64,000 nt of DNA from IMG/VR virus record IMGVR_UViG_3300033997_000141, positions 21,535 to 85,534 of that record; one strand, written 5' to 3'. The translations under genes were made by a program, and so were the position numbers. This stretch comes from a virus. Under the pieces are notes generated by a model, which was not told the origin of the DNA, searched no databases, and saw only the letters and a program-made list of their open reading frames with translations. Position 1 is the stretch's first letter. Each line of letters starts with the position of its first letter. Shown piece by piece: positions 1 to 64,000 of this stretch.

Positions 1-2375
1 CGGGGCTGGCGCGCCAGCGCGCCGCGGCCAAGCTGAACATCAAGGCCCAGCAGGCGTCGGTGGACCAGCTGCAGGGACAGATCCTCACTCGCCGCAACCA
101 GATCAACCAGGCCGAGCAGCTGGGCCTGAGCCCTGACGCTATCAAGGTGCTGAAGACGGACCTGGCCAACCTCGAAGGCCAAGTCGGCGAGTACCAGACC
201 CGCGTGGCTGATGCCAAGGAGCAGCTGTCGGCGCTGGGCACCACCACCGTCGATTACACCAGCGCGGTGGACGAGCAGGGCAAGGCCCTCAGCGAGGTTA
301 TTTCGCTGACCAACCAGCTGACCCTGGCGCAGGCCAACCTGGCGGCCACCTCGCGCACTGGGATCAACAACCTGAAGGGCCAGTCCAACGTCGGGCGCCT
401 GCAGGCCGAGCTGGATCTGGCCCGGTCACGCTTCGACTCAGCCGGCCGCAGCGTGGTGCAGGTCCAGAACAATGCCCCCACGGTGGCCTCCCTGTTCGAC
501 AAGTTCGATCAGGACGCGCAGGCACAAGCCGAGGAGGCTGCCTACAAGAAGACCGCCACGGTCAGCCAGAAGCTGCTGGACCTCGACGTCAAGCGCAACG
601 AGGAGCTGGCCGAGCGGGCCCGCCTGGTCAAACAGGACGAGGAGGCCCGCGCGCGCGGCGGCGATGGCCCAGGCCTGCAGATCATCGAGGCGAGCAACAA
701 ACGCCTGCTGGGCATCGACAAGGAGCGCCTGGAGCTTCAGGCCAAGCAGGCCGACCAGCAGCAACAGCTGCACCTCGCCCAGGAGTCCGCCGCCGCTGCC
801 AGCCGCAGCGATTCGGAGAACCAGGCCGCCTTGAAGGAGCGCCTGGTTTCGCTCGACCGAGACCTGGCCAAGGAACAGTCGCCGGAGGCGGGCAAGGCGG
901 TGGACCTGGAGCGGGTTACCCAGCTGTACCGCGAGCAAGCGCAGGTCCGCCAGCAGCTCGGTGCCATCGAGAAGCGTGAGGGTCGCTCCAGCCGCAAGGA
1001 GACCTCCGACTCCACCCGCGAGCTGGAGCAGGCTCAGCGGGCCTACGACACCCTGGCCAAGAAGGTGGACCCGGTAACGTCTGCCCAGCGCGAGCTGGAG
1101 AAGGCCACCAGGGCCATGAACCTGCTGCGCCAGGAAGGCCGTATCACCATGGCCCAAGAGGGCAAGGCCCTCGGTGAGCTGAACCTGCAGTATTACGAGG
1201 CCGTGAAGGCAGCGGACAAGAACTACGCGGCCCTGATGCGCGTGCGCCAGGCCTATGCTAACCCTCCGTTCAGCGCGGGTGTGGAAGACCTGGCCGTGAT
1301 GAACGCGGCCCTGAACCGCGGCGCGGTGTCGCTGAAGGAATACTCGGACACCTACTACCAGATCCTGAAAAAGCAGAAGGAAGAAGCCACGTCCGGGCTG
1401 CCGAAGGCAAACTTGCAGGTGGGCCTGGCCTCCAGCTCTCCCTTCACTGACTGGGTGTCCACCGAGATCGAGCGGGCCCAGGGCCTCAAGCAGTTCGAGG
1501 AGCGGCAGAAGGAGCTGGAGATCGCAGAAGGGCTCCAGAACGCGGCCAATGACCGTGAGCTGCAGGCCCAGATCGAGCAGCTGAACGCCAAAAAACTGAA
1601 CGCCGAGACCCACGCCCAGGAGATGCTGGAGATCGAGGGGCGCTACAACGAAAACAAGCTGGCGATCATCCAGTCCGCCGGCCAGCGGCAGAACGCGGTC
1701 AGCGTGCAGATGGCCCAGTACGCCGAGCAGATGAACACGATGGCGCTGGCGGCGGCCATGGGCAGCGTCAGCAACATCCTCGGGATGTTCGCCAGCGTGG
1801 GCGAAGAAGCCACCAGGGCGCAGAAGGCTGCGTTCATCGCCCAGAAGGCGATCGCCGTGGCGCAGATCATCATGTTCACCGAGTTGGGCGCCGCGCAGGC
1901 CATCGGTATCGCGGGCCCGTTTGGTATCCCGCTGGCCACCTTCATTCGCGCCACGGGCTACGCGAACGCGGGCCTGGTGGCTGCACTGGCCATTGGCGAC
2001 ATCGCCACCGGTGGCCGGGTGTCCACCGCCAGCAAGGGCACAGGCGGCGGGGCCCAGATGTACGACACGGGCGGCTTCATCCCCTACAACCGCACCGGCA
2101 TCGTCGGGGAGTATGGCCCGGAGCTGGTGACAGGGCCTGCCCATGTGCGCGGGCGCGGCGCCACCAAGTCCACCATGGGCGGCGGGGGCGGGGGCGATAC
2201 CTACAACATCACGCTGGCGCCTCAGATCACCGTTGAAGGCGGGGGTGCCACAGCCACGGAGTCGGACGGCAAGCAGGTCGCCCAGACCATCAAGGTGGTG
2301 ACAATGAACACGCTGCAGGAAGCCATCCGGCCACAAGGCCTGCTGGACACATGGATTCGGTCGAGGAAGGGATAA
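1..2375 (+). CDS. Tail tape measure protein (5' partial)
   Basis: The frame is open from base 3 to the stop, so the start lies left of the window; at least 791 residues are visible. Tape measure proteins set tail length and are ejected with the DNA. Most of the visible part is Q/E/A/K-rich predicted coiled coil. A hydrophobic alanine/isoleucine stretch follows (about residues 560-670 counted from base 60), then a glycine-rich segment and a conserved-looking C-terminal tail that often ends such proteins. The next genes have the lambda order M, L, K, I, J, which fixes this as the H homologue by position. The stop shares one base with the next start (TAATG). Sequence identity to lambda H cannot be judged by eye; the call rests on composition, length and order. 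Confidence 0.88.
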   Translation, partial: GLARQRAAAKLNIKAQQASVDQLQGQILTRRNQINQAEQLGLSPDAIKVLKTDLANLEGQVGEYQTRVADAKEQLSALGTTTVDYTSAVDEQGKALSEVISLTNQLTLAQANLAATSRTGINNLKGQSNVGRLQAELDLARSRFDSAGRSVVQVQNNAPTVASLFDKFDQDAQAQAEEAAYKKTATVSQKLLDLDVKRNEELAERARLVKQDEEARARGGDGPGLQIIEASNKRLLGIDKERLELQAKQADQQQQLHLAQESAAAASRSDSENQAALKERLVSLDRDLAKEQSPEAGKAVDLERVTQLYREQAQVRQQLGAIEKREGRSSRKETSDSTRELEQAQRAYDTLAKKVDPVTSAQRELEKATRAMNLLRQEGRITMAQEGKALGELNLQYYEAVKAADKNYAALMRVRQAYANPPFSAGVEDLAVMNAALNRGAVSLKEYSDTYYQILKKQKEEATSGLPKANLQVGLASSSPFTDWVSTEIERAQGLKQFEERQKELEIAEGLQNAANDRELQAQIEQLNAKKLNAETHAQEMLEIEGRYNENKLAIIQSAGQRQNAVSVQMAQYAEQMNTMALAAAMGSVSNILGMFASVGEEATRAQKAAFIAQKAIAVAQIIMFTELGAAQAIGIAGPFGIPLATFIRATGYANAGLVAALAIGDIATGGRVSTASKGTGGGAQMYDTGGFIPYNRTGIVGEYGPELVTGPAHVRGRGATKSTMGGGGGGDTYNITLAPQITVEGGGATATESDGKQVAQTIKVVTMNTLQEAIRPQGLLDTWIRSRKG

Positions 2376-2737
2376 TGGCAGACGTCTTTCCACCGGTGGG
2401 CCTGGACCTGGGTACACCGGACTGGGGGTTCAAGGAGAGCCCCGACGCTGAGGTCGAAGTGAGTAAGCTGGGGGATGGCTACGAGTCACGGGAGCTGATT
2501 GGCCTGAACCCCATCAAGAAGACCTACGAACCGGTGTGGTCGTACCTCACCGAGGAAGTCGCCCAGGCCGCCTACGACTTCATCACCGCGCGCCTGAAGT
2601 GGAAGGCGGTGCTGTGGACGCACCCGGTCACGGGCGTCGTGCTGAAGGTCGTGCCGCTGGCGGTGGACATCACCTACGACACGTTCGACAACGCGGTGCT
2701 GAACATCACCTTCAAGACCGACCACAACCCGGGGTAA
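2375..2737 (+). CDS. Minor tail protein, lambda M-like
   Basis: 120 residues, similar in length to lambda gpM (109 aa). It starts with MADVFPPVGLDLG, and repeated short beta-like segments such as KAVLWTHPVTG are typical of this tail-tip family. The start at ATG 2375 overlaps the tape measure stop by one base and has an AGGAAGG ribosome site. Its likely role is in assembly of the distal tail tip that joins the tape measure to the J-type hub. Function is inferred from family look and gene order. Confidence 0.82.
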   Translation: MADVFPPVGLDLGTPDWGFKESPDAEVEVSKLGDGYESRELIGLNPIKKTYEPVWSYLTEEVAQAAYDFITARLKWKAVLWTHPVTGVVLKVVPLAVDITYDTFDNAVLNITFKTDHNPG

Positions 2738-2740
2738 GCC

Positions 2741-3454
2741 ATGGAACTCATCGCCACGGACGCGCAGCAGCTCAGCAAGGAACCCAGGGTCACCCTTTAC
2801 GAGATCGACATCCGCAGCACGGGTCAGGACGCCGTGCTGCGGTTCACCCCCGTCGTGGACGGCCAGGAGAGCTGGCCGATCCAGTTCGGCGGCAACGTCT
2901 ATCAGCGGCTGAGCATCGTGGCCGAGGGCTTCGAGTGGAACGGCACAGGTACGGCGCCGCGCCCAACCCTCACGCTGCTGGCGAAGGACTTGGCGTTCCT
3001 CAGCCTGGTGGTGAACAGCAACGACTTGGTGGGCTGCCCGGTACGCCGCATTCGCACCTACCGCAAGTATCTGGACGACGGGTCTTCGCCGGACCCCTCC
3101 GCCCACTACCCCATCGACAACTTCAAGGTGGAGCGCAAGTCGAAGCAGGTCCGCAAGGAGCTGACCTTCGAGCTGTCAACCCCTCTCGATCAGCAGGGCA
3201 AAAAGATCCCCGCCCGCCAGGTGCTGCGTGACACCTGCTCGCACAGGTTCCGGTACTGGGCCAACGGCCAGTGGAACTACCAGGGCGTGACCTGCCCATA
3301 CGCGGGCGCGGCCATGTACGACCAGGCCGGCAACCCAACCACGGACCCGCTGAAGGCCCGTTGCGGCAAGAAAATATCAGACTGTGTGGTGCATTTCGGA
3401 GAGGACGCTGTTCTGCCTATGTTTGCGTTCCCAGGGGTAGGCCGGGTATCGTAG
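2741..3454 (+). CDS. Minor tail protein, lambda L-like
   Basis: 237 residues, close to lambda gpL (232 aa). The C-terminal third has cysteines in the pattern DTCSHRFRYW...VTCPYAG...RCGKKISDC. This matches the Fe-S cluster-binding cysteines known for the L family of tail-tip proteins. Translation begins three bases after the M-like gene stops. The protein is expected in the tail tip complex with M, I, K and J. Confidence 0.86.
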   Translation: MELIATDAQQLSKEPRVTLYEIDIRSTGQDAVLRFTPVVDGQESWPIQFGGNVYQRLSIVAEGFEWNGTGTAPRPTLTLLAKDLAFLSLVVNSNDLVGCPVRRIRTYRKYLDDGSSPDPSAHYPIDNFKVERKSKQVRKELTFELSTPLDQQGKKIPARQVLRDTCSHRFRYWANGQWNYQGVTCPYAGAAMYDQAGNPTTDPLKARCGKKISDCVVHFGEDAVLPMFAFPGVGRVS

Positions 3455-3477
3455 CGATCAGCGCAGAGAGGGATATC

Positions 3478-4215
3478 ATGCTGCAACTACATAGGGAACA
3501 TGTTGAGCAGATCCGCGCAGAAGCGAAGGACTGCTACCCCGAGGAAGGGGTCTGGCTGATCACCGAAAAAGGGTGCCGCCAAGTCGCCAATATTCACCCC
3601 GATCCCGAGGGGTATTTCGACGTTTCCGCAGCGGACGTCACCCGTGCCCGTAAGGAAGGACTGCTGGCCATCGTCCACAGCCACACTAACGGACTGCACT
3701 ACCCCTCTGTTGCCGACATGCAGTCTCAGATCAATACGGACGTGCCGTGGGGCTTGCTGATCACCGATGGAGAGGACTCGTCGTGGATCCGCTGGTGGGG
3801 AGGGAAAACCCCAGACCAGGTAGAGGATCTACTGGACCGCACGTTCTGCCACGCCACAGCTGACTGCTATGCCCTGGTGCGCGACTACTACCTGGTGAAC
3901 TTCGGCATCCGACTCAAGGAGTTCCCGCGCGGCTGGCGCTGGTGGGATGACCAGAACCTGCTTGCCGAAGGCTTCGGGCCCGCCGGTTTCTCGGTGGTGA
4001 AGGACCAGCCGCGCGCGGGTGATGTCTGGTTGGCCAGTTTCAGCAGCAAGACCCAGACCGTGAACCATTGCGGAGTGCTGCTGGACAACAACCTGACGCA
4101 CCACCACCCCGGCGCGGGCACCCCGATCAACGCTACGAAAAAGGCCGTCATCGAACCAATTTTCCGCTACCTGCCGCACATCCAGCTGTGGGTTCGCCAT
4201 AAGGACTTGGCATGA
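3478..4215 (+). CDS. Tail tip assembly protein with JAMM and NlpC/P60 domains, lambda K-like
   Basis: 245 residues. The N-terminal half carries a JAB1/MPN metalloprotease motif (IVHSHTNGLHYPSVADM, an HxHx7SxxD pattern). The C-terminal half carries an NlpC/P60 cysteine peptidase pattern, with Cys in TADCYALVRDYY and His in VNHCGVLLDN. In lambda the same two-domain protein acts in tail tip assembly, and the peptidase half may trim peptidoglycan cross-links during entry. Start chosen at ATG 3478, preceded by GAGAGGG; the frame is open further upstream but that part overlaps the L-like gene. The stop overlaps the next start (ATGA). Confidence 0.9.
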   Translation: MLQLHREHVEQIRAEAKDCYPEEGVWLITEKGCRQVANIHPDPEGYFDVSAADVTRARKEGLLAIVHSHTNGLHYPSVADMQSQINTDVPWGLLITDGEDSSWIRWWGGKTPDQVEDLLDRTFCHATADCYALVRDYYLVNFGIRLKEFPRGWRWWDDQNLLAEGFGPAGFSVVKDQPRAGDVWLASFSSKTQTVNHCGVLLDNNLTHHHPGAGTPINATKKAVIEPIFRYLPHIQLWVRHKDLA

Positions 4216-4781
4216 AGACTCTCTATCTCCACGGGTACCCTGAAACCAAGTTCGGTGGGCCCTTCACCCTGGACGTGGCATCTCCACGCGAAGCGATGAT
4301 GGCTCTGGCCATGCAGCTAGATGGGTTCGCCGAGATGATCCGCGACGGCGCCTGGCACATCCTGCGCGGCCCCCTCGAGGCTGGTGACGACGATGACGCC
4401 GAGCGCCTGGACATGGAGCTGGGCGGTGTCGAGGAGATCCACCTGATGCCGGCGATCACCGGTGCCGGTAACGGGGGTGTGTTCTCGATCATCCTCGGGA
4501 TCGCTGCCATCATCGCGGCCCCTTTCACCGGCGGCTGGTCGCTCGGCTTCTACGCGGCCGGCGCCGGCCTCATCGTTGGCGGTCTGATCCAGATGAGCAT
4601 CAAGATGCCCGGAGCAGACACCAACACCGAGTCCACTGACGACCGAGCCTCGTTCCTCTTCAACGGTCCCCGCAACCAGTCCACCCAGGGTGTTGCCATC
4701 CCTCGCGGCTACGGCCGCGCGCGCGTAGGCAGCATCGTGATCAGCGCTGGGCTCTATGCGGAGGACGTGACCAGTGGCTGA
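4212..4781 (+). CDS. Tail assembly protein, lambda I-like
   Basis: 189 residues. It has a short beta-rich N-terminal domain, then a strongly hydrophobic Gly/Ala stretch (about residues 90-135, GVFSIILGIAAIIAAPF) and a C-terminal tail NGPRNQSTQGVAIPRGYGR. This tail is a hallmark of the I family, in which it precedes the J protein. The start codon overlaps the K-like stop (ATGA), so translation is probably coupled. It likely helps fold or place the J hub protein. Confidence 0.87.
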   Translation: MKTLYLHGYPETKFGGPFTLDVASPREAMMALAMQLDGFAEMIRDGAWHILRGPLEAGDDDDAERLDMELGGVEEIHLMPAITGAGNGGVFSIILGIAAIIAAPFTGGWSLGFYAAGAGLIVGGLIQMSIKMPGADTNTESTDDRASFLFNGPRNQSTQGVAIPRGYGRARVGSIVISAGLYAEDVTSG

Positions 4782-7700
4782 CCACAACCAGCAGATGCGC
4801 ATCCACGGCGCGGGCGGCGGCAGCAAAGGCAAGGCCCATACCCCCGTGGAGGCGCCAAACACGCTGCAAAGCGCGGTCAAGGGACGTATCCTCGACCTGC
4901 TGGCCTACGGCCCCATCTACGGCCTGGTGGACGGACTGAAGTCGGTATACCTCGACTCCACGCCGGTGCAGAACCCAGACGGCACGAACAACTTCTCCGG
5001 CGTGGTCATGGAGACCCGAGAGGGATACCCCGATCAGGACATGATCCCTGGTTTCCCGACGGTGGAGAACAGCATCGAGGTGAACACCGAGGTCCTGTTC
5101 GACACCCCGCCGGTGCGCAGCGTCTCGAACAACGACGCCGACGCGGTGCTGATCACCGTGCAGCTGGCTGCCCTGGTGCGCCAGGAGAGCAACGGTGACT
5201 CGGTAGGCGCTGCCGTGACCGTCTACGTGGACACCCGCCAGGGCAACGGGCAGTGGGTGACACGGATTGGTGACACGATCAACGGCAAGACCACCTCGCC
5301 CTACCCCCGCACCTACCGGGTGAACTTGGAAAGGAACGGCATCGGCAACTACCAAGTCCGCGTGCGCCGGGGGAACAAGGAGAGTTCCAGCTCCACCGTC
5401 CGCGACCAAGTGAACTGGACGCTGCTGACCGAGGTGATCGATCGTCGGATGAGCTACCCCAACATGGCCATGGTGGGGATCAGCGTGGACTCGAAGCTGT
5501 TCGGCAGCTCGCTGCCCAGCCGCAGCTACGACGTGAAGCTGTCGATCGTCAGCGTCCCAAGCAACTACGACCCTGCGACCCGCACCTACACGGGCCTTTG
5601 GGACGGCACGTTCAAGCAGGCCTGGACGGACAACCCCGCCTGGGCCTACTACGACCTGGCCACCCACCCCGTGATCGGCGCAGGCATCAGCACGGTGGAC
5701 AAATGGTCGCTGTACCGGATCGGCCAGTACGCCGATGAGTTGGTCGATGACGGCTTCGGAGGCATGGAGCCGCGCTTCACGCTGAACACGGTGTTCTCCG
5801 AGCAGGAAGACGCCATCCAGGCCCTCAACACCCTGGCCAGCGCGTTCCGTGGCATGTCCTACTGGGGTACCGACACCGTGGTGCCGGTGGCTGACATGCC
5901 AACCACCCCAGTGAAGATCGTGGCTCCGGCCAACGTGATCGACGGCGAGCTGGAATACTCCGGCACCAGTGAACGCGAGCGCCACTCGGTCTGTGTGGTC
6001 ATGTGGAACGACCCGAACGACGAGTTCAAGGCCGTGCCCGAAATCTACGAGGACCGGGACAGCATCGACAAGTTCGGCTGGCGTGAGACCCGCGTCACCG
6101 CCGTCGGCTGCAGCAGTCGTGGCCAGGCCCTGCGCTTGGCGAAGTGGATCCTGTACTCGGAGCGGGCCGAGACCCAGTCGCTGACCTATAAGGCCACGCT
6201 GGACCACGCAGACCTGCGCCCGGGCGACATCATCGAGGTGGCAGACCCTGACTACCAGGGGGCGCGGATGGCCGGCCGGATCATGGTGCCAAGCCAGACT
6301 GCGCCGGTCCTCGATCAGGTGCCCACAGAGGCTGTGCAGTCCACTCAGGCTGCCTGGTTCCTCAAGGTGCTCATGCCCGACGGCAGCATCCACACCTCCC
6401 AAGTCAGCTCGTTCCAGGGCAACACCGCGCACCTGCTGACCGGGCTGCCTGACCTGTCGATCGACGGTGCCATGTGGGCACTGTTCAGCCTCTCGTTGCA
6501 GCTACCCCAGTTCCGCGTCGTGTCGGTCACCGAGGAGGACGGCGGGATCTACAGTATCCTCGCCACCGAGTACGACCCGCGCAAATACGACATTGTCGAG
6601 AAGGACCTGATCCTGCCGGATCGTCCCACCAGCATGCTGCCTACCGGCCCTGTGGCCCCGCCCCTGGACCTGTCCTTCGAGGCGTACACCTACTTTGCCG
6701 GGGGCAGCGAGCACCAGGGTCTGATCATCAGCTGGGCGCCGCCGAAGGACGTCCGGGTTAGCGAGTATGTGCTGGATGTGAAATCTCCCGCTGACGGTGG
6801 TTTCCGCACCGTCTACAACGGCCCAGGCATGTCCTTCGACCTGCGAGACGCCATGGGCGGCGAGTGGATCATCCGCGTGCGCGCGGTGGCCTCCACCGGC
6901 GTGCCGTCGCAGTGGGTGAGCCGCACGGTGCAGATCGCCAACCTGCTGCTGCCGGTGCCGCCAGACTCCGTCATCGTGGTCGAGAAGACCTTCGAGATCA
7001 CCCTGAGCCCGGTCAGCGCCTATCGCACCCAGCTGTGGGAGTTCTACCGCAGCAACGTGCCGCTGTCGGCCGACCAGATCGAGACCAACGCCACCAAGCT
7101 ACCCACCGGTACCTACCTGGTTGACGTGGGGCTGCGCGCGAACAGGACTTACTACTACTACATCCGGGGCATCAACCAGTACGGCGTATCTACCTGGTTC
7201 GCCACCCAGGGCACCACCCAGAACAACTTCGACGACATCATGGAAGCCGTCAAGAAGGAGATCATGGAGGGTGACACCTACATCTGGCTGCAACAGCAGA
7301 TCGAGACGGTGGCCACGGACGCTGCCAACGCGGTGGTGGATGAGAAGGTGGCCAAGCTGCAGGAGCAGATCAACAACTTGGTCGATGCCCTGGCCTACGA
7401 CCCGAAAAAGCCCTACACCAAGTATCAGGTGGTCAAGGGCGCCAACGACGGCATGCTCTGGCAGGCCACCGGACCGGTGCCGGCCGATCCTTCCGGGGCC
7501 AACGGTCCGCCAAACCCCATGTACTGGCGCAACATCGGCGAAGCCACCGAGTCGGTCGATGCTATGGCCGCCCAGGTCGAAGAGAACCGCGTCGGCATCG
7601 AGGAGTTGGACGGCAAGGTCACGGCTTCCGCGCAGCGCGTGAGTGGCCTGGTTGCGGCCGTGCGCCGGAACGAGGATGAGCAGGCCCAAGGCGCGGCTCA

Positions 7701-8490
7701 GTCCGCGATCGACGCCTACAAGACCAAGGCCTCGTTCAACCAGAAGATCAAGGTAGTGGCTGACGAAGTCAGCGCCACCGTGGAGAAGATCGAGAGCCTG
7801 GAAGTGAAGGTGGACAACAACACCGCTTCCATCGTCACCCTCGATCAGGTGGTCACGAACGGGCTGGCCTCTAACGCCACTGCCCTTCAGACCTTGACCA
7901 CGGACTACGAGGGCAACAAGGCCACGGTGCAGAACCAGGTGACGGCGCTGTCCAGCGCCCAGAGTGCCCAGGCCACCCAGATCAGCACGCTGCAGACCAG
8001 CGTGGGCAACAACTCGGCAGCCATCCAGGTCCAGGCCGACGCGCTGACCACTCTGGACGGGCGGATGAAGGCCTCCTACGGCATCAAGGTGCAGACCAAC
8101 ACCGCCGGGACGATCTACACGGCCGGCATGGGCATCGACGTCACCACCAACAACGGGATCACGCAGACCCAGATCGTCTTCCAGGCGGACCGGTTCTCCC
8201 TGATCAACGTGGCCAACGGGGTGACCACGCTGCCGTTCCTGATCGACAGCGGCGTCGTCTACATCAACTCCGCGATGATCAAGACCGGCTCGATCGACTT
8301 CCTGAAGATCAGCGACACCATCCAGTCCGACAACTACGTGGCCAACAGCACAGGCTGGAAGCTGTGGAAGAACGGCACGTTCGAACTCAACGGTCCAGTG
8401 GCCGGCGGCGGCCGCATGAAGATCACCAACCAAGTCATTTTGGTTTATGATGCCAACGGCGTGCTGCGCGTGCGCTTGGGCATCTGGTGA
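4774..8490 (+). CDS. Tail tip attachment protein J (central tail hub, host specificity)
   Basis: 1238 residues, against 1132 for lambda gpJ. The N-terminal half contains the conserved hub segment (GAGGGSKGKAHTPVEAPNTL near residue 12, YPNMAMVGISVDSKLFGSSLPS about 229). The middle (about residues 625-810) looks like fibronectin type III repeats. The C-terminal 400 residues are coiled-coil rich and end in a beta-rich tip, expected to contact the host receptor. Start is GTG 4774 with GGAGGA upstream; it overlaps the I-like gene by 8 bases. The C-terminal part should be the most variable between related phages. Confidence 0.93.
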   Translation: MADHNQQMRIHGAGGGSKGKAHTPVEAPNTLQSAVKGRILDLLAYGPIYGLVDGLKSVYLDSTPVQNPDGTNNFSGVVMETREGYPDQDMIPGFPTVENSIEVNTEVLFDTPPVRSVSNNDADAVLITVQLAALVRQESNGDSVGAAVTVYVDTRQGNGQWVTRIGDTINGKTTSPYPRTYRVNLERNGIGNYQVRVRRGNKESSSSTVRDQVNWTLLTEVIDRRMSYPNMAMVGISVDSKLFGSSLPSRSYDVKLSIVSVPSNYDPATRTYTGLWDGTFKQAWTDNPAWAYYDLATHPVIGAGISTVDKWSLYRIGQYADELVDDGFGGMEPRFTLNTVFSEQEDAIQALNTLASAFRGMSYWGTDTVVPVADMPTTPVKIVAPANVIDGELEYSGTSERERHSVCVVMWNDPNDEFKAVPEIYEDRDSIDKFGWRETRVTAVGCSSRGQALRLAKWILYSERAETQSLTYKATLDHADLRPGDIIEVADPDYQGARMAGRIMVPSQTAPVLDQVPTEAVQSTQAAWFLKVLMPDGSIHTSQVSSFQGNTAHLLTGLPDLSIDGAMWALFSLSLQLPQFRVVSVTEEDGGIYSILATEYDPRKYDIVEKDLILPDRPTSMLPTGPVAPPLDLSFEAYTYFAGGSEHQGLIISWAPPKDVRVSEYVLDVKSPADGGFRTVYNGPGMSFDLRDAMGGEWIIRVRAVASTGVPSQWVSRTVQIANLLLPVPPDSVIVVEKTFEITLSPVSAYRTQLWEFYRSNVPLSADQIETNATKLPTGTYLVDVGLRANRTYYYYIRGINQYGVSTWFATQGTTQNNFDDIMEAVKKEIMEGDTYIWLQQQIETVATDAANAVVDEKVAKLQEQINNLVDALAYDPKKPYTKYQVVKGANDGMLWQATGPVPADPSGANGPPNPMYWRNIGEATESVDAMAAQVEENRVGIEELDGKVTASAQRVSGLVAAVRRNEDEQAQGAAQSAIDAYKTKASFNQKIKVVADEVSATVEKIESLEVKVDNNTASIVTLDQVVTNGLASNATALQTLTTDYEGNKATVQNQVTALSSAQSAQATQISTLQTSVGNNSAAIQVQADALTTLDGRMKASYGIKVQTNTAGTIYTAGMGIDVTTNNGITQTQIVFQADRFSLINVANGVTTLPFLIDSGVVYINSAMIKTGSIDFLKISDTIQSDNYVANSTGWKLWKNGTFELNGPVAGGGRMKITNQVILVYDANGVLRVRLGIW

Positions 8491-8512
8491 TGACCCCAAT
8501 CAAGGAGAGATC

Positions 8513-10306
8513 ATGGTCACATGGGTAAAGACCGGGACGGTCGATGTCACCAACGGCAGCACTACCGTCATTGGCCACGGCACGATGTTCGTGGACGAGT
8601 TCCGGGAAGGGGATGGGTTCGTAGGTCCTGACGACAGGCTCTATGAAGTCCTCAACTTGGTCAGCAACACCCAGATGACCCTGGGCAAGGGCTACAACGG
8701 CATCACCGAGAACGGCCGGCCCTACGCTGTGATCCCGATCCAGGGCTACCTGCAGCGTACCGCAGACATGCTGCGCGAGCTGACCTTGGAGGCTGGTGAG
8801 ACCATCAGCAGCCCGAACGTCAGTGCGCTGGCGCAAGCTATTGCCGCTGCCAATGGTGTCCTGTACTTCACCACCTCCACGACGATGGGTACGGCGCCCA
8901 GCCAGGCGTTTGGCCGAGGGTTGCTCAACCTGGCGAATGATGTGGCACTGCGTAATGCAGCAGGGCTGGAGCCAAGCCAGGCGTATGGCAGGGGGTTTTT
9001 GAACTTAGCAGACGCTGCGGCGGGTAGAACGAAGCTAGCATTAGGCACTGCGGCGACCGGCACAGTGACAACCTCCTGGGCAGACACCACCGCCAACCGG
9101 ATCACTAAAACCGGAGATTATGGGTGGGGTGCGACTGGACTGACGGACTCCGATCTCGCCATTATCGGCCACTCTACCGCGTTCAGAGGGTTCAACAGCA
9201 CGGCGCTACCGACGACTGCTACGCATGTCGGGGTTCATTTACAGCGCGAAGCGGGTGGCCGTGCGCTGAGCCTTGTAGGCGGTGACTCGGGCAATAAGTT
9301 GTACTGGATGAACCGGAACAGCTCTGGCGCGGCTCAACCTTGGAAAGAGGCCATGGCAGTTGGCGACTTTGGTATCGGTGGCTATGGTGCCCTCGTTCTG
9401 TCAACCGCTATCAATAGCCTCGTGACCACCGGGTTTTATTATTGCAATAGTGCGAACAGTGGCGAGAACTTGCCTGTTGCAAGCAACGGTTATTTGCTGG
9501 TCCACGCACAAGGCCCGCTCTATACCAAACAAACGTTTAGCCACGACACAGATGGCCGGACCTGGGAGCGCTTCCTCGTCAACAACGTTTGGCAAAATTG
9601 GGATCCCGTCCTAAAAGGATCCAACGTAACAGTCAGCGCAGACGACATCGGTGTAGGCCGTTTGTTGAAGAACGGGGACTGGGGTATTGGCGCCACCAAC
9701 AACGCTGTTACCGTTGCCGACCTCAACGTAGTTGCGGCGGGTGGTATTCGGAGGGTTACACCGGATACCACCAACAGACCGTCGGGACTCAACTACGGTA
9801 CTGTTGTTGACACCATGTACGAAAAGAGTTCAGAGAACTGGGCTCAGATGGCGATGTCGATGACGGAGCCGAGGGCGTGGATACGTTCGCGCATCAACAA
9901 CGCCGCACCAGCAGTTTCCGAAATCTACACTAGGTTCAATGCTGTCGGAACTGTCTCCCAAGTGAGCGGAATACCGACCGGAGCAGTTATTGAGCGAGGT
10001 AGTAACAGTAACGGGCAATACGTCAAATATGCAGATGGGACAATGTTCCAATGGGGGCAAGTTCAATCTGCAAGCCTCGCTGTGTCTACAACAACCGCAA
10101 GCGCTATTCCATTCCCTTTGCCGTTTGCGGGCTCTGCCCCCATCATGCCTAAAATATCTGTAGAACCCTATTTGAACTGGGACCACTACGGGGCGATTGG
10201 TGCCTCAAGTGTTAGTTCGAACGCTATGAACGTCTTTGTTCGAAACGGTGCGACCACCGCACAGCAATTTGTCATACGCTGGGAATGTACCGGGCGTTGG
10301 TTCTAG
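8513..10306 (+). CDS. Tail fibre or side-fibre protein
   Basis: 597 residues. The N-terminal about 110 residues resemble virion-anchoring domains of fibres. Next come two near-identical repeats (SQAFGRGLLNLAND and SQAYGRGFLNLADA) and a long glycine/serine/threonine-rich shaft with a pattern like KNGDWGIGATN. The C-terminal part resembles a receptor-binding head. Start at ATG 8513 after AAGGAGAGATC. From about 9.0 kb base composition is visibly more AT-rich than in the tail genes before it, which suggests the distal half was exchanged with other phages. The small proteins that follow probably include its chaperone. Confidence 0.82.
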   Translation: MVTWVKTGTVDVTNGSTTVIGHGTMFVDEFREGDGFVGPDDRLYEVLNLVSNTQMTLGKGYNGITENGRPYAVIPIQGYLQRTADMLRELTLEAGETISSPNVSALAQAIAAANGVLYFTTSTTMGTAPSQAFGRGLLNLANDVALRNAAGLEPSQAYGRGFLNLADAAAGRTKLALGTAATGTVTTSWADTTANRITKTGDYGWGATGLTDSDLAIIGHSTAFRGFNSTALPTTATHVGVHLQREAGGRALSLVGGDSGNKLYWMNRNSSGAAQPWKEAMAVGDFGIGGYGALVLSTAINSLVTTGFYYCNSANSGENLPVASNGYLLVHAQGPLYTKQTFSHDTDGRTWERFLVNNVWQNWDPVLKGSNVTVSADDIGVGRLLKNGDWGIGATNNAVTVADLNVVAAGGIRRVTPDTTNRPSGLNYGTVVDTMYEKSSENWAQMAMSMTEPRAWIRSRINNAAPAVSEIYTRFNAVGTVSQVSGIPTGAVIERGSNSNGQYVKYADGTMFQWGQVQSASLAVSTTTASAIPFPLPFAGSAPIMPKISVEPYLNWDHYGAIGASSVSSNAMNVFVRNGATTAQQFVIRWECTGRWF

Positions 10307-10317
10307 GAGAGGGTCAT

Positions 10318-10692
10318 ATGCTCATAAAATTCTCCCCCGTCCGCTCTGACAGCGGCGACATACTGATCGATGTAGAGGGGGACACCATCCTCGTGGATGG
10401 GGAAGTTTTTGACTTCGGGCCAATGGGTATGGGGGACAGACTGCCGTCTGATGCCTGCACCCCTAATCCCTTTTTCGGCAATATCACGAGAGGCCCCCAC
10501 GGCATTGAGCTAATGGTCGTGCTCCCCCATGGAGCTAACGCCTCACACGCCCGACGGTTCCCGGAGCCAATAATCATGACGGAGCCTGGCAGCGTCTCTG
10601 CGCTTTTGCCCCCCTACGACGAGGTGATTACACCCCCGCAGCCTGAAAGCTCCGAAGAACCTAGCCTGGAGATTGATAATGGCAACAATTGA
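10318..10692 (+). CDS. Uncharacterised protein next to tail fibre
   Basis: 124 residues, not recognised. It begins MLIKFSPVRSDSGDILIDVEGDTI and has a proline/glutamate-rich C-terminus. No membrane segment or catalytic motif is visible. It lies between the fibre and a fibre-assembly-like gene, shares its end with the next gene (14-base overlap), and has the same raised A+T content as the distal fibre. A role as a fibre accessory or chaperone subunit is inference from position. Confidence 0.7.
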   Translation: MLIKFSPVRSDSGDILIDVEGDTILVDGEVFDFGPMGMGDRLPSDACTPNPFFGNITRGPHGIELMVVLPHGANASHARRFPEPIIMTEPGSVSALLPPYDEVITPPQPESSEEPSLEIDNGNN

Positions 10693-10957
10693 TTGGAGCA
10701 GGCTGGTGACCGCAGAGGAGATAGTCGCTGAGGAGTTGGCTATGGCCATCAAAGCCGCACAAGCACAAATTTCGGTGCGTAGGTTGACTGCCGACGGCAT
10801 GATCGGCGCTCTGCAAGACGCTGTAGACCTCGGCGAGGCGACCCCCGAAGAGGAAGCCAAGCTGCTGGAGTGGAAGCGGTACCGGATCGCGTTGATCCGC
10901 GTGCCGAACCAACCAGGTTACCCTATCGAGATCACCTGGCCGGTTGTTCCGGCGTAA
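10679..10957 (+). CDS. Tail fibre assembly chaperone-like protein
   Basis: 92 residues. The C-terminal half reads EEEAKLLEWKRYRIALIRVP then QPGYPIEITWPVVPA, which closely follows the W-x(3)Y...L...WP signature of small tail fibre assembly (gp38/Tfa-type) proteins. These help the fibre trimerise and may stay bound at its tip. Start at ATG 10679, within the preceding gene; an upstream ATG two codons earlier is possible. Family assignment is by eye. Confidence 0.65.
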   Translation: MATIDWSRLVTAEEIVAEELAMAIKAAQAQISVRRLTADGMIGALQDAVDLGEATPEEEAKLLEWKRYRIALIRVPNQPGYPIEITWPVVPA

Positions 10958-10978
10958 CGCAGTAGCAAGGAGGCTGAC

Positions 10979-11497
10979 ATGGCGAGGATTTCGATTGATG
11001 AAGCTGGTGGCCAGAACGTCGTGGCGTACCTCGACATGTTGGCCTTTGCGGAAGGCACGTCTACCTCGCGCTTCACGCGCGACGACGGGTATGACGTGAT
11101 GGTGGGCGGGATCGATCTGACCCCGAATGACGGCGTGGATGACGCGCCGAAGACGTTTAGCAGTTATGCCGACCATCCTAACAAGCTGATCACAGTGAAC
11201 ACGAAGGGACTGAAGTCAACCGCAGCCGGCCGCTACCAGCAGCTGTCACGCTACTGGCCCGCGTACAAGAAGCTGCTGAAGCTGCCCGACTTCGGGCCCG
11301 TCAGCCAGGACAAGCTCGCGATCCAGTTGATCCGCGAGCGGCGCGCACTCGATGACGTGAAGGCTGGCCGCATCGAGGACGCGATCTACAAGTGCAACAA
11401 CATCTGGGCTTCGCTCACGGGGTCCAAGTACGGCCAGAAGACCTGGCCGCTGGCGACCCTGATGAAGGTCTACTTGGACAAAGGCGGTAACCTCTGA
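10979..11497 (+). CDS. Endolysin, lambda R-like lysozyme/transglycosylase
   Basis: 172 residues (lambda R is 158). It keeps the main R landmarks: FLDMLA-like VAYLDMLAFAEGT with the catalytic Glu, YDVMVGG, SDHP-like YADHPNKLITVN, STAAGRYQQLSRYW, and CNNIWASLTGSKYGQ. Members cleave the MurNAc-GlcNAc bond without hydrolysis, degrading the cell wall at lysis. No signal peptide is seen, so it needs a holin for release. Start at ATG 10979 after AAGGAGGCTGAC, a strong ribosome site. The stop shares one base with the next start. Confidence 0.93.
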   Translation: MARISIDEAGGQNVVAYLDMLAFAEGTSTSRFTRDDGYDVMVGGIDLTPNDGVDDAPKTFSSYADHPNKLITVNTKGLKSTAAGRYQQLSRYWPAYKKLLKLPDFGPVSQDKLAIQLIRERRALDDVKAGRIEDAIYKCNNIWASLTGSKYGQKTWPLATLMKVYLDKGGNL

Positions 11498-11811
11498 TGC
11501 CGGTGGGATTGCAAACGTGGGACGCCTCTGGACGGTTAATGCTTGATGCCACAAACCGGATTGGACGGATCTTGACCTCCTTCAACACCGGAGGTTCTAA
11601 CGGGTCGGTAAACGTCCCAGGATTGGTAGGAGCTGGCACGCCGTTCTACTACGTGACAGTTGATCTCGACAACCTCGTCCAGTGTGCATTCCCCGCAGTC
11701 AGCATTTCTGGCAGCACAGTCAGCTGGACCTTCATTGACTACGAGCGGACCTTGTACCCCTACGGCGCGGCCCCTAGGATACCTGTCACGGTCAATGTTG
11801 GAGTGTACTGA
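11497..11811 (+). CDS. Small virion-appendage-like protein (GLQxWDxxG family)
   Basis: 104 residues. The opening GLQTWDASGRLMLDATNRIG is the signature of a small protein found near the fibres and lysis genes of many Pseudomonas phages and prophages, of unknown function. The rest is beta-rich, ending in VTVNVGVY. It overlaps the endolysin stop by one base and its own stop overlaps the next start. Two related segments occur in the next protein. A structural or decoration role is inferred. Confidence 0.7.
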   Translation: MPVGLQTWDASGRLMLDATNRIGRILTSFNTGGSNGSVNVPGLVGAGTPFYYVTVDLDNLVQCAFPAVSISGSTVSWTFIDYERTLYPYGAAPRIPVTVNVGVY

Positions 11812-12509
11812 TGACAGCGGGTTTGACAGTGTTCATGGATCAGGGGGTCCTTCAGCTCGACTCAAGCATGAAGACCTCCATGCTCGTACTGAGGATGACT
11901 TACACTGGGCCCTACACGACACCAGGTAACATGCCCTACGCGGGCACTTGGTACTACTTCACCATCACAGTTCCGGCCAACGTAAAGTACCTGTGCTTCT
12001 CGTCCCCGAACCCAAATCTGGGCATTGCTCTGTTCAGGAAAAGCGGAACCAGCCATGAGTTCGTGACCAACATCCAGGGCACGATCGATATCTACGGTTT
12101 CGCCGATGGCGTTGGTACCTCTACCACCAACTCGGGCCTGCAGCTGTTCGATGAGAGTGGAACCCTGACCTTCGATTCCGACAATAGGTTCATGCGCATC
12201 TCGGATACGTTTGTTGCGCAGCCTCCTGGTTACCCACCCGGAGGGGTTGCCAAACCATGGCCTAGCTCAACACGCAAGTATGCGGCCGGTATCGGGTTTT
12301 ATGGGACAAGATGGCAGGGGGCATACTTAGGTGGCGCCCCTTGGGGTATCCTGGCCACCTACGGACTTCGTGTAGGCCCTACCGAGGTATACGGAGGGGA
12401 GACCTGGATCTACGCCCGCCCTTGGGGCGGTGGTGGTGACCCCGCGCCTACTGACACGCCACGCCACCCCGCACCAACCGTTCTGGTGATCGACGTGACG
12501 GATCTTTAG
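11811..12509 (+). CDS. Virion-appendage-like protein with two GLQxxDxxG-type segments
   Basis: 232 residues. It carries two segments related to the preceding gene: GLTVFMDQGVLQLDSS at residue 4 and GLQLFDESGTLTFDSDNRF near residue 107. This suggests internal duplication or fusion of the 104-residue family. It is glycine, proline and tyrosine-rich with no membrane segment. The start overlaps the stop of the upstream gene. Likely an accessory tail or fibre protein; function not known. Confidence 0.68.
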   Translation: MTAGLTVFMDQGVLQLDSSMKTSMLVLRMTYTGPYTTPGNMPYAGTWYYFTITVPANVKYLCFSSPNPNLGIALFRKSGTSHEFVTNIQGTIDIYGFADGVGTSTTNSGLQLFDESGTLTFDSDNRFMRISDTFVAQPPGYPPGGVAKPWPSSTRKYAAGIGFYGTRWQGAYLGGAPWGILATYGLRVGPTEVYGGETWIYARPWGGGGDPAPTDTPRHPAPTVLVIDVTDL

Positions 12510-12529
12510 CGTATACAATCGCCCGAAAT

Positions 12530-12546
12530 TTGACAGGGGATGTCAA
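12530..12546 (+). promoter_or_regulatory. Inverted repeat around the spanin ribosome site
   Basis: TTGACA-GGGGA-TGTCAA: six-base perfect arms flank the GGGGA that would serve as the Shine-Dalgarno of the i-spanin gene starting at 12548. In RNA the ribosome site would lie in the five-base loop. It could instead be a small operator. Confidence 0.35.
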
Positions 12547-12547
12547 T

Positions 12548-12937
12548 ATGCCACTCACGATGATCACCTCGAAAACCACAGGCTGGCTGCTCGTCGTCCT
12601 CTTGGTCATCACCTTCGCCCTGGGCGCGCTCCTGACCCTCACGATTCAGGACCGCAACCTGGTCAAGCAGACGCTCAAGGAAACCAAGCAGGAGCTGAAG
12701 CAGGAGAAAGCCGAGAGCCAGCGCCAGGAGGGCAACTTCAACGGCTGCCTCGGTGCCCTGGGCCAGATCAACCAGGCGATCGCCAAGAACGCTGCCGATG
12801 CTCAGCAGAGCAACGTTGAGGCGCGGGCCCTGGCCACCTCCTCGATGGCCCAGCTGCCCAAGCTGATCCGACAGGACCGCACCTTGGCCGCGCAGCCGGC
12901 CACCGCCACCCAGTGGGTGAAGGGTCTGTTCCGGTGA
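12548..12937 (+). CDS. i-spanin (Rz-like)
   Basis: 129 residues. One N-terminal membrane segment (about residues 8-30, TTGWLLVVLLVITFALGALL) is followed by a long K/E/Q-rich predicted coiled coil (about 35-100). This is the usual N-in, C-periplasmic inner membrane spanin. It pairs with the lipoprotein encoded next to bridge both membranes and disrupt the outer membrane at lysis. The stop overlaps the next GTG start by four bases. Called from topology and context rather than sequence identity. Confidence 0.75.
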   Translation: MPLTMITSKTTGWLLVVLLVITFALGALLTLTIQDRNLVKQTLKETKQELKQEKAESQRQEGNFNGCLGALGQINQAIAKNAADAQQSNVEARALATSSMAQLPKLIRQDRTLAAQPATATQWVKGLFR

Positions 12938-13254
12938 CGGCTCACGCCCTGGCGCTGGCCATCGCGCTGATCACCCTGCAGGGCTGCACCCGGGCGGTGG
13001 AGCCCGTGCAGCCGCCGGCCCAACCCTACGAGGTGAAGGTGCCCGTGCTGGTGAAGGCCACGCCGCCTGACAGCCTTGCCCTGCCCTACGTCCCCACCGA
13101 ATTCCCCACCTTCGTCAACCCGGACGCGCCGGGCGTGGTCTATGGTTTGACCAAGGAGGGCTGGGAGCGCTTGCAAACCATCCTTCGGACGCTGCACACT
13201 CGCGACCAAGCCTGGCGGAGCTGGGCAACTGGACATGGAGAGCCCAATGAGTGA
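12934..13254 (+). CDS. o-spanin lipoprotein (Rz1-like)
   Basis: 106 residues from GTG 12934 (GTGA overlap with the i-spanin stop). The N-terminus is a lipoprotein signal with lipobox ITLQGC at about residues 11-16. The mature part is proline-rich (VEPVQPPAQPYEVKVPVLV), typical of outer membrane spanin subunits, though longer than lambda Rz1. It is expected to be exported, lipidated and bound to the i-spanin in the periplasm. The end overlaps the next gene by 8 bases. Confidence 0.78.
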   Translation: MTAHALALAIALITLQGCTRAVEPVQPPAQPYEVKVPVLVKATPPDSLALPYVPTEFPTFVNPDAPGVVYGLTKEGWERLQTILRTLHTRDQAWRSWATGHGEPNE

Positions 13255-13681
13255 TGCCCGCTTGATGCGGTTTGCCTACACCCCCAACGGCACCTTCGGG
13301 CGCCTGGTGGTAGGCGGCAAAGAGTTCTACACGGTCGAGCGACCGTGGAAGGACAACCAATCCAACGTGAGCTGCATCCCCGAGGGGCGTTACACCCTCC
13401 GCATGCGCGACTCTGGTGTGGTGACCCGATCCACTGGCGGGGCCTACTCCCGCGGTTGGGAGGTCACCAACGTCAAGGGTCGATCGTTCATCATGATCCA
13501 CCCAGGGAACACCGTTGACGACCTGCAAGGCTGCATCGCCCCGGGCAAGCAGCTGGGCGTGGTCAACGGCAAATGGGCGGTCGCCAGCAGTCGGCCGGCA
13601 TTTGACGAACTGATGTCGATCCTGGCGGGTCAAGATGAGTGGAACCTCACCATCGACTTCAGCAACGGCTACGCCGGCTGA
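13247..13681 (+). CDS. DUF5675-like protein in the lysis cassette
   Basis: 144 residues from ATG 13247, chosen because GGAG lies six bases upstream; an in-frame ATG at 13235 is the alternative. It has the pattern of phage and prophage DUF5675 proteins: FAYTPNGTFGRLVV, TVERPWKDN, CIPEGRYTL, MIHPGN and the conserved GCIAPG. The family is uncharacterised. A small beta-rich protein with one conserved Cys and a His among spanin and holin genes hints at a cell-wall role, but this is inference. Confidence 0.72.
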   Translation: MSDARLMRFAYTPNGTFGRLVVGGKEFYTVERPWKDNQSNVSCIPEGRYTLRMRDSGVVTRSTGGAYSRGWEVTNVKGRSFIMIHPGNTVDDLQGCIAPGKQLGVVNGKWAVASSRPAFDELMSILAGQDEWNLTIDFSNGYAG

Positions 13682-13693
13682 CCAGGTGCCGAC

Positions 13694-14038
13694 ATGAATA
13701 CTGACTCGCTCATCAATCTTGTCGTAGACGTCTTCCCTTTCCTGATGTACGGCGCTGTCCTGTTCAAGGTTTGGCAGAGCTGGTCCAAAGTCAAGGTCAG
13801 CGCAGACGCGGCCCGGCGCCACCGAATGGCGGCCATCCTGATCCTGTTCAGCGTCGTCGTTATCTGCCTGCTGGGCGCGAATGCCTACGCTTTCGTCGCC
13901 ACCGGCAAGACCTACCTGTCGATCAGGGGCTTCCAGATTTTCTTGGTGGGCAACTGCATCGTGTACTGGCTGGTCATCGACATCCTGACGAAGGACTCGA
14001 TCCCAGAGCAAGGACACGAACGTGAATCTGCCGGTTGA
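13694..14038 (+). CDS. Membrane protein, holin or antiholin candidate
   Basis: 114 residues with three likely membrane segments (about residues 8-28, 45-66 and 79-98) and charged termini. This resembles three-helix (class I) holin topology. It overlaps the next gene by 17 bases; both lie at the end of the lysis cassette. Either could be the hole-forming protein and the other a regulator. No family is recognised by sequence. Confidence 0.6.
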   Translation: MNTDSLINLVVDVFPFLMYGAVLFKVWQSWSKVKVSADAARRHRMAAILILFSVVVICLLGANAYAFVATGKTYLSIRGFQIFLVGNCIVYWLVIDILTKDSIPEQGHERESAG

Positions 14039-14399
14039 GCTGCTGGATAAGCTGCAGGAGTACGCCTACTCAGGCACGCTCGGCGCTTTCGCAGCTCTGG
14101 TGGGCTACCTGTACCAGGTGGCCCGATCGCCGGGCAACAAGGTCAGCGTGTTCATGATTTTCACAACCATCGTGATCGGGTTCTACTTGGGGGTGGTGTT
14201 CGGTTCGTTCATTCCCAAGAGCTGGGACAACCGAGATGCCGTGCTGCTGCTCGTAGGAGCCACGGGCTTGAAGGGATTCGAGATCGTCGTTGGCTGGGCC
14301 AAGTCGGCGATCCCGAACTTGCTGAAGGCCATCCTCCAGGGCGCCGCGGGGGCGGCAGGAGGCGGCGGAGAAGAGGGGAAGAACAACGAGGGCAGCTAA
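14022..14399 (+). CDS. Holin-like membrane protein
   Basis: 125 residues from GTG 14022. There are three hydrophobic segments (about residues 19-34, 42-64 and 71-92) and a Gly/Ala/Glu-rich hydrophilic tail (AAGAAGGGGEEGKNN) with charged C-terminus. Topology and position after endolysin and spanins fit a holin that releases the endolysin. It is the last gene of the rightward unit; its stop lies inside a terminator hairpin. Confidence 0.65.
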   Translation: MNLPVELLDKLQEYAYSGTLGAFAALVGYLYQVARSPGNKVSVFMIFTTIVIGFYLGVVFGSFIPKSWDNRDAVLLLVGATGLKGFEIVVGWAKSAIPNLLKAILQGAAGAAGGGGEEGKNNEGS

Positions 14400-14410
14400 C
14401 GCTGCCCTCG
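14387..14410. terminator. Hairpin between convergent transcription units
   Basis: Perfect 10-base arms CGAGGGCAGC and GCTGCCCTCG with a TAAC loop, overlapping the last rightward stop codon and just before the end of the leftward unit at 14416. The flanking T runs are short (GTTT on the right, TTGTTCTT on the reverse strand). It probably works in both directions. Confidence 0.75.
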
Positions 14411-14415
14411 GCGTT

Positions 14416-14670
14416 TCAGGCGTGTGTCCACTCGAAGCGGCCATACAGCAGGCTGCCGTCCGGCTCCTTATACATCATCTCGTCTTCCCGCGACTCGATG
14501 TGCTTGATGCGCTTGACGTGCACCTGCTCAGGGATGGTCAGGTGCAGGTGCTCCAGCTTGCCTTCCGGGCTGACTCGGCGGTACTGGCCAACCAGCTTGA
14601 TCACCAGCGGGCTGCCGACAGGCGCCAGGTGGCAGGCGGGGTTGAAGTGGTCGTACTCGTTCAAGGTCAC
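14416..14670 (-). CDS. Uncharacterised protein at the end of the leftward unit
   Basis: 84 residues, not recognised. It is mostly polar, with MTLNEYDHFNPACHLAPVG at the start and a central region of alternating hydrophobic and charged residues (LEHLHLTIPEQVHVKRIKHI) suggesting a small beta sheet. The start overlaps the SbcC-like stop (ATGA), so it is probably translated with it. Confidence 0.65.
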   Translation of the reverse strand: MTLNEYDHFNPACHLAPVGSPLVIKLVGQYRRVSPEGKLEHLHLTIPEQVHVKRIKHIESREDEMMYKEPDGSLLYGRFEWTHA

Positions 14671-16913
14671 ACTCCTACGTTGATGATGTGCTCCGCCAGC
14701 GCCTGATCATTCTCGCGGTGAGTGATCAGCAGCACCTGCTTCGCCGACGACGCCAGCATAGCAGCCATCCCGCTGGCGTTGCGCTCGTTGCACGACTCGG
14801 TGGGTTCGTCGAAGGAGAGCAGACTGTCGCTGCCGTACAGCGCGCGGGACAGCCCGATCCTCAGCGAGGTACCGATGAAGGCTCGCTGCGCACCAGAGGC
14901 GCTGCTGGTGGGCGCCAGCACACCGTCCTCCTCGAACTGGAAGTCGCCCTCCACGTTCTCCAGGCGGGTGATGGTGCCGGCCGAGGCATCGCTCACCAGG
15001 CGGCTGGAGATGGCCAGGATGCTGTCCCAGACCTGCTTCATGTAGCCCTGGCGGCCATCGCGCAGGAAGCGGACCAGGCGCTCGCACTTCTTGGCCTCGG
15101 CTTCCGCCTCGAGCGCCGCCTTGTCCTGCTCCACCAAGGCGTCAACCGCCGACTTGGCGATATCCACCAAGTTGGACTGGTGGTGCAGCTCGGTGCGGGC
15201 GGCGGATTCGCAGGTGCTCAGCTCCGAGTGGCGATCGCGCCACTGCTGGTGCGCAGCCAGGTAACCCTGGTAGGCCTGCTCGGCGGCTTCGATTTCTTCG
15301 TCGGTGGGTGGCTCCGGCAGCTCTGCGTACTGCTCGTCCAGCTCCTTGACCTTGGCCTTTGCCTCGTCCAGTTGCTTGGTGGCGCGGGAGAGAGCTGCCA
15401 TGTCGGCGTCGATGCGCTGGTTGTGCGCCTGCACCGACTTCAGTTCCTCCTGGATGGCGGCGTACTCCTCGCGCGCTTGCTGCTGGGTGCCCTCGGCGTC
15501 GTTGATCTGCGAGTCGTCCACCTTGGTGAGGTTGTCCAGATTGGCCTGGGCCACACCGAGCTTGCGCTCGGCCTCGCCAACGGCATCCAGGGAGGCCTGG
15601 GCCTTCGCATCCTGATCTTCCAGGGACTTCAGCTCTGCACGGGCGAATACCTCGGCCCGTGAGGCGTTGCTGGCCACCTTGCGCACTTCAGTCAGCTGGC
15701 CGGTGATATCCTCCAGCTCCTTGCGCAGCTGTTCTGGGTCGTGGTCTTCCTTTGCATGCCCACAGGTGGGGCACTTGGCCCCCGCGGCCAGCTGCTTGGT
15801 GTTGCGCTCACGCAGTTCCAGCTCGTTAAGCGTCTGGAGGGCCACGTTGCTGGCTTTCACCGCGGCTTCCAGCTTGTCTTCGGCCTCCTGCAGCAGACCT
15901 ACAGCGCTCGGCTGCAATACCGCGTCCTCGGCCTGTTTCAGCTCAGCCTTGCGGGCGTCCACGGTGCGCAGGGCCAGCGCGTAATCCTGCTGATCGCGGC
16001 GCAGGGCTTCGAGCAGGGTCTTCGCGGCCACACCCTTGTCGTAGGCGATCTTCTGCTTGGCCTGCAGCTCCTCCGGGTCCTTCTTGGCCTGGCCCTCCAC
16101 GCGCGCCTGAGCCTCCGCTACGGCTGCTTCGGCTGTCGGCACCGCGGCCTCTGCACCTTCCAGCACAGCCAGAAGGACTGCGGCCGCCTGGGCGTCCTTG
16201 CGCATCTCCGGCGCCCGGTTGGCTACGACCTCACCGGCGAACTCGCCGAAGGCCTCCAGCTCCTCCTGCGCGGCCGTGTGGGCGGCGTTGGCAGCGTTCC
16301 AGGCGCCCGTGGCGGCCTCGTGGTTCTCACGGGCGGTGGCCAGCTGTTCCGGCAGCGGGCGATTCTCGGCGCGGGCGTTCAGGCGGCTGGCGCGCAGCTG
16401 CGCAGCCTGCTGCACACGCTCGATCACATCGACCCCTGCGTGCTCCTCGACCTTGCGGTTGAGCGCGGTGGCGCCGAAGGTCAGGATGCCGGCCGATTCG
16501 CCCTGGCGCGACTGGATGAACAGGTTGTAGTCCTTCGAGGGCAGGCCCAGCAGCTCCTCGATGGCGGTCTTCACCGGCGTGGTGCCGTTGGCCACCAAGT
16601 CGTCGGCCGGCTCGCCCGCTGCCAGTATGCGCTTCAGCTTGGCCGTGGACTTGTCGCGGGCCACCTGGTAGGTGTTGCCGTCCAGGCCTTTGAAGCACAG
16701 GTCCAGGCCGAAGTTCTTCTGTCCCCAAGTGGGGATGTGCTCGGCCTTGCCCGGGACAACGCTCACACCGAACAGCGCGGCTTCGATGGCTTGCAGCAGC
16801 GTGGATTTACCGGCGAAGTTCTCGCCCGCGATCACGTTCAGGCCTGGGCCGAACGCGCACTCGAAGTCACCGAGTTTCTTGAAGTTTTTGGTCTTGAGGG
16901 AGATCAGTTGCAT
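14667..16913 (-). CDS. SbcC/Rad50-like recombination nuclease ATPase subunit (T4 gp46-like)
   Basis: 748 residues. Walker A is VIAGENFAGKST (about residues 28-39). Two long coiled coils flank a zinc-hook motif CPTCGH (about 381-386). Near the C-terminus are the ABC signature region (SASGAQRAF), Walker B LLSFDEPTES (about 698-707) and the H-loop LLITHRE. SMC-like ATPases of this kind work with an SbcD/Mre11 nuclease to process DNA ends and start recombination-dependent replication. The partner lies 0.4 kb away, split off by two small genes. It is shorter than E. coli SbcC (1048 aa) and nearer to T4 gp46. Confidence 0.93.
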   Translation of the reverse strand: MQLISLKTKNFKKLGDFECAFGPGLNVIAGENFAGKSTLLQAIEAALFGVSVVPGKAEHIPTWGQKNFGLDLCFKGLDGNTYQVARDKSTAKLKRILAAGEPADDLVANGTTPVKTAIEELLGLPSKDYNLFIQSRQGESAGILTFGATALNRKVEEHAGVDVIERVQQAAQLRASRLNARAENRPLPEQLATARENHEAATGAWNAANAAHTAAQEELEAFGEFAGEVVANRAPEMRKDAQAAAVLLAVLEGAEAAVPTAEAAVAEAQARVEGQAKKDPEELQAKQKIAYDKGVAAKTLLEALRRDQQDYALALRTVDARKAELKQAEDAVLQPSAVGLLQEAEDKLEAAVKASNVALQTLNELELRERNTKQLAAGAKCPTCGHAKEDHDPEQLRKELEDITGQLTEVRKVASNASRAEVFARAELKSLEDQDAKAQASLDAVGEAERKLGVAQANLDNLTKVDDSQINDAEGTQQQAREEYAAIQEELKSVQAHNQRIDADMAALSRATKQLDEAKAKVKELDEQYAELPEPPTDEEIEAAEQAYQGYLAAHQQWRDRHSELSTCESAARTELHHQSNLVDIAKSAVDALVEQDKAALEAEAEAKKCERLVRFLRDGRQGYMKQVWDSILAISSRLVSDASAGTITRLENVEGDFQFEEDGVLAPTSSASGAQRAFIGTSLRIGLSRALYGSDSLLSFDEPTESCNERNASGMAAMLASSAKQVLLITHRENDQALAEHIINVGV

Positions 16914-17143
16914 GTCGCGCTCCAGGTAAGTTTTTCACCAGTCAGAAGGGCCGCGCCCTGCTTGGCGCCACGCAGGGATTTGTAGGCTCGTGGCAACTCC
17001 ATGTACTGTTTACCCCCGCAGCGGTCAGAGCCGCTGTCGAGGTAATGGCGCTGCGGATTGTCGTCATAGCGGTAGATGTACAAATCGTTACCGTGAGCGT
17101 CTTTGGCCTTGGCTACTTGAATCTCTTTAGGGTATGTAGCCAT
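16904..17143 (-). CDS. Uncharacterised protein between recombination subunits
   Basis: 79 residues, basic and tyrosine-rich, with segments LYIYRYDDNPQRHYLDSGSD and RAYKSLRGAKQGAALLTGEK. No known family seen. It starts at ATG 17143 after AAAGGAGC and overlaps the SbcC-like start by 10 bases. Placement between the SbcD and SbcC partners suggests co-expression with them. Confidence 0.65.
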   Translation of the reverse strand: MATYPKEIQVAKAKDAHGNDLYIYRYDDNPQRHYLDSGSDRCGGKQYMELPRAYKSLRGAKQGAALLTGEKLTWSATCN

Positions 17144-17333
17144 TTCGTGCTCCTTTGATCACGAGGCGAATAGTCACGGCCAGCAGCGTGGGCTGCGGCC
17201 GCCAGTGAGGCTGAGAAATCATTAGGTCAATGGCTGCCTGGCGCTCAGCCTCGATCATGCGTGCCAGGGTCTTGCCCTGGCGCCGGGCTGACAACATGAA
17301 GTGGCGCGGCGGCCAATCGGCTACGTTGCTCAT
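17127..17333 (-). CDS. Uncharacterised small basic protein
   Basis: 68 residues, rich in Arg, Ala and Leu, mainly helical by composition. It starts at the SbcD-like stop (ATGA) and overlaps the next gene by 17 bases. No function recognised. Confidence 0.58.
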   Translation of the reverse strand: MSNVADWPPRHFMLSARRQGKTLARMIEAERQAAIDLMISQPHWRPQPTLLAVTIRLVIKGARNGYIP

Positions 17334-18412
17334 CCCTTCGCTTCCAGCAGTAGCTCCTCGAAGATCGGCAGCAGGTCACTGCCGGCCAGGTCCTTGCGCA
17401 AGGCCGTTTCCAGGTCGTCCAGCTGCACCTGCTCGAGGCTGGTGTCCACATCGGCCAGGGAGTCCTTCAGCGCGACCTTGTTGCGCACCGCCAGCAAGCT
17501 GTTATCCATGCTTTCTGGGCCCGTCACGCAATCCCCGGCCTTCCACACTTCGGCCATGAACTGCGACACTTCGTGGGCGTTGGCCGCCGTGTCCTGGCCG
17601 ACCACATCCACGAACTGGACGCCAAGCAGGTCAGGAATCTCCTCGCCCAGCTTGACCTCGCGGTACCGCGACTTCTCGGACCAGATCAGCTCCTTCTCGT
17701 ACTCAGCGGTTTCGAGGTCGAGGTGGTAGATGTACTTGTCGCCGACGTCGTGGAAGCTGGTGGGGTGGGTGTTGCCCATGACCACCACCCGCCCGTCCAA
17801 GTGCGTGGAGCCGTTGTGCTCATGGCCGATGAAGATCAGGTCGAAGCTCTCAAGCAGCTGCTCGGCGAACTCGGCCGGCAGGTTGAGGGTGTTGTCGGTG
17901 ATCGCCAGCGGGAAGTCGTAGTTGCAGTGCAGCATCAGGACGCTGGCCATGCCGTCGCGATGCACCGCGGCGTGGTTGGCTGCGTCCTGGCACGCGGCCA
18001 GGAACAGCTCCTGGCTGGCGTGGTGCGGGACCATGTAGACGCCGGCCAGCTGGGTGCCGTCGAAGTGCTCGAAGTACGGGTTGGACAGATCCGGTGCGCG
18101 GCAGATCGGCGCACCGGCCTCCTCGACCAGCTGCAAGGACGTGATCGTGCCCTCCCGATTGGTCTCGTCGTGGTTGCCCGACAGGGTCATCCGGCAGCCA
18201 CTGGCCACCTTGATGCCCTGGGCGATGATGCGCTCCTGGTTGAACGCCTTGTCGAATAGGTCGCCCAGGCAGAACACAGGGTGCTTGGCGCGCTGCACGA
18301 CGCCCATGGCCTGCTCATAGAGCTGGTCCTGCAGCCGCTGCGCCGACGTGCGCGTGGTGTGCGCCTGGCGGTTGACCCCCAGGTGGGGGTCGGTTATCAG
18401 GGTGATTTTCAT
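17330..18412 (-). CDS. SbcD/Mre11-like metallophosphoesterase (T4 gp47-like nuclease)
   Basis: 360 residues. It has the calcineurin-like phosphoesterase motifs in order: TDPHLG (Asp8, His10), GDLFD (about 50-54), SGNHDE (78-83), LHCNYDFP and GHEHNG. These bind two metal ions. With the SbcC-like ATPase encoded downstream it should form the end-processing nuclease complex used in recombination. The start overlaps the upstream stop region and its own stop overlaps the next start. Confidence 0.93.
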   Translation of the reverse strand: MKITLITDPHLGVNRQAHTTRTSAQRLQDQLYEQAMGVVQRAKHPVFCLGDLFDKAFNQERIIAQGIKVASGCRMTLSGNHDETNREGTITSLQLVEEAGAPICRAPDLSNPYFEHFDGTQLAGVYMVPHHASQELFLAACQDAANHAAVHRDGMASVLMLHCNYDFPLAITDNTLNLPAEFAEQLLESFDLIFIGHEHNGSTHLDGRVVVMGNTHPTSFHDVGDKYIYHLDLETAEYEKELIWSEKSRYREVKLGEEIPDLLGVQFVDVVGQDTAANAHEVSQFMAEVWKAGDCVTGPESMDNSLLAVRNKVALKDSLADVDTSLEQVQLDDLETALRKDLAGSDLLPIFEELLLEAKG

Positions 18413-18525
18413 CCAATCAGGCTCCAGATTTTGTTCAACAGCGCCGCCGCGATGGGCAGTGCCGCGATCACGAGGATAGTGGCGAGCAGCGCCACCGCCA
18501 GACGTTTGCGAGTTTCCTTTGACAT
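18409..18525 (-). CDS. 38-residue single-pass membrane peptide
   Basis: Begins MSKETRKRLAVALLATILVI, a positively charged N-terminus followed by one membrane segment of about 22 residues. ATG 18525 is preceded by a strong GGGAGGGAAGGCT ribosome site; the longer upstream frame lacks support. The end overlaps the SbcD-like start (ATGA). Function unknown. Confidence 0.62.
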   Translation of the reverse strand: MSKETRKRLAVALLATILVIAALPIAAALLNKIWSLIG

Positions 18526-18549
18526 AGCCTTCCCTCCTGGGAACGTGTT

Positions 18550-18564
18550 GGCAGCAACGCTGCC
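18550..18564 (-). other. Small intergenic stem-loop
   Basis: GGCAGC-AAC-GCTGCC, six-base perfect arms, in the 44-base gap between two membrane peptide genes. No T run follows, so it is not a convincing terminator; it could be an mRNA processing or stability element. Confidence 0.35.
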
Positions 18565-18569
18565 GGGGG

Positions 18570-18713
18570 TTACATGAACAGCAATTTGATGTCGTACATC
18601 TGGTTGAGGATCAGAACGGCGCCATAAGCGCCGAGTGCGAAGCCCATGCCGCGCAGGTACCACACGGCGAGGACCCCAGAGGCGAAAACGAACGCTTCTT
18701 TGAGCCCGCGCAT
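18570..18713 (-). CDS. 47-residue membrane peptide
   Basis: Starts MRGLKEAFVFASGVLAVWYL and continues with a second hydrophobic stretch (GFALGAYGAVLIL), so one or two membrane passes. The start shares one base with the ligase stop (TGATG), a common coupling arrangement. It pairs with the neighbouring 38-residue membrane peptide. Function unknown. Confidence 0.6.
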   Translation of the reverse strand: MRGLKEAFVFASGVLAVWYLRGMGFALGAYGAVLILNQMYDIKLLFM

Positions 18714-19870
18714 CACAGGTCTTCCTTCCAGCACTTCGCCGTGGCGATGTTCGGGACACCGTCAGGGGTGAAGCCCATGTGCTTGATAGTCAACAACTTG
18801 TTGTCCAGGTACGACTCGATGTTCAGGCCCTGGGCGTGCTTCTCAGAGTGAGTACCTGGTGCCGTTACCTTGCCGGTGATATCGGTGCCGGGCACCCGAT
18901 AGACCAGCACAGGGTTCAAATATTCGCCGCCTTCGGGGCAGCTGTTGGGCGTGCCCCACTCGAAGCTGAACACCTCGACCTCCATGTCGGTGAACGGCTT
19001 CCACTTCACCAGCTGCGCCGGCCGGGCGTCGTCCTCGTAGCCTTCGCCGCTGATCCGCAGGATGCTGCCCTCGAATCCGTTGGCCAGGTTTTCGGCGTTG
19101 ATCCGTTCGGCATCCTCGAAGGAGAACACCTGCACCGTCGGCACCAGCACGATGCGCTCGTCACGCAGGCCCTCACTGGACTCGAACACTTCCTTGAGCG
19201 TCTGGTACCGCTCGGCGAATGGCCGGTCGTCCATGATGTCGTAGATGTGGTATTCCAGCTTCAAGGAGTCCTCGCGGTACTTCTTGATCAGGCTGCCGAT
19301 CGCCTGCAGCGTCATGCCATGGACGTACAGCTCGCCGTCCAGGTGCAGGCCTTCGAACCACGGGGCGTCCTTCAGGTCGGCCTCGAGGTGCGGCAGGTCC
19401 TGGTGCTTGCCCGGGCGGCTGTACTGGACACCCTCATGGCGCATGCTGCGGTGGCCGTCGAGCTTCGGCTGCATGAAGACGCGGCCAGAACCCCAGGGGA
19501 TGGTCGCCGGGTCGATGTCCTCAAAGGGGCACGCCAGCATCGGCAGCTTCTTGCCCAGGGCGTTGCGCACCGGCTTGCGGGCTTCTTCGCGGGTGTCCAC
19601 GTAGCCCTTGTCGCGCTGCTTCAGCACCCGCGACTTGGCTTCGGCGACAGCCTGCTCGTGCGGGCTGGTCTCGTTAGCCTTGCCGATGTTCTTGCCCTTC
19701 ACCGGGGTCAGCTTGACCACGGCCTTGCCGCCCACCTTGGTGGTGTGGCTGATGATCAGGTACGCAGAAGAAGCGCTGTAATCCTCGGCGCGCCACGGGC
19801 CGTCCTGCACGGCCTTGATGGTCCAGTCGCCTTCACCCTTGAATAGGGTCTGTTCAAACGAAATGTTCAT
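18713..19870 (-). CDS. ATP-dependent DNA ligase
   Basis: 385 residues. The nucleotidyltransferase motifs are visible: motif I MQPKLDGHRS with the lysine that takes AMP (about residue 135), motif III HLDGELYVHG, motif IV NGFEGSILR and motif V AQLVKWKPF. An OB-fold like C-terminal domain follows. An N-terminal extension of about 100 residues precedes the catalytic core. It seals nicks left by polymerase and recombination. Single-subunit phage ligases of the T7/T4 type are the nearest comparison. Confidence 0.93.
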   Translation of the reverse strand: MNISFEQTLFKGEGDWTIKAVQDGPWRAEDYSASSAYLIISHTTKVGGKAVVKLTPVKGKNIGKANETSPHEQAVAEAKSRVLKQRDKGYVDTREEARKPVRNALGKKLPMLACPFEDIDPATIPWGSGRVFMQPKLDGHRSMRHEGVQYSRPGKHQDLPHLEADLKDAPWFEGLHLDGELYVHGMTLQAIGSLIKKYREDSLKLEYHIYDIMDDRPFAERYQTLKEVFESSEGLRDERIVLVPTVQVFSFEDAERINAENLANGFEGSILRISGEGYEDDARPAQLVKWKPFTDMEVEVFSFEWGTPNSCPEGGEYLNPVLVYRVPGTDITGKVTAPGTHSEKHAQGLNIESYLDNKLLTIKHMGFTPDGVPNIATAKCWKEDL

Positions 19871-19892
19871 GAGTCGTCCTTTTGTGCGCTGA

Positions 19893-20411
19893 TTAACGTA
19901 CTTTTTGCAGTGTAACGGCTGCGGGAGGGATCTGGAAGTGCCTCACCAGGTGATCGGCTACGACCTCATGCCGCAGGCGGTTCACCGTTCCGCAGCCTTC
20001 CCACTCCGCGAGGATGTGGTCTTTGCTGATCCGGCCGTCCCCATGGATGGCGATGCCGTCCCACAGCTGGATCACCCCATGCTGCGTGTCCCAGAACAGG
20101 ATGTAGTAGGGGATGCCCAGCAAATAGCGGTACCAGCTGATAGCACCACGCTGCCCCGGGCGCACCATGGCTTTGCCCAGGGTGTGATGCACTTCACTGG
20201 CTTTCACCTCCACGAAGGCCAACAGCTGATCAGCCCGCAGCTGGCTGCCCGGCGGGAAACCCACCAGGTAGTCAGCTGGCTGCTCGGCGACCACGCTGCC
20301 AGCGGCCCCGGAATCCGAGAACCGCTGGCAGCCAACCAAGTGGCTGGTCTTCAGCTGCTTGAACACCTTCTGGATCTCGTTTTCGAAGACCTTTCCGATG
20401 TCAGCAGCCAT
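19893..20411 (-). CDS. PD-(D/E)XK nuclease, possible Holliday junction resolvase
   Basis: 172 residues. The core reads QPADYLVGFPPGS and then LLAFVEVKASE, the Asp...Glu-x-Lys metal site of the restriction-endonuclease fold, with an early Glu (FENEIQK) as in RecU/Hjc-type resolvases. A positively charged loop region (GKAMVRPGQRG) follows. Setting beside ligase, kinase and SbcCD fits a role in resolving or trimming recombination structures. Other members of this fold cannot be excluded. Confidence 0.72.
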   Translation of the reverse strand: MAADIGKVFENEIQKVFKQLKTSHLVGCQRFSDSGAAGSVVAEQPADYLVGFPPGSQLRADQLLAFVEVKASEVHHTLGKAMVRPGQRGAISWYRYLLGIPYYILFWDTQHGVIQLWDGIAIHGDGRISKDHILAEWEGCGTVNRLRHEVVADHLVRHFQIPPAAVTLQKVR

Positions 20412-20413
20412 TG

Positions 20414-21043
20414 CTAGATCCTGTACTCGTGGGCGATGCCCGCGGCCGGTCGGCTGCGGGACGGGTTCTTGATCAGCGCGACCAGGTAGTCGATGGCTTC
20501 GCTGTAGGCCGCCAGAGTGGAGTTGTTCTCCACCACCAAGTCACCGTGGATCTTGGTCAGCCCGGCCTCGCTGGCGTGGCCGGCAACCCCCACCTGCTCG
20601 GTGTCGTCTCGCTCAACGTGGACGATGATGCCGCCCTCGCTGCGGATCCACTCCGCCTCGTTGTCGAAGCGGACGTCGCTGATGACCATACCGCTGAAGT
20701 TCATGGGCTCACCCGATGCCTGCCCAGCGAGCCAGTCGCTTGGATGCTTGGCCTGCGTGATCCACTCCCACTTGGCCTTGGCCACACGAGTCCAGAGGTC
20801 AGGCTGGATCGCGCGGCCCCATTCGGTGCCCAGGGTCTGCATCAGCTTGCGGTAGCTGACCCCGGAGATGGGGTCGATGCGCTCCCGGTCGCCAATCACA
20901 AAGTTGTTACCGAAGACCTGCTCCAGCATGCGTTTGATTGGGTCGGCGAAGGCGTGTCGGTAGAGCCCCAGCTCAGTGGCCAGCACCGCTGCCGCCGTGT
21001 CCTTGCCGCTGCGAGCCACGCCCGCCAGGCCGATCAGGATCAT
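20414..21043 (-). CDS. Deoxynucleoside monophosphate kinase
   Basis: 209 residues. A P-loop GLAGVARSGKDTAAAVLA (residues 5-22) is followed by RHAFADPIKRML and a long variable region of the dNMP kinase family (T4 gp1-like). It phosphorylates deoxynucleoside monophosphates to diphosphates for phage DNA synthesis, working with ThyX and the MazG-like protein encoded upstream. The ATG overlaps the exonuclease stop (ATGA). Confidence 0.85.
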   Translation of the reverse strand: MILIGLAGVARSGKDTAAAVLATELGLYRHAFADPIKRMLEQVFGNNFVIGDRERIDPISGVSYRKLMQTLGTEWGRAIQPDLWTRVAKAKWEWITQAKHPSDWLAGQASGEPMNFSGMVISDVRFDNEAEWIRSEGGIIVHVERDDTEQVGVAGHASEAGLTKIHGDLVVENNSTLAAYSEAIDYLVALIKNPSRSRPAAGIAHEYRI

Positions 21044-21822
21044 ACGGCGTCCTCCGGCTTGATCAGGCCCAGCTGCAGGCGGATGGCCTGGTCAAGCTCG
21101 AAACTGATGGTCATCTCGCACTTTTCGCTGATGATCCAGCGCAGGTAGTCGTCCGGGATGTGCCGGATCTTCTTGCCCTTGTGCTTGGTGCCCCAGGACA
21201 GCTTCATGTCAGGGGTGCCGTCGTCACCCTGCATCCACTTGTGCAGCTGGTCCAGGCTGGTGCAGTCTGCCAAGCCCTTCTCGTTCACCAGGCGCATCAT
21301 CGGCGCGATCATGTCCAGGGTGCCGATCACGTCCGCCAGCGCGTCGTGCGCCTTGGCCAGCGGCTTGCCCAGCAGGCGTTCGTAGGAGTAGCCCAGATTG
21401 GCTGCCTCCCACAGGCCGGCCTTCTTGATCTTCGAGGCGCCCTTATACAGGTCCACCGAGCGATTCGGCTTCCAGCCCGCGCGGATGGCGATCTGATTGT
21501 CGAAACAGGCGCCGTTGAAACTGACCACAGCCTGGTAGTCGTGCTCGTTGATGGTCTTCATCTCGCTGCGCAGGAACGGCAGCCAGTCCGGCTTGCCCAT
21601 CACGTCGAGGTCGGTGTAGCCGTGGATCGCCGAGGCCTCGGCTTCGATCGGCACGCCGGGGTTCAGCAGGTTCACGTCCTGGTCCAGGATCTCGTAGCTG
21701 CCGTCCTGGTGCAGGGTGGCCATCAGCAGCGCCGACTGGATCACGCCCAGCTCCTGCACCTTCAAGCCGGTGGTTTCGTAGTCATGGCCGAAGACCACGA
21801 TCGATTGTTGGTTGAAGCTCAT
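21040..21822 (-). CDS. DEDDh 3'-5' exonuclease
   Basis: 260 residues. Exo I is FGHDYETTG (Asp14, Glu16), Exo II is VVSFNGACFDNQ and Exo III is KAHDALADVIGT with the catalytic His and Asp. This is the RNase T/exonuclease I/DnaQ superfamily, and the C-terminal 90 residues resemble exonuclease I accessory parts only loosely. It may degrade single-stranded DNA in recombination or act as a proofreader, although the polymerase has its own 3'-5' domain. The start overlaps the next upstream stop by four bases. Confidence 0.85.
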   Translation of the reverse strand: MSFNQQSIVVFGHDYETTGLKVQELGVIQSALLMATLHQDGSYEILDQDVNLLNPGVPIEAEASAIHGYTDLDVMGKPDWLPFLRSEMKTINEHDYQAVVSFNGACFDNQIAIRAGWKPNRSVDLYKGASKIKKAGLWEAANLGYSYERLLGKPLAKAHDALADVIGTLDMIAPMMRLVNEKGLADCTSLDQLHKWMQGDDGTPDMKLSWGTKHKGKKIRHIPDDYLRWIISEKCEMTISFELDQAIRLQLGLIKPEDAV

Positions 21823-22148
21823 GCACGTCTCCTTTTGGGCTTAATGCCCGTCTTGGTGGGTCGTCCTGCTGCGCGGTCATCCGCCCCGCGCTTGGTGAAA
21901 TAGCGGATGTACAGCTGCGGGTACTCATCCCGCAGTGTCTGGGCCATCTTGTCCTTGCACGACACTTCGTGGCGCAGAGCCTTAATCTCGCCGCGCAGGT
22001 GCTCAATCACTTGCTCCTGCGCTTTGATGTGGGTGCAGGCCTCCTCATAGACTTGGCCAAGGGGTTTACCATCCTCCAGGTAGATTTCCAGGTGGCCGTT
22101 CTGGCCACCTTGGAAACGCTGAAGCCAATCAAGCAGCTTCTGCTTCAA
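21819..22148 (-). CDS. Uncharacterised coiled-coil protein with TTG start
   Basis: 109 residues if translation begins at TTG 22148, which lies seven bases after a strong GAGGAGGA site inside the end of the polymerase gene. The frame stays open further upstream but no good ribosome site is seen there. It has a predicted helix-rich centre (EEACTHIKAQEQVIEHLRGE) and a very basic C-terminal tail (TGIKPKRRRA) that could bind DNA. It overlaps the polymerase by 20 bases, suggesting coupled synthesis and perhaps partnership. Confidence 0.6.
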   Translation of the reverse strand: MKQKLLDWLQRFQGGQNGHLEIYLEDGKPLGQVYEEACTHIKAQEQVIEHLRGEIKALRHEVSCKDKMAQTLRDEYPQLYIRYFTKRGADDRAAGRPTKTGIKPKRRRA

Positions 22149-25100
22149 GTTCTTCCTCCTCAACCATTTCAGCGTCTTCGTCGAAGGTGACCTTGGTGAT
22201 CGGGTCGAACGGCTCGAGCATGTCCACCTCCCAGATTTCCCGCGCTTCCTCCAGCGATCTGGCGACGAACTTGGCGACGTTCTCTGGGCTGATATCCCGG
22301 CCCAGCTCATGCACCCGGCCCCAGTCCGGCCCGATGGAATACTCGGGCACCTGGCGAACAACGTGCTGTGGCGGGGTCGAGTCGGCCATGTACTGGCCCA
22401 TTTCGATGCAGTAGGCCAGCACGTCGTCCTTATGCACCCACGACACCACCTCGTCGTAGATCGGCGCGAAGAACTCCATGCGGATGCGATCCATCATGCC
22501 GCTCTCGGCCACCCAGGTCAGAACGCGGCGCAGCATGTCCGCTGCCGAGCCCTGGATACCGAAGTTGGCGCCCTGGCGGTGCTGGCGGGCAACCTTGCCG
22601 TTGTCCTTGTGGAAGATGTCGTCGGTGGCATGGCGCTTGGTGCCGAAGGCCGTCAGCGTGTACCCATGGGTTTCCATGAACGCTGCCTGCTCCTTCTGCC
22701 AGGCCGGGATGCGGTTGTAGAGCTCCATCGCACCGTCCAGCAGCTCCTTCGCTTCCTCGATCGGGATGATCAGGTTGCGAGACAGCGTAGCTGGGCCGGC
22801 ACCGTAGGCCAGGCCGAAGTTCACCGGCTTGGAGGCCTTACGGATGGCCGACGCCAGAGGGTGCAGCGGGTGGTCTTCCTGCTTGCGCGCGGGGTTGAAC
22901 TGCTCGAAGGTACCGAGAGCTGCGTGGTCTGCCGCTTCCTTGCCGGACAGCTTCTTGGCTTTGCTGGCCGCGATGCCGGAGCCGGTAACGGAGTGCAGGT
23001 CCTTCTCGCCGGCCGGGTTGTTGTAGGCGTCGATCATCACCGGGTCGTTCGCTTCGCACGCCAGCAGGCGCAGCTCCTGACCGTTGAAGTCGATCGCCAC
23101 ACAGACATAGTCCGGGTTCGGCGGGATGTAGACCGAGCGCAGGCCAACGCCACCCTTCGACACCGCGAGGATGTTGGTCGAGGTGGCCGTCGGCCGGCCG
23201 GTGTCGGTGCCGTAGTCGGTGAGGTACGGGTGGATCCGACCATCGACGTGGCGCCAGAGAGGGTACTTGTCGTGGTAGAGGCTGCAGCGGGTGGTCGCCG
23301 ACTTCACCTTCAGCAGGACCGCCAGCGCATCACGCTGCCATTCGTGCTTGATGTCGTTGGCCAGGGCCGTCTCGATGGCCTTTTCGTCCGTTGCCGGCCC
23401 GGCCACGGTGATGCCCAGGGCCAGGCGGCTCTTGCCCGCCTTCTTGCCGTAGAGTCGCACCTGGGCACCGATCTTGCAGTACAGCAGGTGTTGCATCTGG
23501 ACCGGGCTGCCCACGTTCAGCGCATCGCCGAACTCGACCTCGCGCGGCTCGATCTTGGCCAGTCGCTGCACCACCTCACCCAGCTTCTCGAACACCTTCT
23601 CGGCCGTGGCGAGGCGTTCCTGGTAGTGGTCCTTCGCGTTGTCGAAGCCGCCGTCCTCCGAAGCCTCGGCGTGCTTGCGCAGCTCGTTGATCTTCATGCA
23701 CTCCGCGCCCATGGCCGTGCTGACCATCTCGATCAGCTCCACCTGGTCATCGGTCATGCCCCAGGAGTCGGAGAAGCCCTCGGCACCGACGCTAGCCAGG
23801 TACTCCTGCCAGGCCTTGTGGTTCAGCTTGGCCAGCTCGGGTAGACCCACGGCCTTGAGTGCTGCGCTGACCTGCTTCTCGGTGAAGGCGAACTTCGGCA
23901 TCACCTTCTCGACGCGGTACGGCGTGTATTGGCAGGCTGCCTCGATCTTCTTGCGCCACTCCGCCAGCTTGGCCTGGCCTTCAGACCGCACCTGCTCGGC
24001 GTCGGCGCCGTTATCGGCAGCGCCTGCCTTGCGGGTGGCCGACTTCAGCACGTAGGTCTTCTCGGCCTCGATCAACGACTTGCAGCCTTCGGTGATGTTG
24101 CCGCTGACGTTGTCCTGAAGGATCTGGCGCAGCTCTGCCATGCCTTCCTCAATGGTCTTGAGGTCAGCGGCGTGCAGGCGCTTCTGGAGGGCCCAGTTGA
24201 TGTTGCAGCCGTGGATGTAGGCACGCTGCAGCGGCTCGGTCGGGCGGATGGCCATGGCCTCGTACTGCAGCCACTGCTCGTCGAGAATCAGCATCAGCTG
24301 GAGCAGGTCGTACAGGTGGCCGGTGACCAGGGAGTCATCCGAGCCGTAGTTGAAGACCTCGTCGAGGGTCAGGTGGCACATCAGCTTGGCCGGCTCGCCA
24401 TGATCTTCTGCCCAGGCCTGACCCGCTGCGATGGTGTCCTGGTAGGAGGTCTGCTTGAACGACAGGTACTCGCTCGACAGCTCCTTCAGGCCAGCACCCA
24501 TGTTCTCGTTGTAGAAGCGCTGCATCACCCGGGTGTCGCGGCAGTTGGTCAGCCAGAAGCCCAGGTTGGTGCGGGTCACCGTGCCTTCGAAGTAGGCGTT
24601 GTGGGCCACGATCTGCGAGTGCTTCATGGCGTGCTGCAGGATCTCGGCGATCACTTCCTTCGGCAGGTTCGCCGAGCGGTGGTGGTCAACCGGGATGTAG
24701 ATCACGTTTTCCAGGTGCTTGCCGAACTGGAACGAAGCGCCGGCCAGGACCTGGCTGAGGTTATCGACGAAGCTGTTGCCGCGCGGCGAGGCCCGGCGGA
24801 AGTTGGCGATCTGGGTCTTGTCGGACGACTCATAGTCGAAGGCCACCAGCGGGCTTTCGGCGATGGACGCCAGGATGCCCTCACGCATTTCCTCCCAGTT
24901 CTCGGTGGTGACCGCGAACGGCGCGGGGAAGAACTCATCCAGACCGTCGGCCCACATGTCCTCGCAGCCCACGGCGGCCAGGTACTCGTAGGTCTTCTGC
25001 GGGTGAGGTACGCGCTTGACGAAGATCGGCTTGATCAGCTTGCGCTTACGGGGCTTCCAGCACAGCTCGGGACGCAGCTGCGCCAGGCGCCAGCCCAGTC

Positions 25101-25893
25101 GCCACTCATCGAACTGGTTGTGCAGCTTGATCAGGCCCTTGTGCCCGGTCTCTTCAATGGCTCCCTTCAGATCGTCGGTATTGCCACTGGCGACCACAGC
25201 CTGCAGGTCTTCCAGGCCGTCGTAGCCGAAGGCCTCGACCAGCTTGTGGATGGCTGCCGGGCCCATGCCGCGCACGCCGCCGTAGTTGTCCGACTTGTCG
25301 CCGACGATCGACTTGGCCAAGCTGGTCAGCTTTAGCGGTAGGCCTTCCAACTCGTGCCCTTCCGGGTACACGGCCTCGGCGCCCAGGTGCATGACGTTCT
25401 TGATGCTGACGCCGGTATCGTCGCTCACCAGCACCAGCAAGTCCTGGTCCACGGTGTAGACGGTGGAGGTAATGCCGGCCGCCTCCAGACGCTGCACGAC
25501 CCAGGCGATCACGTCGTCCGCTTCCACGCCGATCACGGCGATCTGGACGATGCCCATGGCCGCCAGGAACTTCTTCGCCCAGTCCTCGAGCATGGCCAGC
25601 TGTTCGATCTCGATTGGGCTCTTTTCCTCGTCCTTCTTGGACTTCTGCCCCTTGTACTCGGGGAAGATGGTGGTGCGGTACTCGCGGCCATGGTCATGGG
25701 CCACGATGATGTCCCGCGGACTGTCGCCGATCTCGAAGATCGGGTTCAGGTAACGGGTGATGAAGTCGGCAGCGCCTACCTGCCAGTGGGCGTAGGCTCG
25801 GCCGGTCTTCTCGCACGGCATGGCCTCGGGGTCCGAGGCGCCATAGTAGGCATGCTTGAGGGCAGCCCTGAAATCGATGATGTGCTTGTGCAT
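22129..25893 (-). CDS. DNA polymerase I, three-domain (5' nuclease, 3'-5' exonuclease, polymerase)
   Basis: 1254 residues, well above the 928 of E. coli Pol I. The 5' nuclease domain (1-290) shows VIGVEADDVIA (120-130), TVDQDLLVLV and VGDKSDNYGGVRGMGP (197-212). The 3'-5' exonuclease shows VAFDYESS (Asp353, Glu355), AHNAYFE and NYGSDD (515-520). The polymerase shows motif A IDFNGQELRLL (934-944), motif B RKASKPVNFGLAYG (1018-1031) and motif C IYDEVV (1145-1150). Motif C has Tyr where Pol I has His. An extra block of about 200 residues lies before the polymerase core, and about 40 lie between motifs A and B. This is the phage replicative polymerase. Confidence 0.95.
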   Translation of the reverse strand: MHKHIIDFRAALKHAYYGASDPEAMPCEKTGRAYAHWQVGAADFITRYLNPIFEIGDSPRDIIVAHDHGREYRTTIFPEYKGQKSKKDEEKSPIEIEQLAMLEDWAKKFLAAMGIVQIAVIGVEADDVIAWVVQRLEAAGITSTVYTVDQDLLVLVSDDTGVSIKNVMHLGAEAVYPEGHELEGLPLKLTSLAKSIVGDKSDNYGGVRGMGPAAIHKLVEAFGYDGLEDLQAVVASGNTDDLKGAIEETGHKGLIKLHNQFDEWRLGWRLAQLRPELCWKPRKRKLIKPIFVKRVPHPQKTYEYLAAVGCEDMWADGLDEFFPAPFAVTTENWEEMREGILASIAESPLVAFDYESSDKTQIANFRRASPRGNSFVDNLSQVLAGASFQFGKHLENVIYIPVDHHRSANLPKEVIAEILQHAMKHSQIVAHNAYFEGTVTRTNLGFWLTNCRDTRVMQRFYNENMGAGLKELSSEYLSFKQTSYQDTIAAGQAWAEDHGEPAKLMCHLTLDEVFNYGSDDSLVTGHLYDLLQLMLILDEQWLQYEAMAIRPTEPLQRAYIHGCNINWALQKRLHAADLKTIEEGMAELRQILQDNVSGNITEGCKSLIEAEKTYVLKSATRKAGAADNGADAEQVRSEGQAKLAEWRKKIEAACQYTPYRVEKVMPKFAFTEKQVSAALKAVGLPELAKLNHKAWQEYLASVGAEGFSDSWGMTDDQVELIEMVSTAMGAECMKINELRKHAEASEDGGFDNAKDHYQERLATAEKVFEKLGEVVQRLAKIEPREVEFGDALNVGSPVQMQHLLYCKIGAQVRLYGKKAGKSRLALGITVAGPATDEKAIETALANDIKHEWQRDALAVLLKVKSATTRCSLYHDKYPLWRHVDGRIHPYLTDYGTDTGRPTATSTNILAVSKGGVGLRSVYIPPNPDYVCVAIDFNGQELRLLACEANDPVMIDAYNNPAGEKDLHSVTGSGIAASKAKKLSGKEAADHAALGTFEQFNPARKQEDHPLHPLASAIRKASKPVNFGLAYGAGPATLSRNLIIPIEEAKELLDGAMELYNRIPAWQKEQAAFMETHGYTLTAFGTKRHATDDIFHKDNGKVARQHRQGANFGIQGSAADMLRRVLTWVAESGMMDRIRMEFFAPIYDEVVSWVHKDDVLAYCIEMGQYMADSTPPQHVVRQVPEYSIGPDWGRVHELGRDISPENVAKFVARSLEEAREIWEVDMLEPFDPITKVTFDEDAEMVEEEELEAEAA

Positions 25894-25894
25894 A

Positions 25895-26245
25895 TCAGCG
25901 CGTCCTTGGTTTGTGGATCAGCTGCGTGGACCCGTGCAGCTGGATCGGGATGTTGCGGGTCTTTACCTTGCGCCGGCCGGGGTTTGTGGCACGCAAGGCC
26001 TTGGAGAGCATTTCCAGGTAGTCGGCCATACGCTGCGCCGCCGCCTCCTGGTTGGGCTGCACCGGCATGCCCTCCATCTGCATGTACGCCTGAGCGCTGC
26101 CGTCGGAAAGAATGTCGATCCGCAACTCTTGATCGAACGTTATCTTTTCGCCCACGGCCATGACTTGATAGCGGAGGGTAAGCCCTCCGCTATCAAGCTC
26201 GGCGGTTGCACTTATGAACTCGCGCCTCGCCGAGATGAGTTTCAT
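25895..26245 (-). CDS. Uncharacterised protein containing a coding-region hairpin
   Basis: 116 residues from ATG 26245, which overlaps the ThyX stop (ATGA). It begins MKLISARREFISATAELDSG, has a central beta-rich part and a basic C-terminus (NPGRRKVKTRNIPIQLHG). Codons for ELDSGGLTLRYQ include a perfect 15-base inverted repeat. An internal ATG at 26161 just after the hairpin would give an 88-residue form but lacks a ribosome site. Not recognised. Confidence 0.65.
   Translation of the reverse strand: MKLISARREFISATAELDSGGLTLRYQVMAVGEKITFDQELRIDILSDGSAQAYMQMEGMPVQPNQEAAAQRMADYLEMLSKALRATNPGRRKVKTRNIPIQLHGSTQLIHKPRTR
26164..26197 (-). repeat. Perfect 15-base inverted repeat inside a gene
   Basis: Arms CTTGATAGCGGAGGG and CCCTCCGCTATCAAG with a TAAG loop, all within the coding sequence that follows ThyX. 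No T run follows on either strand. A stem this long in a coding sequence is unlikely by chance. Confidence 0.8.
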
Positions 26246-26973
26246 GCTGGCACGCCAGTCAGAGCTGCCCAACTGACGGGGAACAGCTCGGCCATGATGT
26301 CGCCGATCGGCAGGAACAGGTCGCGGACCTCGCCCTGAGCGTGAGAATCGACACGCTTGTTATAGGCGTTGGCGAAGGCGTACAGGCTGCCGGTCCAGTA
26401 CCAGTTAACCTCGCAGCCCTGTGGGAGCACGAAACGGGCCTGCTCGGGGGCTACGCCCTGGCGCACCAGTTCTTCATAGAAACTGATCATGTCCTCACAG
26501 CGCATGATGTATTGCTGGCGGATCAAGTGGCTGTCTGGGTGATCACCTGCACTGCCTTGCTTGACCTTGTCGCCGTCAGGCGCCTGGCGGAACATCTCGG
26601 GCACGAACAACTCAGGCCGAGAGCTGATATAGCGTCGGCTCTCCTCGTTTTCGACGAAGCCGACCTTGTGCTTGAAGCACTGGGTGCGGATCGGCACCGG
26701 CGCCTGCATGCGCAGCGTGATGCTGGTGTGGGCGAAGGGGGTCCAGTGCTCGTGCTTGGCCAGGTAGCGAATAAGGGCTGCGTGGCTGCGCGGGGTCTTC
26801 TTCGGTACCGCTCCAGGGATCTGCTTGACTGCCTCCTCCTCCAGGTCCTTGAGGATTTGGGCCGCTTCGTCGGTCAGAAAGTATTCGACGTCGAAGTCGT
26901 TGGCGAAGCTGACCTTGGCAGCCTTCACCACGCTCAGGTCGTCACCCATGTGGTCCACGTAAATAGCGTGCAT
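26242..26973 (-). CDS. thyX: Flavin-dependent thymidylate synthase ThyX
   Basis: 243 residues. The ThyX signature region reads RTQCFKHKVGFVENEESRRY (about residues 95-114). It matches RHRX7S-type motifs except that the two arginines are lysines (KHK), a variant I associate with phage ThyX. Upstream FAHTSITLRMQAPVPIRTQ and downstream WYWTGSLYAFANAYNKRVD also fit. It makes dTMP from dUMP using FAD, NADPH and methylene-tetrahydrofolate. It shares a nucleotide-supply role with the dNMP kinase and the MazG-like protein. Confidence 0.94.
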   Translation of the reverse strand: MHAIYVDHMGDDLSVVKAAKVSFANDFDVEYFLTDEAAQILKDLEEEAVKQIPGAVPKKTPRSHAALIRYLAKHEHWTPFAHTSITLRMQAPVPIRTQCFKHKVGFVENEESRRYISSRPELFVPEMFRQAPDGDKVKQGSAGDHPDSHLIRQQYIMRCEDMISFYEELVRQGVAPEQARFVLPQGCEVNWYWTGSLYAFANAYNKRVDSHAQGEVRDLFLPIGDIMAELFPVSWAALTGVPA

Positions 26974-26982
26974 CTTTCGTCC

Positions 26983-27054
26983 TTACGGCATGTGCCGGAG
27001 TAGCGTGTCAATGATGGAGGCAGCGGCCCATGCCGCTGCCCACCTGGTGGCCAT
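26983..27054 (-). CDS. Possible 23-residue peptide
   Basis: An alanine-rich open frame MATRWAAAWAAASIIDTLLR... fills the gap between two solid genes, in the same direction. The ribosome site is weak (TTGAG). It would be an amphipathic or membrane-bound helix if made. Recorded because the gap is otherwise empty. Confidence 0.25.
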   Translation of the reverse strand: MATRWAAAWAAASIIDTLLRHMP

Positions 27055-27063
27055 GTTGCTCAA

Positions 27064-27309
27064 CTACAGAGCCGGGGCGTCACGGTTGGGGCCGCCGTTG
27101 CGCGGTGCTGCGACTTCTTCAGCCGTCACGCCCGGGCCAACCACGACCAGCCTACCTTCATCGAACCACTCGGCCTTCTCCATCTTGCCGTCGCGCAGCT
27201 CAGGCTGCAGGCCGTACTGATCGCAGCCGGTCAGGTACTTGCAATGGGCAACTGCGATACCTTCAAAGCCGGTGATCTTGTCGCGAACCTTCTTCCCGAG
27301 CATGGTCAT
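27064..27309 (-). CDS. Uncharacterised protein, possible small beta-barrel
   Basis: 81 residues: MTMLGKKVRDKITGFEGIAV then HCKYLTGCDQYGLQPELRDG and EAEWFDEGRLVVVGPG. This layout (GxxVxDxxTGFxGxAxxxxxYLxGCxQYxLxP) recurs in small phage proteins of unknown function and looks like an SH3-type barrel. It overlaps the MazG-like stop by four bases. I see no catalytic site. Confidence 0.68.
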   Translation of the reverse strand: MTMLGKKVRDKITGFEGIAVAHCKYLTGCDQYGLQPELRDGKMEKAEWFDEGRLVVVGPGVTAEEVAAPRNGGPNRDAPAL

Positions 27310-27944
27310 TTACCTTCCTCCTTGTCAGCGCGCTCTTGCGCAGCCTGGTCGCTGTAACCGTTCTTGTAGCGCTTGCCGAGCAGCTTGACCTTGTTGTGGA
27401 GCGAGGCCTCGAGGAGGCTGACGCGGACGCCGTTCAGGATGCCAACCTGGTAGAACAGGCCATCACCCGCTTCCTCGACCACGTTTTCCACGTCCAGCTC
27501 ATCGCCTTGGATGTGGTTCAGAACGGCTTCCAGCATTTCGCCGGCCTCGCCGGCCCAGCCAATGGCCATGTGCAGCAGGTGGGCCTTCTCCGGGGTCAGG
27601 TCTTCGAAGGCCTTGGCCAGCTCGGCGCTGCTGCCCAGCGGGAACACGCTGACGTTCGGCAGGTCACTCTCGGCTTTGTTGTAGACGGTCAGCTTTTTCA
27701 CCCGGTCCAGAGCGCTGCTGTTGGTAACCACCGCCGAGCACGTGCGCATCAGGCTGATGAACTTGTCGAACGTAAGCTCGGCGCGGATAACCTCGCCGGA
27801 CTTGGCCAGGTTCTTCACCATCAGCGGGTAGCTGTGGTCACGCACGGTGGCCTGGTGCTCGGCCGGCAGCTCGGCGACGATCTCGTTGCCACGCTCGGCG
27901 GACATGGCGATGGACAGGGTATGGATCAGGTCATTCTGGGACAT
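27306..27944 (-). CDS. MazG-like nucleotide pyrophosphohydrolase
   Basis: 212 residues. The C-terminal half contains the all-alpha NTP pyrophosphatase pattern: GEAGEMLEAV followed by NVVEEAGDGLFYQVG, an ExxE...ExxD metal site, ending with KRYKNGYSDQAA as in phage MazG-like proteins. The N-terminal 90 residues are not recognised. Members hydrolyse (d)NTPs, and some phage versions are thought to affect host alarmone levels. It is first after a terminator, with a strong AAGGAG site and a 14-base palindrome close upstream. Confidence 0.85.
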   Translation of the reverse strand: MSQNDLIHTLSIAMSAERGNEIVAELPAEHQATVRDHSYPLMVKNLAKSGEVIRAELTFDKFISLMRTCSAVVTNSSALDRVKKLTVYNKAESDLPNVSVFPLGSSAELAKAFEDLTPEKAHLLHMAIGWAGEAGEMLEAVLNHIQGDELDVENVVEEAGDGLFYQVGILNGVRVSLLEASLHNKVKLLGKRYKNGYSDQAAQERADKEEGK

Positions 27945-27955
27945 GCAACAACTCC

Positions 27956-27969
27956 TTGATTTAAATCAA
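27956..27969 (-). promoter_or_regulatory. 14-base palindrome upstream of the MazG-like gene
   Basis: TTGATTTAAATCAA is a perfect palindrome located between the terminator and the start of the MazG-like gene, next to its ribosome site. It could be an operator or part of an AT-rich promoter. The downstream genes need their own start of transcription because a terminator precedes them. Confidence 0.4.
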
Positions 27970-27970
27970 T

Positions 27971-28001
27971 AAAAAAGCCCGGAAGCTCTCACTACCGGGC
28001 T
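27971..28001 (-). terminator. Rho-independent terminator after the 299-aa gene
   Basis: Reading leftward: AGCCCGG, a 12-base loop, CCGGGCT and then TTTTTT. A seven-base G+C-rich stem with six Ts is a textbook intrinsic terminator. It closes the transcript started at the promoter near 29.0 kb. Confidence 0.85.
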
Positions 28002-28018
28002 CAATCTCAACGCAGGTG

Positions 28019-28918
28019 TTACGCCGGCAGACTCATCTTGAAGACCCACGGACGCCAGGTGGTGTTGCCCTTCTTGATGGAAGCGCCGACCTTGCAGTTC
28101 AGCACCAGCTGATCCGGCAGCTGCCGGAACTTCTGGCGGGCGACAGCGCAAGCGCCGCTCAGTCGGTCGGTGGATGCTGGCGGGATGCTCAGGCTGACCA
28201 TGTGCTCTTGCAGGTCATCGTCGCGGTTCGTCAGCGTGGCCATGCCTTCCAGGTAGCGCTTGATGTCCCACTCTTCCTTCGCGTAGCCCTGTTCGACCCA
28301 CTCGGCCTGGATCTCGGTGGCTGGGGAGCCATCGGTCAGCAGGTCGCCTTTCGGGTCATAGCTGAAGTAGACGGGCGAATCGTCGCCGTCGTACTGGCGC
28401 ACGATGTAGATCGGACGGGTACCCATCAGGACGCAGTCGAAGGATTCGCCGAGGTCACGTTCTTCGGTGCCCAGCTTGAAGCGGCCTTCGTGCAGCTTGA
28501 TGCGGTCGAAGGACATGCCGGTGACGTTCAGACCTTCGAAGCCGTGGTCCGCCATGTCGGCGGTGAAGGCTGCCATCGCCCCGCTCTTGCCTGCGGTACC
28601 AGCGATTGCTGGTGGTGCGCTGGCAGTTGCCACAGCGACTTCCTGACGCTGCTCGGCGACGACTTCGGGCTCCGGTTCTTCTTCCAGCTCGGCGGCTGGT
28701 TCGGCTTCTTCCACCCCCTGGGCCTGCTCTGCTTCCGCTTCAGGCTGGCGTTCCACCGCGGCTTCGGGCTCCTGCCCTCCCTGCACTTCGCTGTTCTGCT
28801 CGACCTGGGCCTCTTGGGCCTGATCGACGGTCTCCTTGACCTGAGCTTCCTGCTCTTGGGCTGCGATGTTGGTGGCGTTGGTCTTGACTTCGGTAGTTGC
28901 GGCTTTACGCAGTGCCAT
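28019..28918 (-). CDS. Abundant DNA-metabolism protein of unknown family (possible SSB)
   Basis: 299 residues. Residues 1-110 are a low-complexity Q/E/A/V-rich acidic stretch. Residues 115-299 form a compact domain (GAMAAFTADMADHGFEGLNV, FKLGTEERDLGESFDCVLMG, TWRPWVFKMSLPA). No family is recognised for certain. Three facts suggest a highly made accessory protein such as a single-stranded DNA-binding protein: its own consensus promoter, its own terminator, and its place between helicase and polymerase genes. No other SSB is visible in the window. An acidic tail at the N- rather than C-terminus would be unusual for an SSB. Confidence 0.7.
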   Translation of the reverse strand: MALRKAATTEVKTNATNIAAQEQEAQVKETVDQAQEAQVEQNSEVQGGQEPEAAVERQPEAEAEQAQGVEEAEPAAELEEEPEPEVVAEQRQEVAVATASAPPAIAGTAGKSGAMAAFTADMADHGFEGLNVTGMSFDRIKLHEGRFKLGTEERDLGESFDCVLMGTRPIYIVRQYDGDDSPVYFSYDPKGDLLTDGSPATEIQAEWVEQGYAKEEWDIKRYLEGMATLTNRDDDLQEHMVSLSIPPASTDRLSGACAVARQKFRQLPDQLVLNCKVGASIKKGNTTWRPWVFKMSLPA

Positions 28919-28961
28919 GGTCTATCTCACTTTTCAGGTTAAATTTACAATTTCAGTGGCA

Positions 28962-28982
28962 ATCAGCGCACTTTTCGCTGAT
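28962..28982 (-). other. Leader stem-loop
   Basis: ATCAGCG-CACTTTT-CGCTGAT, seven-base perfect arms, lies between the promoter and the 299-aa gene, so it would be in the 5' leader of that mRNA. Possible stabiliser or translational control element. Confidence 0.4.
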
Positions 28983-28991
28983 GCAGTCTGC

Positions 28992-29021
28992 TTTATACCG
29001 AGGCAGATGACTCGGTGTCAA
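28992..29021 (-). promoter_or_regulatory. Sigma-70 type promoter, leftward
   Basis: TTGACA at 29021-29016 and TATAAA at 28997-28992 with an 18-base spacer, reading leftward. The -35 hexamer is perfect and the -10 matches five of six. It lies directly behind the SNF2-type helicase stop and feeds the 299-aa gene alone, because a terminator follows. This is the best promoter I found in the window. Confidence 0.75.
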
Positions 29022-29025
29022 CCGG

Positions 29026-30708
29026 TCAAGCAGCCATCAGCTCGTGGAGCAGATCGTGCTTGTCCCGAATTGCTCGGTTGTTGCTCTCCTCGTTCTTGAG
29101 GAGGTTCTTGAAGTTTTTGTCGCTCAGGGTGCCCAGCACCCGCATGAAGTACACGTTGACGATCTTCAGCTGTCCCTTCCGGTAGGCCCGTGCCAGCGCC
29201 TGCTTGGCGTCCTTCGGCGAGGTCGGGCACTCGTAGAAGATGATGTAGCTGGCGACCTGCAGGTTGAGCGCTGCGCCGCCGCTGATCCAGTTGATGATCA
29301 GCAGGTTGCTGTCCTCGTCGTTCTTGAACCGGTCGATCTCGTCCTGCGCCCCCTTGGTCCCGCCGTAGATCACGCAGGGCTTCAGGTGGGCGTAGCGCTT
29401 GGCCAACTGGTCAACCGCGCCCCGGTAGAAGGCGAAGATGATCACCTTGCGCTCGACGTTGGGCTTGATGCTGTCGATCAGCTGGTCTGTAGCCGTTGCC
29501 AACTGGTTCTCGCCGGTGTAGCCGTACTCCTCTGGGCAGCTGATCAGCCGCAGCGCTGTGTGTCGCATTTCGCTGATGCTCTGCGGCGAGATCACCAGGT
29601 CACCCAGAATGGCGAACTTGTCGTTCACCACGTTCCGGTACAGCTTGGCGTGGGCGCCGGTAAGCCTGACGGGGTACTCGCTGATGATGGGCTCAGGTAG
29701 CTCGATCACGTCGCGCTTCTGTACCCGGCTGGCGTTGGCCCAGAGCGATTCGAAAATCTTCTCCGGGTTCACGTAGTCGGCGATCTGCTTGATCGTCTTC
29801 TCGCGCCCGCCAGGCAGCGGTACCCTGAACTCCTTGATGATGCAGTGCTGGCGCAGGAATGCTGCCTTGTTCAGGTAGGCCTCGGGGTTGATCAGCCTGA
29901 TCAGTCCGTAGCAATCGTGCAGGTGCGTCGGCACCGGCGTCCCGGACATCAGGTAGATCGCCACGTCGTCCTTCAGGATGCGCGACATCTCGACCACGGA
30001 CTTCGAGATGATCGAGTCCATACCGCACAGGGCGTGGGCCTCGTCGAAGAACAGGACGTTGTAGCCACGCTCCTTGAGCAGGTTCTGGTGCGGGTTCTTG
30101 GCCTTGCCCTTGCCCTTCCGGATCGTGATGATACGTCCGTCTGGGGTGTAGGGTGTGGCCTTCTCGTAGGCGGGGTTGCCCTCGGCGTCGAAGTACGGGG
30201 TGGCGAACTCCTCCGGCGTGCCAACCTTGGCCATGTTGCGCACCCGCCAGAGGTTGTTGCCGATGTTCTTCACCGAGGAGTGGTCGTTGTACACCCGGAA
30301 AATGTCGTAGGACATGATCAGGATATCCGGCCAGCCGTCCTTCTCCCACTCGGAGACCAGCTTCTTTTTCTTGCTTGAGCTGACGTCTAAGTGCTCAATT
30401 TTCAGGTACTTGCGGATGTTTTTGAAGAAGTCTTCGAACTCCCGCATGAACTGGATGATGGGTGCTGGCGGCATCACGAAGACCACCTTGTTGCCCAGGG
30501 CAGCCATCAAGATGGCATGCACCTGGGCAGGGTAGGTCTTGCCGATCCCCGGCTCCCCGAAGTCGCCATACCGGTAATAGCGGGGGTAGGCGTGGATCAT
30601 CTGCATCTGGTGAGGCATAGGCCAGTGCAGCAACTCGATCTTGCTGAACCAGGTGGGGTGGTTATGCACCCCCGAGGCCAGCATCAGGTCGTCCAGGGTC
30701 ATCGGCAT
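29026..30708 (-). CDS. SNF2-type superfamily 2 helicase
   Basis: 560 residues. Walker A is YGDFGEPGIGKTYPA (about residues 47-61), Walker B is VLFFDEAHALCG, motif III is YLMSGTPVPTH, and the C-terminal half has IIFAFYRGAVDQLAKRY and motif VI QALARAYRKGQ. These ATP-driven DNA translocases remodel protein-DNA complexes or branched DNA. It is encoded right after the primase-helicase (TGATG start overlap), so it most likely works at the fork or in recombination. E. coli RapA-like action is another possibility. Confidence 0.9.
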   Translation of the reverse strand: MPMTLDDLMLASGVHNHPTWFSKIELLHWPMPHQMQMIHAYPRYYRYGDFGEPGIGKTYPAQVHAILMAALGNKVVFVMPPAPIIQFMREFEDFFKNIRKYLKIEHLDVSSSKKKKLVSEWEKDGWPDILIMSYDIFRVYNDHSSVKNIGNNLWRVRNMAKVGTPEEFATPYFDAEGNPAYEKATPYTPDGRIITIRKGKGKAKNPHQNLLKERGYNVLFFDEAHALCGMDSIISKSVVEMSRILKDDVAIYLMSGTPVPTHLHDCYGLIRLINPEAYLNKAAFLRQHCIIKEFRVPLPGGREKTIKQIADYVNPEKIFESLWANASRVQKRDVIELPEPIISEYPVRLTGAHAKLYRNVVNDKFAILGDLVISPQSISEMRHTALRLISCPEEYGYTGENQLATATDQLIDSIKPNVERKVIIFAFYRGAVDQLAKRYAHLKPCVIYGGTKGAQDEIDRFKNDEDSNLLIINWISGGAALNLQVASYIIFYECPTSPKDAKQALARAYRKGQLKIVNVYFMRVLGTLSDKNFKNLLKNEESNNRAIRDKHDLLHELMAA

Positions 30709-33608
30709 CAGGCTTCCTCCGGTACGTCGCTTTCCATGAAGTTGTTCATCACCGTGCCGCGTTCAGCCAGCTTGGAGAGACTGAGGACGAACACCTCGGT
30801 GTCTTCGCGCCCCGGGTAGGGCTCCGAGCGTTCGTAGTAGGTCTCGCCGATGATCAGGTCGCGCAGCTGGCTGTATGCCTGGATCACCACCGTGTCGCCC
30901 TGGTTGCGGGAGAACGACTTGTACCGGGGCATGCAGGTGTGCAGGACCAGGTACAGGCTGTCGCCCAGGCGCCAGTAGTGCATGCCCGGCTTCAGTTGGT
31001 AGCGCTCGTCGGTGCTGGACTCCGCCATGATGTTCATCGTGGTCAGAACGCGGTCCACTTCCGAGGTCATCCGGCCACGCTCGGCCTTCACCACGCCACC
31101 GCCCAAGTAGGCAACCAAGCCGTCGTACAGCCGCTGCACTTCCTCACGCCCACCCACCTTGAACTCTGCCATGGTGTGCAGGAGCATGTGCAGGCCGGTC
31201 AGGCAGGTCATGTGGCCCCAGCGCGGCCGGCTGCTGATCTTGGCGTGGATCAGGTCGTGCTTGCTGTGGAAAATCTCCAGCAGTGCCGACGGCGAGGTAC
31301 CCATGGCCACTGTGACCAAAGCCTTGGCCATCCGCAGCAGCGCATCCTTGTGACGGATCGCCTGCGAGTAGTTGCGCTGGTACACCGGGTTCTCCAAAGA
31401 GCGAGACTGCAGCTTGACCTCGACCGAACGGCCGCGCAGCGCTGGCATGACCGGTGACTGCTCGCTGGTGTAGACGATCGGCGCCGAGATCCGGTCGTCC
31501 GTCTGCCCCAGCTCCTTGCCCATGATCCGGCCGCGCTGCACCGGTGCCTTGTTCCACGACGCCTTCAGGATACCGGCGATGCGGGGGTACTTCGTGCCCA
31601 GCTGGCCAGGGTTCACCTCCTCCACCAGGCGAGGGACCGTGGTCGAGCTGCTGAGGTACTTGATCAGCGGGTATTCGGTACCGACTTCCACGTTCATGTA
31701 CTCGGCCACGGTGTAGTCGATGCCGCTGAGCAGCGCCACCAGCACCGCGGTAGACGTCTTGCCGGCCTCCGAGTTGCCGCTGATGTTGAGCAGGGGGAAC
31801 TGCGGCTCCCGGAACTGGATGTGCTCCCGGAAATGGCAGGCGACGGTCCAGCCAATGATCATCGCCACCGAGATCGGGTCGTTGATGTTGCAGAGCGCGA
31901 TCAGAGCCGTCTCAAGGTCCGTGTCGTTTTCGAAGGGGTTGGTGCCACGCAGCAGCGCTGGCGACTGGCGCGGGTTGCCGCTGTAGCGGTAGCCGCTGCG
32001 CATGTTCTTGATGGTGATGGAGCTGTCAGCCTCGACGTAATGGGGAATGACCTTCCCATCCTTGCGATCGAGGATCAGCCCACACACAGCTGATCGAGTC
32101 ATCTTTTCGAGTTCCTTGTCCTCTGCTTTCTCACGGCCGAAGTATGTGACCGCCTTCAGCAGCCGCTGGATGTCAGCGTCACCGGCGTAGACCAGGGCGT
32201 CACCGTGCCCTTGGATCGAGCTGATCAGCTCGCGCTTCGAGCCCCAGGCCCGCTCGGGGATGCGGACGTCGCGGTGGATGCGGCCTTCGTCATCGATCAG
32301 GTAGCCCTGCAGCTCCTTGCGCACACTGATCCGCCAGCCTGGCGTCCCGTCGCGGTCCATGTGTGGCTCCAGGTCGTGAACCTCGACCTCGGGCCAGAAG
32401 GTGAAGCTGGACAGCTGGCGCCGGCCGTTCTCCATCACCAACCAGTAGCCCTTCGGGTCCCAGCTGATGTTGGTAGCGGCGTTGTACTGGCTCGGCGAAG
32501 CGCCGGCCTGGTCGGTGTCGCCATTGGCGATGTCTGCGCGGCACACCGGGCAGCCGCCACAGCGCTTGCCGATCACCGAGATGAATGCACCTGGTGCAAA
32601 CTTGAACTGCCCGGCGAAGGTGCGGCTCAGGTGGCCCTTGACGTGCTTGATCCGCTCGGTTTCGCTCGGGCGAGAGCTGCTTTCCACGTTCTTGCAGAAC
32701 GGGTAGACCAGCAGCTCCATGTACTCCTTCTCCTCCGACCTGTCGTAGGCGGCGGCGATGTAGGAGGAGAGCTGCAGGGCGGCCTGGTTCCACGTCGAGC
32801 TGTCGCAGTCACCCTCGGTGATGAGGATCTGCACGCAGCCTGGGATGCCCTCCCATTCCCTGAAGGTCTCCCGCGGCACCGTGGTAGCCTCGAGCAAGGC
32901 TCGCACCCGGCGGCTGGCCGCCAGCTTGGCCTTCTTGAACAGTTCGACGCACTTCGGGTAGGTGACGTTCTTCGGCGGGGTATTCACGGCCATCTTCGGC
33001 CGTGGCTGCGCCACCAGCACGCCATAGCCTTCGGCGTCCAGGGTCTGCAGCTCCTCGATGGAGACGCCCACCTTGTAGGTACCCTTGCCCGGCCTGGCCA
33101 CGCCTTCGCAGCGCCACATGCGGCCTTGGCCACAGCTGTACACGCTGTTGTCGATTGCGGAGTCGGTAGGCTTCAGGCCCACGCCGTCCTGCACCGTGAG
33201 CATGATCTCGCGGTAGATGTACGGCAGGAACTTTGTTGGCGATTTGACGCCGAACACTTCACCGGCGATGGTGAAATGGACGCCCTTACCGCCAGAGAGC
33301 CAGCAATTGATGAACTCGCCGGGGATGTCCAGCTTGGTCATCAGGTAATCGAGGACGAGGCGCGCATCATCCAGGGCGCGGTCGAGGTCGTCTTCCTTGT
33401 CAAAGTCGAAGTACATGGGGCCCAGGTACTTGACCGTCTCCAGCGGTTCGATACCTTTTTCGAAAAGTTCTTCGGGGTTCTGATCAACCATCAGAACAGT
33501 CTGGAACGAGGGCGGCCCGGGCAGAGCTGAAGGGTCCTTCAGCTGCTCAGCTGTGTATGGGCGCCATGGTTCCTTCCCGTTCGTCTTGAACTGGAGGAAG
33601 TAGAGCAT
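30708..33608 (-). CDS. Primase-helicase with archaeo-eukaryotic-type primase domain
   Basis: 966 residues. The N-terminal domain has MYFDFDKEDD (Asp68, Asp70) and WLSGGKGVHFTI (103-114), the first two catalytic motifs of archaeo-eukaryotic primases. A likely third motif is at SVYSCGQGRMWRC. A zinc-binding CGGCPVC follows near residue 355. The C-terminal half has a P-loop, LNISGNSEAGKTSTAVLV (about 625-642), with the look of DUF927/D5-like helicase modules. It would prime and unwind DNA for the Pol I-type polymerase. No DnaB- or DnaG-type proteins are seen. Confidence 0.86.
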   Translation of the reverse strand: MLYFLQFKTNGKEPWRPYTAEQLKDPSALPGPPSFQTVLMVDQNPEELFEKGIEPLETVKYLGPMYFDFDKEDDLDRALDDARLVLDYLMTKLDIPGEFINCWLSGGKGVHFTIAGEVFGVKSPTKFLPYIYREIMLTVQDGVGLKPTDSAIDNSVYSCGQGRMWRCEGVARPGKGTYKVGVSIEELQTLDAEGYGVLVAQPRPKMAVNTPPKNVTYPKCVELFKKAKLAASRRVRALLEATTVPRETFREWEGIPGCVQILITEGDCDSSTWNQAALQLSSYIAAAYDRSEEKEYMELLVYPFCKNVESSSRPSETERIKHVKGHLSRTFAGQFKFAPGAFISVIGKRCGGCPVCRADIANGDTDQAGASPSQYNAATNISWDPKGYWLVMENGRRQLSSFTFWPEVEVHDLEPHMDRDGTPGWRISVRKELQGYLIDDEGRIHRDVRIPERAWGSKRELISSIQGHGDALVYAGDADIQRLLKAVTYFGREKAEDKELEKMTRSAVCGLILDRKDGKVIPHYVEADSSITIKNMRSGYRYSGNPRQSPALLRGTNPFENDTDLETALIALCNINDPISVAMIIGWTVACHFREHIQFREPQFPLLNISGNSEAGKTSTAVLVALLSGIDYTVAEYMNVEVGTEYPLIKYLSSSTTVPRLVEEVNPGQLGTKYPRIAGILKASWNKAPVQRGRIMGKELGQTDDRISAPIVYTSEQSPVMPALRGRSVEVKLQSRSLENPVYQRNYSQAIRHKDALLRMAKALVTVAMGTSPSALLEIFHSKHDLIHAKISSRPRWGHMTCLTGLHMLLHTMAEFKVGGREEVQRLYDGLVAYLGGGVVKAERGRMTSEVDRVLTTMNIMAESSTDERYQLKPGMHYWRLGDSLYLVLHTCMPRYKSFSRNQGDTVVIQAYSQLRDLIIGETYYERSEPYPGREDTEVFVLSLSKLAERGTVMNNFMESDVPEEA

Positions 33609-33615
33609 GGCGGGC

Positions 33616-33861
33616 TCAGGCCTCCATGCGCTGGATGGTCAGGCGCTTGACGTAAGTCTTGCCGTCGGCATTGTAGGCTTGGAAATCCAGCTCGCTCTTG
33701 AGGCCGCGACGGGCGACAGCCTGCTTGAACAGCGTGATGTTGTAGACCTTCTTCGGCATCACCACGGCCCCGTCGATTTGCAGCGTGTTGTAGTGCTTGG
33801 CCAGCTCTGCGTAATCAATCGGCTCTGCGGCCCGGCCTTTTGCGTGATCAACGGTTTGCAT
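33616..33861 (-). CDS. Uncharacterised protein before primase-helicase
   Basis: 81 residues from ATG 33861, chosen because AGGAG lies five bases upstream; longer starts run through a hairpin. Sequence includes DYAELAKHYNTLQIDGAVVM and a basic C-terminal half (QAVARRGLKSELDF). A small helix-rich DNA-associated protein is plausible, but no family is recognised. Confidence 0.66.
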   Translation of the reverse strand: MQTVDHAKGRAAEPIDYAELAKHYNTLQIDGAVVMPKKVYNITLFKQAVARRGLKSELDFQAYNADGKTYVKRLTIQRMEA

Positions 33862-33885
33862 GTTGAACTCCTGTAGGAATGGCTC

Positions 33886-33931
33886 CGTGCCCCGGCGGGG
33901 CACGAAGATGATAATACTATAAAAGTATCAG
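33886..33931 (-). promoter_or_regulatory. Hairpin and AT-rich control region
   Basis: CGTGCCCC-GGC-GGGGCACG (33886-33904) is an eight-base stem, followed toward the Dda-like gene by AT-rich sequence with an imperfect inverted repeat ATACT-ATAAA-AGTAT (33914-33928). On the leftward strand this offers -10 like TATAGT. It may hold a promoter for the primase operon with a leader hairpin, or a processing site. Confidence 0.4.
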
Positions 33932-35256
33932 GTGCTAAAGCGAACTCTGTTGACCGTGAGTTCGTGACGGGCTCGGCTCCAACCAACGTAGACCAGGCGC
34001 TTGCGCTCCGGTCCCCGAGGGTTGTCGAGCATGTCGTTCACGTCGAGGAAGACCCGGCTGAACGAGCTACCCTGGGCGCGGTGGGCCGTGATGCAGTAGC
34101 AGTGGGTGATGTCGGCGAACAGCTCGCGGAAGGTGTGGTACATCCTCCAGCGCAGGCCGTGTGCCGCGGTTCCTTTGGCCTCCTTGGCTCGACGCTCGAG
34201 GTCGTTGAGGCGGGCGTTGTAACGCTCCAACTCGTGGTCGGCGACGATGTGGGCGAATGCTTGCTTCACGTCAGCGTAGATCGGCGTGAGCACCAAGCAT
34301 ACCGTGTCCCAATACTCGCCGGTGTCCTCGTCCACCAGGCGGCTGTCCTTGATCGCGGTGACGATACACTCCTCATCCGTAGACAGGACCACGTCACGCC
34401 CGAACGAGAGCGGGCCGGCCGTAACCACGCGCTCGCCGACGACAAATTTCCAGGCGTCTGGGCCAAACAACTTGGCGCGAATGGCCTTGTTTATGGCGCG
34501 AACGCGGTCATTACGCCAGGCGATCACCCTGGTCTCTTCCAGGTCCGTGTTCAGGTCGAACGCTTCCACCACCGTCTTGATGAACATCGCCGTCTTGACG
34601 ACCTTGATGTTCTGGTCCTCCTCGTGGTTGAAGTGGAACGGCTTGTTCTCCTTGATGGCCTGGCGCAGCTCACGGCCCAGCACGTTGATCGAGTTCGCGC
34701 TGCCGTCCGCGTTGGGCTTCTGCCGCTCGTTCTGGGTCAGCTCCCGCGTCGGGAACAGGTCGAAGGCCTCCGAACGCAGTTCGCCAACCGGCGGCAGTTG
34801 GTAGTCGTCACCCAGGATCAGGGAGAACGTCTCGCTGGCGTCTACGGCAGGCAGGTAGTAGTTGTGCAGCAGGATCTTGTTGAGCATCGACCCTTCGTCG
34901 AGCACAACCACGTCCATCTCACTGACAATCTCGTCCTTCGTCTGGGAGACGTGCTTGCGCTCGGAACTGGGCATCAGGGTCAAGCCCAGGGCGCTGTGGA
35001 TGGTCTTGAAGGTGATCCGGTCGGTCTTCAGGTTGGCAGCTTTCACCGCCTTCTCCAGCTGCTTGACCGCCTTGTTAGTTGGCGCGGCCATCAGGACGTT
35101 CATGTCCTGTCTGACCAGCTCCTCGGTGATATGGGTGGTGCAGAAGGTCTTGCCCGTGCCGCCCTCACCCACCAGGGTGGCGCCGTAACCCTCCCCGTTG
35201 AACATTTCGTTGATGATGCCATCAACAGCAAAGGCCTGGCCTCTGTTCAGCCCCAT
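33928..35256 (-). CDS. Dda-like superfamily 1B helicase
   Basis: 442 residues from ATG 35256, four codons after a first ATG; the second has GGAG six bases upstream. Motifs: Walker A LVGEGGTGKTFCTTH (about 29-43), motif Ia MAAPTNKAVKQLE, motif II VVVLDEGSM, motif III ILGDDYQLPPVG, and motif V/VI CYCITAHRAQGSSFSRV and VYVGWSRARHELTV. T4 Dda and RecD/Pif1 relatives unwind 5'-3' and clear proteins from DNA. It is probably used at replication start or in strand exchange. Confidence 0.9.
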   Translation of the reverse strand: MGLNRGQAFAVDGIINEMFNGEGYGATLVGEGGTGKTFCTTHITEELVRQDMNVLMAAPTNKAVKQLEKAVKAANLKTDRITFKTIHSALGLTLMPSSERKHVSQTKDEIVSEMDVVVLDEGSMLNKILLHNYYLPAVDASETFSLILGDDYQLPPVGELRSEAFDLFPTRELTQNERQKPNADGSANSINVLGRELRQAIKENKPFHFNHEEDQNIKVVKTAMFIKTVVEAFDLNTDLEETRVIAWRNDRVRAINKAIRAKLFGPDAWKFVVGERVVTAGPLSFGRDVVLSTDEECIVTAIKDSRLVDEDTGEYWDTVCLVLTPIYADVKQAFAHIVADHELERYNARLNDLERRAKEAKGTAAHGLRWRMYHTFRELFADITHCYCITAHRAQGSSFSRVFLDVNDMLDNPRGPERKRLVYVGWSRARHELTVNRVRFST

Positions 35257-35276
35257 GTGATTCTCCATGTGGTTGA

Positions 35277-35294
35277 GGGCCGGTTACCCGGCCC
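35277..35294 (-). other. Intergenic GC-rich hairpin
   Basis: GGGCCGG-TTAC-CCGGCCC, seven-base perfect arms, in the gap before the Dda-like gene. There is no T run. It belongs to a set of similar hairpins between genes in this unit and may be a processing or attenuation site. Confidence 0.45.
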
Positions 35295-35299
35295 GTGCG

Positions 35300-35614
35300 T
35301 TATCGACTGAACAACGAAACCACGTTGTCCGCCTGGATCTTGGGTTGCGCGCTGAGGGTACGCTGCGTGGTGGTGATCAGGTGGAAGTTACCCATGAACG
35401 TGTCCATCACCACGTCATACCCCTCACGCTCTCCGGTCTCGAAGAACCAGACCATCAGCCTGCGCACTTCCTCGCCCGAGAACGAACAGATCGCTTCCTC
35501 GGTGAAGAACACACCCATAACGTTGGTCAGGAACTCGCGGATCACGCGGTCAGGCATGGGCTTCGGGTCGATCTTGACCGTCAGCATGCGCAGTTCTGCC
35601 ATCAACTTTTCCAT
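35300..35614 (-). CDS. Uncharacterised protein
   Basis: 104 residues from ATG 35614 with GGAGGATAG directly upstream. It has helix-like N-terminal sequence (VIREFLTNVMGVFFTEEAIC) and a DUF-like central segment with two acidic clusters. Not recognised. It follows a 28-residue membrane peptide without a gap. Confidence 0.66.
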   Translation of the reverse strand: MEKLMAELRMLTVKIDPKPMPDRVIREFLTNVMGVFFTEEAICSFSGEEVRRLMVWFFETGEREGYDVVMDTFMGNFHLITTTQRTLSAQPKIQADNVVSLFSR

Positions 35615-35701
35615 CTATCCTCCGGTTGCCGCCTTGATCACGCCGATGAAGATCGGCGCCAGAAAAACCACGGCGATGGTGTATTCGAAAATCCTGTACA
35701 T
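35615..35701 (-). CDS. 28-residue membrane peptide
   Basis: Reads MYRIFEYTIAVVFLAPIFIG then VIKAATGG: one membrane segment of about 20 residues. A strong GAGGAGG ribosome site precedes ATG 35701, and its stop touches the next start, whose ribosome site overlaps its last codons. These facts make a real peptide likely despite its size. Function unknown. Confidence 0.55.
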   Translation of the reverse strand: MYRIFEYTIAVVFLAPIFIGVIKAATGG

Positions 35702-35729
35702 ACAGCCTCCTCACCGCCGTGGCGGTCGT

Positions 35730-36542
35730 TTAGGTAGGGATGCCCTCTGCCAGCATGCGGCGGGCCTTGTCCACCAGGTCCTTGGGCGCCAGCTCCTGTT
35801 TCTTGGCCACCGGTTCCGGCAGGTGCTTGCCGGCTTCCGGCATGACGTCGAGCAGCTGTCGAGCGGTCTTCATGGGCATGATGACCTGAGTCAACATCTT
35901 CTGCATTTGCTCGGCTTCTTCGATGACCTTGGCGAATTTCTCTGCCAGGTCATTGGCGGTTTTTACCAGTGGCCAGGCGGCCTGGCTGAATCGCAGCTGC
36001 CGCTCGTTGAGTTTCACGGGGTCGCCAGGGCGGGGCTCAACAGCCTGCTGGTACACCGTCTTGGTGTGGCGCACGGCCGGCACCCCAGGGAACGAAGGGT
36101 CGAAGCGGATCTCGTAGCCATAGTTCGCTGCCCGGCAGCCGAACACTCGGCCGAAGGTTGACCAGTTCCTCATGATCGCGCTGAGGAAAGTGGAACGCTC
36201 GTCCTTATGCTTGCTCGGATAGGCAGGACCCTTCGCCATCACCAACTTCGAGCGGCAGCTGTACTGGAGGTTGGGGTTTTCGACGTCTTCTTTGTGTTCG
36301 TACATATAGACCGACAGCGTCCCATTGCTGGCGTGGGCTACCATGGTGCCTTGCTGGATCAGATCCAGCCAACGCTCACGGCTCAGCTCCGGCAAAAGCA
36401 GCTCGGCCTCCTTGACCACCAAGGCCTCCCAGAGATTGTTCAGCTTAATGGCCGCCTGTCCCATGACCATCGCGTGTTTCTTGCACGCTTCGGCCACCAG
36501 GTCGATAACCAATTGCTCTTTGATCTGTTTCGTCAGGTTCAT
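35730..36542 (-). CDS. Uncharacterised 270-aa protein
   Basis: 270 residues, largely helical by composition, with the sequence ACKKHAMVMGQAAIKLNNLW near the start. A core YPSKHKDERSTFLSAIMRNW suggests a conserved phage family I cannot name. The last 80 residues are coiled-coil like (NDLAEKFAKVIEEAEQMQKM). It is encoded in the block between the replication genes and the methyltransferase. Confidence 0.68.
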   Translation of the reverse strand: MNLTKQIKEQLVIDLVAEACKKHAMVMGQAAIKLNNLWEALVVKEAELLLPELSRERWLDLIQQGTMVAHASNGTLSVYMYEHKEDVENPNLQYSCRSKLVMAKGPAYPSKHKDERSTFLSAIMRNWSTFGRVFGCRAANYGYEIRFDPSFPGVPAVRHTKTVYQQAVEPRPGDPVKLNERQLRFSQAAWPLVKTANDLAEKFAKVIEEAEQMQKMLTQVIMPMKTARQLLDVMPEAGKHLPEPVAKKQELAPKDLVDKARRMLAEGIPT

Positions 36543-36552
36543 GTCTCGTCCT

Positions 36553-36957
36553 TCAGCTCTTGAGAATGCAGGTGCGCATCTCTTTCAGTTGTTCTTTCGA
36601 GTTGGTGGTGATCGCCACCTGCACCGCCCCGTCCGCCGTGACATCAAAGGCGATGTTGCCGGCCCACCAGAAGTGGGGTAGCAGGCCCAGACTGCGACTC
36701 AGCTTGTGGTCCAAATCGTGCCGCGTCTGCGAGGTGCAGCGCGGCGACAAGGCCAGCACCAGAATCGACTTGGCGTCATTGGACAGCTTCAGGCTAGGCG
36801 ACGAGCTGTGCTTGCCCAGTTTGATCAGCTGCGCCAGCGTTGGCGCAGAGGAGCTGTGCTTCGCCTGGAAAGCCCTGATCGTCGGGTGCTTGTGCCAGGC
36901 TTCGGCGTGCTGGCTCTGCGGGAACAGCGGCTGGAACAGCCTGGTCTTGTCACTCAT
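36553..36957 (-). CDS. Uncharacterised protein
   Basis: 134 residues with a Ser/Lys/His-rich N-terminal half (AKHSSSAPTLAQLIKLGKHS) and a beta-like C-terminal half (GNIAFDVTADGAVQVAITTN). Overlaps the next upstream gene by 8 bases. Not recognised. Confidence 0.62.
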   Translation of the reverse strand: MSDKTRLFQPLFPQSQHAEAWHKHPTIRAFQAKHSSSAPTLAQLIKLGKHSSSPSLKLSNDAKSILVLALSPRCTSQTRHDLDHKLSRSLGLLPHFWWAGNIAFDVTADGAVQVAITTNSKEQLKEMRTCILKS

Positions 36958-37372
36958 GCACTGGCCCCATCTGGCGCCCCAGCTCGCGGTGCAGCAGCGG
37001 CAGGGTAGGTTGCAGGTTGAGCGGGCTGTCGTCCTTCAGCAGCCCGGCCTCTTGCAGCTGCAACAGCGCGCACTGGATCTGGCGCAGCGGATCATGGGCC
37101 GGGCCGGGGATACCTACCGGCGGCTGCATCATGACCGTTTTGTCGATCAGGTCGCGGTCGAACCACAGGATGAACGCCGCTTTCTGCATACGAGGCCCGC
37201 CGGACAGCACGCTCCGGTGATCGAGGTCTTGATCGGTGACGAATGTGACCTTCCCCCCGTGCTTGGTTTTCTGCCAGCCTTCCATGCACTGATCGAGGAA
37301 CTGGAACTTCAGGTCACGAGGCATCAGGCCCGCAAGCAGGCCATGGAGGGTGAGGGGGTTCTTCTGGCTCAT
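36950..37372 (-). CDS. Uncharacterised protein
   Basis: 140 residues. Starts at ATG 37372 after AGGAGAGACCC. It contains GGKVTFVTDQDLDHRSVLSG and GIPGPAHDPLRQIQCALLQL. The mixture of short beta segments and a leucine-rich helix gives no clear family. Likely co-translated with its neighbours. Confidence 0.62.
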   Translation of the reverse strand: MSQKNPLTLHGLLAGLMPRDLKFQFLDQCMEGWQKTKHGGKVTFVTDQDLDHRSVLSGGPRMQKAAFILWFDRDLIDKTVMMQPPVGIPGPAHDPLRQIQCALLQLQEAGLLKDDSPLNLQPTLPLLHRELGRQMGPVHE

Positions 37373-37381
37373 GGGTCTCTC

Positions 37382-37669
37382 CTAGATGACCAGCACAGGC
37401 TGGGCGTTCTGGGGCAGGAGGCTATCGCTGCCCAGGGTGGTTACGTGGTCGATGGCTTGTTCCGTGGCGTCCTCCACCGAAACCTCGGTCTCGGTGTAGA
37501 GCATCACCAGGCGCGGCAGGCAGTCCTCGGGGGTGAACTTCACCAACCGCATGTGCTTGAAGCCATGAACGATCGGCAGGACCACGCCGTGCTTGTGCAG
37601 CGCACTGGCGTCGGGCACCACCGGGATGCCCATGTCGATCAGGGCCTTGGCCTGTTCAGGTGTCAGCAT
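37382..37669 (-). CDS. Uncharacterised protein
   Basis: 95 residues from ATG 37669; the longer frame upstream is a shadow of the next gene. MLTPEQAKALIDMGIPVVPD suggests an N-terminal helix with a following strand. Overlaps the neighbouring gene by 14 bases. No function recognised. Confidence 0.6.
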   Translation of the reverse strand: MLTPEQAKALIDMGIPVVPDASALHKHGVVLPIVHGFKHMRLVKFTPEDCLPRLVMLYTETEVSVEDATEQAIDHVTTLGSDSLLPQNAQPVLVI

Positions 37670-38036
37670 TTTCAGTCGCCTTGTCCTTGATCCCTTGGAT
37701 GGCCACCAGGAACTGCAGGTGGCCAATGCGCTTGAGGCCGTTGTGTACCGCCGACGACGTCAGCTTGCGCAGCTGGCCGCGGGGAATGCTGCCGTTGGCC
37801 ACATGGCACAGCTCGAGGAGCATGTGCGGCGACTTCGGATGACGGATGCGCATGGTCGTGTCGCAGCCGGTGCTCATCTCGCTGATCACCAGGGTGCGCT
37901 TGTCCTGCGGGTGGATGTGTACGGCGAACTTCACCTCGAACCCGCCGATGCTCTTGGTGATGCTGAGGAGGTAAGGGATGCTCTGCACCCCCTTGTCCAC
38001 CTGGATGTCGAAATGGCCTTCAATGACGGGGTTCAT
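37656..38036 (-). CDS. Uncharacterised protein
   Basis: 126 residues from ATG 38036 (ATGA overlap with the upstream stop). Beta-rich first half (HFDIQVDKGVQSIPYLLSIT, FEVKFAVHIHPQDKRTLVIS) and a helix-rich second half. Not recognised. Confidence 0.62.
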   Translation of the reverse strand: MNPVIEGHFDIQVDKGVQSIPYLLSITKSIGGFEVKFAVHIHPQDKRTLVISEMSTGCDTTMRIRHPKSPHMLLELCHVANGSIPRGQLRKLTSSAVHNGLKRIGHLQFLVAIQGIKDKATENADT

Positions 38037-38422
38037 GCGGTCTCCTTGGGGGTGTATCCCCACGCTCTGGTGCTCAGCCAGCGGTTGATGTCGAATTTCA
38101 TGGTCGGGCAAACCTTGGGGTCATCCAGCGCCGCAGCCAACCATTGGCCCAGTTTCTCGTCTTCGGCGGAAGGTAGGTAGAGCTTGACGAGCGCAGGCTG
38201 CTCGACCACTGGGGCCAGCAGCTCCACGCCGACGATGCCGGGGTGGCTGAACCACCACTCGGCGTGTTTGCGGGCCTGCTCCTCATCGAAGAAGGTGGCC
38301 TGGAGCGGCGAGCCCGCCACCTCGCTGGCCTTCACCGTCCAGAGCTTGGACCAGTCCTTTTCGGCCTCGACCACCGGCTTCCGGCGGCCGCGAGGGATCT
38401 TGTCGATGTTGCGCTTCCTCAT
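38033..38422 (-). CDS. Uncharacterised basic protein after the methyltransferase
   Basis: 129 residues from ATG 38422, overlapping the methyltransferase stop (ATGA). The N-terminus is basic (MRKRNIDKIPRGRRKPVVEA) and could bind nucleic acid; the middle has FFDEEQARKHAEWWFSHPG. Coupled translation suggests a link with DNA modification, but that is inference only. Confidence 0.62.
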   Translation of the reverse strand: MRKRNIDKIPRGRRKPVVEAEKDWSKLWTVKASEVAGSPLQATFFDEEQARKHAEWWFSHPGIVGVELLAPVVEQPALVKLYLPSAEDEKLGQWLAAALDDPKVCPTMKFDINRWLSTRAWGYTPKETA

Positions 38423-41400
38423 GCTCGTTTCAGCTCCTGGCGCTCCAGCGCCCATTTTGGAATGTTGGCTTCAACCAGTGCCCGCGCCAGCTGCGGAGGC
38501 ACCGAGTTACCGACCATGCGCACCTGGGCATGGTCAGGGAGTTTCTTGCCCATCACCACCTGGTGCTCGTAGCCCTCGGGGAAGCCCTGGCAGCGGTACA
38601 GCTCGTGTGGCTTCAGCATCCGCATGCCAATGTCCACGATCTGGTAGTCCTGGCCGTGGATGGTGACCAGGCCGAAGCGGGTCTTGCTGGTGATGGTGTG
38701 CAGCGGATCGTTCAGGTCCTGGCCGATCGCTCCGGTGGTGTAATACTTCAGCAGGAAGGCGCGGACCTCGCCGTAATGGTTGCCCTGGGCCTGGATGGTG
38801 CCCAGAGGCTCGTTCAGGCTCTGCCCATGCTGACAGCTGCCCTTCAGCTTGATCAGCGAGCTGGCGACCAGTGCGGCCTTGCCGCTGCCGCCCGCCGTGA
38901 TGGCGCCGATCGGCTCGGCGGCCGAGGAGCCGACGCTCTTGCCGAAATCCCGCTGGATGTGAGCCGCCACGATGGCGTCTTCCAGGTCGTGAGCCGGGTC
39001 CACCGGCTGCAGCTGCGCTTCCATCACCGAGTTGTGGTCGGTGGCGGTGATCGTCGGCAGTGGCTTGTCCAGGCTCTGGCCGACCACCCCGGTGTAATGC
39101 TTCAGCAGCGCCGCAACTCGCAGGTGCCTGGCCTTGCCAGTGATGGTGGACAGCGGTTCACCCATGCCGGTGGACGGGTCGCGGGTGCTGGCGTGGTCCA
39201 CGGTGGTGATGAACTCGGCGGTGACAGGCGCCAGCTCCACCTGCATGGCGCCCAGGGCGTGTGGAGCACCGGCTGGGCGGGCAGCTCCTGCGCCCGCCGT
39301 GATGGTTGGCAGCGGGTCATGGCAGCTGAAGCCGGCGGAGTCGCCGCGGAACTTCATGCCGGCCGCTGCGGTGATGGGCGCCAGCGAGGTCTCCACCACT
39401 GCGTGCTTGCTGCTGCCCACGATGGTCGGCAGAGGTTCCTGCAGGCTGTGGGTGCGAGGGTCTTGCCCGGGGCGCTCCCCATAGCCCACCGGCACCATAT
39501 GCGCCGCCACCACACCGGTACCCAGCTTGCCGGTGATGGTCTGCAGCGGCTCATCCAGGCTCTGGCCACGGAACTGGTCGTAGCCGTGGTTCACCTTCAC
39601 CAGGAAGGCATCGCTGCCGGCGTTGATCACGAACTTCTCGATGCCCTTGGCGATGCGCTTGAGGGTGTTCTCGGCCAGCGGCCGGCGCCCCTCCTCGAAG
39701 ATCGACGGGCACGGGATGGACCAGTCGAGGTTATCGCCGGCCGTCTCCTGCGGCTGCAGGCCGTTGGCCAGGGCGATATCGCGAGGTGCATGGGTTCGGG
39801 CTGGCCAGATGATCGGCAGGCCGTCCTTGCGGCCGATGCCGAAGAAGCGCTTGCGAATAGTGGCGGCGCCGTACTCGCTGGCGACCAGGGTGTCGAACTC
39901 GATCTGGTAGCCCATGGCCCGCAGCTGCTTGAGGAACTGCTTGAAGGTCTTCCCGGCGCGCTTTTTGTCTGGCACCAGGGCCTGGTTGCGGTAGGGGACC
40001 AACTCGCCGGGCTCGGCTATCCGGTTGATCATCTTCTTGCCCTTGGGGTCCTTCGGGTCCGGGATCAGGTCCAGGGTGACGACGCGCCCGGTGTCCTTGC
40101 AGCGCTTTGCGATCAGCGGGCCCCAGGTCACGAACTCGGGCACGTTCTCCATGAAGAACACCGCCATGTCGCCCTGGCCCGCCCACTTCTTGATGATCCA
40201 GGCCAGGCCGCGAATCTCTTTCTTCACCGGAGCGCCACCCTTGGCCACGCTGAAGTGTGTGCAGTTATGGGTTACGATACCCTCTACGACGTAACTCTCA
40301 TCCTCGTCAACCGAGATGTTGTAGACGGTCTCCATGCCCTCGGCTGGAGTTATTTCCTTGATCTTCCCCCACTCCATGCCCTCATCGCGCCAGGTCTGTT
40401 CACGGCCCGGCTGCACCTGGTCGAGCCAACGAATACACCAGGACGGTTGGCAGTCGACCTGGCGGCCTTGGATGGTGTCATTTTTGTGGTGCTCATACAC
40501 CGAGACGCTCTTACCCAGAGAGGTGGCCAGCATTTTCAGTCCGTAGATCAGCTGCTTGCTGACACTGGTTGCCTCGTGCTTTCCGTGCTTGAAATAGCCG
40601 TCGGCTTCCAGATACCCAGCCAGAAACGCTTGTCGGGTTGCCTCGTTGGCCTGGTACAGCCAGCCAGGAACCTTCTTGTTCTCAGCCAAGTGACCGAAGT
40701 TGTCGCGTAACCACTCGACCAGTCCTTTGTGGTTGGTGCTTAACTGAGTAGCGGTCTTGGTATTGCGGCGGTGCCAAGCCAGCTCGTTGTACTGAGCTTT
40801 GAGGCCCGCAGGCTTCCATTGTTGAAGCCATTGCTCCAGGCCATCAGCCTTGCACTGATGGGTGGTGAACACCAGCTCTGCACGGGTTTTGGTCACTCGG
40901 CTCCAGCCGTTGCCCACGTAGTAGCCCGCCAGACGCATCAGTTCAATGCTGATGTCCATGCCGCGTCCGCCCACAGGGGGGATAAAAACATTGCTGTTCT
41001 CTACCCGCTCCGGGGTCGCCCAGTACTGGCCAGCGCGTAGGTTGCAGGCGCTCACCCACTCCGATTTCTTGGCGTACTTCTCGCCACGGACATAGAAGGG
41101 GTGTTCACTGCTGACGCGCAAACCATGATGCCCGCGGCCACGTACTGTCATCACTGGCTTCTGAGACACCATAGTGGCGGTCACCTGGCGCCAGCGGTTC
41201 TTGTGGGTCTGCACCCAGTCGCCGATCTTCAGTTTTTCAATCGGTGCGTAGCCATGCATGGTCAGCACCAAGGTGCCGGCAGGGAAACAGTCGGGGCTGA
41301 ACCAGCCGAACAACACCGGGATGCCGGCCGTGGCTTCAGGGATGTGGACGTCCCACACCGACTCGTTGTAGTGGATCGTGTCCGGGTGGTTCTCCTCGTG

Positions 41401-41571
41401 CATCATCAGCGCCTCGGCGTTGTGATTCACGGCAATGTCGGGGCTCTTGCCGATCGCCTGGGAGATCCCAGTGCTGGCGCCGCCGCCCCCGGCGAAGTTG
41501 TCGGCGACCAGGCCGCCCATCCAACGATATCCTGCCACCGGCAATGCCGGCAGTTGAGCTGCAGTTCCCAT
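38419..41571 (-). CDS. C5 cytosine DNA methyltransferase interrupted by an intein
   Basis: 1050 residues as translated; about 708 after splicing. Start chosen at ATG 41571 with AAGGA upstream. Extein motifs: I ADNFAGGGGASTG (near residue 23), IV FSPD/CTHFS split by the intein, VI FFMENVPEF, VIII EYGAATIRKRFF, IX LKPHELYRCQGFPEGY and X QVRMVGNSVPPQLARALV. It transfers methyl from S-adenosylmethionine to carbon 5 of cytosine, probably to protect the phage from host restriction. The target-recognition part is long (about residues 670-965) and has eight EPLxTIT-type repeats. No matching restriction enzyme gene is seen, so it is an orphan. Confidence 0.93.
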   Translation of the reverse strand: MGTAAQLPALPVAGYRWMGGLVADNFAGGGGASTGISQAIGKSPDIAVNHNAEALMMHEENHPDTIHYNESVWDVHIPEATAGIPVLFGWFSPDCFPAGTLVLTMHGYAPIEKLKIGDWVQTHKNRWRQVTATMVSQKPVMTVRGRGHHGLRVSSEHPFYVRGEKYAKKSEWVSACNLRAGQYWATPERVENSNVFIPPVGGRGMDISIELMRLAGYYVGNGWSRVTKTRAELVFTTHQCKADGLEQWLQQWKPAGLKAQYNELAWHRRNTKTATQLSTNHKGLVEWLRDNFGHLAENKKVPGWLYQANEATRQAFLAGYLEADGYFKHGKHEATSVSKQLIYGLKMLATSLGKSVSVYEHHKNDTIQGRQVDCQPSWCIRWLDQVQPGREQTWRDEGMEWGKIKEITPAEGMETVYNISVDEDESYVVEGIVTHNCTHFSVAKGGAPVKKEIRGLAWIIKKWAGQGDMAVFFMENVPEFVTWGPLIAKRCKDTGRVVTLDLIPDPKDPKGKKMINRIAEPGELVPYRNQALVPDKKRAGKTFKQFLKQLRAMGYQIEFDTLVASEYGAATIRKRFFGIGRKDGLPIIWPARTHAPRDIALANGLQPQETAGDNLDWSIPCPSIFEEGRRPLAENTLKRIAKGIEKFVINAGSDAFLVKVNHGYDQFRGQSLDEPLQTITGKLGTGVVAAHMVPVGYGERPGQDPRTHSLQEPLPTIVGSSKHAVVETSLAPITAAAGMKFRGDSAGFSCHDPLPTITAGAGAARPAGAPHALGAMQVELAPVTAEFITTVDHASTRDPSTGMGEPLSTITGKARHLRVAALLKHYTGVVGQSLDKPLPTITATDHNSVMEAQLQPVDPAHDLEDAIVAAHIQRDFGKSVGSSAAEPIGAITAGGSGKAALVASSLIKLKGSCQHGQSLNEPLGTIQAQGNHYGEVRAFLLKYYTTGAIGQDLNDPLHTITSKTRFGLVTIHGQDYQIVDIGMRMLKPHELYRCQGFPEGYEHQVVMGKKLPDHAQVRMVGNSVPPQLARALVEANIPKWALERQELKRA
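38689..39552 (-). repeat. Eight EPLxTIT protein repeats in the methyltransferase
   Basis: Repeats at residues 674, 712, 752, 805, 836, 886, 921 and 955 of the unspliced protein: EPLQTIT, EPLPTIV, DPLPTIT, EPLSTIT, KPLPTIT, EPIGAIT, EPLGTIQ, DPLHTIT. Several are preceded by GQSL. Spacing is 31-53 residues. Usual C5 enzymes have one such element near the target-recognition domain. Confidence 0.85.
40264..41289 (-). mobile_element. Intein with LAGLIDADG homing endonuclease domain
   Basis: 342 residues inserted in frame. First residue Cys95 (CFPAGTLVLTMHGYAPIEKL), block B LRVSSEHPF, end of intein YVVEGIVTHN, and +1 Cys437. All residues needed for splicing are present (Cys1, block-B His, His-Asn end, Cys+1). 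Two LAGLIDADG-type helices: LAGYYVGNG (intein 120-128) and LAGYLEADG (223-231). The first has Asn where the catalytic acid is usual. Splicing rejoins SPD with CTHFS. Confidence 0.93.
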
Positions 41572-41579
41572 GCTATTCC

Positions 41580-41828
41580 TTATCGGCCAATGGCCTTCCA
41601 TTTGATGTCTTCAACCCCGCCGGTCAGCTTCAGGTCCTCACGGATGGCCGACTCGATCAGGTTGGTGAGGTCTTTCATCCAGCAGGCGTTCTTCGTCTTC
41701 ACCGAGAACTCCTGCTCACCCAAGGGGGTTTGATAGGTGCCGGTTACCAGCCACTTCCTCGGCCGTTGCTGCTGATCCCACTGGTGGATCTTCAATCCCT
41801 TCTCGCGGCTGTAAGTGGCGATCAGCAT
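41580..41828 (-). CDS. Uncharacterised protein upstream of methyltransferase
   Basis: 82 residues: MLIATYSREKGLKIHQWDQQ, then a strand-turn-strand region (WLVTGTYQTPLGEQEFSVKT) and a helical end. It has the look of a small beta-rich protein. It is the first gene after a likely promoter and is followed by the methyltransferase after 8 bases. Confidence 0.62.
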   Translation of the reverse strand: MLIATYSREKGLKIHQWDQQQRPRKWLVTGTYQTPLGEQEFSVKTKNACWMKDLTNLIESAIREDLKLTGGVEDIKWKAIGR

Positions 41829-41844
41829 GCTAATTCTCCGTTGC

Positions 41845-41870
41845 TCGGCGCATATTATACGCTTATACCT
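41845..41870 (-). promoter_or_regulatory. Candidate leftward promoter before the methyltransferase unit
   Basis: A perfect TATAAT (41859-41854 on the reverse strand) lies 26 bases before the next start, preceded by GGTATAAG at 41868-41861. The same GGTATAA string occurs at other likely control sites of this phage. The -35 position has no good match, so activity may need a phage factor. Confidence 0.5.
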
Positions 41871-42056
41871 TTATGTGCTAGCTGGCGCTCGAAGTTTCTT
41901 CAGCTGCTGGGCGGTGAATCCTTTGGTGTCGCGCCGGAACTGCTCGTACTCGGCCTCGTTCACCTCTTTCCAGACGTCCATGTCGATGTGGCGAACGCTT
42001 TCATACGCCGCCACCGTCCTGACCAATCGCCTCGCGGCATTGATGAAGTAACGCAT
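41871..42056 (-). CDS. Uncharacterised small protein
   Basis: 61 residues: MRYFINAARRLVRTVAAYES and DMDVWKEVNEAEYEQFRRDT. Helix-rich, charged. Followed by the AT-rich promoter-like gap. Confidence 0.58.
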   Translation of the reverse strand: MRYFINAARRLVRTVAAYESVRHIDMDVWKEVNEAEYEQFRRDTKGFTAQQLKKLRAPAST

Positions 42057-42065
42057 ATGGGGTCC

Positions 42066-42263
42066 TCACTGGTCGTCCAGCTTTACCGTCTGGACTTCGA
42101 TGATGGGCCGCACCCGCACCTCACCGTCCGGGTCCATGTAGCGGACCTGGGCGTTGAGGAGTTGGTGCAGGGTGTTGTGCAGGGCAAGCTCGACGCGCTG
42201 CCGATCTTCAGGGGTGACGTTCTCGGTGACGAGCTCAACCAGGAAGGCGAGCCGCTGTGTCAC
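42066..42263 (-). CDS. Uncharacterised small protein
   Basis: 65 residues from GTG 42263, which overlaps the upstream stop (GTGA) and has GGAG six bases before it. Contains RLAFLVELVTENVTPEDRQR, an amphipathic helix, then VRVRPIIEVQTVKLDD. Not recognised. Confidence 0.58.
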   Translation of the reverse strand: MTQRLAFLVELVTENVTPEDRQRVELALHNTLHQLLNAQVRYMDPDGEVRVRPIIEVQTVKLDDQ

Positions 42264-42490
42264 TGGCGGCTCCTTTCGATGATGGCCTTGCACCGTTGAC
42301 ATGCCCTGGCCCCCGTCTCCTCCGGGGTAGCAAAGCTGCCACCACAGGAGAACGGCCTGGCGCCGCAGAGCGTGCCACCGCCATGCACCACATGGGCAAT
42401 GCCGGTCTGGTCACGCCAGCGGTTGACGGCCGGCGCCCACCAGTGGGTTGTGGTCTGGCGCTCAGCCAGCTCTCGCGCTTTCCCTTTCAT
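42260..42490 (-). CDS. Zinc-ribbon-like small protein
   Basis: 76 residues from ATG 42490 (GAGGTG site). Cysteines in the order CGARPFSCGG ... ARACQRCKAI, with His residues, suggest a zinc-bound fold: HVVHGGGTLCGARPFSCGG. Similar small phage proteins with a TLCG...C motif are common and uncharacterised. Confidence 0.6.
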   Translation of the reverse strand: MKGKARELAERQTTTHWWAPAVNRWRDQTGIAHVVHGGGTLCGARPFSCGGSFATPEETGARACQRCKAIIERSRQ

Positions 42491-42492
42491 GA

Positions 42493-42693
42493 TCACCTCG
42501 TCCAGGGTTCACCTGGTGTGCGTTCCAAGCGGTTGACACGGTCTATGCACAAGGCTGTGCGGCGCGCTGCTGGACCTAGCAGCTCGTCATATCGGCCCTT
42601 GCCCATCTTCCAGTCGGCAACCCTGGCCAAGTAGTTGGCGTTTGCTGCCATCAGTCGGCGGCGCGCCCACCACAGGCGCAGCCGACGAATCAC
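42493..42693 (-). CDS. Uncharacterised small basic protein
   Basis: 66 residues, very Arg-rich: MIRRLRLWWARRRLMAANAN. Basic amphipathic N-terminus could bind membrane or nucleic acid. Overlaps neighbours at both ends by four bases. Confidence 0.55.
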   Translation of the reverse strand: MIRRLRLWWARRRLMAANANYLARVADWKMGKGRYDELLGPAARRTALCIDRVNRLERTPGEPWTR

Positions 42694-43304
42694 AGGGCCT
42701 CCTTCGGGCGGCTGCGGGGGTGGGCCAGGGCCAGCGTGTCCGCCTCGCAGTCTGCATCCTGGTAGCCTGCGCTGTGGCCCATGGTGGCCTGGCTATTGCC
42801 ATTCTCGTAGCCCTTCCACCAGGCCTTCTTCAGCACGTCCTGCAACGCCTGGCTGTTACTGAAGCCCACCGGATCATTCGGCCCAGGGCCTTCGTTCTCC
42901 ATGCGGGCATAGAAGGCCTGGCGCTCCTGGGCTATCTTCAGGCTGCGGTAAGCACCGATGATGCTGCTGCCGTCGTCGGTGCCATCGAACAGCACGAAGA
43001 CGTCGTTCGGGTACTCGTAGAGCATGCTGTTGTGGCGGATGGGCACGACGTTATCGTCCAGCTTGTCCTTGAGCCACTGGAGCACGTGGCCCGGCCCGGC
43101 GCCGCGGCTCACGCATTCTTGGAACAAGCGACGGCCGCAGCCTTCGTGACCCTCGTAGGCCCGTCCTTCCTCGTTCAGCGCGCTGGCCACCTGGCTAGCC
43201 AGCTGTTCCCAGAGGTTGTCCGGCAGGCCAGATGGGCGCTTCACGGCATAGCCAGGCTTGCTGGCGCAGCAGACACCATCTTCATCAAAACTGTACGGAT
43301 TCAT
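42690..43304 (-). CDS. Uncharacterised 204-aa protein
   Basis: 204 residues from ATG 43304 (AAGGAGAAACGG site, ATGA overlap). Starts MNPYSFDEDGVCCASKPGYA. A segment GCGRRLFQECVSRGAGPGHV and YPNDVFVLFDGTDDGSSIIG suggest two small domains. Acidic C-terminal half. Not recognised. Confidence 0.64.
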   Translation of the reverse strand: MNPYSFDEDGVCCASKPGYAVKRPSGLPDNLWEQLASQVASALNEEGRAYEGHEGCGRRLFQECVSRGAGPGHVLQWLKDKLDDNVVPIRHNSMLYEYPNDVFVLFDGTDDGSSIIGAYRSLKIAQERQAFYARMENEGPGPNDPVGFSNSQALQDVLKKAWWKGYENGNSQATMGHSAGYQDADCEADTLALAHPRSRPKEAL

Positions 43305-43525
43305 CCGTTTCTCCTTGTGGATAACTTGTTGAATAACCGGCGGAGCCAATAACCCCTGGCCAGCGACCACACGGTGCATCCGACCACGATTGCCAAGGCC
43401 GTCGCGTCTGTGGATAACGTGCTGGAATGCATGAACCCAGAGGTGATGGCATAACTGCCGACGAACCCTACGGCCGTATTAGTGGCCGTCTCCGCAGCCG
43501 ACTGGCGTCGGCTCTGGCCCGTCAC
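43301..43525 (-). CDS. Two-pass membrane protein, DUF7220-like
   Basis: 74 residues from GTG 43525 (GTGA overlap). The N-terminus QSRRQSAAETATNTAVGFVG matches the QSRxxSxxEtxxNxxvGf opening I associate with small phage membrane proteins of the DUF7220 type. Two membrane segments (about 16-32, 42-58) and a basic C-terminus (WLRRLFNKLSTRRNG). Function unknown. Confidence 0.66.
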   Translation of the reverse strand: MTGQSRRQSAAETATNTAVGFVGSYAITSGFMHSSTLSTDATALAIVVGCTVWSLARGYWLRRLFNKLSTRRNG

Positions 43526-43920
43526 GCGGGCTCCTTGGGCACGGCCCTGGGCAGTGTGCTGTTGTAGGTGACCGTCAGGTGGTACAGCGCGCTGCAGTAG
43601 GGACACTGGATCAGGGTGGTCCAGGCGTCGTTCTTCGGTGGGCGCAGCGTGTCGATCTTGTTGCCGCAGCACGGGGTCAGGTAGGTGTGTACCCGGCGGC
43701 CGTTGCGCAGGGCCTGGACGATCATTTTCTCGTGCGCCTCGAGGGGCGTCAGGCCGCCAGGGCCCTTCCGCTCCCGCACCTCGACACCCACGACGTTGAA
43801 GCCCGGTATGCACAGGCTGGCCTGGCCTTCGAGCTGCTGGGTCAGCCAGTCAGGGACGGCGTCGATCCCATCCTGGTAGCGCAGGCGCACCAGCACTTCC
43901 TTCTGTGCGAGGTTGTCCAT
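43522..43920 (-). CDS. Zinc-ribbon protein
   Basis: 132 residues from ATG 43920 with GGAG upstream. The C-terminal half has LTPCCGNKIDTL ... IQCPYCSALYHL, a four-Cys zinc ribbon; the N-terminal half (VLVRLRYQDGIDAVPDWLTQ) is unrelated to any family I know. Such ribbons bind nucleic acid or protein. Overlaps the next gene by 71 bases. Confidence 0.66.
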   Translation of the reverse strand: MDNLAQKEVLVRLRYQDGIDAVPDWLTQQLEGQASLCIPGFNVVGVEVRERKGPGGLTPLEAHEKMIVQALRNGRRVHTYLTPCCGNKIDTLRPPKNDAWTTLIQCPYCSALYHLTVTYNSTLPRAVPKEPA

Positions 43921-44242
43921 CCTCAATCTCCTTCAATCGTTGGCTGTGAGCCGCGCAGGCGTCCATGAACTGCCAGTGCAAGGAAGTCAGGCGGTGGTTC
44001 AGGCACCTGACGATTGCGCCCAGCAGCAGCTCGTTGTGGTTCGTGATGAGGCAGTCCAACCAGGCCTCAGCGTTGGAGCGAAACGATACCCATCCGCGCG
44101 CGGGTCGATCGTTGGCCGCCCAGTAGCAAAGCCGGTCATCGCCTGGGTCTACCATCAGGTGGTAGCCCAGGACCTGGCCGAGGTGCTGAAGGCCATTCAG
44201 TCGGGTGAGCGCATCGGCGGCATCCGCGAGGGTTACCACCAT
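43850..44242 (-). CDS. Uncharacterised protein overlapping the zinc-ribbon gene
   Basis: 130 residues from ATG 44242 with GGAGGCAGGC upstream. Core: DPGDDRLCYWAANDRPARGW and LITNHNELLLGAIVRCLNHR. The last 23 codons overlap the zinc-ribbon gene; that tail is Pro/Gly/Arg-rich and may be unstructured. Not recognised. Confidence 0.6.
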   Translation of the reverse strand: MVVTLADAADALTRLNGLQHLGQVLGYHLMVDPGDDRLCYWAANDRPARGWVSFRSNAEAWLDCLITNHNELLLGAIVRCLNHRLTSLHWQFMDACAAHSQRLKEIEDGQPRTEGSAGAPALPGWDRRRP

Positions 44243-44257
44243 GCCTGCCTCCTTGGG

Positions 44258-44881
44258 CTATTTGCCCTTGTTGTGCAACAGCTCGGAATAGGCTGCACAG
44301 CGACGGTCGTCGTAGTCCTCAAGCTGTCCAGTGTCTTCGTCGAAGAACTTAACGTGCTTTTCAGCCTGCTTAACCATCACCAGCAGCTCCTCGCTGTCGT
44401 GGGTCAACTGTTCGAGGTGTTCGCACAGTCGGTTGATTCGCTTGAGCTGCGGCGCCAGCAGCAACCGCGCGGCGGTGTACACGTAGGGGCTCAGGTCGTA
44501 GATGCCATCGCCTTCCCCGTCCTCGCCCTGCAGCGTCTGCTTGAAGCCGGCGAGCAGGAACACCTCCTTGATCTGCTCATCAGTGATCTTGTGGGACGCC
44601 AGCAGCGTTCGCGCCTCGCCGATCTGCTCGTTGAGCGCCCGGACGTGGTGTACCTCGCTGGGTTCAATGTCCTGGGCCAGGCTGGCCAAGTTCACCTTGA
44701 TGTCCCGCACCTTGTAGTTGCGGTAAGTCTCGGCCTCGCTATGCACCGCGGCCGAGAGGTACAGGCCCAGGCGGTCCATGTTAGGGCCGAGGGCATCCTC
44801 GACCTGGGCCATGGTGTCCGCCTTCACCACAGCCACTGTCTCGTGGGTGCTGTGGCGGTTGATTACGTAGAGGTTGCTCAT
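44258..44881 (-). CDS. Uncharacterised helical protein
   Basis: 207 residues from ATG 44881 (ATGA overlap). Begins MSNLYVINRHSTHETVAVVK; the C-terminal half is predicted helical with KRINRLCEHLEQLTHDSEEL. Not recognised. Sits among similar-sized unknown genes. Confidence 0.64.
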   Translation of the reverse strand: MSNLYVINRHSTHETVAVVKADTMAQVEDALGPNMDRLGLYLSAAVHSEAETYRNYKVRDIKVNLASLAQDIEPSEVHHVRALNEQIGEARTLLASHKITDEQIKEVFLLAGFKQTLQGEDGEGDGIYDLSPYVYTAARLLLAPQLKRINRLCEHLEQLTHDSEELLVMVKQAEKHVKFFDEDTGQLEDYDDRRCAAYSELLHNKGK

Positions 44882-45435
44882 GCCTGCTCCAGTTTCCGGT
44901 AGGTTTGAACGGTGACGACGTCCCACGAGACGCCCTTGGCTTCCGCGATTCCCTTGGCCATGCTCATGGCCTCCTCGCGGGCGATCTCCTCGTCGTCGAT
45001 GCCGCCCAGGCTGTCGTCGATATCGGTCTCGTCACCCTCCTCGTCCAAGAGGGTCACTTTCACCCAGTGGTAGTGCCACTCATCGTCTACCCAGCCCTTG
45101 AGGTAGTCGAAGTTCTTCTGGACAGCCATCTGGACGATCTGGTTGCGCGTCGGCGCCACGCCATACTTCAGCTCGAAGGCCTTGATATCCGTGGGCGATA
45201 CACCCCAGCCGTCCCGCTTGGCGATGCGGGTGGCTTCCGCCCAGTCGTAGTAGAGTTTGCTACCGCGGTCTTGGTTGAGGATGACTTCGCCGGGCCGCTT
45301 ATCGCGGGAAGTCCAGTCGGATACAGGCCCGTGCCCGTCGCTGTAGTCCCATGGAGCGGGGATGTCGTCATCCCGCTCGATGGTCACCTTGAAGGTCAGC
45401 GTCAGGTCGCCGACCGGGATGTCGATACGTTCCAT
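44878..45435 (-). CDS. Uncharacterised acidic protein
   Basis: 185 residues, with DGHGPVSDWTSRDKRPGEVI and an acidic end (DEEGDETDIDDSLGGIDDEE). Mixed alpha/beta composition. Translation coupled to the next gene by ATGA. Confidence 0.64.
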   Translation of the reverse strand: MERIDIPVGDLTLTFKVTIERDDDIPAPWDYSDGHGPVSDWTSRDKRPGEVILNQDRGSKLYYDWAEATRIAKRDGWGVSPTDIKAFELKYGVAPTRNQIVQMAVQKNFDYLKGWVDDEWHYHWVKVTLLDEEGDETDIDDSLGGIDDEEIAREEAMSMAKGIAEAKGVSWDVVTVQTYRKLEQA

Positions 45436-45437
45436 GG

Positions 45438-46403
45438 CTACTTACCCTCGAACTCTTCAGGGGACCAGGCCATGCCAATCTCGGCCATGGCCTGGTGGAA
45501 CTCGGCAACCATGGTCGGCAGGCGGGCTTCGAGCAGCGCGGTGAGCTCCGCTGCGGGGAGGCACAGCTGCTCATCGGTGGCTTCGGGCCACTTGGCCGCC
45601 CGGCGGGCGTACTCCAAGTTGCGCTCCTTGCCCTTGCTGTAGCCTGTGACAACGTTCACCAACTCCCAGTCATTGGTCAGCAGTGTCGTCTGCCACTCGA
45701 GCGCCTCACCCTTGCTCTTATACGGCGCCTCGTGCCACTTCTCTACCGGATAGCATCCCAGGGTGTAGTGGGGGTCGAACTGGTAGTCACTGCCACTCGT
45801 GTCCTTAACGTAGGGCACCTCGACAAGATCGAGAACCCCCGGCACATGCTTGGTTGACTTAGCATCCGACAATGCCTTGGCCAAGCTGGCTTTCACCCCG
45901 AAGGTCATCGTGGGCAGCGAGGTAAATCTCAGCCGCGTCTCCCAGCGATTCGGTTCTCCCTTGGCCTTCCCGTTCTCCAGGTTGCTGGCGTGGTACACGG
46001 TGTTGGCCACGTAGTGCATCGGGGAGTCTGTGCTGACCAGATGCCACTTGATCAGCGGCTCCAGCTCCGGGAACACCTCGGCGATCATCTCGTGGCAGCA
46101 TCCCCCGAAGTCCCAATCGCGGGTCTTGTGATGGTCGTACCAACCAAACCCTGTGATCGCGAAGCTGTTGTGGCCGTTGTGGCAGTTGTCGTCGAAGCGG
46201 ATCTCAGCGTGCATCAAAACCTTCTCGCCGTTGGCCAGCACCTTGGTGCGGCGCTCGCTGAGCCAGTTCTGGTGCTCCCAGCAGCCGATCTTGGTCTGAT
46301 AGCAGACGGTGCGGCGCTTCAGGCGGCCCGGTACACCCAGGATCGCCAGCGCAGTGTCGCTGTCGAAGGTCCGGGTCTCGGTGTATTTCTTTACTTCGGT
46401 CAT
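45438..46403 (-). CDS. Uncharacterised 321-aa protein
   Basis: 321 residues. Noticeable are His/Cys-rich segments FDDNCHNGHNSFAITGFGWY and DFGGCCHEMIAEVFPELEPL that may bind metal, and YVANTVYHASNLENGKAKGE. This pattern recurs in phage proteins of unknown role. No membrane segment. Confidence 0.67.
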   Translation of the reverse strand: MTEVKKYTETRTFDSDTALAILGVPGRLKRRTVCYQTKIGCWEHQNWLSERRTKVLANGEKVLMHAEIRFDDNCHNGHNSFAITGFGWYDHHKTRDWDFGGCCHEMIAEVFPELEPLIKWHLVSTDSPMHYVANTVYHASNLENGKAKGEPNRWETRLRFTSLPTMTFGVKASLAKALSDAKSTKHVPGVLDLVEVPYVKDTSGSDYQFDPHYTLGCYPVEKWHEAPYKSKGEALEWQTTLLTNDWELVNVVTGYSKGKERNLEYARRAAKWPEATDEQLCLPAAELTALLEARLPTMVAEFHQAMAEIGMAWSPEEFEGK

Positions 46404-46407
46404 GGTG

Positions 46408-46614
46408 TTACTCCGGTTTAAGGTTCAGTTTCTTGCGGCAGGGCTCGCAGGTCACCTTCGCTTTGTCGCGGGTGACGGTGCAGTGGAAGCTGCCATTGCC
46501 GCAGAGGGGCATGGGGCCTTCGAAGCAGCCGTTGGACTTGTTCTTGGCTCGCATCTCGTCCTGGGTCATGCCGTAATGCACGGCGCCGGGCGCCGAATGT
46601 TCGGGGTGTGGCAT
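46408..46614 (-). CDS. Small cysteine-rich protein
   Basis: 68 residues from ATG 46614 (GGAGATACAGC site). Cysteines at CFEGPMPLCGNGSFHC ... VTCEPCRKKL form a likely zinc site. Not recognised by name. Confidence 0.58.
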   Translation of the reverse strand: MPHPEHSAPGAVHYGMTQDEMRAKNKSNGCFEGPMPLCGNGSFHCTVTRDKAKVTCEPCRKKLNLKPE

Positions 46615-46645
46615 GCTGTATCTCCGGTATTGCGGGGTCATCCCA

Positions 46646-46669
46646 AAGCACCCGAGTGACCAGGTGCTT
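46646..46669 (-). other. Intergenic hairpin
   Basis: AAGCACC-(10 bases)-GGTGCTT, seven-base arms, in the 60-base gap between small genes. No T run. Confidence 0.35.
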
Positions 46670-46675
46670 CAGTGA

Positions 46676-46894
46676 TCAGTCGCTCAGCGGGTCCGCCTGG
46701 TAGATTTCAGCCGGCGCTTCCGGCCACTCCTCGCGCAGGACATCGAACTCGCCCTCATTCCAGTTCTGGAGGAAGGCGATAGCGTCGTCGTTATCCTTAC
46801 GGGCCAGCTGTAGGGTGTAGGCCACCACGGCATTCCAGCAGGCATCCGCCGCGCGCAGCTCCTCCAGTTCTTCCTGCTCCTCGGTCTTACTCAT
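46676..46894 (-). CDS. Uncharacterised small acidic protein
   Basis: 72 residues: MSKTEEQEELEELRAADACW and QNWNEGEFDVLREEWPEAPA. Strongly acidic and helical. Acidic small phage proteins often mimic DNA or bind host enzymes, but no evidence here beyond charge. Overlaps the upstream gene by 8 bases. Confidence 0.57.
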   Translation of the reverse strand: MSKTEEQEELEELRAADACWNAVVAYTLQLARKDNDDAIAFLQNWNEGEFDVLREEWPEAPAEIYQADPLSD

Positions 46895-47327
46895 CGTCCG
46901 ATTGCTCCTCGATGTAGGTCATTTCCGGCAGGCGCCGGGGGAATCCGTCCCAGAACCCGCTGCCGACGTCGATGCCGGCCGCGCGCTCCAGGTCTCGGGT
47001 CTTGGTGCGGATCGTGTGGCGCGCCTTGTAGGGCTCCTCGAAGTTGGCCCTGAGCATCTGGCCGGCCTTCGCCTTGTCGATCCCCAGGAATGCGGCCACC
47101 GCCAGCACCCCCACCTCACTGGCGTAGGCCACCTGCTGGGAAGCCTCGTCCCAGCCCAGGCCCTGCCGGTGGAAGCGCGGGTCAAAGCGGGCGAACTCCT
47201 TGAACAGGACGTCAACGAACATCTCGCCGGTGACAATGCGCTCTGGGCCATAGGGCCAGACGCCGATGATGGCCTCGTGGGCCAGCATCTCCAGCATCAG
47301 CCAGTGGGTGAGGGTGTTGGTGTTCAT
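46887..47327 (-). CDS. Uncharacterised protein
   Basis: 146 residues: LEMLAHEAIIGVWPYGPERI, AYASEVGVLAVAAFLGIDKA and GIDVGSGFWDGFPRRLPEMT. The central part looks helix-rich. ATGA overlap with the upstream gene. Confidence 0.62.
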   Translation of the reverse strand: MNTNTLTHWLMLEMLAHEAIIGVWPYGPERIVTGEMFVDVLFKEFARFDPRFHRQGLGWDEASQQVAYASEVGVLAVAAFLGIDKAKAGQMLRANFEEPYKARHTIRTKTRDLERAAGIDVGSGFWDGFPRRLPEMTYIEEQSDDE

Positions 47328-47965
47328 GGCGTCGTGCGCGCCTCCCGGGCCGTGTCAGCCAGGTCGATGTCGCGCAGCTTCTCCCACTGCTTGATCTCGA
47401 CCCAGTCGTCTGGGATGGTGAGTTTCTGCTTGAAGCGGTCGTTGCAGCCGTCACCGGCTGCGTCCGGCCAAGGGATGGTCAGGAAGATGGTCGGCCCCAG
47501 ACTGCCGTCGGCGCGCGGCATGTCAGTGATCAGGCGGAACCCAGCGCTGTGGGCGCCGTTGCCGACCACCACCAACGGACCGTTGCTCAGCCCGTATTCT
47601 CGGCCCAGGTCATCCAGCACAGACCACGGCATGGGGATACGAGTGATAGGCCGCAGTTTCTCGCGCATGGCGTCGTGCGCTTCGGCCCAGTCCTTCACCC
47701 GTGGGCGCGAGCGCAAGACCCAGACATCGGACTTCTTTTCATGCTTCCAGACGTCGGGGTGGAAGGTGTAATCGCTATCGGCCCGAGGCCTGAAGCCAGC
47801 CAGCGTCTTGTAACCACTGAAGCTGGACTGGAAATAGAACGAATCGGATTCCAGCTCCTCTGCGATCTTTCGGGCCTTATCCTCCAGCTGCTCACCTATC
47901 TTGGTCAGCTGCAACGCCCGCTCAATCCACGGGCCACTGTCGATCCTGAAGTAGCGATGTTTCAT
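47324..47965 (-). CDS. Uncharacterised 213-aa protein
   Basis: 213 residues. Contains KTLAGFRPRADSDYTFHPDV and LGREYGLSNGPLVVVGNGAH. Mixed alpha/beta with an N-terminal helix; no motif recognised. A GC-rich hairpin lies behind its start (47980-48000). Confidence 0.63.
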   Translation of the reverse strand: MKHRYFRIDSGPWIERALQLTKIGEQLEDKARKIAEELESDSFYFQSSFSGYKTLAGFRPRADSDYTFHPDVWKHEKKSDVWVLRSRPRVKDWAEAHDAMREKLRPITRIPMPWSVLDDLGREYGLSNGPLVVVGNGAHSAGFRLITDMPRADGSLGPTIFLTIPWPDAAGDGCNDRFKQKLTIPDDWVEIKQWEKLRDIDLADTAREARTTP

Positions 47966-47979
47966 CCTGTTCTCCTGAA

Positions 47980-48000
47980 GGGCCGGCGCGCGGCCGGCCC
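47980..48000 (-). other. Intergenic GC-rich hairpin
   Basis: GGGCCGGC-GCGCG-GCCGGCCC, eight-base perfect arms, in a 41-base gap. Like the hairpin at 35277, with the same GGGCCGG core. Confidence 0.5.
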
Positions 48001-48006
48001 CGTTGT

Positions 48007-48408
48007 TCAGCCCAGTGCGGCGATGCGCGCTTCGATTTCTTCGCGGGAGAGGCCTTCCAGCGCCTTCTCGTCGTGCTTGGCCAGCAGGCCAAGCAGGCGC
48101 TGCTTCTCCTCCGCGTTGATCTTTTCCTGCGCCTGCGCCTTGGCCGCCTGCTGCTTGGTCTCGATCACGTCCTTGACGACGTCGAGCTTCAGCTGGGCGA
48201 CAGCTTGCTTGCTGTTGGGCTGGCGCTCAACGAAGCTCTCCTCGGCCAGCTCCTTCAGCTCGCGATTGGCGGTCTTGGCCACGGTGTCGAGGTCGAAGCC
48301 GTTCTTGGAGATCAGCGGCAGATCGAACAGGTCCTGGACCATGAGGGCGCCACGGGTGGAGGCGAACTGGATTTTGTGCATCGCTGCGGCTTTGTAGAGG
48401 TCGGTCAT
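48007..48408 (-). CDS. Uncharacterised coiled-coil protein
   Basis: 133 residues, K/Q/E/A-rich (KQQAAKAQAQEKINAEEKQR), likely one long coiled coil from residue 50 on, ending LEGLSREEIEARIAALG. GGAGAAACATC precedes ATG 48408. First of a run of genes leading from the 689-aa gene. Confidence 0.6.
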   Translation of the reverse strand: MTDLYKAAAMHKIQFASTRGALMVQDLFDLPLISKNGFDLDTVAKTANRELKELAEESFVERQPNSKQAVAQLKLDVVKDVIETKQQAAKAQAQEKINAEEKQRLLGLLAKHDEKALEGLSREEIEARIAALG

Positions 48409-48623
48409 GATGTTTCTCCTTCGTCGTCATAAAGGCCGTCGGTTTCTTTCATCCAATCGGCGTAGTGAACTTCAAGGCCCAGGGCCTCGCTGATACGCCG
48501 GTGAAGGCGCGTCGTGTCGTCCCAGGGTTTGTCGGTGATGTGCTCACGGGCCTCGGTGAGCAGGCCCTCCAGCTGCCTGAGACGCTGCTGGAGGGCCAGG
48601 ATGTGGGCCTCAGAACTGGACAT
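48405..48623 (-). CDS. Uncharacterised small helical protein
   Basis: 72 residues from ATG 48623, overlapping the 689-aa gene end by 14 bases. Helical: AHILALQQRLRQLEGLLTEA. The upstream open frame is not used. Likely a coiled-coil partner of a neighbour. Confidence 0.55.
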   Translation of the reverse strand: MSSSEAHILALQQRLRQLEGLLTEAREHITDKPWDDTTRLHRRISEALGLEVHYADWMKETDGLYDDEGETS

Positions 48624-50679
48624 TGAACACGCGGCGGGCCTTGAGGCCGTCAACCCGCACCGTCACCTGGTCGCCCCGGCCGGAGGTGAAGCCAGCCCCG
48701 CTCAGCTGCTCGTCGGCCACCGGGCACATGGTCTTGCTGCCCAGGATCTCCAGCACCTTGCCGTGCGGCGCCAACTCGCTGCGCAGGAACTCGTTGTAGA
48801 TGCCACGGCACGGCTCCGGGTTCTTGCAGCCTTTGAGGATGAAGAAGTGATGGCGCAGGCCAGAGGCATTGCCGTCCCAGTGGTTGGGGCTGTACAGCAG
48901 CGTCTCGACGGGGACGAACACCTCGCTCTTGATACCCCAGACCTCGTTGGCCAGGCCGCCGCCGACCAGATCCTTGGATGCGGTCAACTCGATGATCTTG
49001 CCGCCCTTGATGACCATCTGCAGGCAGCTGACCATACCCACGACCCGCTTGCTGTAGCTGTACTGGGTCACCACGCCGTTGTTCTCGACCTCGATGACGA
49101 AGCCGACCTTGTCGGTGTTGCGGCAAGCGAACTGGTTGACCAGGATCTCGTAGCGGCCGTCTTTCGGGTTGCTCCAACTCAGGTTCTCCACCGGGTCCAC
49201 CGAGTTCTTAGCGCAACCTGCGTTCATGTCCACATCGAGGATGCGGTGAGGGGTGCGGCCAATTACAGCGCCCCTAGGTTGGCCAAAGTACACATGGCCG
49301 TCCGGGCACTTGGCGTGAATGTCCAGGTCATCACCGTTGAACCAGGCCAGGCTGACACGCAGCGCTGCGCCGGTGTTGCCGCCAGCACGCTTCACCTTCT
49401 CCTTGATGGAGTCGGTGATGTTGCCGTTGTACGACCAGGCGAAGTTGTTGTCCCACGGGAACAACGGCTGCACGTCGGCGGATACCGGCGCGGTGAGGCT
49501 CATCAGGTTGCCCTGCTGGGTGTTGCGCAGCAGCAGCTCCATGGACAGGGCATTCGGCACCACTTCGGTGAGGAAGTCGCTGAAGCTGATGTCAGTGGCC
49601 TGCAGGTCACCCTTGTGCTGGGTCACCGGTACGTCCGCCAGCAGGCCGGCGAGGCCGCCCTTCATGCGCTGCGCCGCGCTGCGGTCAGCCCACACCACGT
49701 TGTTCACGGTGATGTCGCTGATCTTGGCGTGGCGGCGGTTCATGGCCGGTTCCAGGTTCAGCTCCTCAACGGTGGCCAGGGCCTTGTCGATCATGGCCTG
49801 GGTGACCAGCTTCTTGGGCCGCTTATAGTTGGTGCCCGAGACCTTGTCCTCGAAGGACTGCACGGCGCGTTCCAGCGGCACCGCCTCGGACAGGTCCACC
49901 AGCAGGGTGCCGATCGCGGTGTTGCGGATACGCGCCGCCGGCCGGTAGGCGGAGGTCCACAGGAATACCTCGCGCTCCTGCACCGTGGCCAGGCCTTCGC
50001 GGGTCCGCGCCAGTTGCTGGAACTGGTCCACGACCTCGCGGTACTGCTCGCCGCGGTACAGGTTGTTGTCGTCGATCAGGGCCAGCACCGTGGCCACGGC
50101 ATCGGGGCTGATGCCCGGCAGGTTATGGCCGGTGCCGGAGTCACGAGCCAGGCCCAGGGCGCGCTTGAGCATCTGCACGCTGGTGTTGAACTCGCCGATG
50201 GTGGCGTCCGGGGTGTCGCTCAGGAACTTGGCCGGCACCCGGGCATGGAAGTGGTTCCAAACCAGCGGCGAGCCGCCGGTCACCGCCTCGTAGGTGGTGT
50301 CGGTACCGAACTGCACCAGCTTCGGCGTGGTGCGGTACAGGCTGTGGATCGGCAGCGGGTGCTTGGTGATCAGCTCATCCAGAGTGGCTGCCACGGTGCG
50401 GTACGGCTCGGGCAGCTCCTGCCAGTCGCCCCACACGCTCTGGACCTGGCCGTTGATCACGCCCACCACCCCGCCGATGTTGCGGACGAAGTGGCGGCAG
50501 CACGAGCAGTCGTGCTCGGTGCGCTCACGGAAGATGGGGTTGGTGCCTTCCGGGAAGGCCGCCAGATAGGCCTCCCACAGGGCATCGCCGTGCAGGTGGG
50601 AGAGGAACAGCTCGTGGTCGGCCGCCAGCTCGTTGAAGCGAGCGTGTACGGCCTGGGAGAACAGGGTGAAATCGGTCAT
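48610..50679 (-). CDS. 689-aa protein with DUF2135-like beta-sandwich domain
   Basis: 689 residues, third largest of the unknown or partly known genes. An N-terminal part has EHDCSCCRHFVRNIGGVVGV (residues 56-75), possible metal-binding cysteines. The middle is mostly helical. Around residues 420-500 is ALRVSLAWFNGDDLDIHAKC with PDGHVYFGQ, DVDMNAG and GRYEILVNQF, matching the pattern of DUF2135/YfaP-type domains (SLxWxxxxDLDLHxxxPxG). C-terminal 190 residues are beta-rich. Similar large proteins exist in unrelated phages but I know no function. Encoded beside a membrane protein. Confidence 0.7.
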   Translation of the reverse strand: MTDFTLFSQAVHARFNELAADHELFLSHLHGDALWEAYLAAFPEGTNPIFRERTEHDCSCCRHFVRNIGGVVGVINGQVQSVWGDWQELPEPYRTVAATLDELITKHPLPIHSLYRTTPKLVQFGTDTTYEAVTGGSPLVWNHFHARVPAKFLSDTPDATIGEFNTSVQMLKRALGLARDSGTGHNLPGISPDAVATVLALIDDNNLYRGEQYREVVDQFQQLARTREGLATVQEREVFLWTSAYRPAARIRNTAIGTLLVDLSEAVPLERAVQSFEDKVSGTNYKRPKKLVTQAMIDKALATVEELNLEPAMNRRHAKISDITVNNVVWADRSAAQRMKGGLAGLLADVPVTQHKGDLQATDISFSDFLTEVVPNALSMELLLRNTQQGNLMSLTAPVSADVQPLFPWDNNFAWSYNGNITDSIKEKVKRAGGNTGAALRVSLAWFNGDDLDIHAKCPDGHVYFGQPRGAVIGRTPHRILDVDMNAGCAKNSVDPVENLSWSNPKDGRYEILVNQFACRNTDKVGFVIEVENNGVVTQYSYSKRVVGMVSCLQMVIKGGKIIELTASKDLVGGGLANEVWGIKSEVFVPVETLLYSPNHWDGNASGLRHHFFILKGCKNPEPCRGIYNEFLRSELAPHGKVLEILGSKTMCPVADEQLSGAGFTSGRGDQVTVRVDGLKARRVFNVQF

Positions 50680-51233
50680 AGCTTTTCGTCCTTTGGGTTG
50701 GTTGCTTCTTTCAATTGTTCGAAGAGGTCAGGGCTGACGATCATGCTCTGGCGGGGCAGGTGGTCACCCTTAGTCACCGTGATTCCGCCCCCGACACTCC
50801 GGTTCAGGGGTATCTGGTGCCCTTTGCACAGGTTCGCCCACTCTTTGATCTGTTCAGTGGTCGGCACGGGAGGGCGATTTTCCGCGTGATTCTGCGCTGT
50901 TTCGCGGACATTGGCCATAGCCCTGGTCAGGTCAGCGTTCACGGCATCGTCGATCACCCGGTCATACAACGGCATTCGCAGGCTCGTCAGTGGCAGTGAT
51001 ACCCGCCCAGTCACGCTGCCGAAGATCGAGGTGGGGTCTACCTCCGGCCAACTCATGCCCCGTGCCTTGTGGAACACCACGTCTTCGGCCAGCAGCTTGC
51101 CGTTGCCCTCTGCCCGGTGGATCTCCACCGCGCGGCGGAAGATCGACATGACCCGCCGGTGGAAGAACTTGGGCACCAGGCGGGACATGCGGCGGTAGAA
51201 GATGCCTTCCAGGCTGTCGTCGCGCTCAGTCAT
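50676..51233 (-). CDS. Uncharacterised protein upstream of the 689-aa gene
   Basis: 185 residues from ATG 51233, overlapping the neighbours at both ends. Basic N-terminal part (FYRRMSRLVPKFFHRRVMSI) and a proline-rich centre. No family recognised. It may be part of one functional group with the 689-aa and membrane proteins. Confidence 0.62.
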   Translation of the reverse strand: MTERDDSLEGIFYRRMSRLVPKFFHRRVMSIFRRAVEIHRAEGNGKLLAEDVVFHKARGMSWPEVDPTSIFGSVTGRVSLPLTSLRMPLYDRVIDDAVNADLTRAMANVRETAQNHAENRPPVPTTEQIKEWANLCKGHQIPLNRSVGGGITVTKGDHLPRQSMIVSPDLFEQLKEATNPKDEKL

Positions 51234-51492
51234 GGCCTGGCTCCGCCGATGGCCACTGGGAGGGTGCCAAAGCATTGGCTGCCAGACGCTCCTGAGCCTC
51301 CAGGTACAGGCCGCGCAGTACCCGATCACGCAGCTGTTGTGCCTCGATCAGCGTGTGACCGTGGCACTCGATGCGATCCCACCACCAGTCACCCTCGGCC
51401 ATATCAGGTGTGGCCACGTTGATGCCTGCGCTGGCCTCGTGGCCTTCTGCTGGCGGCCAGTCGCCGCCCTGCTCATACTTGATGATTCCCAT
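51226..51492 (-). CDS. Uncharacterised small protein
   Basis: 88 residues from ATG 51492 with AGGAG seven bases upstream. MGIIKYEQGGDWPPAEGHEA, then EGDWWWDRIECHGHTLIEAQ. The Trp-rich core suggests a small folded domain. Not recognised. Confidence 0.58.
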   Translation of the reverse strand: MGIIKYEQGGDWPPAEGHEASAGINVATPDMAEGDWWWDRIECHGHTLIEAQQLRDRVLRGLYLEAQERLAANALAPSQWPSAEPGHD

Positions 51493-51517
51493 GTCGCGCT
51501 CCTGTTGCGATGTCAAG

Positions 51518-51544
51518 CATGGGCTCGGCAACACCGAGCCCATG
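51518..51544 (-). repeat. Perfect 11-base inverted repeat
   Basis: CATGGGCTCGG-CAACA-CCGAGCCCATG lies in the 54-base gap between the membrane protein and the 88-aa gene. It is followed leftward by CTTGACATC, not by a clear T run. Could be an attenuator, an mRNA processing site or an operator. Confidence 0.6.
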
Positions 51545-51546
51545 GT

Positions 51547-52137
51547 TCACGCCGCTACCGGTTGTGGTAGGGACTGCTTGGCGTAGTGGCCGATCAGGCC
51601 GGCGGTGATCATGCAGCCTCCCACGATGGCCAGCACCACGATCAGCAACATCAACGCCGCCATCTTGGCCTTGGCGTCATCGCTGTCGCCGCCCTTGAAC
51701 AACTCGCCCAAGTCGCCGAAAGCCCGCGGCACGTCGCTGGCTGCGTTGAACATGTTGTAGCCCTGGGCGAAGCTGTTCCACGCCGCCACACCGATGTCGC
51801 CGATCTGGCGTGTACGCCAGGCCTCACGCAGGCTGTGGATGGTGATGATCAGGCCGCTGCCCAGCGCCGGGATGATGACCAGCAGGTACCACAGGCTCAT
51901 CGCGCCGTTGAAGTGCTGCTTATCCAGGTAGCCGCCGGAGTACGCCCCGAAGGCCAGCAGCATGATCAGGATCGAGCTGAAGCCGATCGCTGCCTGGATA
52001 GCGCCACACCACACCAGCACCCGCATGTAGCCGCCGAGCTTCTTCGACTCGATCCAGACTGAGCCGGCCACCTTGCAGTTCCACCAGCTGATGAAACCGT
52101 TTAGGGCCAGCAGGCCCATGACAAACAGCATTTCCAT
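51547..52137 (-). CDS. Multi-pass membrane protein
   Basis: 196 residues with four likely membrane segments (about 3-20, 42-66, 82-102, 162-186) and a hydrophilic loop between the third and fourth (about 105-160). Inner membrane location is expected. The gene is next to the 689-aa gene block; such a pair could sense or act on the envelope. Not recognised by family. Confidence 0.66.
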   Translation of the reverse strand: MEMLFVMGLLALNGFISWWNCKVAGSVWIESKKLGGYMRVLVWCGAIQAAIGFSSILIMLLAFGAYSGGYLDKQHFNGAMSLWYLLVIIPALGSGLIITIHSLREAWRTRQIGDIGVAAWNSFAQGYNMFNAASDVPRAFGDLGELFKGGDSDDAKAKMAALMLLIVVLAIVGGCMITAGLIGHYAKQSLPQPVAA

Positions 52138-52154
52138 GTGTTGCTCCTTGAAAT

Positions 52155-52173
52155 GCCCGGGGACCGCCCGGGC
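52155..52173 (-). other. Intergenic GC-rich hairpin
   Basis: GCCCGGG-GACCG-CCCGGGC, seven-base perfect arms, in the gap before the membrane protein gene. Another member of the GC-hairpin set. Confidence 0.45.
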
Positions 52174-52181
52174 GGCGGGGT

Positions 52182-52754
52182 TTAACGGATCTCGAACGGG
52201 CTTTCGTGCCCGAGGAGGTGGAAGTCAACCGCTGGTGGTGAATCAAGGCCACCGTCTTCCTGCAGCCTGGCCCAGGCCTGGTTGAGGTCGTCGGCGCGTA
52301 CCACATCGAGACTGCCCTTGGTGCCGATTGCCGCGTAGTAACGGGCGCCGTCTTCGCCGATCACTGGCCTTGCCGTGCGGATGCGGTGCACCGTCGGTGC
52401 CTCCTCCAGGCCCTGGACGTCACAGTCACCGTTTTTCAGGTCATCGCAGAGGGCCTTGGCCAGGGTTATGGCGATGGCAACGTCGTGCATGTCAGGGTCC
52501 ATCTGCCCCACCGCCGAGTGCATCTCCCGCTGCATCTGGCGGATGGCCGTGTTCTTGTTCAGCTTCTCGCCATAGGCCTCCAACACGCTTCCGTCTTCAG
52601 CGGCCTCGCGGTAAAGCGTGATGATGCTGGTGGAGCCCACCGACATCATGGCGTAGCTGCCCGCTGGCGGCTCGGGCAGTTCATAGATGCGCTGCAGGGC
52701 TGCTTTGGCATTCTGCGGCGCCAAGTGGCTGATGAGCGTGATCTGGTATTCCAT
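52182..52754 (-). CDS. Uncharacterised protein
   Basis: 190 residues from ATG 52754 (TAATG overlap). Contains MMSVGSTSIITLYREAAEDG and HDVAIAITLAKALCDDLKNG. No family seen. Likely cytoplasmic. Confidence 0.63.
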   Translation of the reverse strand: MEYQITLISHLAPQNAKAALQRIYELPEPPAGSYAMMSVGSTSIITLYREAAEDGSVLEAYGEKLNKNTAIRQMQREMHSAVGQMDPDMHDVAIAITLAKALCDDLKNGDCDVQGLEEAPTVHRIRTARPVIGEDGARYYAAIGTKGSLDVVRADDLNQAWARLQEDGGLDSPPAVDFHLLGHESPFEIR

Positions 52755-52948
52755 TACGGCCTCCCGTCATCGTTGAGCTCTCGGCGAGCGTGGGTGTAGC
52801 TGCTATAGCCCATGTTCCGAGCTGCGGTTTCCAGCGCCTCACCGTGCTTGCAGCCGAACTCGCGCTTGATGCGCTTGGCCATTTTCTTCAGGCCGTCCAG
52901 GGTGGAAGGCAGCGTCTCCACCTGGTTGCCGGTGTTGTTGTCTTTCAT
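52754..52948 (-). CDS. Uncharacterised small protein, possible nucleic-acid binder
   Basis: 64 residues: STLDGLKKMAKRIKREFGCK then HGEALETAARNMGYSSYTHA. The second half resembles a segment seen in small plasmid and phage proteins (ALDxxAxxxGYxxYxHARRxL). GGAGCCACC precedes ATG. Confidence 0.6.
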   Translation of the reverse strand: MKDNNTGNQVETLPSTLDGLKKMAKRIKREFGCKHGEALETAARNMGYSSYTHARRELNDDGRP

Positions 52949-52956
52949 GGTGGCTC

Positions 52957-53199
52957 CTATGGCTCACACTTGGCGTGGTAGACCGGTTCGTTCCTCCACG
53001 CATCGGCTTTCACCTTCAGCTCGTCCATGATCTCCCGGCGGGATTTCACTTGGCCTTCGGCGTTGGTGTTGAACGGGTTGATGGTCTGCATGAACTTCTC
53101 GCCGCTCTTGCGAGTGGCGGCCTTGCCGCAGACCGGACAAGTCCCCTTCTTGGTCGCCGGGTAGACGACCTTCTGGAAGTGGATGGTTTCGCGGTACAC
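52957..53199 (-). CDS. Zinc-ribbon-like protein
   Basis: 80 residues from GTG 53199 (AGGAGGT site). CPVCGKAATRKSGEKFMQTI is a CxxC half-ribbon with a second pair HAKC near the C-terminus. The pattern resembles small phage proteins that may bind nucleic acid. Confidence 0.58.
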   Translation of the reverse strand: MYRETIHFQKVVYPATKKGTCPVCGKAATRKSGEKFMQTINPFNTNAEGQVKSRREIMDELKVKADAWRNEPVYHAKCEP

Positions 53200-53200
53200 G

Positions 53201-53635
53201 TCAAACCTCCTGGCCAGCGTGTAGCTTGGCCTCGAACAGAAGCATTTCATTGGTCATGGCCTGCCAGTGGGCTTCGATCCACTCCAGGCTGACGACGAAC
53301 CCCTGGGCCCTGGCTTCCACCAGGGTCTGGCGTGGGTAGAAGCCCCGCGACCACCCGTCCCAGAGGATTGCTTGCAGGCCTACGCCGGGGCGGTAGACCT
53401 TTTCGGGTTTCTCGCGCCACACCCCCTTCACCTTGTCAGGGCCGAGGATCGACTCGATGGTCTCCTTCACCTCGTCCACGCTGCTCATGCCCCGGTGTTC
53501 CCACACGTCCGGGGTGCCTGGTACGCGCCGGAAGCCCTTGGCCTCCAGCTGCTTTATGTGCTCGGCCATCATGCAGCCGACCCGTAGGGACTGGGTGAGA
53601 CTGGACTGCCAAGTGCTCTTGGTTGCGTTGATCAT
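53201..53635 (-). CDS. Uncharacterised protein
   Basis: 144 residues from ATG 53635 (GGAG site) rather than the GTG six bases earlier. DEVKETIESILGPDKVKGVW and LQAILWDGWSRGFYPRQTLV suggest an alpha/beta domain. No family assignment. Confidence 0.62.
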   Translation of the reverse strand: MINATKSTWQSSLTQSLRVGCMMAEHIKQLEAKGFRRVPGTPDVWEHRGMSSVDEVKETIESILGPDKVKGVWREKPEKVYRPGVGLQAILWDGWSRGFYPRQTLVEARAQGFVVSLEWIEAHWQAMTNEMLLFEAKLHAGQEV

Positions 53636-53637
53636 GC

Positions 53638-54069
53638 TCACTCCAGGTAGATCAGGTTGTCGTCGCCCAGGTAGGGGTGGATCTCGCCGGGCGCCTTGCT
53701 CGCCTTCGTCAGGCGATCGCCCAGACCACCTTCCTTCAACTCCGGCCGGTCCCAGAACCCCGTGCCGTGGCCGTTGCGGGTCAGGGCAAAGTCATGGCCG
53801 GCGAAGTCGTAGCCGGTGTCGGCACCATCGCCACGGGACAGGTCGTAACGCTGCGCGGCCTCGTCGATATCGGCCTCGTGCACCTGGTAGAAGGCCTCGC
53901 AATCGGCTTGGCACTTCGCCTCAGCCTCCTCGCTGGCATCGTACTGGTCGAGGTTTACCACCTCCTCCTGGCCGCTGTCGCTGCGGTCAGAAGGGATGCA
54001 GTCGGTGCTGGACCACCAGAGCGCAGCCATGTAGCCGCGCAGGAACTCGTCAAACGGGGTCGTCTTCAT
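53638..54069 (-). CDS. Uncharacterised acidic protein
   Basis: 143 residues with acidic middle (DASEEAEAKCQADCEAFYQV) and DTGYDFAGHDFALTRNGHGT near the end, a pattern seen in many unrelated phages' hypothetical proteins (DFWLTRNGHGAGFWDR-like). Function unknown. Overlaps the upstream gene by 20 bases. Confidence 0.66.
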   Translation of the reverse strand: MKTTPFDEFLRGYMAALWWSSTDCIPSDRSDSGQEEVVNLDQYDASEEAEAKCQADCEAFYQVHEADIDEAAQRYDLSRGDGADTGYDFAGHDFALTRNGHGTGFWDRPELKEGGLGDRLTKASKAPGEIHPYLGDDNLIYLE

Positions 54070-54328
54070 CCGGTGCCTCCTTGTAGCGGGTGACCTTGGT
54101 GAGCGGCCTGGCCAGTTCTCCCTCGAAGATGGCCAGGCCGCCCTGTTGGGTCAGGCCCTGGTTGCTCATGTTCTTTTCGCCGCGGAACGACGAACCGACC
54201 GAGGCTTGGAGAGCCTGTATCGCTTGCCCTTCCTCACCGACGAAAATCACCGATTCACCGAGGAGGAGGTTGACCATCTGGTACTTTCGGCTACCAGGCT
54301 TCAAGCCTCTCGGCCTACCCTTTCGCAT
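54050..54328 (-). CDS. Uncharacterised small protein, possible DNA binder
   Basis: 92 residues. Basic start MRKGRPRGLKPGSRKYQMVN followed by GESVIFVGEEGQAIQALQAS, which has the look of an AT-hook-like tail before a small helical domain. An acidic tail DEDDPV ends it. Similarity to phage regulators is possible but not certain. Confidence 0.58.
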   Translation of the reverse strand: MRKGRPRGLKPGSRKYQMVNLLLGESVIFVGEEGQAIQALQASVGSSFRGEKNMSNQGLTQQGGLAIFEGELARPLTKVTRYKEAPDEDDPV

Positions 54329-54509
54329 TCTCGTCCTCCTTCTTGGTCATCCCTGCCTTCACCAGGTTCGCCACGTCCTGGGCGATGCGGTAGTTTTCGA
54401 ACTCCAGGCGGTGCAGCGGCTCGTAGCCGGCTAACCCCGCGTCCTGGTGGACGTGGAGGATGTAGCGCGGCTTGGTGCCGGTGACGAACGCGTGTTTAAC
54501 CTTGCTCAC
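54315..54509 (-). CDS. Uncharacterised small protein
   Basis: 64 residues from GTG 54509 (GTGA overlap). VSKVKHAFVTGTKPRYILHV with a basic/acidic end KKEDENAKG. The upstream frame is a shadow. Not recognised. Confidence 0.55.
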   Translation of the reverse strand: MSKVKHAFVTGTKPRYILHVHQDAGLAGYEPLHRLEFENYRIAQDVANLVKAGMTKKEDENAKG

Positions 54510-54724
54510 AAAATCTCCTCGCCCCGGTAAACGCGGGCCAGCCTCAGTGCCTCGCTGTGCTGGGCGAAGCCGTCCGGGCAATGTTTGTTGATGAAGGCCT
54601 CCGGCAGATCCACCCGGCACGGGTGATCCGTGTTGTGGCCGCGGCTGGTCCACACCTGGGGGAACCAGCGCACACCCAGGTCCGACGATACAAACCGCCG
54701 GACCGCGCTGACTTGGCAGGCCAT
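54506..54724 (-). CDS. Uncharacterised small protein
   Basis: 72 residues, MACQVSAVRRFVSSDLGVRW..., GGAGACCTGAT precedes ATG 54724. Two Cys and three His; metal binding possible. Not recognised. Confidence 0.55.
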   Translation of the reverse strand: MACQVSAVRRFVSSDLGVRWFPQVWTSRGHNTDHPCRVDLPEAFINKHCPDGFAQHSEALRLARVYRGEEIL

Positions 54725-54725
54725 A

Positions 54726-55487
54726 TCAGGTCTCCGTCAACCAGCCCTTGAGCTTCAGCCACTCGCGGGCTTCACGCTCACGCAGGGATGCCACGGCTTG
54801 GCTCAGGGCGGGCTTGAACATGTTGTTCAGCAGTTCAACAGCCTTGTCGCGGTCCGTACGCAGGCCGTTGGTCCGCACCTCCTGGCTATTTTCGAACGTC
54901 TCCTTGTCCAACCCCTCAATGCGCTGGGCCTGCTCACGCAGACGCTTCAGTGCCAAGGCCAGCACTTCGGCTCGGCTGATAGCCTGCTCGGTCAGGTAGG
55001 AGCTGAGCTGTTCGAACTGCACCCGTTCGGCGTCTCCCGAGGGTTGTGGGCTATGGGCCTGCTTTAGCAGCATCAACGCCACCTTCAGGCTGCGCTCGCC
55101 CCACAGCTCGGGGGCGAGTTTCTGCTCGGACAGGAACATGGTGATGGCGCGGATCTCTCCGGCCAGGCTGTCCAAGTGCTGGCGAGCATAGGCATCGGGG
55201 CCTTCGCCATAGCTGACCTTGGCCAGCTTGGGAGTAAGGCCCTCCACAGCCTTTACCCAGATGTCCATGCCCGCCCCTACGCCGGCCAGTGCCTGCTGCA
55301 GTTCTTGCCGGCTAGGTCGGCCTTTCAGGACCGTATCCACGTTGCGGAGCATGTCCGCAAGGCGCTTCAGTTTCAGGACCACAAAGCCGCTGTCATCGTT
55401 GCCACGCACCGCCGGTAGGTGGAAGCCCACCACATGGTCAATGCGCTCCAGCCACTCGGCTGGAAAGGTCAGGGTGATGTTGTTCAT
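54726..55487 (-). CDS. Uncharacterised helical protein
   Basis: 253 residues. VVLKLKRLADMLRNVDTVLK, LKRLREQAQRIEGLDKETFE and a long helical C-terminal half. Start ATG 55487 after GGAGCGAAC. Perhaps an oligomeric coiled-coil protein; unknown role. Confidence 0.64.
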   Translation of the reverse strand: MNNITLTFPAEWLERIDHVVGFHLPAVRGNDDSGFVVLKLKRLADMLRNVDTVLKGRPSRQELQQALAGVGAGMDIWVKAVEGLTPKLAKVSYGEGPDAYARQHLDSLAGEIRAITMFLSEQKLAPELWGERSLKVALMLLKQAHSPQPSGDAERVQFEQLSSYLTEQAISRAEVLALALKRLREQAQRIEGLDKETFENSQEVRTNGLRTDRDKAVELLNNMFKPALSQAVASLREREAREWLKLKGWLTET

Positions 55488-55495
55488 GTTCGCTC

Positions 55496-55843
55496 CTACA
55501 GGGGAATGTCGCGCAGAATGACGCAGGCCAGCTCATCGCCGGCCTCGCTGTATAGGCCCAGGACCGCCTCATCGGCTTCCTCTCGGGTCTCCGGCATGTC
55601 GCAGCCTCCCTCATCGGTGAGGAGCAGGTAGCGACCGCCGGGCAGAACCTTGCGGTAGGCCATGCAGCCTCCGCCTGTGTGGTACTCCTCGAACCCGTAG
55701 GTGGTGGCGGGCACCCACTTCTGGCCGCAGGGGCTCATCAGTGGGTCGCGAATCCGGGCGCCTTCGTGCTCGAAGGCCATCAGCTCGGGCATGTACGGCA
55801 CCTGCAAGCGGGTGCCGTCGCCGAGGATGATCGTCATGCTCAT
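55496..55843 (-). CDS. Uncharacterised protein
   Basis: 115 residues: MSMTIILGDGTRLQVPYMPE and YHTGGGCMAYRKVLPGGRYL, then a helical acidic section (PETREEADEAVLGLYSEAGD). A beta-rich small domain is likely. GGAGAAAGCC precedes ATG 55843. Confidence 0.62.
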   Translation of the reverse strand: MSMTIILGDGTRLQVPYMPELMAFEHEGARIRDPLMSPCGQKWVPATTYGFEEYHTGGGCMAYRKVLPGGRYLLLTDEGGCDMPETREEADEAVLGLYSEAGDELACVILRDIPL

Positions 55844-56031
55844 GGCTTTCTCCTGGCTTTGCGCTGGGCCTTGCGGGCCTTCTTGCGCTTGTCACCATGG
55901 CCTTTCGGCCGCTTCCCCTCGGTTACCTGGCGCGCCGGCCGCTGGCCCGGCAGACTGACGTCCACCGGCGGTGGACACATTCGATACGCCATGCCCTTGG
56001 GGTCGAACATCAGTCCGGGGTTGACGATCAC
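55840..56031 (-). CDS. Small very basic protein
   Basis: 63 residues from GTG 56031 (GTGA overlap). The last third is a Lys/Arg tail (GDKRKKARKAQRKARRKP), likely nucleic-acid binding; the start MIVNPGLMFDPKGMAYRMCP is hydrophobic. Confidence 0.56.
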   Translation of the reverse strand: MIVNPGLMFDPKGMAYRMCPPPVDVSLPGQRPARQVTEGKRPKGHGDKRKKARKAQRKARRKP

Positions 56032-56795
56032 AATGCCCCCGCCGCGGCCAACGCCGACCTGATCTTGGCCAGCTGGTCCACCGCCGCTGCGCTTTGCTCG
56101 CGCTGCTCGGTCACCTCCAGCGCCACCTCATCGATCTGGGCGGCGATGTTCACCAGGGCCAGGCGGTTCGCCTCGGCCTGGCTGCGCAGGGCCTCGGCCA
56201 GCGCGGCCAGCAGGGTAAGGGTGTCCGGTTTCTCGGGCAGGCTCACGGGTGCTTCCTTCTGTGGGGCGTCGATGGTGCCGTGCTGGCGCATGTTGCGGTT
56301 CATTTCCTCAGCCTGTTCCAGCGCCTCGGCGGTGTCTTTCTGGGCGCAATCCAGGTGCATGATGCGGCCGTCGCCAACGTCCTGGGCGCCTTCTTTGTTG
56401 CACCGGCTGCACATCCACACCGGCGGGCGGAGGGTGCGAACGCTGCGGTCCTTGGTGTGGATCAGCTGCGGGCCTTGCGGGATCAGGTTTTCCTTACCCG
56501 TCGCGGCGGCAGTCTCTTGCGAAACCACCCCGTCCAGGTTCAACTCCTTCAGCTGCTCGCTGAGGGAGGCCTTGACCTCGACCTGGATGAAACGGCTGCG
56601 GCTGACTTCCTTGATCAGGCCGTCTGCCTTGAGCTTGCCCAGGCAGCCCTTGACCACGTTGATGTCCGGGTTGCCCGGCATCGCCCCGCAGATCATCGAC
56701 GTGGCCCACGGCTCGCTGGCCGGCACCGACTCGTAGACCTTCAGGGCCATGGCGTTCAGGCTGCGAACAAGCTTGGCGTGTACTTTAGGTGTCAT
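56028..56795 (-). CDS. Winged-helix-like protein with zinc site and coiled coil
   Basis: 255 residues from ATG 56795 (GGAGTTGCGC site). Residues 1-75 look like a winged helix (WATSMICGAMPGNPDINVVK, LKADGLIKEVSRSRFIQVEV). Next come CSRCNKEG ... MHLDCAQ (zinc site, about 128-150) and a C-terminal coiled coil (QIDEVALEVTEQREQSAAAV). A DNA-binding regulator is plausible. It is near the upstream end of the leftward unit. Confidence 0.6.
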   Translation of the reverse strand: MTPKVHAKLVRSLNAMALKVYESVPASEPWATSMICGAMPGNPDINVVKGCLGKLKADGLIKEVSRSRFIQVEVKASLSEQLKELNLDGVVSQETAAATGKENLIPQGPQLIHTKDRSVRTLRPPVWMCSRCNKEGAQDVGDGRIMHLDCAQKDTAEALEQAEEMNRNMRQHGTIDAPQKEAPVSLPEKPDTLTLLAALAEALRSQAEANRLALVNIAAQIDEVALEVTEQREQSAAAVDQLAKIRSALAAAGAL

Positions 56796-56835
56796 GCGCA
56801 ACTCCTTGATTGCTAATGCTATTTCTGACGAAACG

Positions 56836-57273
56836 TCAGACTTGCCCTACGGGGCCGTGTACAAAGTGTTCGTGATGCGCCGCGGCCTTGAGCATGGCGT
56901 CCAGCCTGGTGCTGGAATGGCCCACCCACTCACCGCAGAAGCGCGTGATCCAGCTGGGATCGTGCTCGCCGTGGTACTCGCGGCTGTAGCTGTACCGGCG
57001 ATCCTTGGCGATCTCCTTGAGCGTGCCGCCGTAGCGCGCCTTGACCCACATGGCCCACACCTCCCGCGCCCGACCCAGCCGGGGGAAGGTGGACAGGCCA
57101 GTGCGCTGGCGGGTGATGTGGTCGAAGCTGCTGAGGTGCCAGCAGCCGTCCTGCAGGCGCAAGGTCACCTCGCTGTGCAAGCCCAAGTGCGGCAGGTTGA
57201 GCTCGGCCTTCTGCACGTACCCGCAGGCAAAAGCGTGCAGGGTCAGGCCGTTGGATTGGCGGTAGGTGGGCAT
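56836..57273 (-). CDS. Uncharacterised protein
   Basis: 145 residues from ATG 57273 (GAGGAGCC site). Trp/His/Tyr-rich: LQDGCWHLSSFDHITRQRTG and AREVWAMWVKARYGGTLKEI. Mixed alpha/beta. Overlaps the zinc-ribbon gene by 31 bases. Not recognised. Confidence 0.62.
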   Translation of the reverse strand: MPTYRQSNGLTLHAFACGYVQKAELNLPHLGLHSEVTLRLQDGCWHLSSFDHITRQRTGLSTFPRLGRAREVWAMWVKARYGGTLKEIAKDRRYSYSREYHGEHDPSWITRFCGEWVGHSSTRLDAMLKAAAHHEHFVHGPVGQV

Positions 57274-57470
57274 GCTGGTGGCTCCTCGATGGTTTCGAAG
57301 CCGACCAGCTTGTACTGATCGACCCAGGCGGCTTCGCACTCGCTGCAGCTGACGCCTTGCATCGCGGTGCCGGTGCCGATCTCCACCTCGCCGCCTACGA
57401 TGTCAGTGCTGCCGCAATGGGGGCAGAAGTTGCCGCCCTTGGCGACGTACTCTTTGTCGGTGAGTGGCAT
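57243..57470 (-). CDS. Zinc-ribbon protein, Lar-like
   Basis: 75 residues from ATG 57470, sharing one base with the upstream stop (TGATG). A textbook four-Cys ribbon FCPHCGSTDI ... VSCSECEAAWVDQYKL resembles small phage ribbons related to the restriction-alleviation (Lar) family. A role in evading restriction is possible but unproven. Confidence 0.64.
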   Translation of the reverse strand: MPLTDKEYVAKGGNFCPHCGSTDIVGGEVEIGTGTAMQGVSCSECEAAWVDQYKLVGFETIEEPPACPPTANPTA

Positions 57471-58402
57471 CAGATAGGTCTCCCATGCTTGAGGTCGTCC
57501 TCGTGCATGCCGTAGAGCATGGCCACCGAGGGCGCGAGGGTGGTGCGCAGGCACTCCAGCGTGCCCTCGAGCACCACGATGCGGGCCTTGTCGGCGTTGG
57601 CCTGCTCGTCGATGTACATCGCCTCAGCGGCGTTGAAATCGACGTCTCCCACCGCCTGCAGCTTGCCGTAGCCCGACAGGCTGTAGCCGATCAGTTGGTA
57701 GAACTGCACCAGGTCCTCGCGGGTGGTGTCAGGGTCGCGGACGATGTCGTTGAGGCTGTAGCCGTGCTGCGTGGCCACATCGAGGAGCTTGCGGACGATG
57801 CCGTTCTCCTTGAAGCGCAGGACGCTGTCGTCCATGTAGAGCGGTTGGATGGGGTGCTTCATGTCAGCGCTCCCGTGGTGGCTGAGGTTGTGGGGTTGGG
57901 GTGAGCACCAGGCGGCCAGCTTCACGGCCACCGCACAGGCACGTAGGAGCTGTGGCCGATGGGTCCTGACCCCCGTGTAGTTCGAGGCGTTCTCCAGCAC
58001 CTCCACCCACCACTGGTCGCTATGCAGTGGTGACCCGTCGGCATCGCGGATCGGCGCGCCGGCCAGCACCCGCTCAGGCTCCACGCCGATCAGCTTGATC
58101 ACGTCCGCCCATTCGACGTACTCACCGCGCGGGTCGGGGTTGTCGTACATGCCCCCATCACCGCAGGCGATGTGGTGGCGGGGCAGGGCGGCAATGTTGG
58201 CCTCCAGCCGCTTCATGTGCTGGCGCTGGGCGCCCAGCAGCCACGCCAGACTGTTGACCAATGGCTCCTGATCCTCGCGCGGCAGGACCACGCAGGCCGG
58301 CGAGACGCCGCTGACCATCCGCAGGCTGTTGACCAGCTCATGCACCTGGCCCGCACCTTTGGATGAAGCCACGAAAGTGAGGGTGTAGCGGTGCTCGTTC
58401 AT
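57470..58402 (-). CDS. Two-part protein, possible gene fusion
   Basis: 310 residues. The first half (1-180) is not recognised. The second half (181-310) starts MKHPIQPLYMDDSVLRFKEN and has LVQFYQLIGYSLSGYGKLQA, matching a phage protein of about 100-130 residues that is normally encoded alone. An internal ATG at 57862 has GGGAG seven bases upstream, so the standalone form may also be made. Function unknown for both halves. Confidence 0.66.
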   Translation of the reverse strand: MNEHRYTLTFVASSKGAGQVHELVNSLRMVSGVSPACVVLPREDQEPLVNSLAWLLGAQRQHMKRLEANIAALPRHHIACGDGGMYDNPDPRGEYVEWADVIKLIGVEPERVLAGAPIRDADGSPLHSDQWWVEVLENASNYTGVRTHRPQLLRACAVAVKLAAWCSPQPHNLSHHGSADMKHPIQPLYMDDSVLRFKENGIVRKLLDVATQHGYSLNDIVRDPDTTREDLVQFYQLIGYSLSGYGKLQAVGDVDFNAAEAMYIDEQANADKARIVVLEGTLECLRTTLAPSVAMLYGMHEDDLKHGRPI

Positions 58403-58587
58403 GGCTGCTCCGGGGTTTCGATGTGATAGCGACCATCCTTGTCCACCAGCAGGGTCTCGCCTGGCTTGAGGGGTGGCTTGCCGATCTGGATCCGGCGTTC
58501 ATGGATGGCCAGAAGGTAATCGAACGGGTAGGCCCGGCGGGCCTCCTGCTCGCTGCGGTAATGGCTGGTTCCGGTGCGGATGGCCAT
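58399..58587 (-). CDS. Uncharacterised small protein
   Basis: 62 residues from ATG 58587. MAIRTGTSHYRSEQEARRAY and KPPLKPGETLLVDKDGRYHI. Basic, one strand pair near the end. Its start lies directly after the upstream stop. Confidence 0.58.
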   Translation of the reverse strand: MAIRTGTSHYRSEQEARRAYPFDYLLAIHERRIQIGKPPLKPGETLLVDKDGRYHIETPEQP

Positions 58588-58588
58588 G

Positions 58589-58909
58589 TCAGTGCTCCTC
58601 CTGCCTCTCGATCTTCCCGGCCGCTGCGAGCGAGCGAGAGGTTGAACCAGAGGGCTTGGGTGGGTGAGTGAACAGGGGCGCCAAGTCGCCTCGGGGGTTG
58701 TCCCCGAAGGCATAGCAACGTTGTCCAGGTTTGAGGGTGACCAGCGCCTCGAATTGAGCCCATGCCACAGGCTCGACCGGCATGGCAGCAAGCGCCGCCT
58801 CGATGCCGTTCTTCACCAGGTCCATGACCGTCTCGCTGCCGTTTCCGGCGAGGTTGGTGGCCTCGACGAAGGCCTGGTACATCTCGTCGGTGCAGGTGAT
58901 AGGAGTCAT
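58589..58909 (-). CDS. Uncharacterised protein
   Basis: 106 residues. MTPITCTDEMYQAFVEATNL with AQFEALVTLKPGQRCYAFGD. Proteins with this kind of front end, helix plus AW-x-FEALVxL..., recur in Pseudomonas phages without known role. ATGA overlap with upstream gene. Confidence 0.6.
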   Translation of the reverse strand: MTPITCTDEMYQAFVEATNLAGNGSETVMDLVKNGIEAALAAMPVEPVAWAQFEALVTLKPGQRCYAFGDNPRGDLAPLFTHPPKPSGSTSRSLAAAGKIERQEEH

Positions 58910-59592
58910 TCAATGTCGTCCCATTTGAGGATGTTCACGCTGCCCTCGGCCACGCCGATCACTGCGATATCATCGAGGCTCCAGTTCTGGCCACCGCTGC
59001 CCCACTCGACGGAGCACTGCTCGGCGCCGAGCTCAGAGGCGTGTTCGGCGTCCCGCGCCTCCACCGTGCCGATCCAGGTGGTGCCTTCGTTGTTGGCCTC
59101 GCGGCAGAAGACGGTGAAGGTGGGCAGGCGCTGCTCCACCCGGCTACCAGGGTCGAAGTCCACATGAGCGGTGCAATGCACGGCGCTGGCTGGCTCCACC
59201 AGCAACCCACTCACGTCCACCATCATCATGCACAGGTTGGCCACGTCGGCGGCGTACTCGCGGATGCCTTCGCTGTTGCGGTCCTTGACGGCCTTCTGGA
59301 GCTTGCCCATGTGGTGGTACAGCTCCAGCAGGCATTCCCACGGCTGCATGGCCAGCCAGCCCTCGCGGTCACCCTTGCCGGAGTTGGCGTGCAGCTCCTG
59401 GCGCATCAGGGCGAGGAAGGGGAGGAGGGTGTCGTCGTACTTGGCGGGTGGGGCGGCCAGCAGCTCAGGCTGCCCTACCAGTTCGGCTAAGGCCCTGGCC
59501 ATCGCGGCGCACCAGTTCGACGTCCCGTGCAGGAGTTCCTTGTGGTTGACTTGGCCATACGCCTGCATGACCGTCTTCATGCTGATGCTCAT
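58906..59592 (-). CDS. Uncharacterised protein with MazG-like helical pattern
   Basis: 228 residues from ATG 59592. The helical stretch GIREYAADVANLCMMMVDVS resembles the last helix of all-alpha NTP pyrophosphatases, but the paired ExxE half is weak (LLELYHHMGKLQKAVKDRNS). The C-terminal half is beta-rich (TFTVFCREANNEGTTWIGTV). An inactive or divergent relative is possible. Confidence 0.58.
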   Translation of the reverse strand: MSISMKTVMQAYGQVNHKELLHGTSNWCAAMARALAELVGQPELLAAPPAKYDDTLLPFLALMRQELHANSGKGDREGWLAMQPWECLLELYHHMGKLQKAVKDRNSEGIREYAADVANLCMMMVDVSGLLVEPASAVHCTAHVDFDPGSRVEQRLPTFTVFCREANNEGTTWIGTVEARDAEHASELGAEQCSVEWGSGGQNWSLDDIAVIGVAEGSVNILKWDDIE

Positions 59593-60161
59593 TCGTCCTC
59601 CTGCTCGCCGCACTTGGCGCAGATGCTGATGGTGGGCTGGCTCATGCTGATGGCACCGCCATCGGCTGCGCGGGCCTCGAAGTCGTGGGTGCACCGGACC
59701 TTGGGCAGGGCCTCGGCGATGCGCTCCCGCAGGGCTTGGCTGCGCTCGCCGGTGTTCAGGAGTTCGTAGGCCTCGAGCAACATGCCTTCGAACTTGAGGA
59801 TGACGGCCTCCTTGCGGACGTTCTCCAGCTCCTGGTCCGCCAGCTGGGCGCGCAGGGTGTCGCGCTGCTTGATAAGTTCGGCATGCTTCTCGATCAGCGA
59901 CTTATGCGTCGGCGTCACGCGCTCGCGCATGCGTTCGATCTCAGCGCGCAGCCGCTCAACCTCGCCATGATCGGCTTTAGCCTCATCGGCCATGTCGAAC
60001 AGGGGCCGCACCTCGCGGATCACCCCGAGGATGTTGGGCCCAGGATTGGCCGAATAGACCTCGTACTCGGCCAGGCTGATCTCGTGCCAGTTGCGCCACT
60101 CGCTGCCTTCGCGGGTGGTCTTCATGCGGCACTGGTAGGCCACGGGTTGACGCTGCGTCAT
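59589..60161 (-). CDS. Coiled-coil protein with C-terminal CxxC
   Basis: 190 residues. N-terminus MTQRQPVAYQCRMKTTREGS is the kind of start seen in phage hypothetical proteins (VAYQxR...). A coiled coil covers about residues 65-125 (VERLRAEIERMRERVTPTHK). C-terminal end ICAKCGEQEDE may bind zinc with earlier residues. Confidence 0.62.
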   Translation of the reverse strand: MTQRQPVAYQCRMKTTREGSEWRNWHEISLAEYEVYSANPGPNILGVIREVRPLFDMADEAKADHGEVERLRAEIERMRERVTPTHKSLIEKHAELIKQRDTLRAQLADQELENVRKEAVILKFEGMLLEAYELLNTGERSQALRERIAEALPKVRCTHDFEARAADGGAISMSQPTISICAKCGEQEDE

Positions 60162-60409
60162 GCTTCCCCCTTGATTTCGATGCACTCCACGGAAACGTTG
60201 GCCGTGTTGCCGAACATCGTCAGCTCGTACAGGATGCGGTCCTTGAGCGTGCTGAACTTCACGGTGGGGCTGCGCTCGAGCACACCCTTCTTCTCCGCCG
60301 CCAGGTAACCCCGGCACTCCGCCATGGACGGAACCACCGTGTGGCTCACGTTCACGCTTTCCAGCGACATCATGCCGACCACCAACACGGTCGTTTTCAA
60401 CAGAATCAT
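60158..60409 (-). CDS. Small exported or membrane-anchored protein
   Basis: 83 residues from ATG 60409 (GAGGAG site, not the GTG two codons before). MILLKTTVLVVGMMSLESVN is a signal-peptide-like start, and the rest (FSTLKDRILYELTMFGNTAN) is a small beta/alpha domain. Likely secreted to the periplasm or anchored in the membrane. Confidence 0.58.
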   Translation of the reverse strand: MILLKTTVLVVGMMSLESVNVSHTVVPSMAECRGYLAAEKKGVLERSPTVKFSTLKDRILYELTMFGNTANVSVECIEIKGEA

Positions 60410-60411
60410 GC

Positions 60412-61905
60412 TCACTCCTCGGTCAGTCGGACCATGTTGAGGTCGCGGCGGGGGATGTACTTGGCCTTCTCGTCATCGCGGCCTTCGTGCTCCACCCACG
60501 CCACATTGTAATAATTTTCTACGCTGAACAGCGGATAACTCATGGCGCGGAGCTTCTGCGCCCAGTACGCCCGCTGCGGGTCGTGGTCCATCTCCAGCTC
60601 GCGCGCCAGGTTCTCCATCTCCTCCATCCACTCTGCCTGAGCCAGGTGGAACACCCCGGAGGTATCGACCAGCTCCACGGCCTCCCGCACCGTCGCCGCC
60701 GACATGAACGTCTCACCGCGACGCTTCTGGTCCTCCACCGCGAAGCGCACCAGCTTGCCGGTGGGCAGCCCCGTCAGCAGCGACATGCCGATCAGGCAAC
60801 GGGCATTGATCAGCACAGGCTCGCGCGTCCGGCACCGGCCCGACACACACAGCCGGCGAATGATCAGCCGCGCCATCACCTTGGTCATGTCCTCGCCCGG
60901 GTCGCCGCTCAGTTGCAGCTCGGACCAGGGCCGCTCATAGACCGCCCGCACCGCCGCCGCGAAGGCCATGTTCGTAGGGTGCGCTGCGTCCGCCCAGTAG
61001 CCCATGCCGTAGTCGCGCTCGATGCGCCGCCGGCTGTGGGGCTGGATCAGGGTGGAGTTGACGGACAGCGCCTGCATGGCGTCGATCATCACGCCCGGCT
61101 TGATGGCGTTGATGCGGTGGTAGAGGTCGGCGCCATAGCCGCTGTTGTGCATCAGGTGCATGGCGAACGGACCTCGGGTGCCCTCCAGCCACTCGCGCCG
61201 CGCCGAGTAGGTGCGGTCCTTGTACTGGATCACCTTGCGCAGCCGCTCCAGCCGCCCGGCATACGCACCTTCATCCTCACTCGACAGCTGGTAGAGCTGC
61301 GACTCGAGGAACATGTCGCCATGGTGATGCACCTGGTCGGGGCGATAGCCGACGGTGGCCAGCGCGTCGGAGAGGTTGGACTCGACGTCCTGGTCCTCGA
61401 ACTCCAGCAGCCCGAGCGCCCGCTCGCACGCCACCTCCAGCTCGTACAGGGAGCAGCCGCCCAGCAGCAGCGCGACGGTGCGCGGGCTGCATGGCTCGAA
61501 CGGGCTGCCGGAGCTGTGGCGCAGCGCCGACTTGGCCAGGCCGTTGAGGTAGGCCTTGAAGGGCTCATCGGGCAGGTCGTGGGCGCCGATCAGGCAGCGG
61601 CCGGCGTTCCTGGCGATCTCCTCCTCAAGGTAGGGCGACCCCCCGGTGGCCGGCTTGGGCACCAGGCCGTTGGCGACCATCTGCGCAGCCAGCAGGTGCT
61701 GGCCCAGCACGTTGAGATCGGCGGGGCTGGCGTGCTTGACCGCCGCAGGCACGGAGCGCTCCTTGCGGCTGCGACCCCCGACGGGCAGTGTCACAACGTG
61801 CGGCGCGCCGACCTTCTCGGAGCTGCGGTGCACGGATTTCTTGGGCTTGCGGGCAGCCTCTTGGGCTGCGACCTGCTCCGGGGACAGGGTCTGAAATAAG
61901 TTCAT
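60412..61905 (-). CDS. Uncharacterised 497-aa protein, first gene of the leftward unit
   Basis: 497 residues from ATG 61905 with GGAG five bases upstream. The N-terminal 60 residues are basic (EAARKPKKSVHRSSEKVGAP). The rest looks mostly helical with an acidic C-terminal third (EWMEEMENLARELEMDHDPQ). No motif is recognised. Being first behind the repeat-rich non-coding region suggests early and strong expression. It could be a host take-over or replication-start protein; this is inference from position. Confidence 0.66.
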   Translation of the reverse strand: MNLFQTLSPEQVAAQEAARKPKKSVHRSSEKVGAPHVVTLPVGGRSRKERSVPAAVKHASPADLNVLGQHLLAAQMVANGLVPKPATGGSPYLEEEIARNAGRCLIGAHDLPDEPFKAYLNGLAKSALRHSSGSPFEPCSPRTVALLLGGCSLYELEVACERALGLLEFEDQDVESNLSDALATVGYRPDQVHHHGDMFLESQLYQLSSEDEGAYAGRLERLRKVIQYKDRTYSARREWLEGTRGPFAMHLMHNSGYGADLYHRINAIKPGVMIDAMQALSVNSTLIQPHSRRRIERDYGMGYWADAAHPTNMAFAAAVRAVYERPWSELQLSGDPGEDMTKVMARLIIRRLCVSGRCRTREPVLINARCLIGMSLLTGLPTGKLVRFAVEDQKRRGETFMSAATVREAVELVDTSGVFHLAQAEWMEEMENLARELEMDHDPQRAYWAQKLRAMSYPLFSVENYYNVAWVEHEGRDDEKAKYIPRRDLNMVRLTEE

Positions 61906-62038
61906 GGCCACTCCAGGGTAAAATCGGAAAATCGTTATGAAATTAGCATAAAACGCGAAACCTCGATAGGTGAGGTAAGGCTCATTTTGCGATTATTTCT
62001 TCGGTCTTTTCCCAGTTGACCCCTACTTGGGAGTTATA

Positions 62039-62059
62039 CCCTTATCGTCTGTATAAGGG
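62039..62059. promoter_or_regulatory. Inverted repeat with GTATAAGGG motif
   Basis: CCCTTAT-CGTCTGT-ATAAGGG: seven-base arms, seven-base centre. GTATAAGGGC (62051-62060) recurs exactly at 62241-62250, and its complement CCCTTATAC is at 62466-62474. Repeated short sites suggest binding of one protein, or phage promoters. Confidence 0.5.
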
Positions 62060-62230
62060 CAGTGTGGAAAAAGCGAAAAGTTGGCCGTTTCGGTGTGGTT
62101 AAAAAGTAACCGAAAACCGGCTTCTGTAACTCTTGGCCGCGTAAGTTATGGTGACGACGCGGCGGCCTCCTTTGCGCCCAGGGAATCCGCTGGAGGCCCC
62201 GTGGATGCCGGGGTTGGGGCGGATGAGGGC

Positions 62231-62315
62231 GTCAGGGAGGGTATAAGGGCGGGTGAAGGCGTGGAATTGCTGGGAGGCGCCGGGAATACTGGAGTTGAGG
62301 GGTGTCAGGGAGGGT
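62231..62315. repeat. 12-base direct repeat GTCAGGGAGGGT
   Basis: Exact copies at 62231-62242 and 62304-62315, each followed by G-rich sequence with GGTATA (62240-62245; 62324-62329). Confidence 0.6.
62235..62253 (+). other. G-quadruplex-type tract
   Basis: GGG-A-GGG-TATAA-GGG-C-GGG: four G triplets with loops of 1, 5 and 1 bases, matching the standard rule for intramolecular quadruplexes. It contains the GTATAAGGG motif. Confidence 0.6.
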
Positions 62316-62465
62316 GAGGAGGCGGTATAGGGCGGGAGTGAGGGGGATAGTTAGAGTTTTCACGCTGCCAGCCTAACCGCTAGAATCATTTTTCAAAAAA
62401 CGTTTCAAGTCCTCCGGGACGTAAACTTTATTGTTTCCCTGGATCAGCCTGAGTGTTATGTGACT

Positions 62466-62521
62466 CCCTTATACAATAACAATAACAATAACAATCATAA
62501 GTAATACTTACTTACTTACTA
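62466..62521. repeat. AT-rich tandem repeats and palindrome
   Basis: CCCTTATAC (62466-62474), then 3.7 copies of CAATAA (62474-62495), then the palindrome TAAGTA-A-TACTTA (62498-62510), overlapping nearly four copies of ACTT (62506-62521). Such low-melting repeat runs are typical of unwinding elements at origins. Confidence 0.65.
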
Positions 62522-62543
62522 CAGGCCGTCTGTCTGAAAAGAC

Positions 62544-62584
62544 TTGACACGCACCTTTACTCGTGTTCACCGCCACCTTTACTC
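62544..62584. repeat. TTGACA and 11-base direct repeats CACCTTTACTC
   Basis: A perfect rightward TTGACA (62544-62549) lies next to exact direct repeats CACCTTTACTC at 62552-62562 and 62574-62584 (22-base period). No -10 box is seen at 16-18 bases, so a promoter is not claimed. Confidence 0.5.
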
Positions 62585-62626
62585 ACCGTCACACCGCCAG
62601 CATTCCTTTACGCTGCGCTGTGCCGG

Positions 62627-62828
62627 TTAGGGTTTGCCCACTGCCAGGCTCTTGATCCGGGTGGCGCCGCGCGGGGCGGCCGGGCGTGGCTGGCGCGCCG
62701 ACCACCACTCGCCGAGCGCGCTCAGGGCGATGCCGAGCAAGGCCAGGGGCGGCCACGGTGGCGCAGAGGGACAGCAGGGCCAGGTCATGGCCGTCGAGGC
62801 CGTCAAACACGATCACAGGGAGCTTCAC
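62627..62828 (-). pseudogene. Small membrane protein gene with apparent +1 frameshift
   Basis: GTG 62828 with AAGGAGG upstream starts VKLPVIVFDGLDGHDLALLS. The frame as given runs on as an Arg/Pro-rich string unlike a real protein and ends at 62589. If one C of the run CCCC (62749-62746 on the reverse strand) is skipped, the other frame gives LALLSLCATVAALALLGIAL, a clean membrane helix, and ends LAVGKP with TAA at 62627, about 67 residues. Either a sequencing indel, a broken gene, or a real frameshift. Confidence 0.55.
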
Positions 62829-62881
62829 AGCGCCTCCTTGGGGGTTGGGTAGGACGACCGGGTGATCGGCTGCGGATGGGC

Positions 62882-63358
62882 TCACAGGTAGGTCAGGTGA
62901 CGCTGCTCGAGGGCGTTGATCTCGCCCGCCAGCTGCGACCACAGCTTGTCGCTGCTGTGCTGGTTGGTGACGAAGCCGTCACCCTGGCTGAGCTGCAGCC
63001 AGACCTTGCCCGGCATCGCCAGCAGGCCCTCGACAATGTCGCGCTCACCGGCCAGCTGGGCCTTGGCCAGCGCGTCGTGGTAGGCGCCGGGGTTCTCGAT
63101 CAGGTCGCCCAGCAGCAGGCGGCGCATGCGCACCTTGGCCGTGCTGCGCGTCGGGCGGAAGTAGTGGGTATCAGCGCACCAGTTGCAGGCCTTTTGCAGC
63201 GCCTGGTTGGTGTGGCCGCCGGCAATGTAGGTGTCCACCTGCGCCCGGTTGACGCCGTTGATCGTCACCCAGTAGATGTTCGGGTACGGCAAATCCAGGC
63301 TGCGATTGGCCGGAGTCAGGCGCACACGTTCGATCAGGTCGGTCAAGGTCATGGTCAT
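62882..63358 (-). CDS. Uncharacterised 158-aa protein
   Basis: 158 residues. MTMTLTDLIERVRLTPANRS, LDLPYPNIYWVTINGVNRAQ and NQALQKACNWCADTHYFRPT. Helix-rich in the second half. The ribosome site is weak, and ATG 63352 two codons later is possible. It follows a terminator, so it needs its own promoter in the 114 bases upstream; I see no clear one. Confidence 0.62.
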   Translation of the reverse strand: MTMTLTDLIERVRLTPANRSLDLPYPNIYWVTINGVNRAQVDTYIAGGHTNQALQKACNWCADTHYFRPTRSTAKVRMRRLLLGDLIENPGAYHDALAKAQLAGERDIVEGLLAMPGKVWLQLSQGDGFVTNQHSSDKLWSQLAGEINALEQRHLTYL

Positions 63359-63472
63359 GGGGCTAGTCCTAATGCGGGGAATTTTCGATGGGGATTTTTG
63401 GACCGCCTTTTCAGGCCGCCGTTACCCTTGGCACAGGCGCGGCGAGACCGACGGCCTCACCCGCGCGCGAAT

Positions 63473-63499
63473 AAAAAAGCCCGACCAGGTGGCCGGGCT
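63473..63499 (-). terminator. Rho-independent terminator
   Basis: Reading leftward AGCCCGGCC-ACCT-GGTCGGGCT (nine pairs, one G-T) followed by TTTTTT. It ends the unit of the 63-aa membrane protein. It closely matches the terminator at 27971-28001 (AGCCCGG...CGGGCTTTTTTATT). Confidence 0.85.
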
Positions 63500-63508
63500 A
63501 AAGGGAAA

Positions 63509-63700
63509 TCAGATGCGCTGCAGACCGCGATTGGCCGCCCAGCACAACAAGCCATACGCCACGGCGCCGGGCAGCGCGGCCAGCGGATGCAGACCGTAGC
63601 CGTCGAGCACGTAGGAAAACGCGGCGTCGGCGGCGATTCCAGCGACGATGAGGAACGCCAGCAGGACCAGCAGGCGCAGGATCAGGGCGACGTAACGCAT
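63509..63700 (-). CDS. 63-residue membrane protein
   Basis: MRYVALILRLLVLLAFLIVA opens the first of two membrane segments (about 4-28 and 38-57); basic end CWAANRGLQRI. Last gene before a terminator. Small two-pass phage protein of unknown role. Confidence 0.62.
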   Translation of the reverse strand: MRYVALILRLLVLLAFLIVAGIAADAAFSYVLDGYGLHPLAALPGAVAYGLLCWAANRGLQRI

Positions 63701-63737
63701 GGCGGGGTATCCTTGGGGCGCCGGGGCGCCCGGTAGG

Positions 63738-64000
63738 TCAGAACTTGAAAGAGACCGGTGCGGCGCGTTCGGCGGCCGGTTCGATCCCGAGGTCATCGGC
63801 GGGGAGCAGTTCACACCACGCCTTTGTCCCACTGGCGCGCAGGTCGGAGGCGGCGCGGCTGCAATAGGCCAGCTCGCTGGGTGACGGGGCCACCCAGGAC
63901 TGGGTAACCTGCTCGCTGCAACGATCAGCCGCCACGCCGTCAATGACGGTCGGCGTGCATGACATGGAGACCAGCAGGGCGGCAAGCTTGCCGCCCCCGG
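63738..64000 (-). CDS. Small exported Cys-containing protein (5' partial)
   Basis: The frame runs from the right edge to 63738, so the start is outside the window. The visible start KLAALLVSMSCTPTVIDGVA looks like a signal peptide, possibly a lipoprotein signal with an imperfect lipobox at Cys. Four Cys in the mature part could pair in the periplasm. An internal ATG at 63965 has no ribosome site, so I prefer the longer form. A periplasmic or outer membrane role is inferred. Confidence 0.55.
   Translation of the reverse strand, partial: GGGKLAALLVSMSCTPTVIDGVAADRCSEQVTQSWVAPSPSELAYCSRAASDLRASGTKAWCELLPADDLGIEPAAERAAPVSFKF

Follow-up and report, generated by a model that had tools for sequence, protein, structure and literature searches.

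The window analysed here, the whole 64-kb stretch of DNA under study, spans positions 21,535–85,534 of a virus record totalling 85,534 bases. The two termini of the record have 127 identical bases in common, so the contig closes as a circle of ~85,407 bp (85.4 kb). It is a siphophage contig whose gene content and order match those of the Pseudomonas phages Lana (88 kb), PMBT3 (87 kb) and UAntarctica (81 kb), with a long leftward run coding for a DNA polymerase I-like protein, primase, Snf2-type helicase, ligase, ThyX and an SbcC-like exonuclease. One stretch of this run is free of genes. Its edges are the ATG (61905) of a 497-aa gene and the stop (62627) of a small leftward ORF that carries the C-terminal motif of UAntarctica uan_040, to which it is homologous. 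When ORFs of at least 80 aa are counted on both strands, no uncovered run of the window is longer than 61912–62588 (677 nt), in line with the first-pass annotation, and the next measures 244 nt. The window has no second gap of this kind, although the phage does: a larger divergent gap lies outside the window. The gap had also been taken as the start of the longest leftward unit; a gene does start at its edge, but the gap does not stand ahead of the whole leftward set. It has leftward genes shared with the relatives on either flank and so sits inside the leftward run. The features at the locus are as follows.

60412–61905, minus strand: the 497-aa gene, downstream of the gap (499 aa if started at GTG 61911)
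61906–62626, minus strand: conserved non-coding gap between the uan_040-like gene and the 497-aa gene, read leftward
61910–61916, minus strand: ribosome-binding-site-like CTGGAGT just upstream of ATG 61905, read from sequence
61943–61953, minus strand: TTTTATGCTAA, a -10-like box and candidate promoter for the 497-aa gene, whose start codon follows ~40 nt downstream
62034–62059, both orientations: GTATAAGGG-type boxes, TTATAC at 62034–62039 and GTATAAGGG at 62051–62059 (plus strand)
62150–62350, minus strand: C-rich, G-poor, least structured transcript segment (Rho-loading-like), from composition and folding
62210–62253, plus strand: G-quadruplex motif opposite the C-rich segment, in the G-rich block
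62241–62249, plus strand: GTATAAGGG box, from the box count
62381–62580, no strand assigned: AT-rich block, the lowest-GC 200 nt in the window (38.5% versus ~63% overall)
62466–62474, minus strand: GTATAAGGG box that aligns with the GGGGTATAGAGGGGGTATGGGGGAG repeats of the relatives
62473–62522, no strand assigned: tandem repeats (ACAATA)n and (ACTT)n, replaced at this site in relatives by different short units
62546–62583, minus strand: two copies of the GAGTAAAGGTG repeat, at the stem-loop site of the relatives; the stem-loop is not clear in this genome
62882–63358, minus strand: uan_042-like gene (158 aa), upstream of the gap, 34–49% identity, matched in seven of seven relatives searched
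63478–63499, minus strand: intrinsic terminator, AGCCCGGCCACCTGGTCGGGCT TTTTT, preceding the uan_042-like gene, upstream of the gap and within its leftward run

Base counts and a GC scan of the window bear out the earlier description of a G-rich block beside an AT-rich block, with 102 G versus 34 C on the plus strand at 62150–62350. The repeats of several kinds reported there are equally real and comprise GTATAAGGG, (ACTT)n, (ACAATA)n and GAGTAAAGGTG. Four copies of GTATAAGGG are present in 64 kb against 0.07 expected, three of them inside the gap, and TTATGCTAA has a single occurrence in the genome. We rejected GAGTAAAGGTG as a genome-wide element, its frequency being at chance level. The TTTTATGCTAA box recurs, identical or nearly so, at the equivalent place in Lana and in two other relatives (G003 and G007). 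Scanned for the sigma-70 consensus, the gap shows neither a good promoter nor a full -35/-10 pair on its leftward strand. A simple promoter with its leader would be expected to take up less space than the gap does.

Read leftward, the G-rich block becomes a C-rich transcript. When the leftward strand is followed genome-wide in 120-nt windows, the surplus of C relative to G peaks within the gap in all four genomes compared (this phage, UAntarctica, Lana and PMBT3). Folded as RNA, the C-block contains the least structured 100-nt window of the searched stretch in three genomes and ranks seventh in PMBT3; in the present phage it is the least structured of 2556 such windows. Rut sites are pyrimidine-rich and G-poor and precede termination by >60 nt (PMC5725501), and the gap segment likewise is C-rich, G-poor, unstructured and untranslated RNA. 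One relative, G001, has a gap without a C-rich block. No intrinsic terminator was found in the gaps tested. G-quadruplex motifs are present in 8 of 11 gaps, and that of UAntarctica is the only one in its genome.

We compared the gap across ten relatives, namely UAntarctica, Lana, PMBT3 and seven IMG/VR phages, which with the present phage gives 11 gaps. In all ten, the same upstream genes are followed by a gap of ~600–720 nt, and the homologue of the 497-aa gene comes directly after it. Two of these gaps span contig ends: that of G006 closes through a 127-nt overlap, and that of G007 is unclosed and incomplete. The equivalents in Lana (81,202–81,842), PMBT3 (about 78,811–79,525) and UAntarctica (14,134–14,803) are alike in position, length class, order of parts and downstream gene, whereas the present phage differs from them in lacking the GGGGTAT repeat and in its tandem-repeat unit. 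Most parts are retained among the relatives, including the stem-loop, short tandem repeats, GGGTATA/GTATAAG boxes, a CTAATACTGG box and the C-rich, G-poor, unstructured segment. In the direction of the gene, the order begins with a stem-loop whose sequence varies while its complementarity is kept (eight genomes), followed by a TGCAAGG...TGCCA or TGTCAAG...AACGGCT box and by short pyrimidine-rich tandem repeats whose unit varies among phages. Then come GGGGTATAGAGGGGGTATGGGGGAG-type repeats, AAACCTAATACTGG and the C-rich block, and finally CTTATAC boxes, a TTTTATGCTAA-like box and the start codon.

Counted over all 11 gaps, GTATAA/TTATAC reaches 27 copies, where dinucleotide shuffles yield 3.5 and at most 9; for GGGGTAT, counted on the gene strand, the corresponding figures are 16 copies, 0.6 and at most 4. 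A harsher local-shuffle test places shared 12-mers slightly above chance (6 genomes versus a maximum of 5). GTATAA boxes and similar C-rich leaders are present in the divergent gap too and are not specific to this one. A 25-mer of the relatives' G-rich GGGGTATAGAGGGGGTATGGGGGAG repeats matched, within the viral collection, only contigs already placed in the group. No relatives were found in bacterial genomes or, at the DNA level, among plasmids; a viral scan with a single sequence also returned none, an alignment being needed to reach them. The Lana and PMBT3 papers put forward no function for the gap, which is unannotated in the annotated relatives. Since its position and architecture are kept while the neighbouring protein has drifted to ~30% identity, the role of control region is supported, and we conclude that the gap is a real, conserved cis-acting control region. 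This upholds one half of the earlier term 'master control region'. The 'master' half lacks support, as the divergent hub is a separate gap.

Several observations concern the window at large. A DNA cytosine methylase gene (38419–41601) carries an intein with a LAGLIDADG homing endonuclease; its homologues are annotated as much shorter in PMBT3 and UAntarctica and are of similar length in Lana. ARAGORN reports a tRNA-Arg at 56223–56319 (plus strand), opposite a leftward gene region and possibly a false positive; the relatives' tRNAs, unlike this one, lie near the terminase. A segment of ~250 bp at 59215–59461 has 72% DNA identity to the unrelated phages TPWB-08 and Luteibacter phage Pluto, a match that suggests gene exchange.

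The gene that follows the gap most likely starts at ATG 61905, with its ribosome-binding-site-like sequence. Its 497-aa product shares 28–32% identity with the homologues in the relatives (tblastn and alignments) and belongs to a family confined to this phage group, with no family in Pfam, NCBIfam or PHROGs and no PDB sequence match at E below 0.6. AlphaFold2 predicts an all-helical protein with moderate confidence (mean pLDDT 61, pTM 0.65). This moderate-confidence fold has no match in the PDB, and against a viral structure library the sole significant match is the Lana homologue. In PMBT3, an in-frame ATG upstream of the homologue (L004 8387–8485) aligns with the relatives, and that gene is probably annotated ~100 nt too short.

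On the other side of the gap, a terminator equivalent to that at 63478–63499 stands ahead of the uan_042-like gene in five of six relatives checked (six of seven genomes with our own). Farther upstream, 2–3 kb around the circle, is the divergent hub, the second gap of ~860 nt (contig 896–1756, outside the window). Several further conserved blocks are found in the hub across four phages, and a C-rich leader also lies ahead of the first rightward gene. In the leftward leader of the hub, the 10-mer core of boxA, the rRNA antitermination site, is present twice; elsewhere in these genomes it is rare.

Contig 1171–1180 and 1537–1546, minus strand: pair of boxA-like sites of the rRNA type within the leftward operon's leader, recurring in relatives

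This leader carries CGCTCTTTAACAATT and, farther downstream, CACTCTTTAACAT; the E. coli rrnH leader reads CTGCTCTTTAACAATTT. Among seven IMG/VR records scanned whole, our own included, CTCTTTAACA has exactly two copies in six, on the same strand and about 300–370 nt apart, and one copy in G001; a reversed control pattern has zero occurrences in those seven records. Elsewhere, UAntarctica has two copies, PMBT3 one (its second being a CTCCTTAACA variant) and Lana three, one of them outside the hub. The location of the sites in the hub, on the leftward strand, was read directly in four genomes, with the one variant copy in PMBT3. The CTCTTTAACA pair is likely to be a NusB/NusE-type antitermination signal, and its presence in the hub would offer a reason for retaining a Rho-sensitive segment farther down. 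Any link between boxA and the gap is indirect, because a conserved intrinsic terminator stands between them and rRNA-type antitermination is chiefly a mechanism of Rho resistance.

On balance, we lean towards a reading in which the gap supplies both a promoter and a Rho-type attenuator leader, serving the 497-aa gene together with the ~47-kb leftward run that follows. Leftward transcripts would start in the divergent hub, where their leader would bear the two rRNA-type boxA sites, and would traverse three small genes and the intrinsic terminator, then a second short gene group, before they reach the gap. There the nascent RNA would pass the stem-loop (clear in eight relatives, not in the present genome) and then the repeated GTATAAG boxes, and host Rho could load on the ~100–150 nt of very C-rich, G-poor, unstructured RNA. 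From a fresh promoter (TTTTATGCTAA) near the start codon, transcription would run through the 497-aa gene into the ~47 kb of replication and other genes beyond. Unmodified polymerase would be halted at the gap and antiterminated or newly initiated polymerase would proceed, so that the gap would divide immediate-early from later leftward transcription. What the sequences show directly is where the gap lies, its conservation, the box counts, the base composition, the low RNA structure, the boxA copies and the terminator; transcript starts, Rho action at the gap, boxA function, a role of the boxes as operators and use of the promoter are all features that we infer. A more specific form of the model, in which the two rRNA-type boxA sites make polymerase Rho-resistant and the C-rich gap ~2.7 kb downstream acts as a Rho checkpoint that admits such polymerase, or polymerase started at the gap promoter, into the ~47-kb replication block, seems to us attractive but unlikely as it stands.

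The locus had earlier been proposed as a replication origin. The 497-aa or another phage protein would then bind the GTATAAG/GGGTATA sites, the AT-rich block would melt and the phage replisome would load, a course of events that we regard as possible but doubtful. Its appeal is that repeated short sites adjoin the window's lowest-GC block, the kind of AT-rich DNA that unwinding calls for, and that a long, conserved non-coding gap, with a G-quadruplex motif in most genomes, adjoins a conserved orphan gene. The sites themselves, although enriched in the gap, number only 1–3 copies per genome and are found in the hub as well, and the replication genes are ~30 kb off. The cumulative GC-skew minimum is ~0.9 kb from the gap in the present phage, and the detrended minimum about 2 kb from it in UAntarctica, yet the minimum is distant in Lana (26.6 kb) and PMBT3 (46.0 kb), and in three of the four genomes the cumulative maximum coincides with the hub. 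The skew analysis that had been offered as a check thus gives no consistent turning point at the gap across the four genomes. A DnaA-type origin was rejected, the one TTWTNCACA in this gap not being kept in relatives; DnaA boxes are single and unconserved, not clustered. The idea that the 497-aa gene might encode an initiator likewise lacks support, as neither an initiator family nor an initiator fold was found (the model being of moderate confidence). With no consistent skew extremum, few repeats and no initiator signature, the origin claim is not borne out.

It appears quite unlikely that the gap acts after transcription has started, as a structured non-coding RNA or a leader of riboswitch type that controls the 497-aa gene through its stem-loops and repeats. 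Stem-loops with differing but self-complementary arms in 8 of 11 gaps (GTTTCG/CGAAAC, GTTCCT/AGGAAC, GTTTTGC/GCAAAAC and GTTTaCC/GGgAAAC among them) speak for it, and the 5' part of our own gap folds somewhat better than shuffles (z = -1.85). On that same 5' part, however, RNAalifold gives zero consensus pairs; no Rfam match in the gap reaches the gathering score, and the most conserved downstream part is unusually unstructured. We consider it very improbable that the gap is a packaging or end site or holds an unannotated short gene. Repeats and a long gene-free stretch might fit either, but the terminase is kilobases away, past the hub, and the ORFs of ~30–115 aa that can be read in the gaps share neither frame nor sequence among genomes, a disagreement on which we rejected a small coding gene. 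A leader peptide from ATGCAAGG (MQGxCQ...) was also rejected: the frame is open in several relatives, but in G004 and G001 a stop follows after two to six codons, and the present genome offers no alignment.

The preferred reading, a promoter with a Rho-type attenuator leader, would give a function to an unannotated, strongly kept regulatory region in a phage group whose transcription programme appears to be unstudied. Together with the boxA pair of the hub, the gap provides a specific, testable model of how early and middle genes could be ordered with host RNA polymerase. If true, a boxA-licensed checkpoint would mean that these phages commandeer the rRNA antitermination machinery of the host.

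Known systems resemble the locus in part. The repeated short sites adjoining an AT-rich block recall iteron-type plasmid and phage origins, but the phage sites are few, short and in both orientations, and no initiator is recognisable. The boxA of the E. coli rRNA leader offers a closer likeness, with GCTCTTTAACAATT common to the rrnH leader and the phage hub leader; here it stands in a phage leader, in two copies, ahead of a protein-coding operon. Lambdoid early operons combine nut/boxA, rut and antitermination. Like them, the present phage has a divergent hub, boxA-like sites in an early leader and Rho-loading-like C-rich RNA downstream, whereas its boxA is of the rRNA type and its rut-like site lies ~2.7 kb from boxA.
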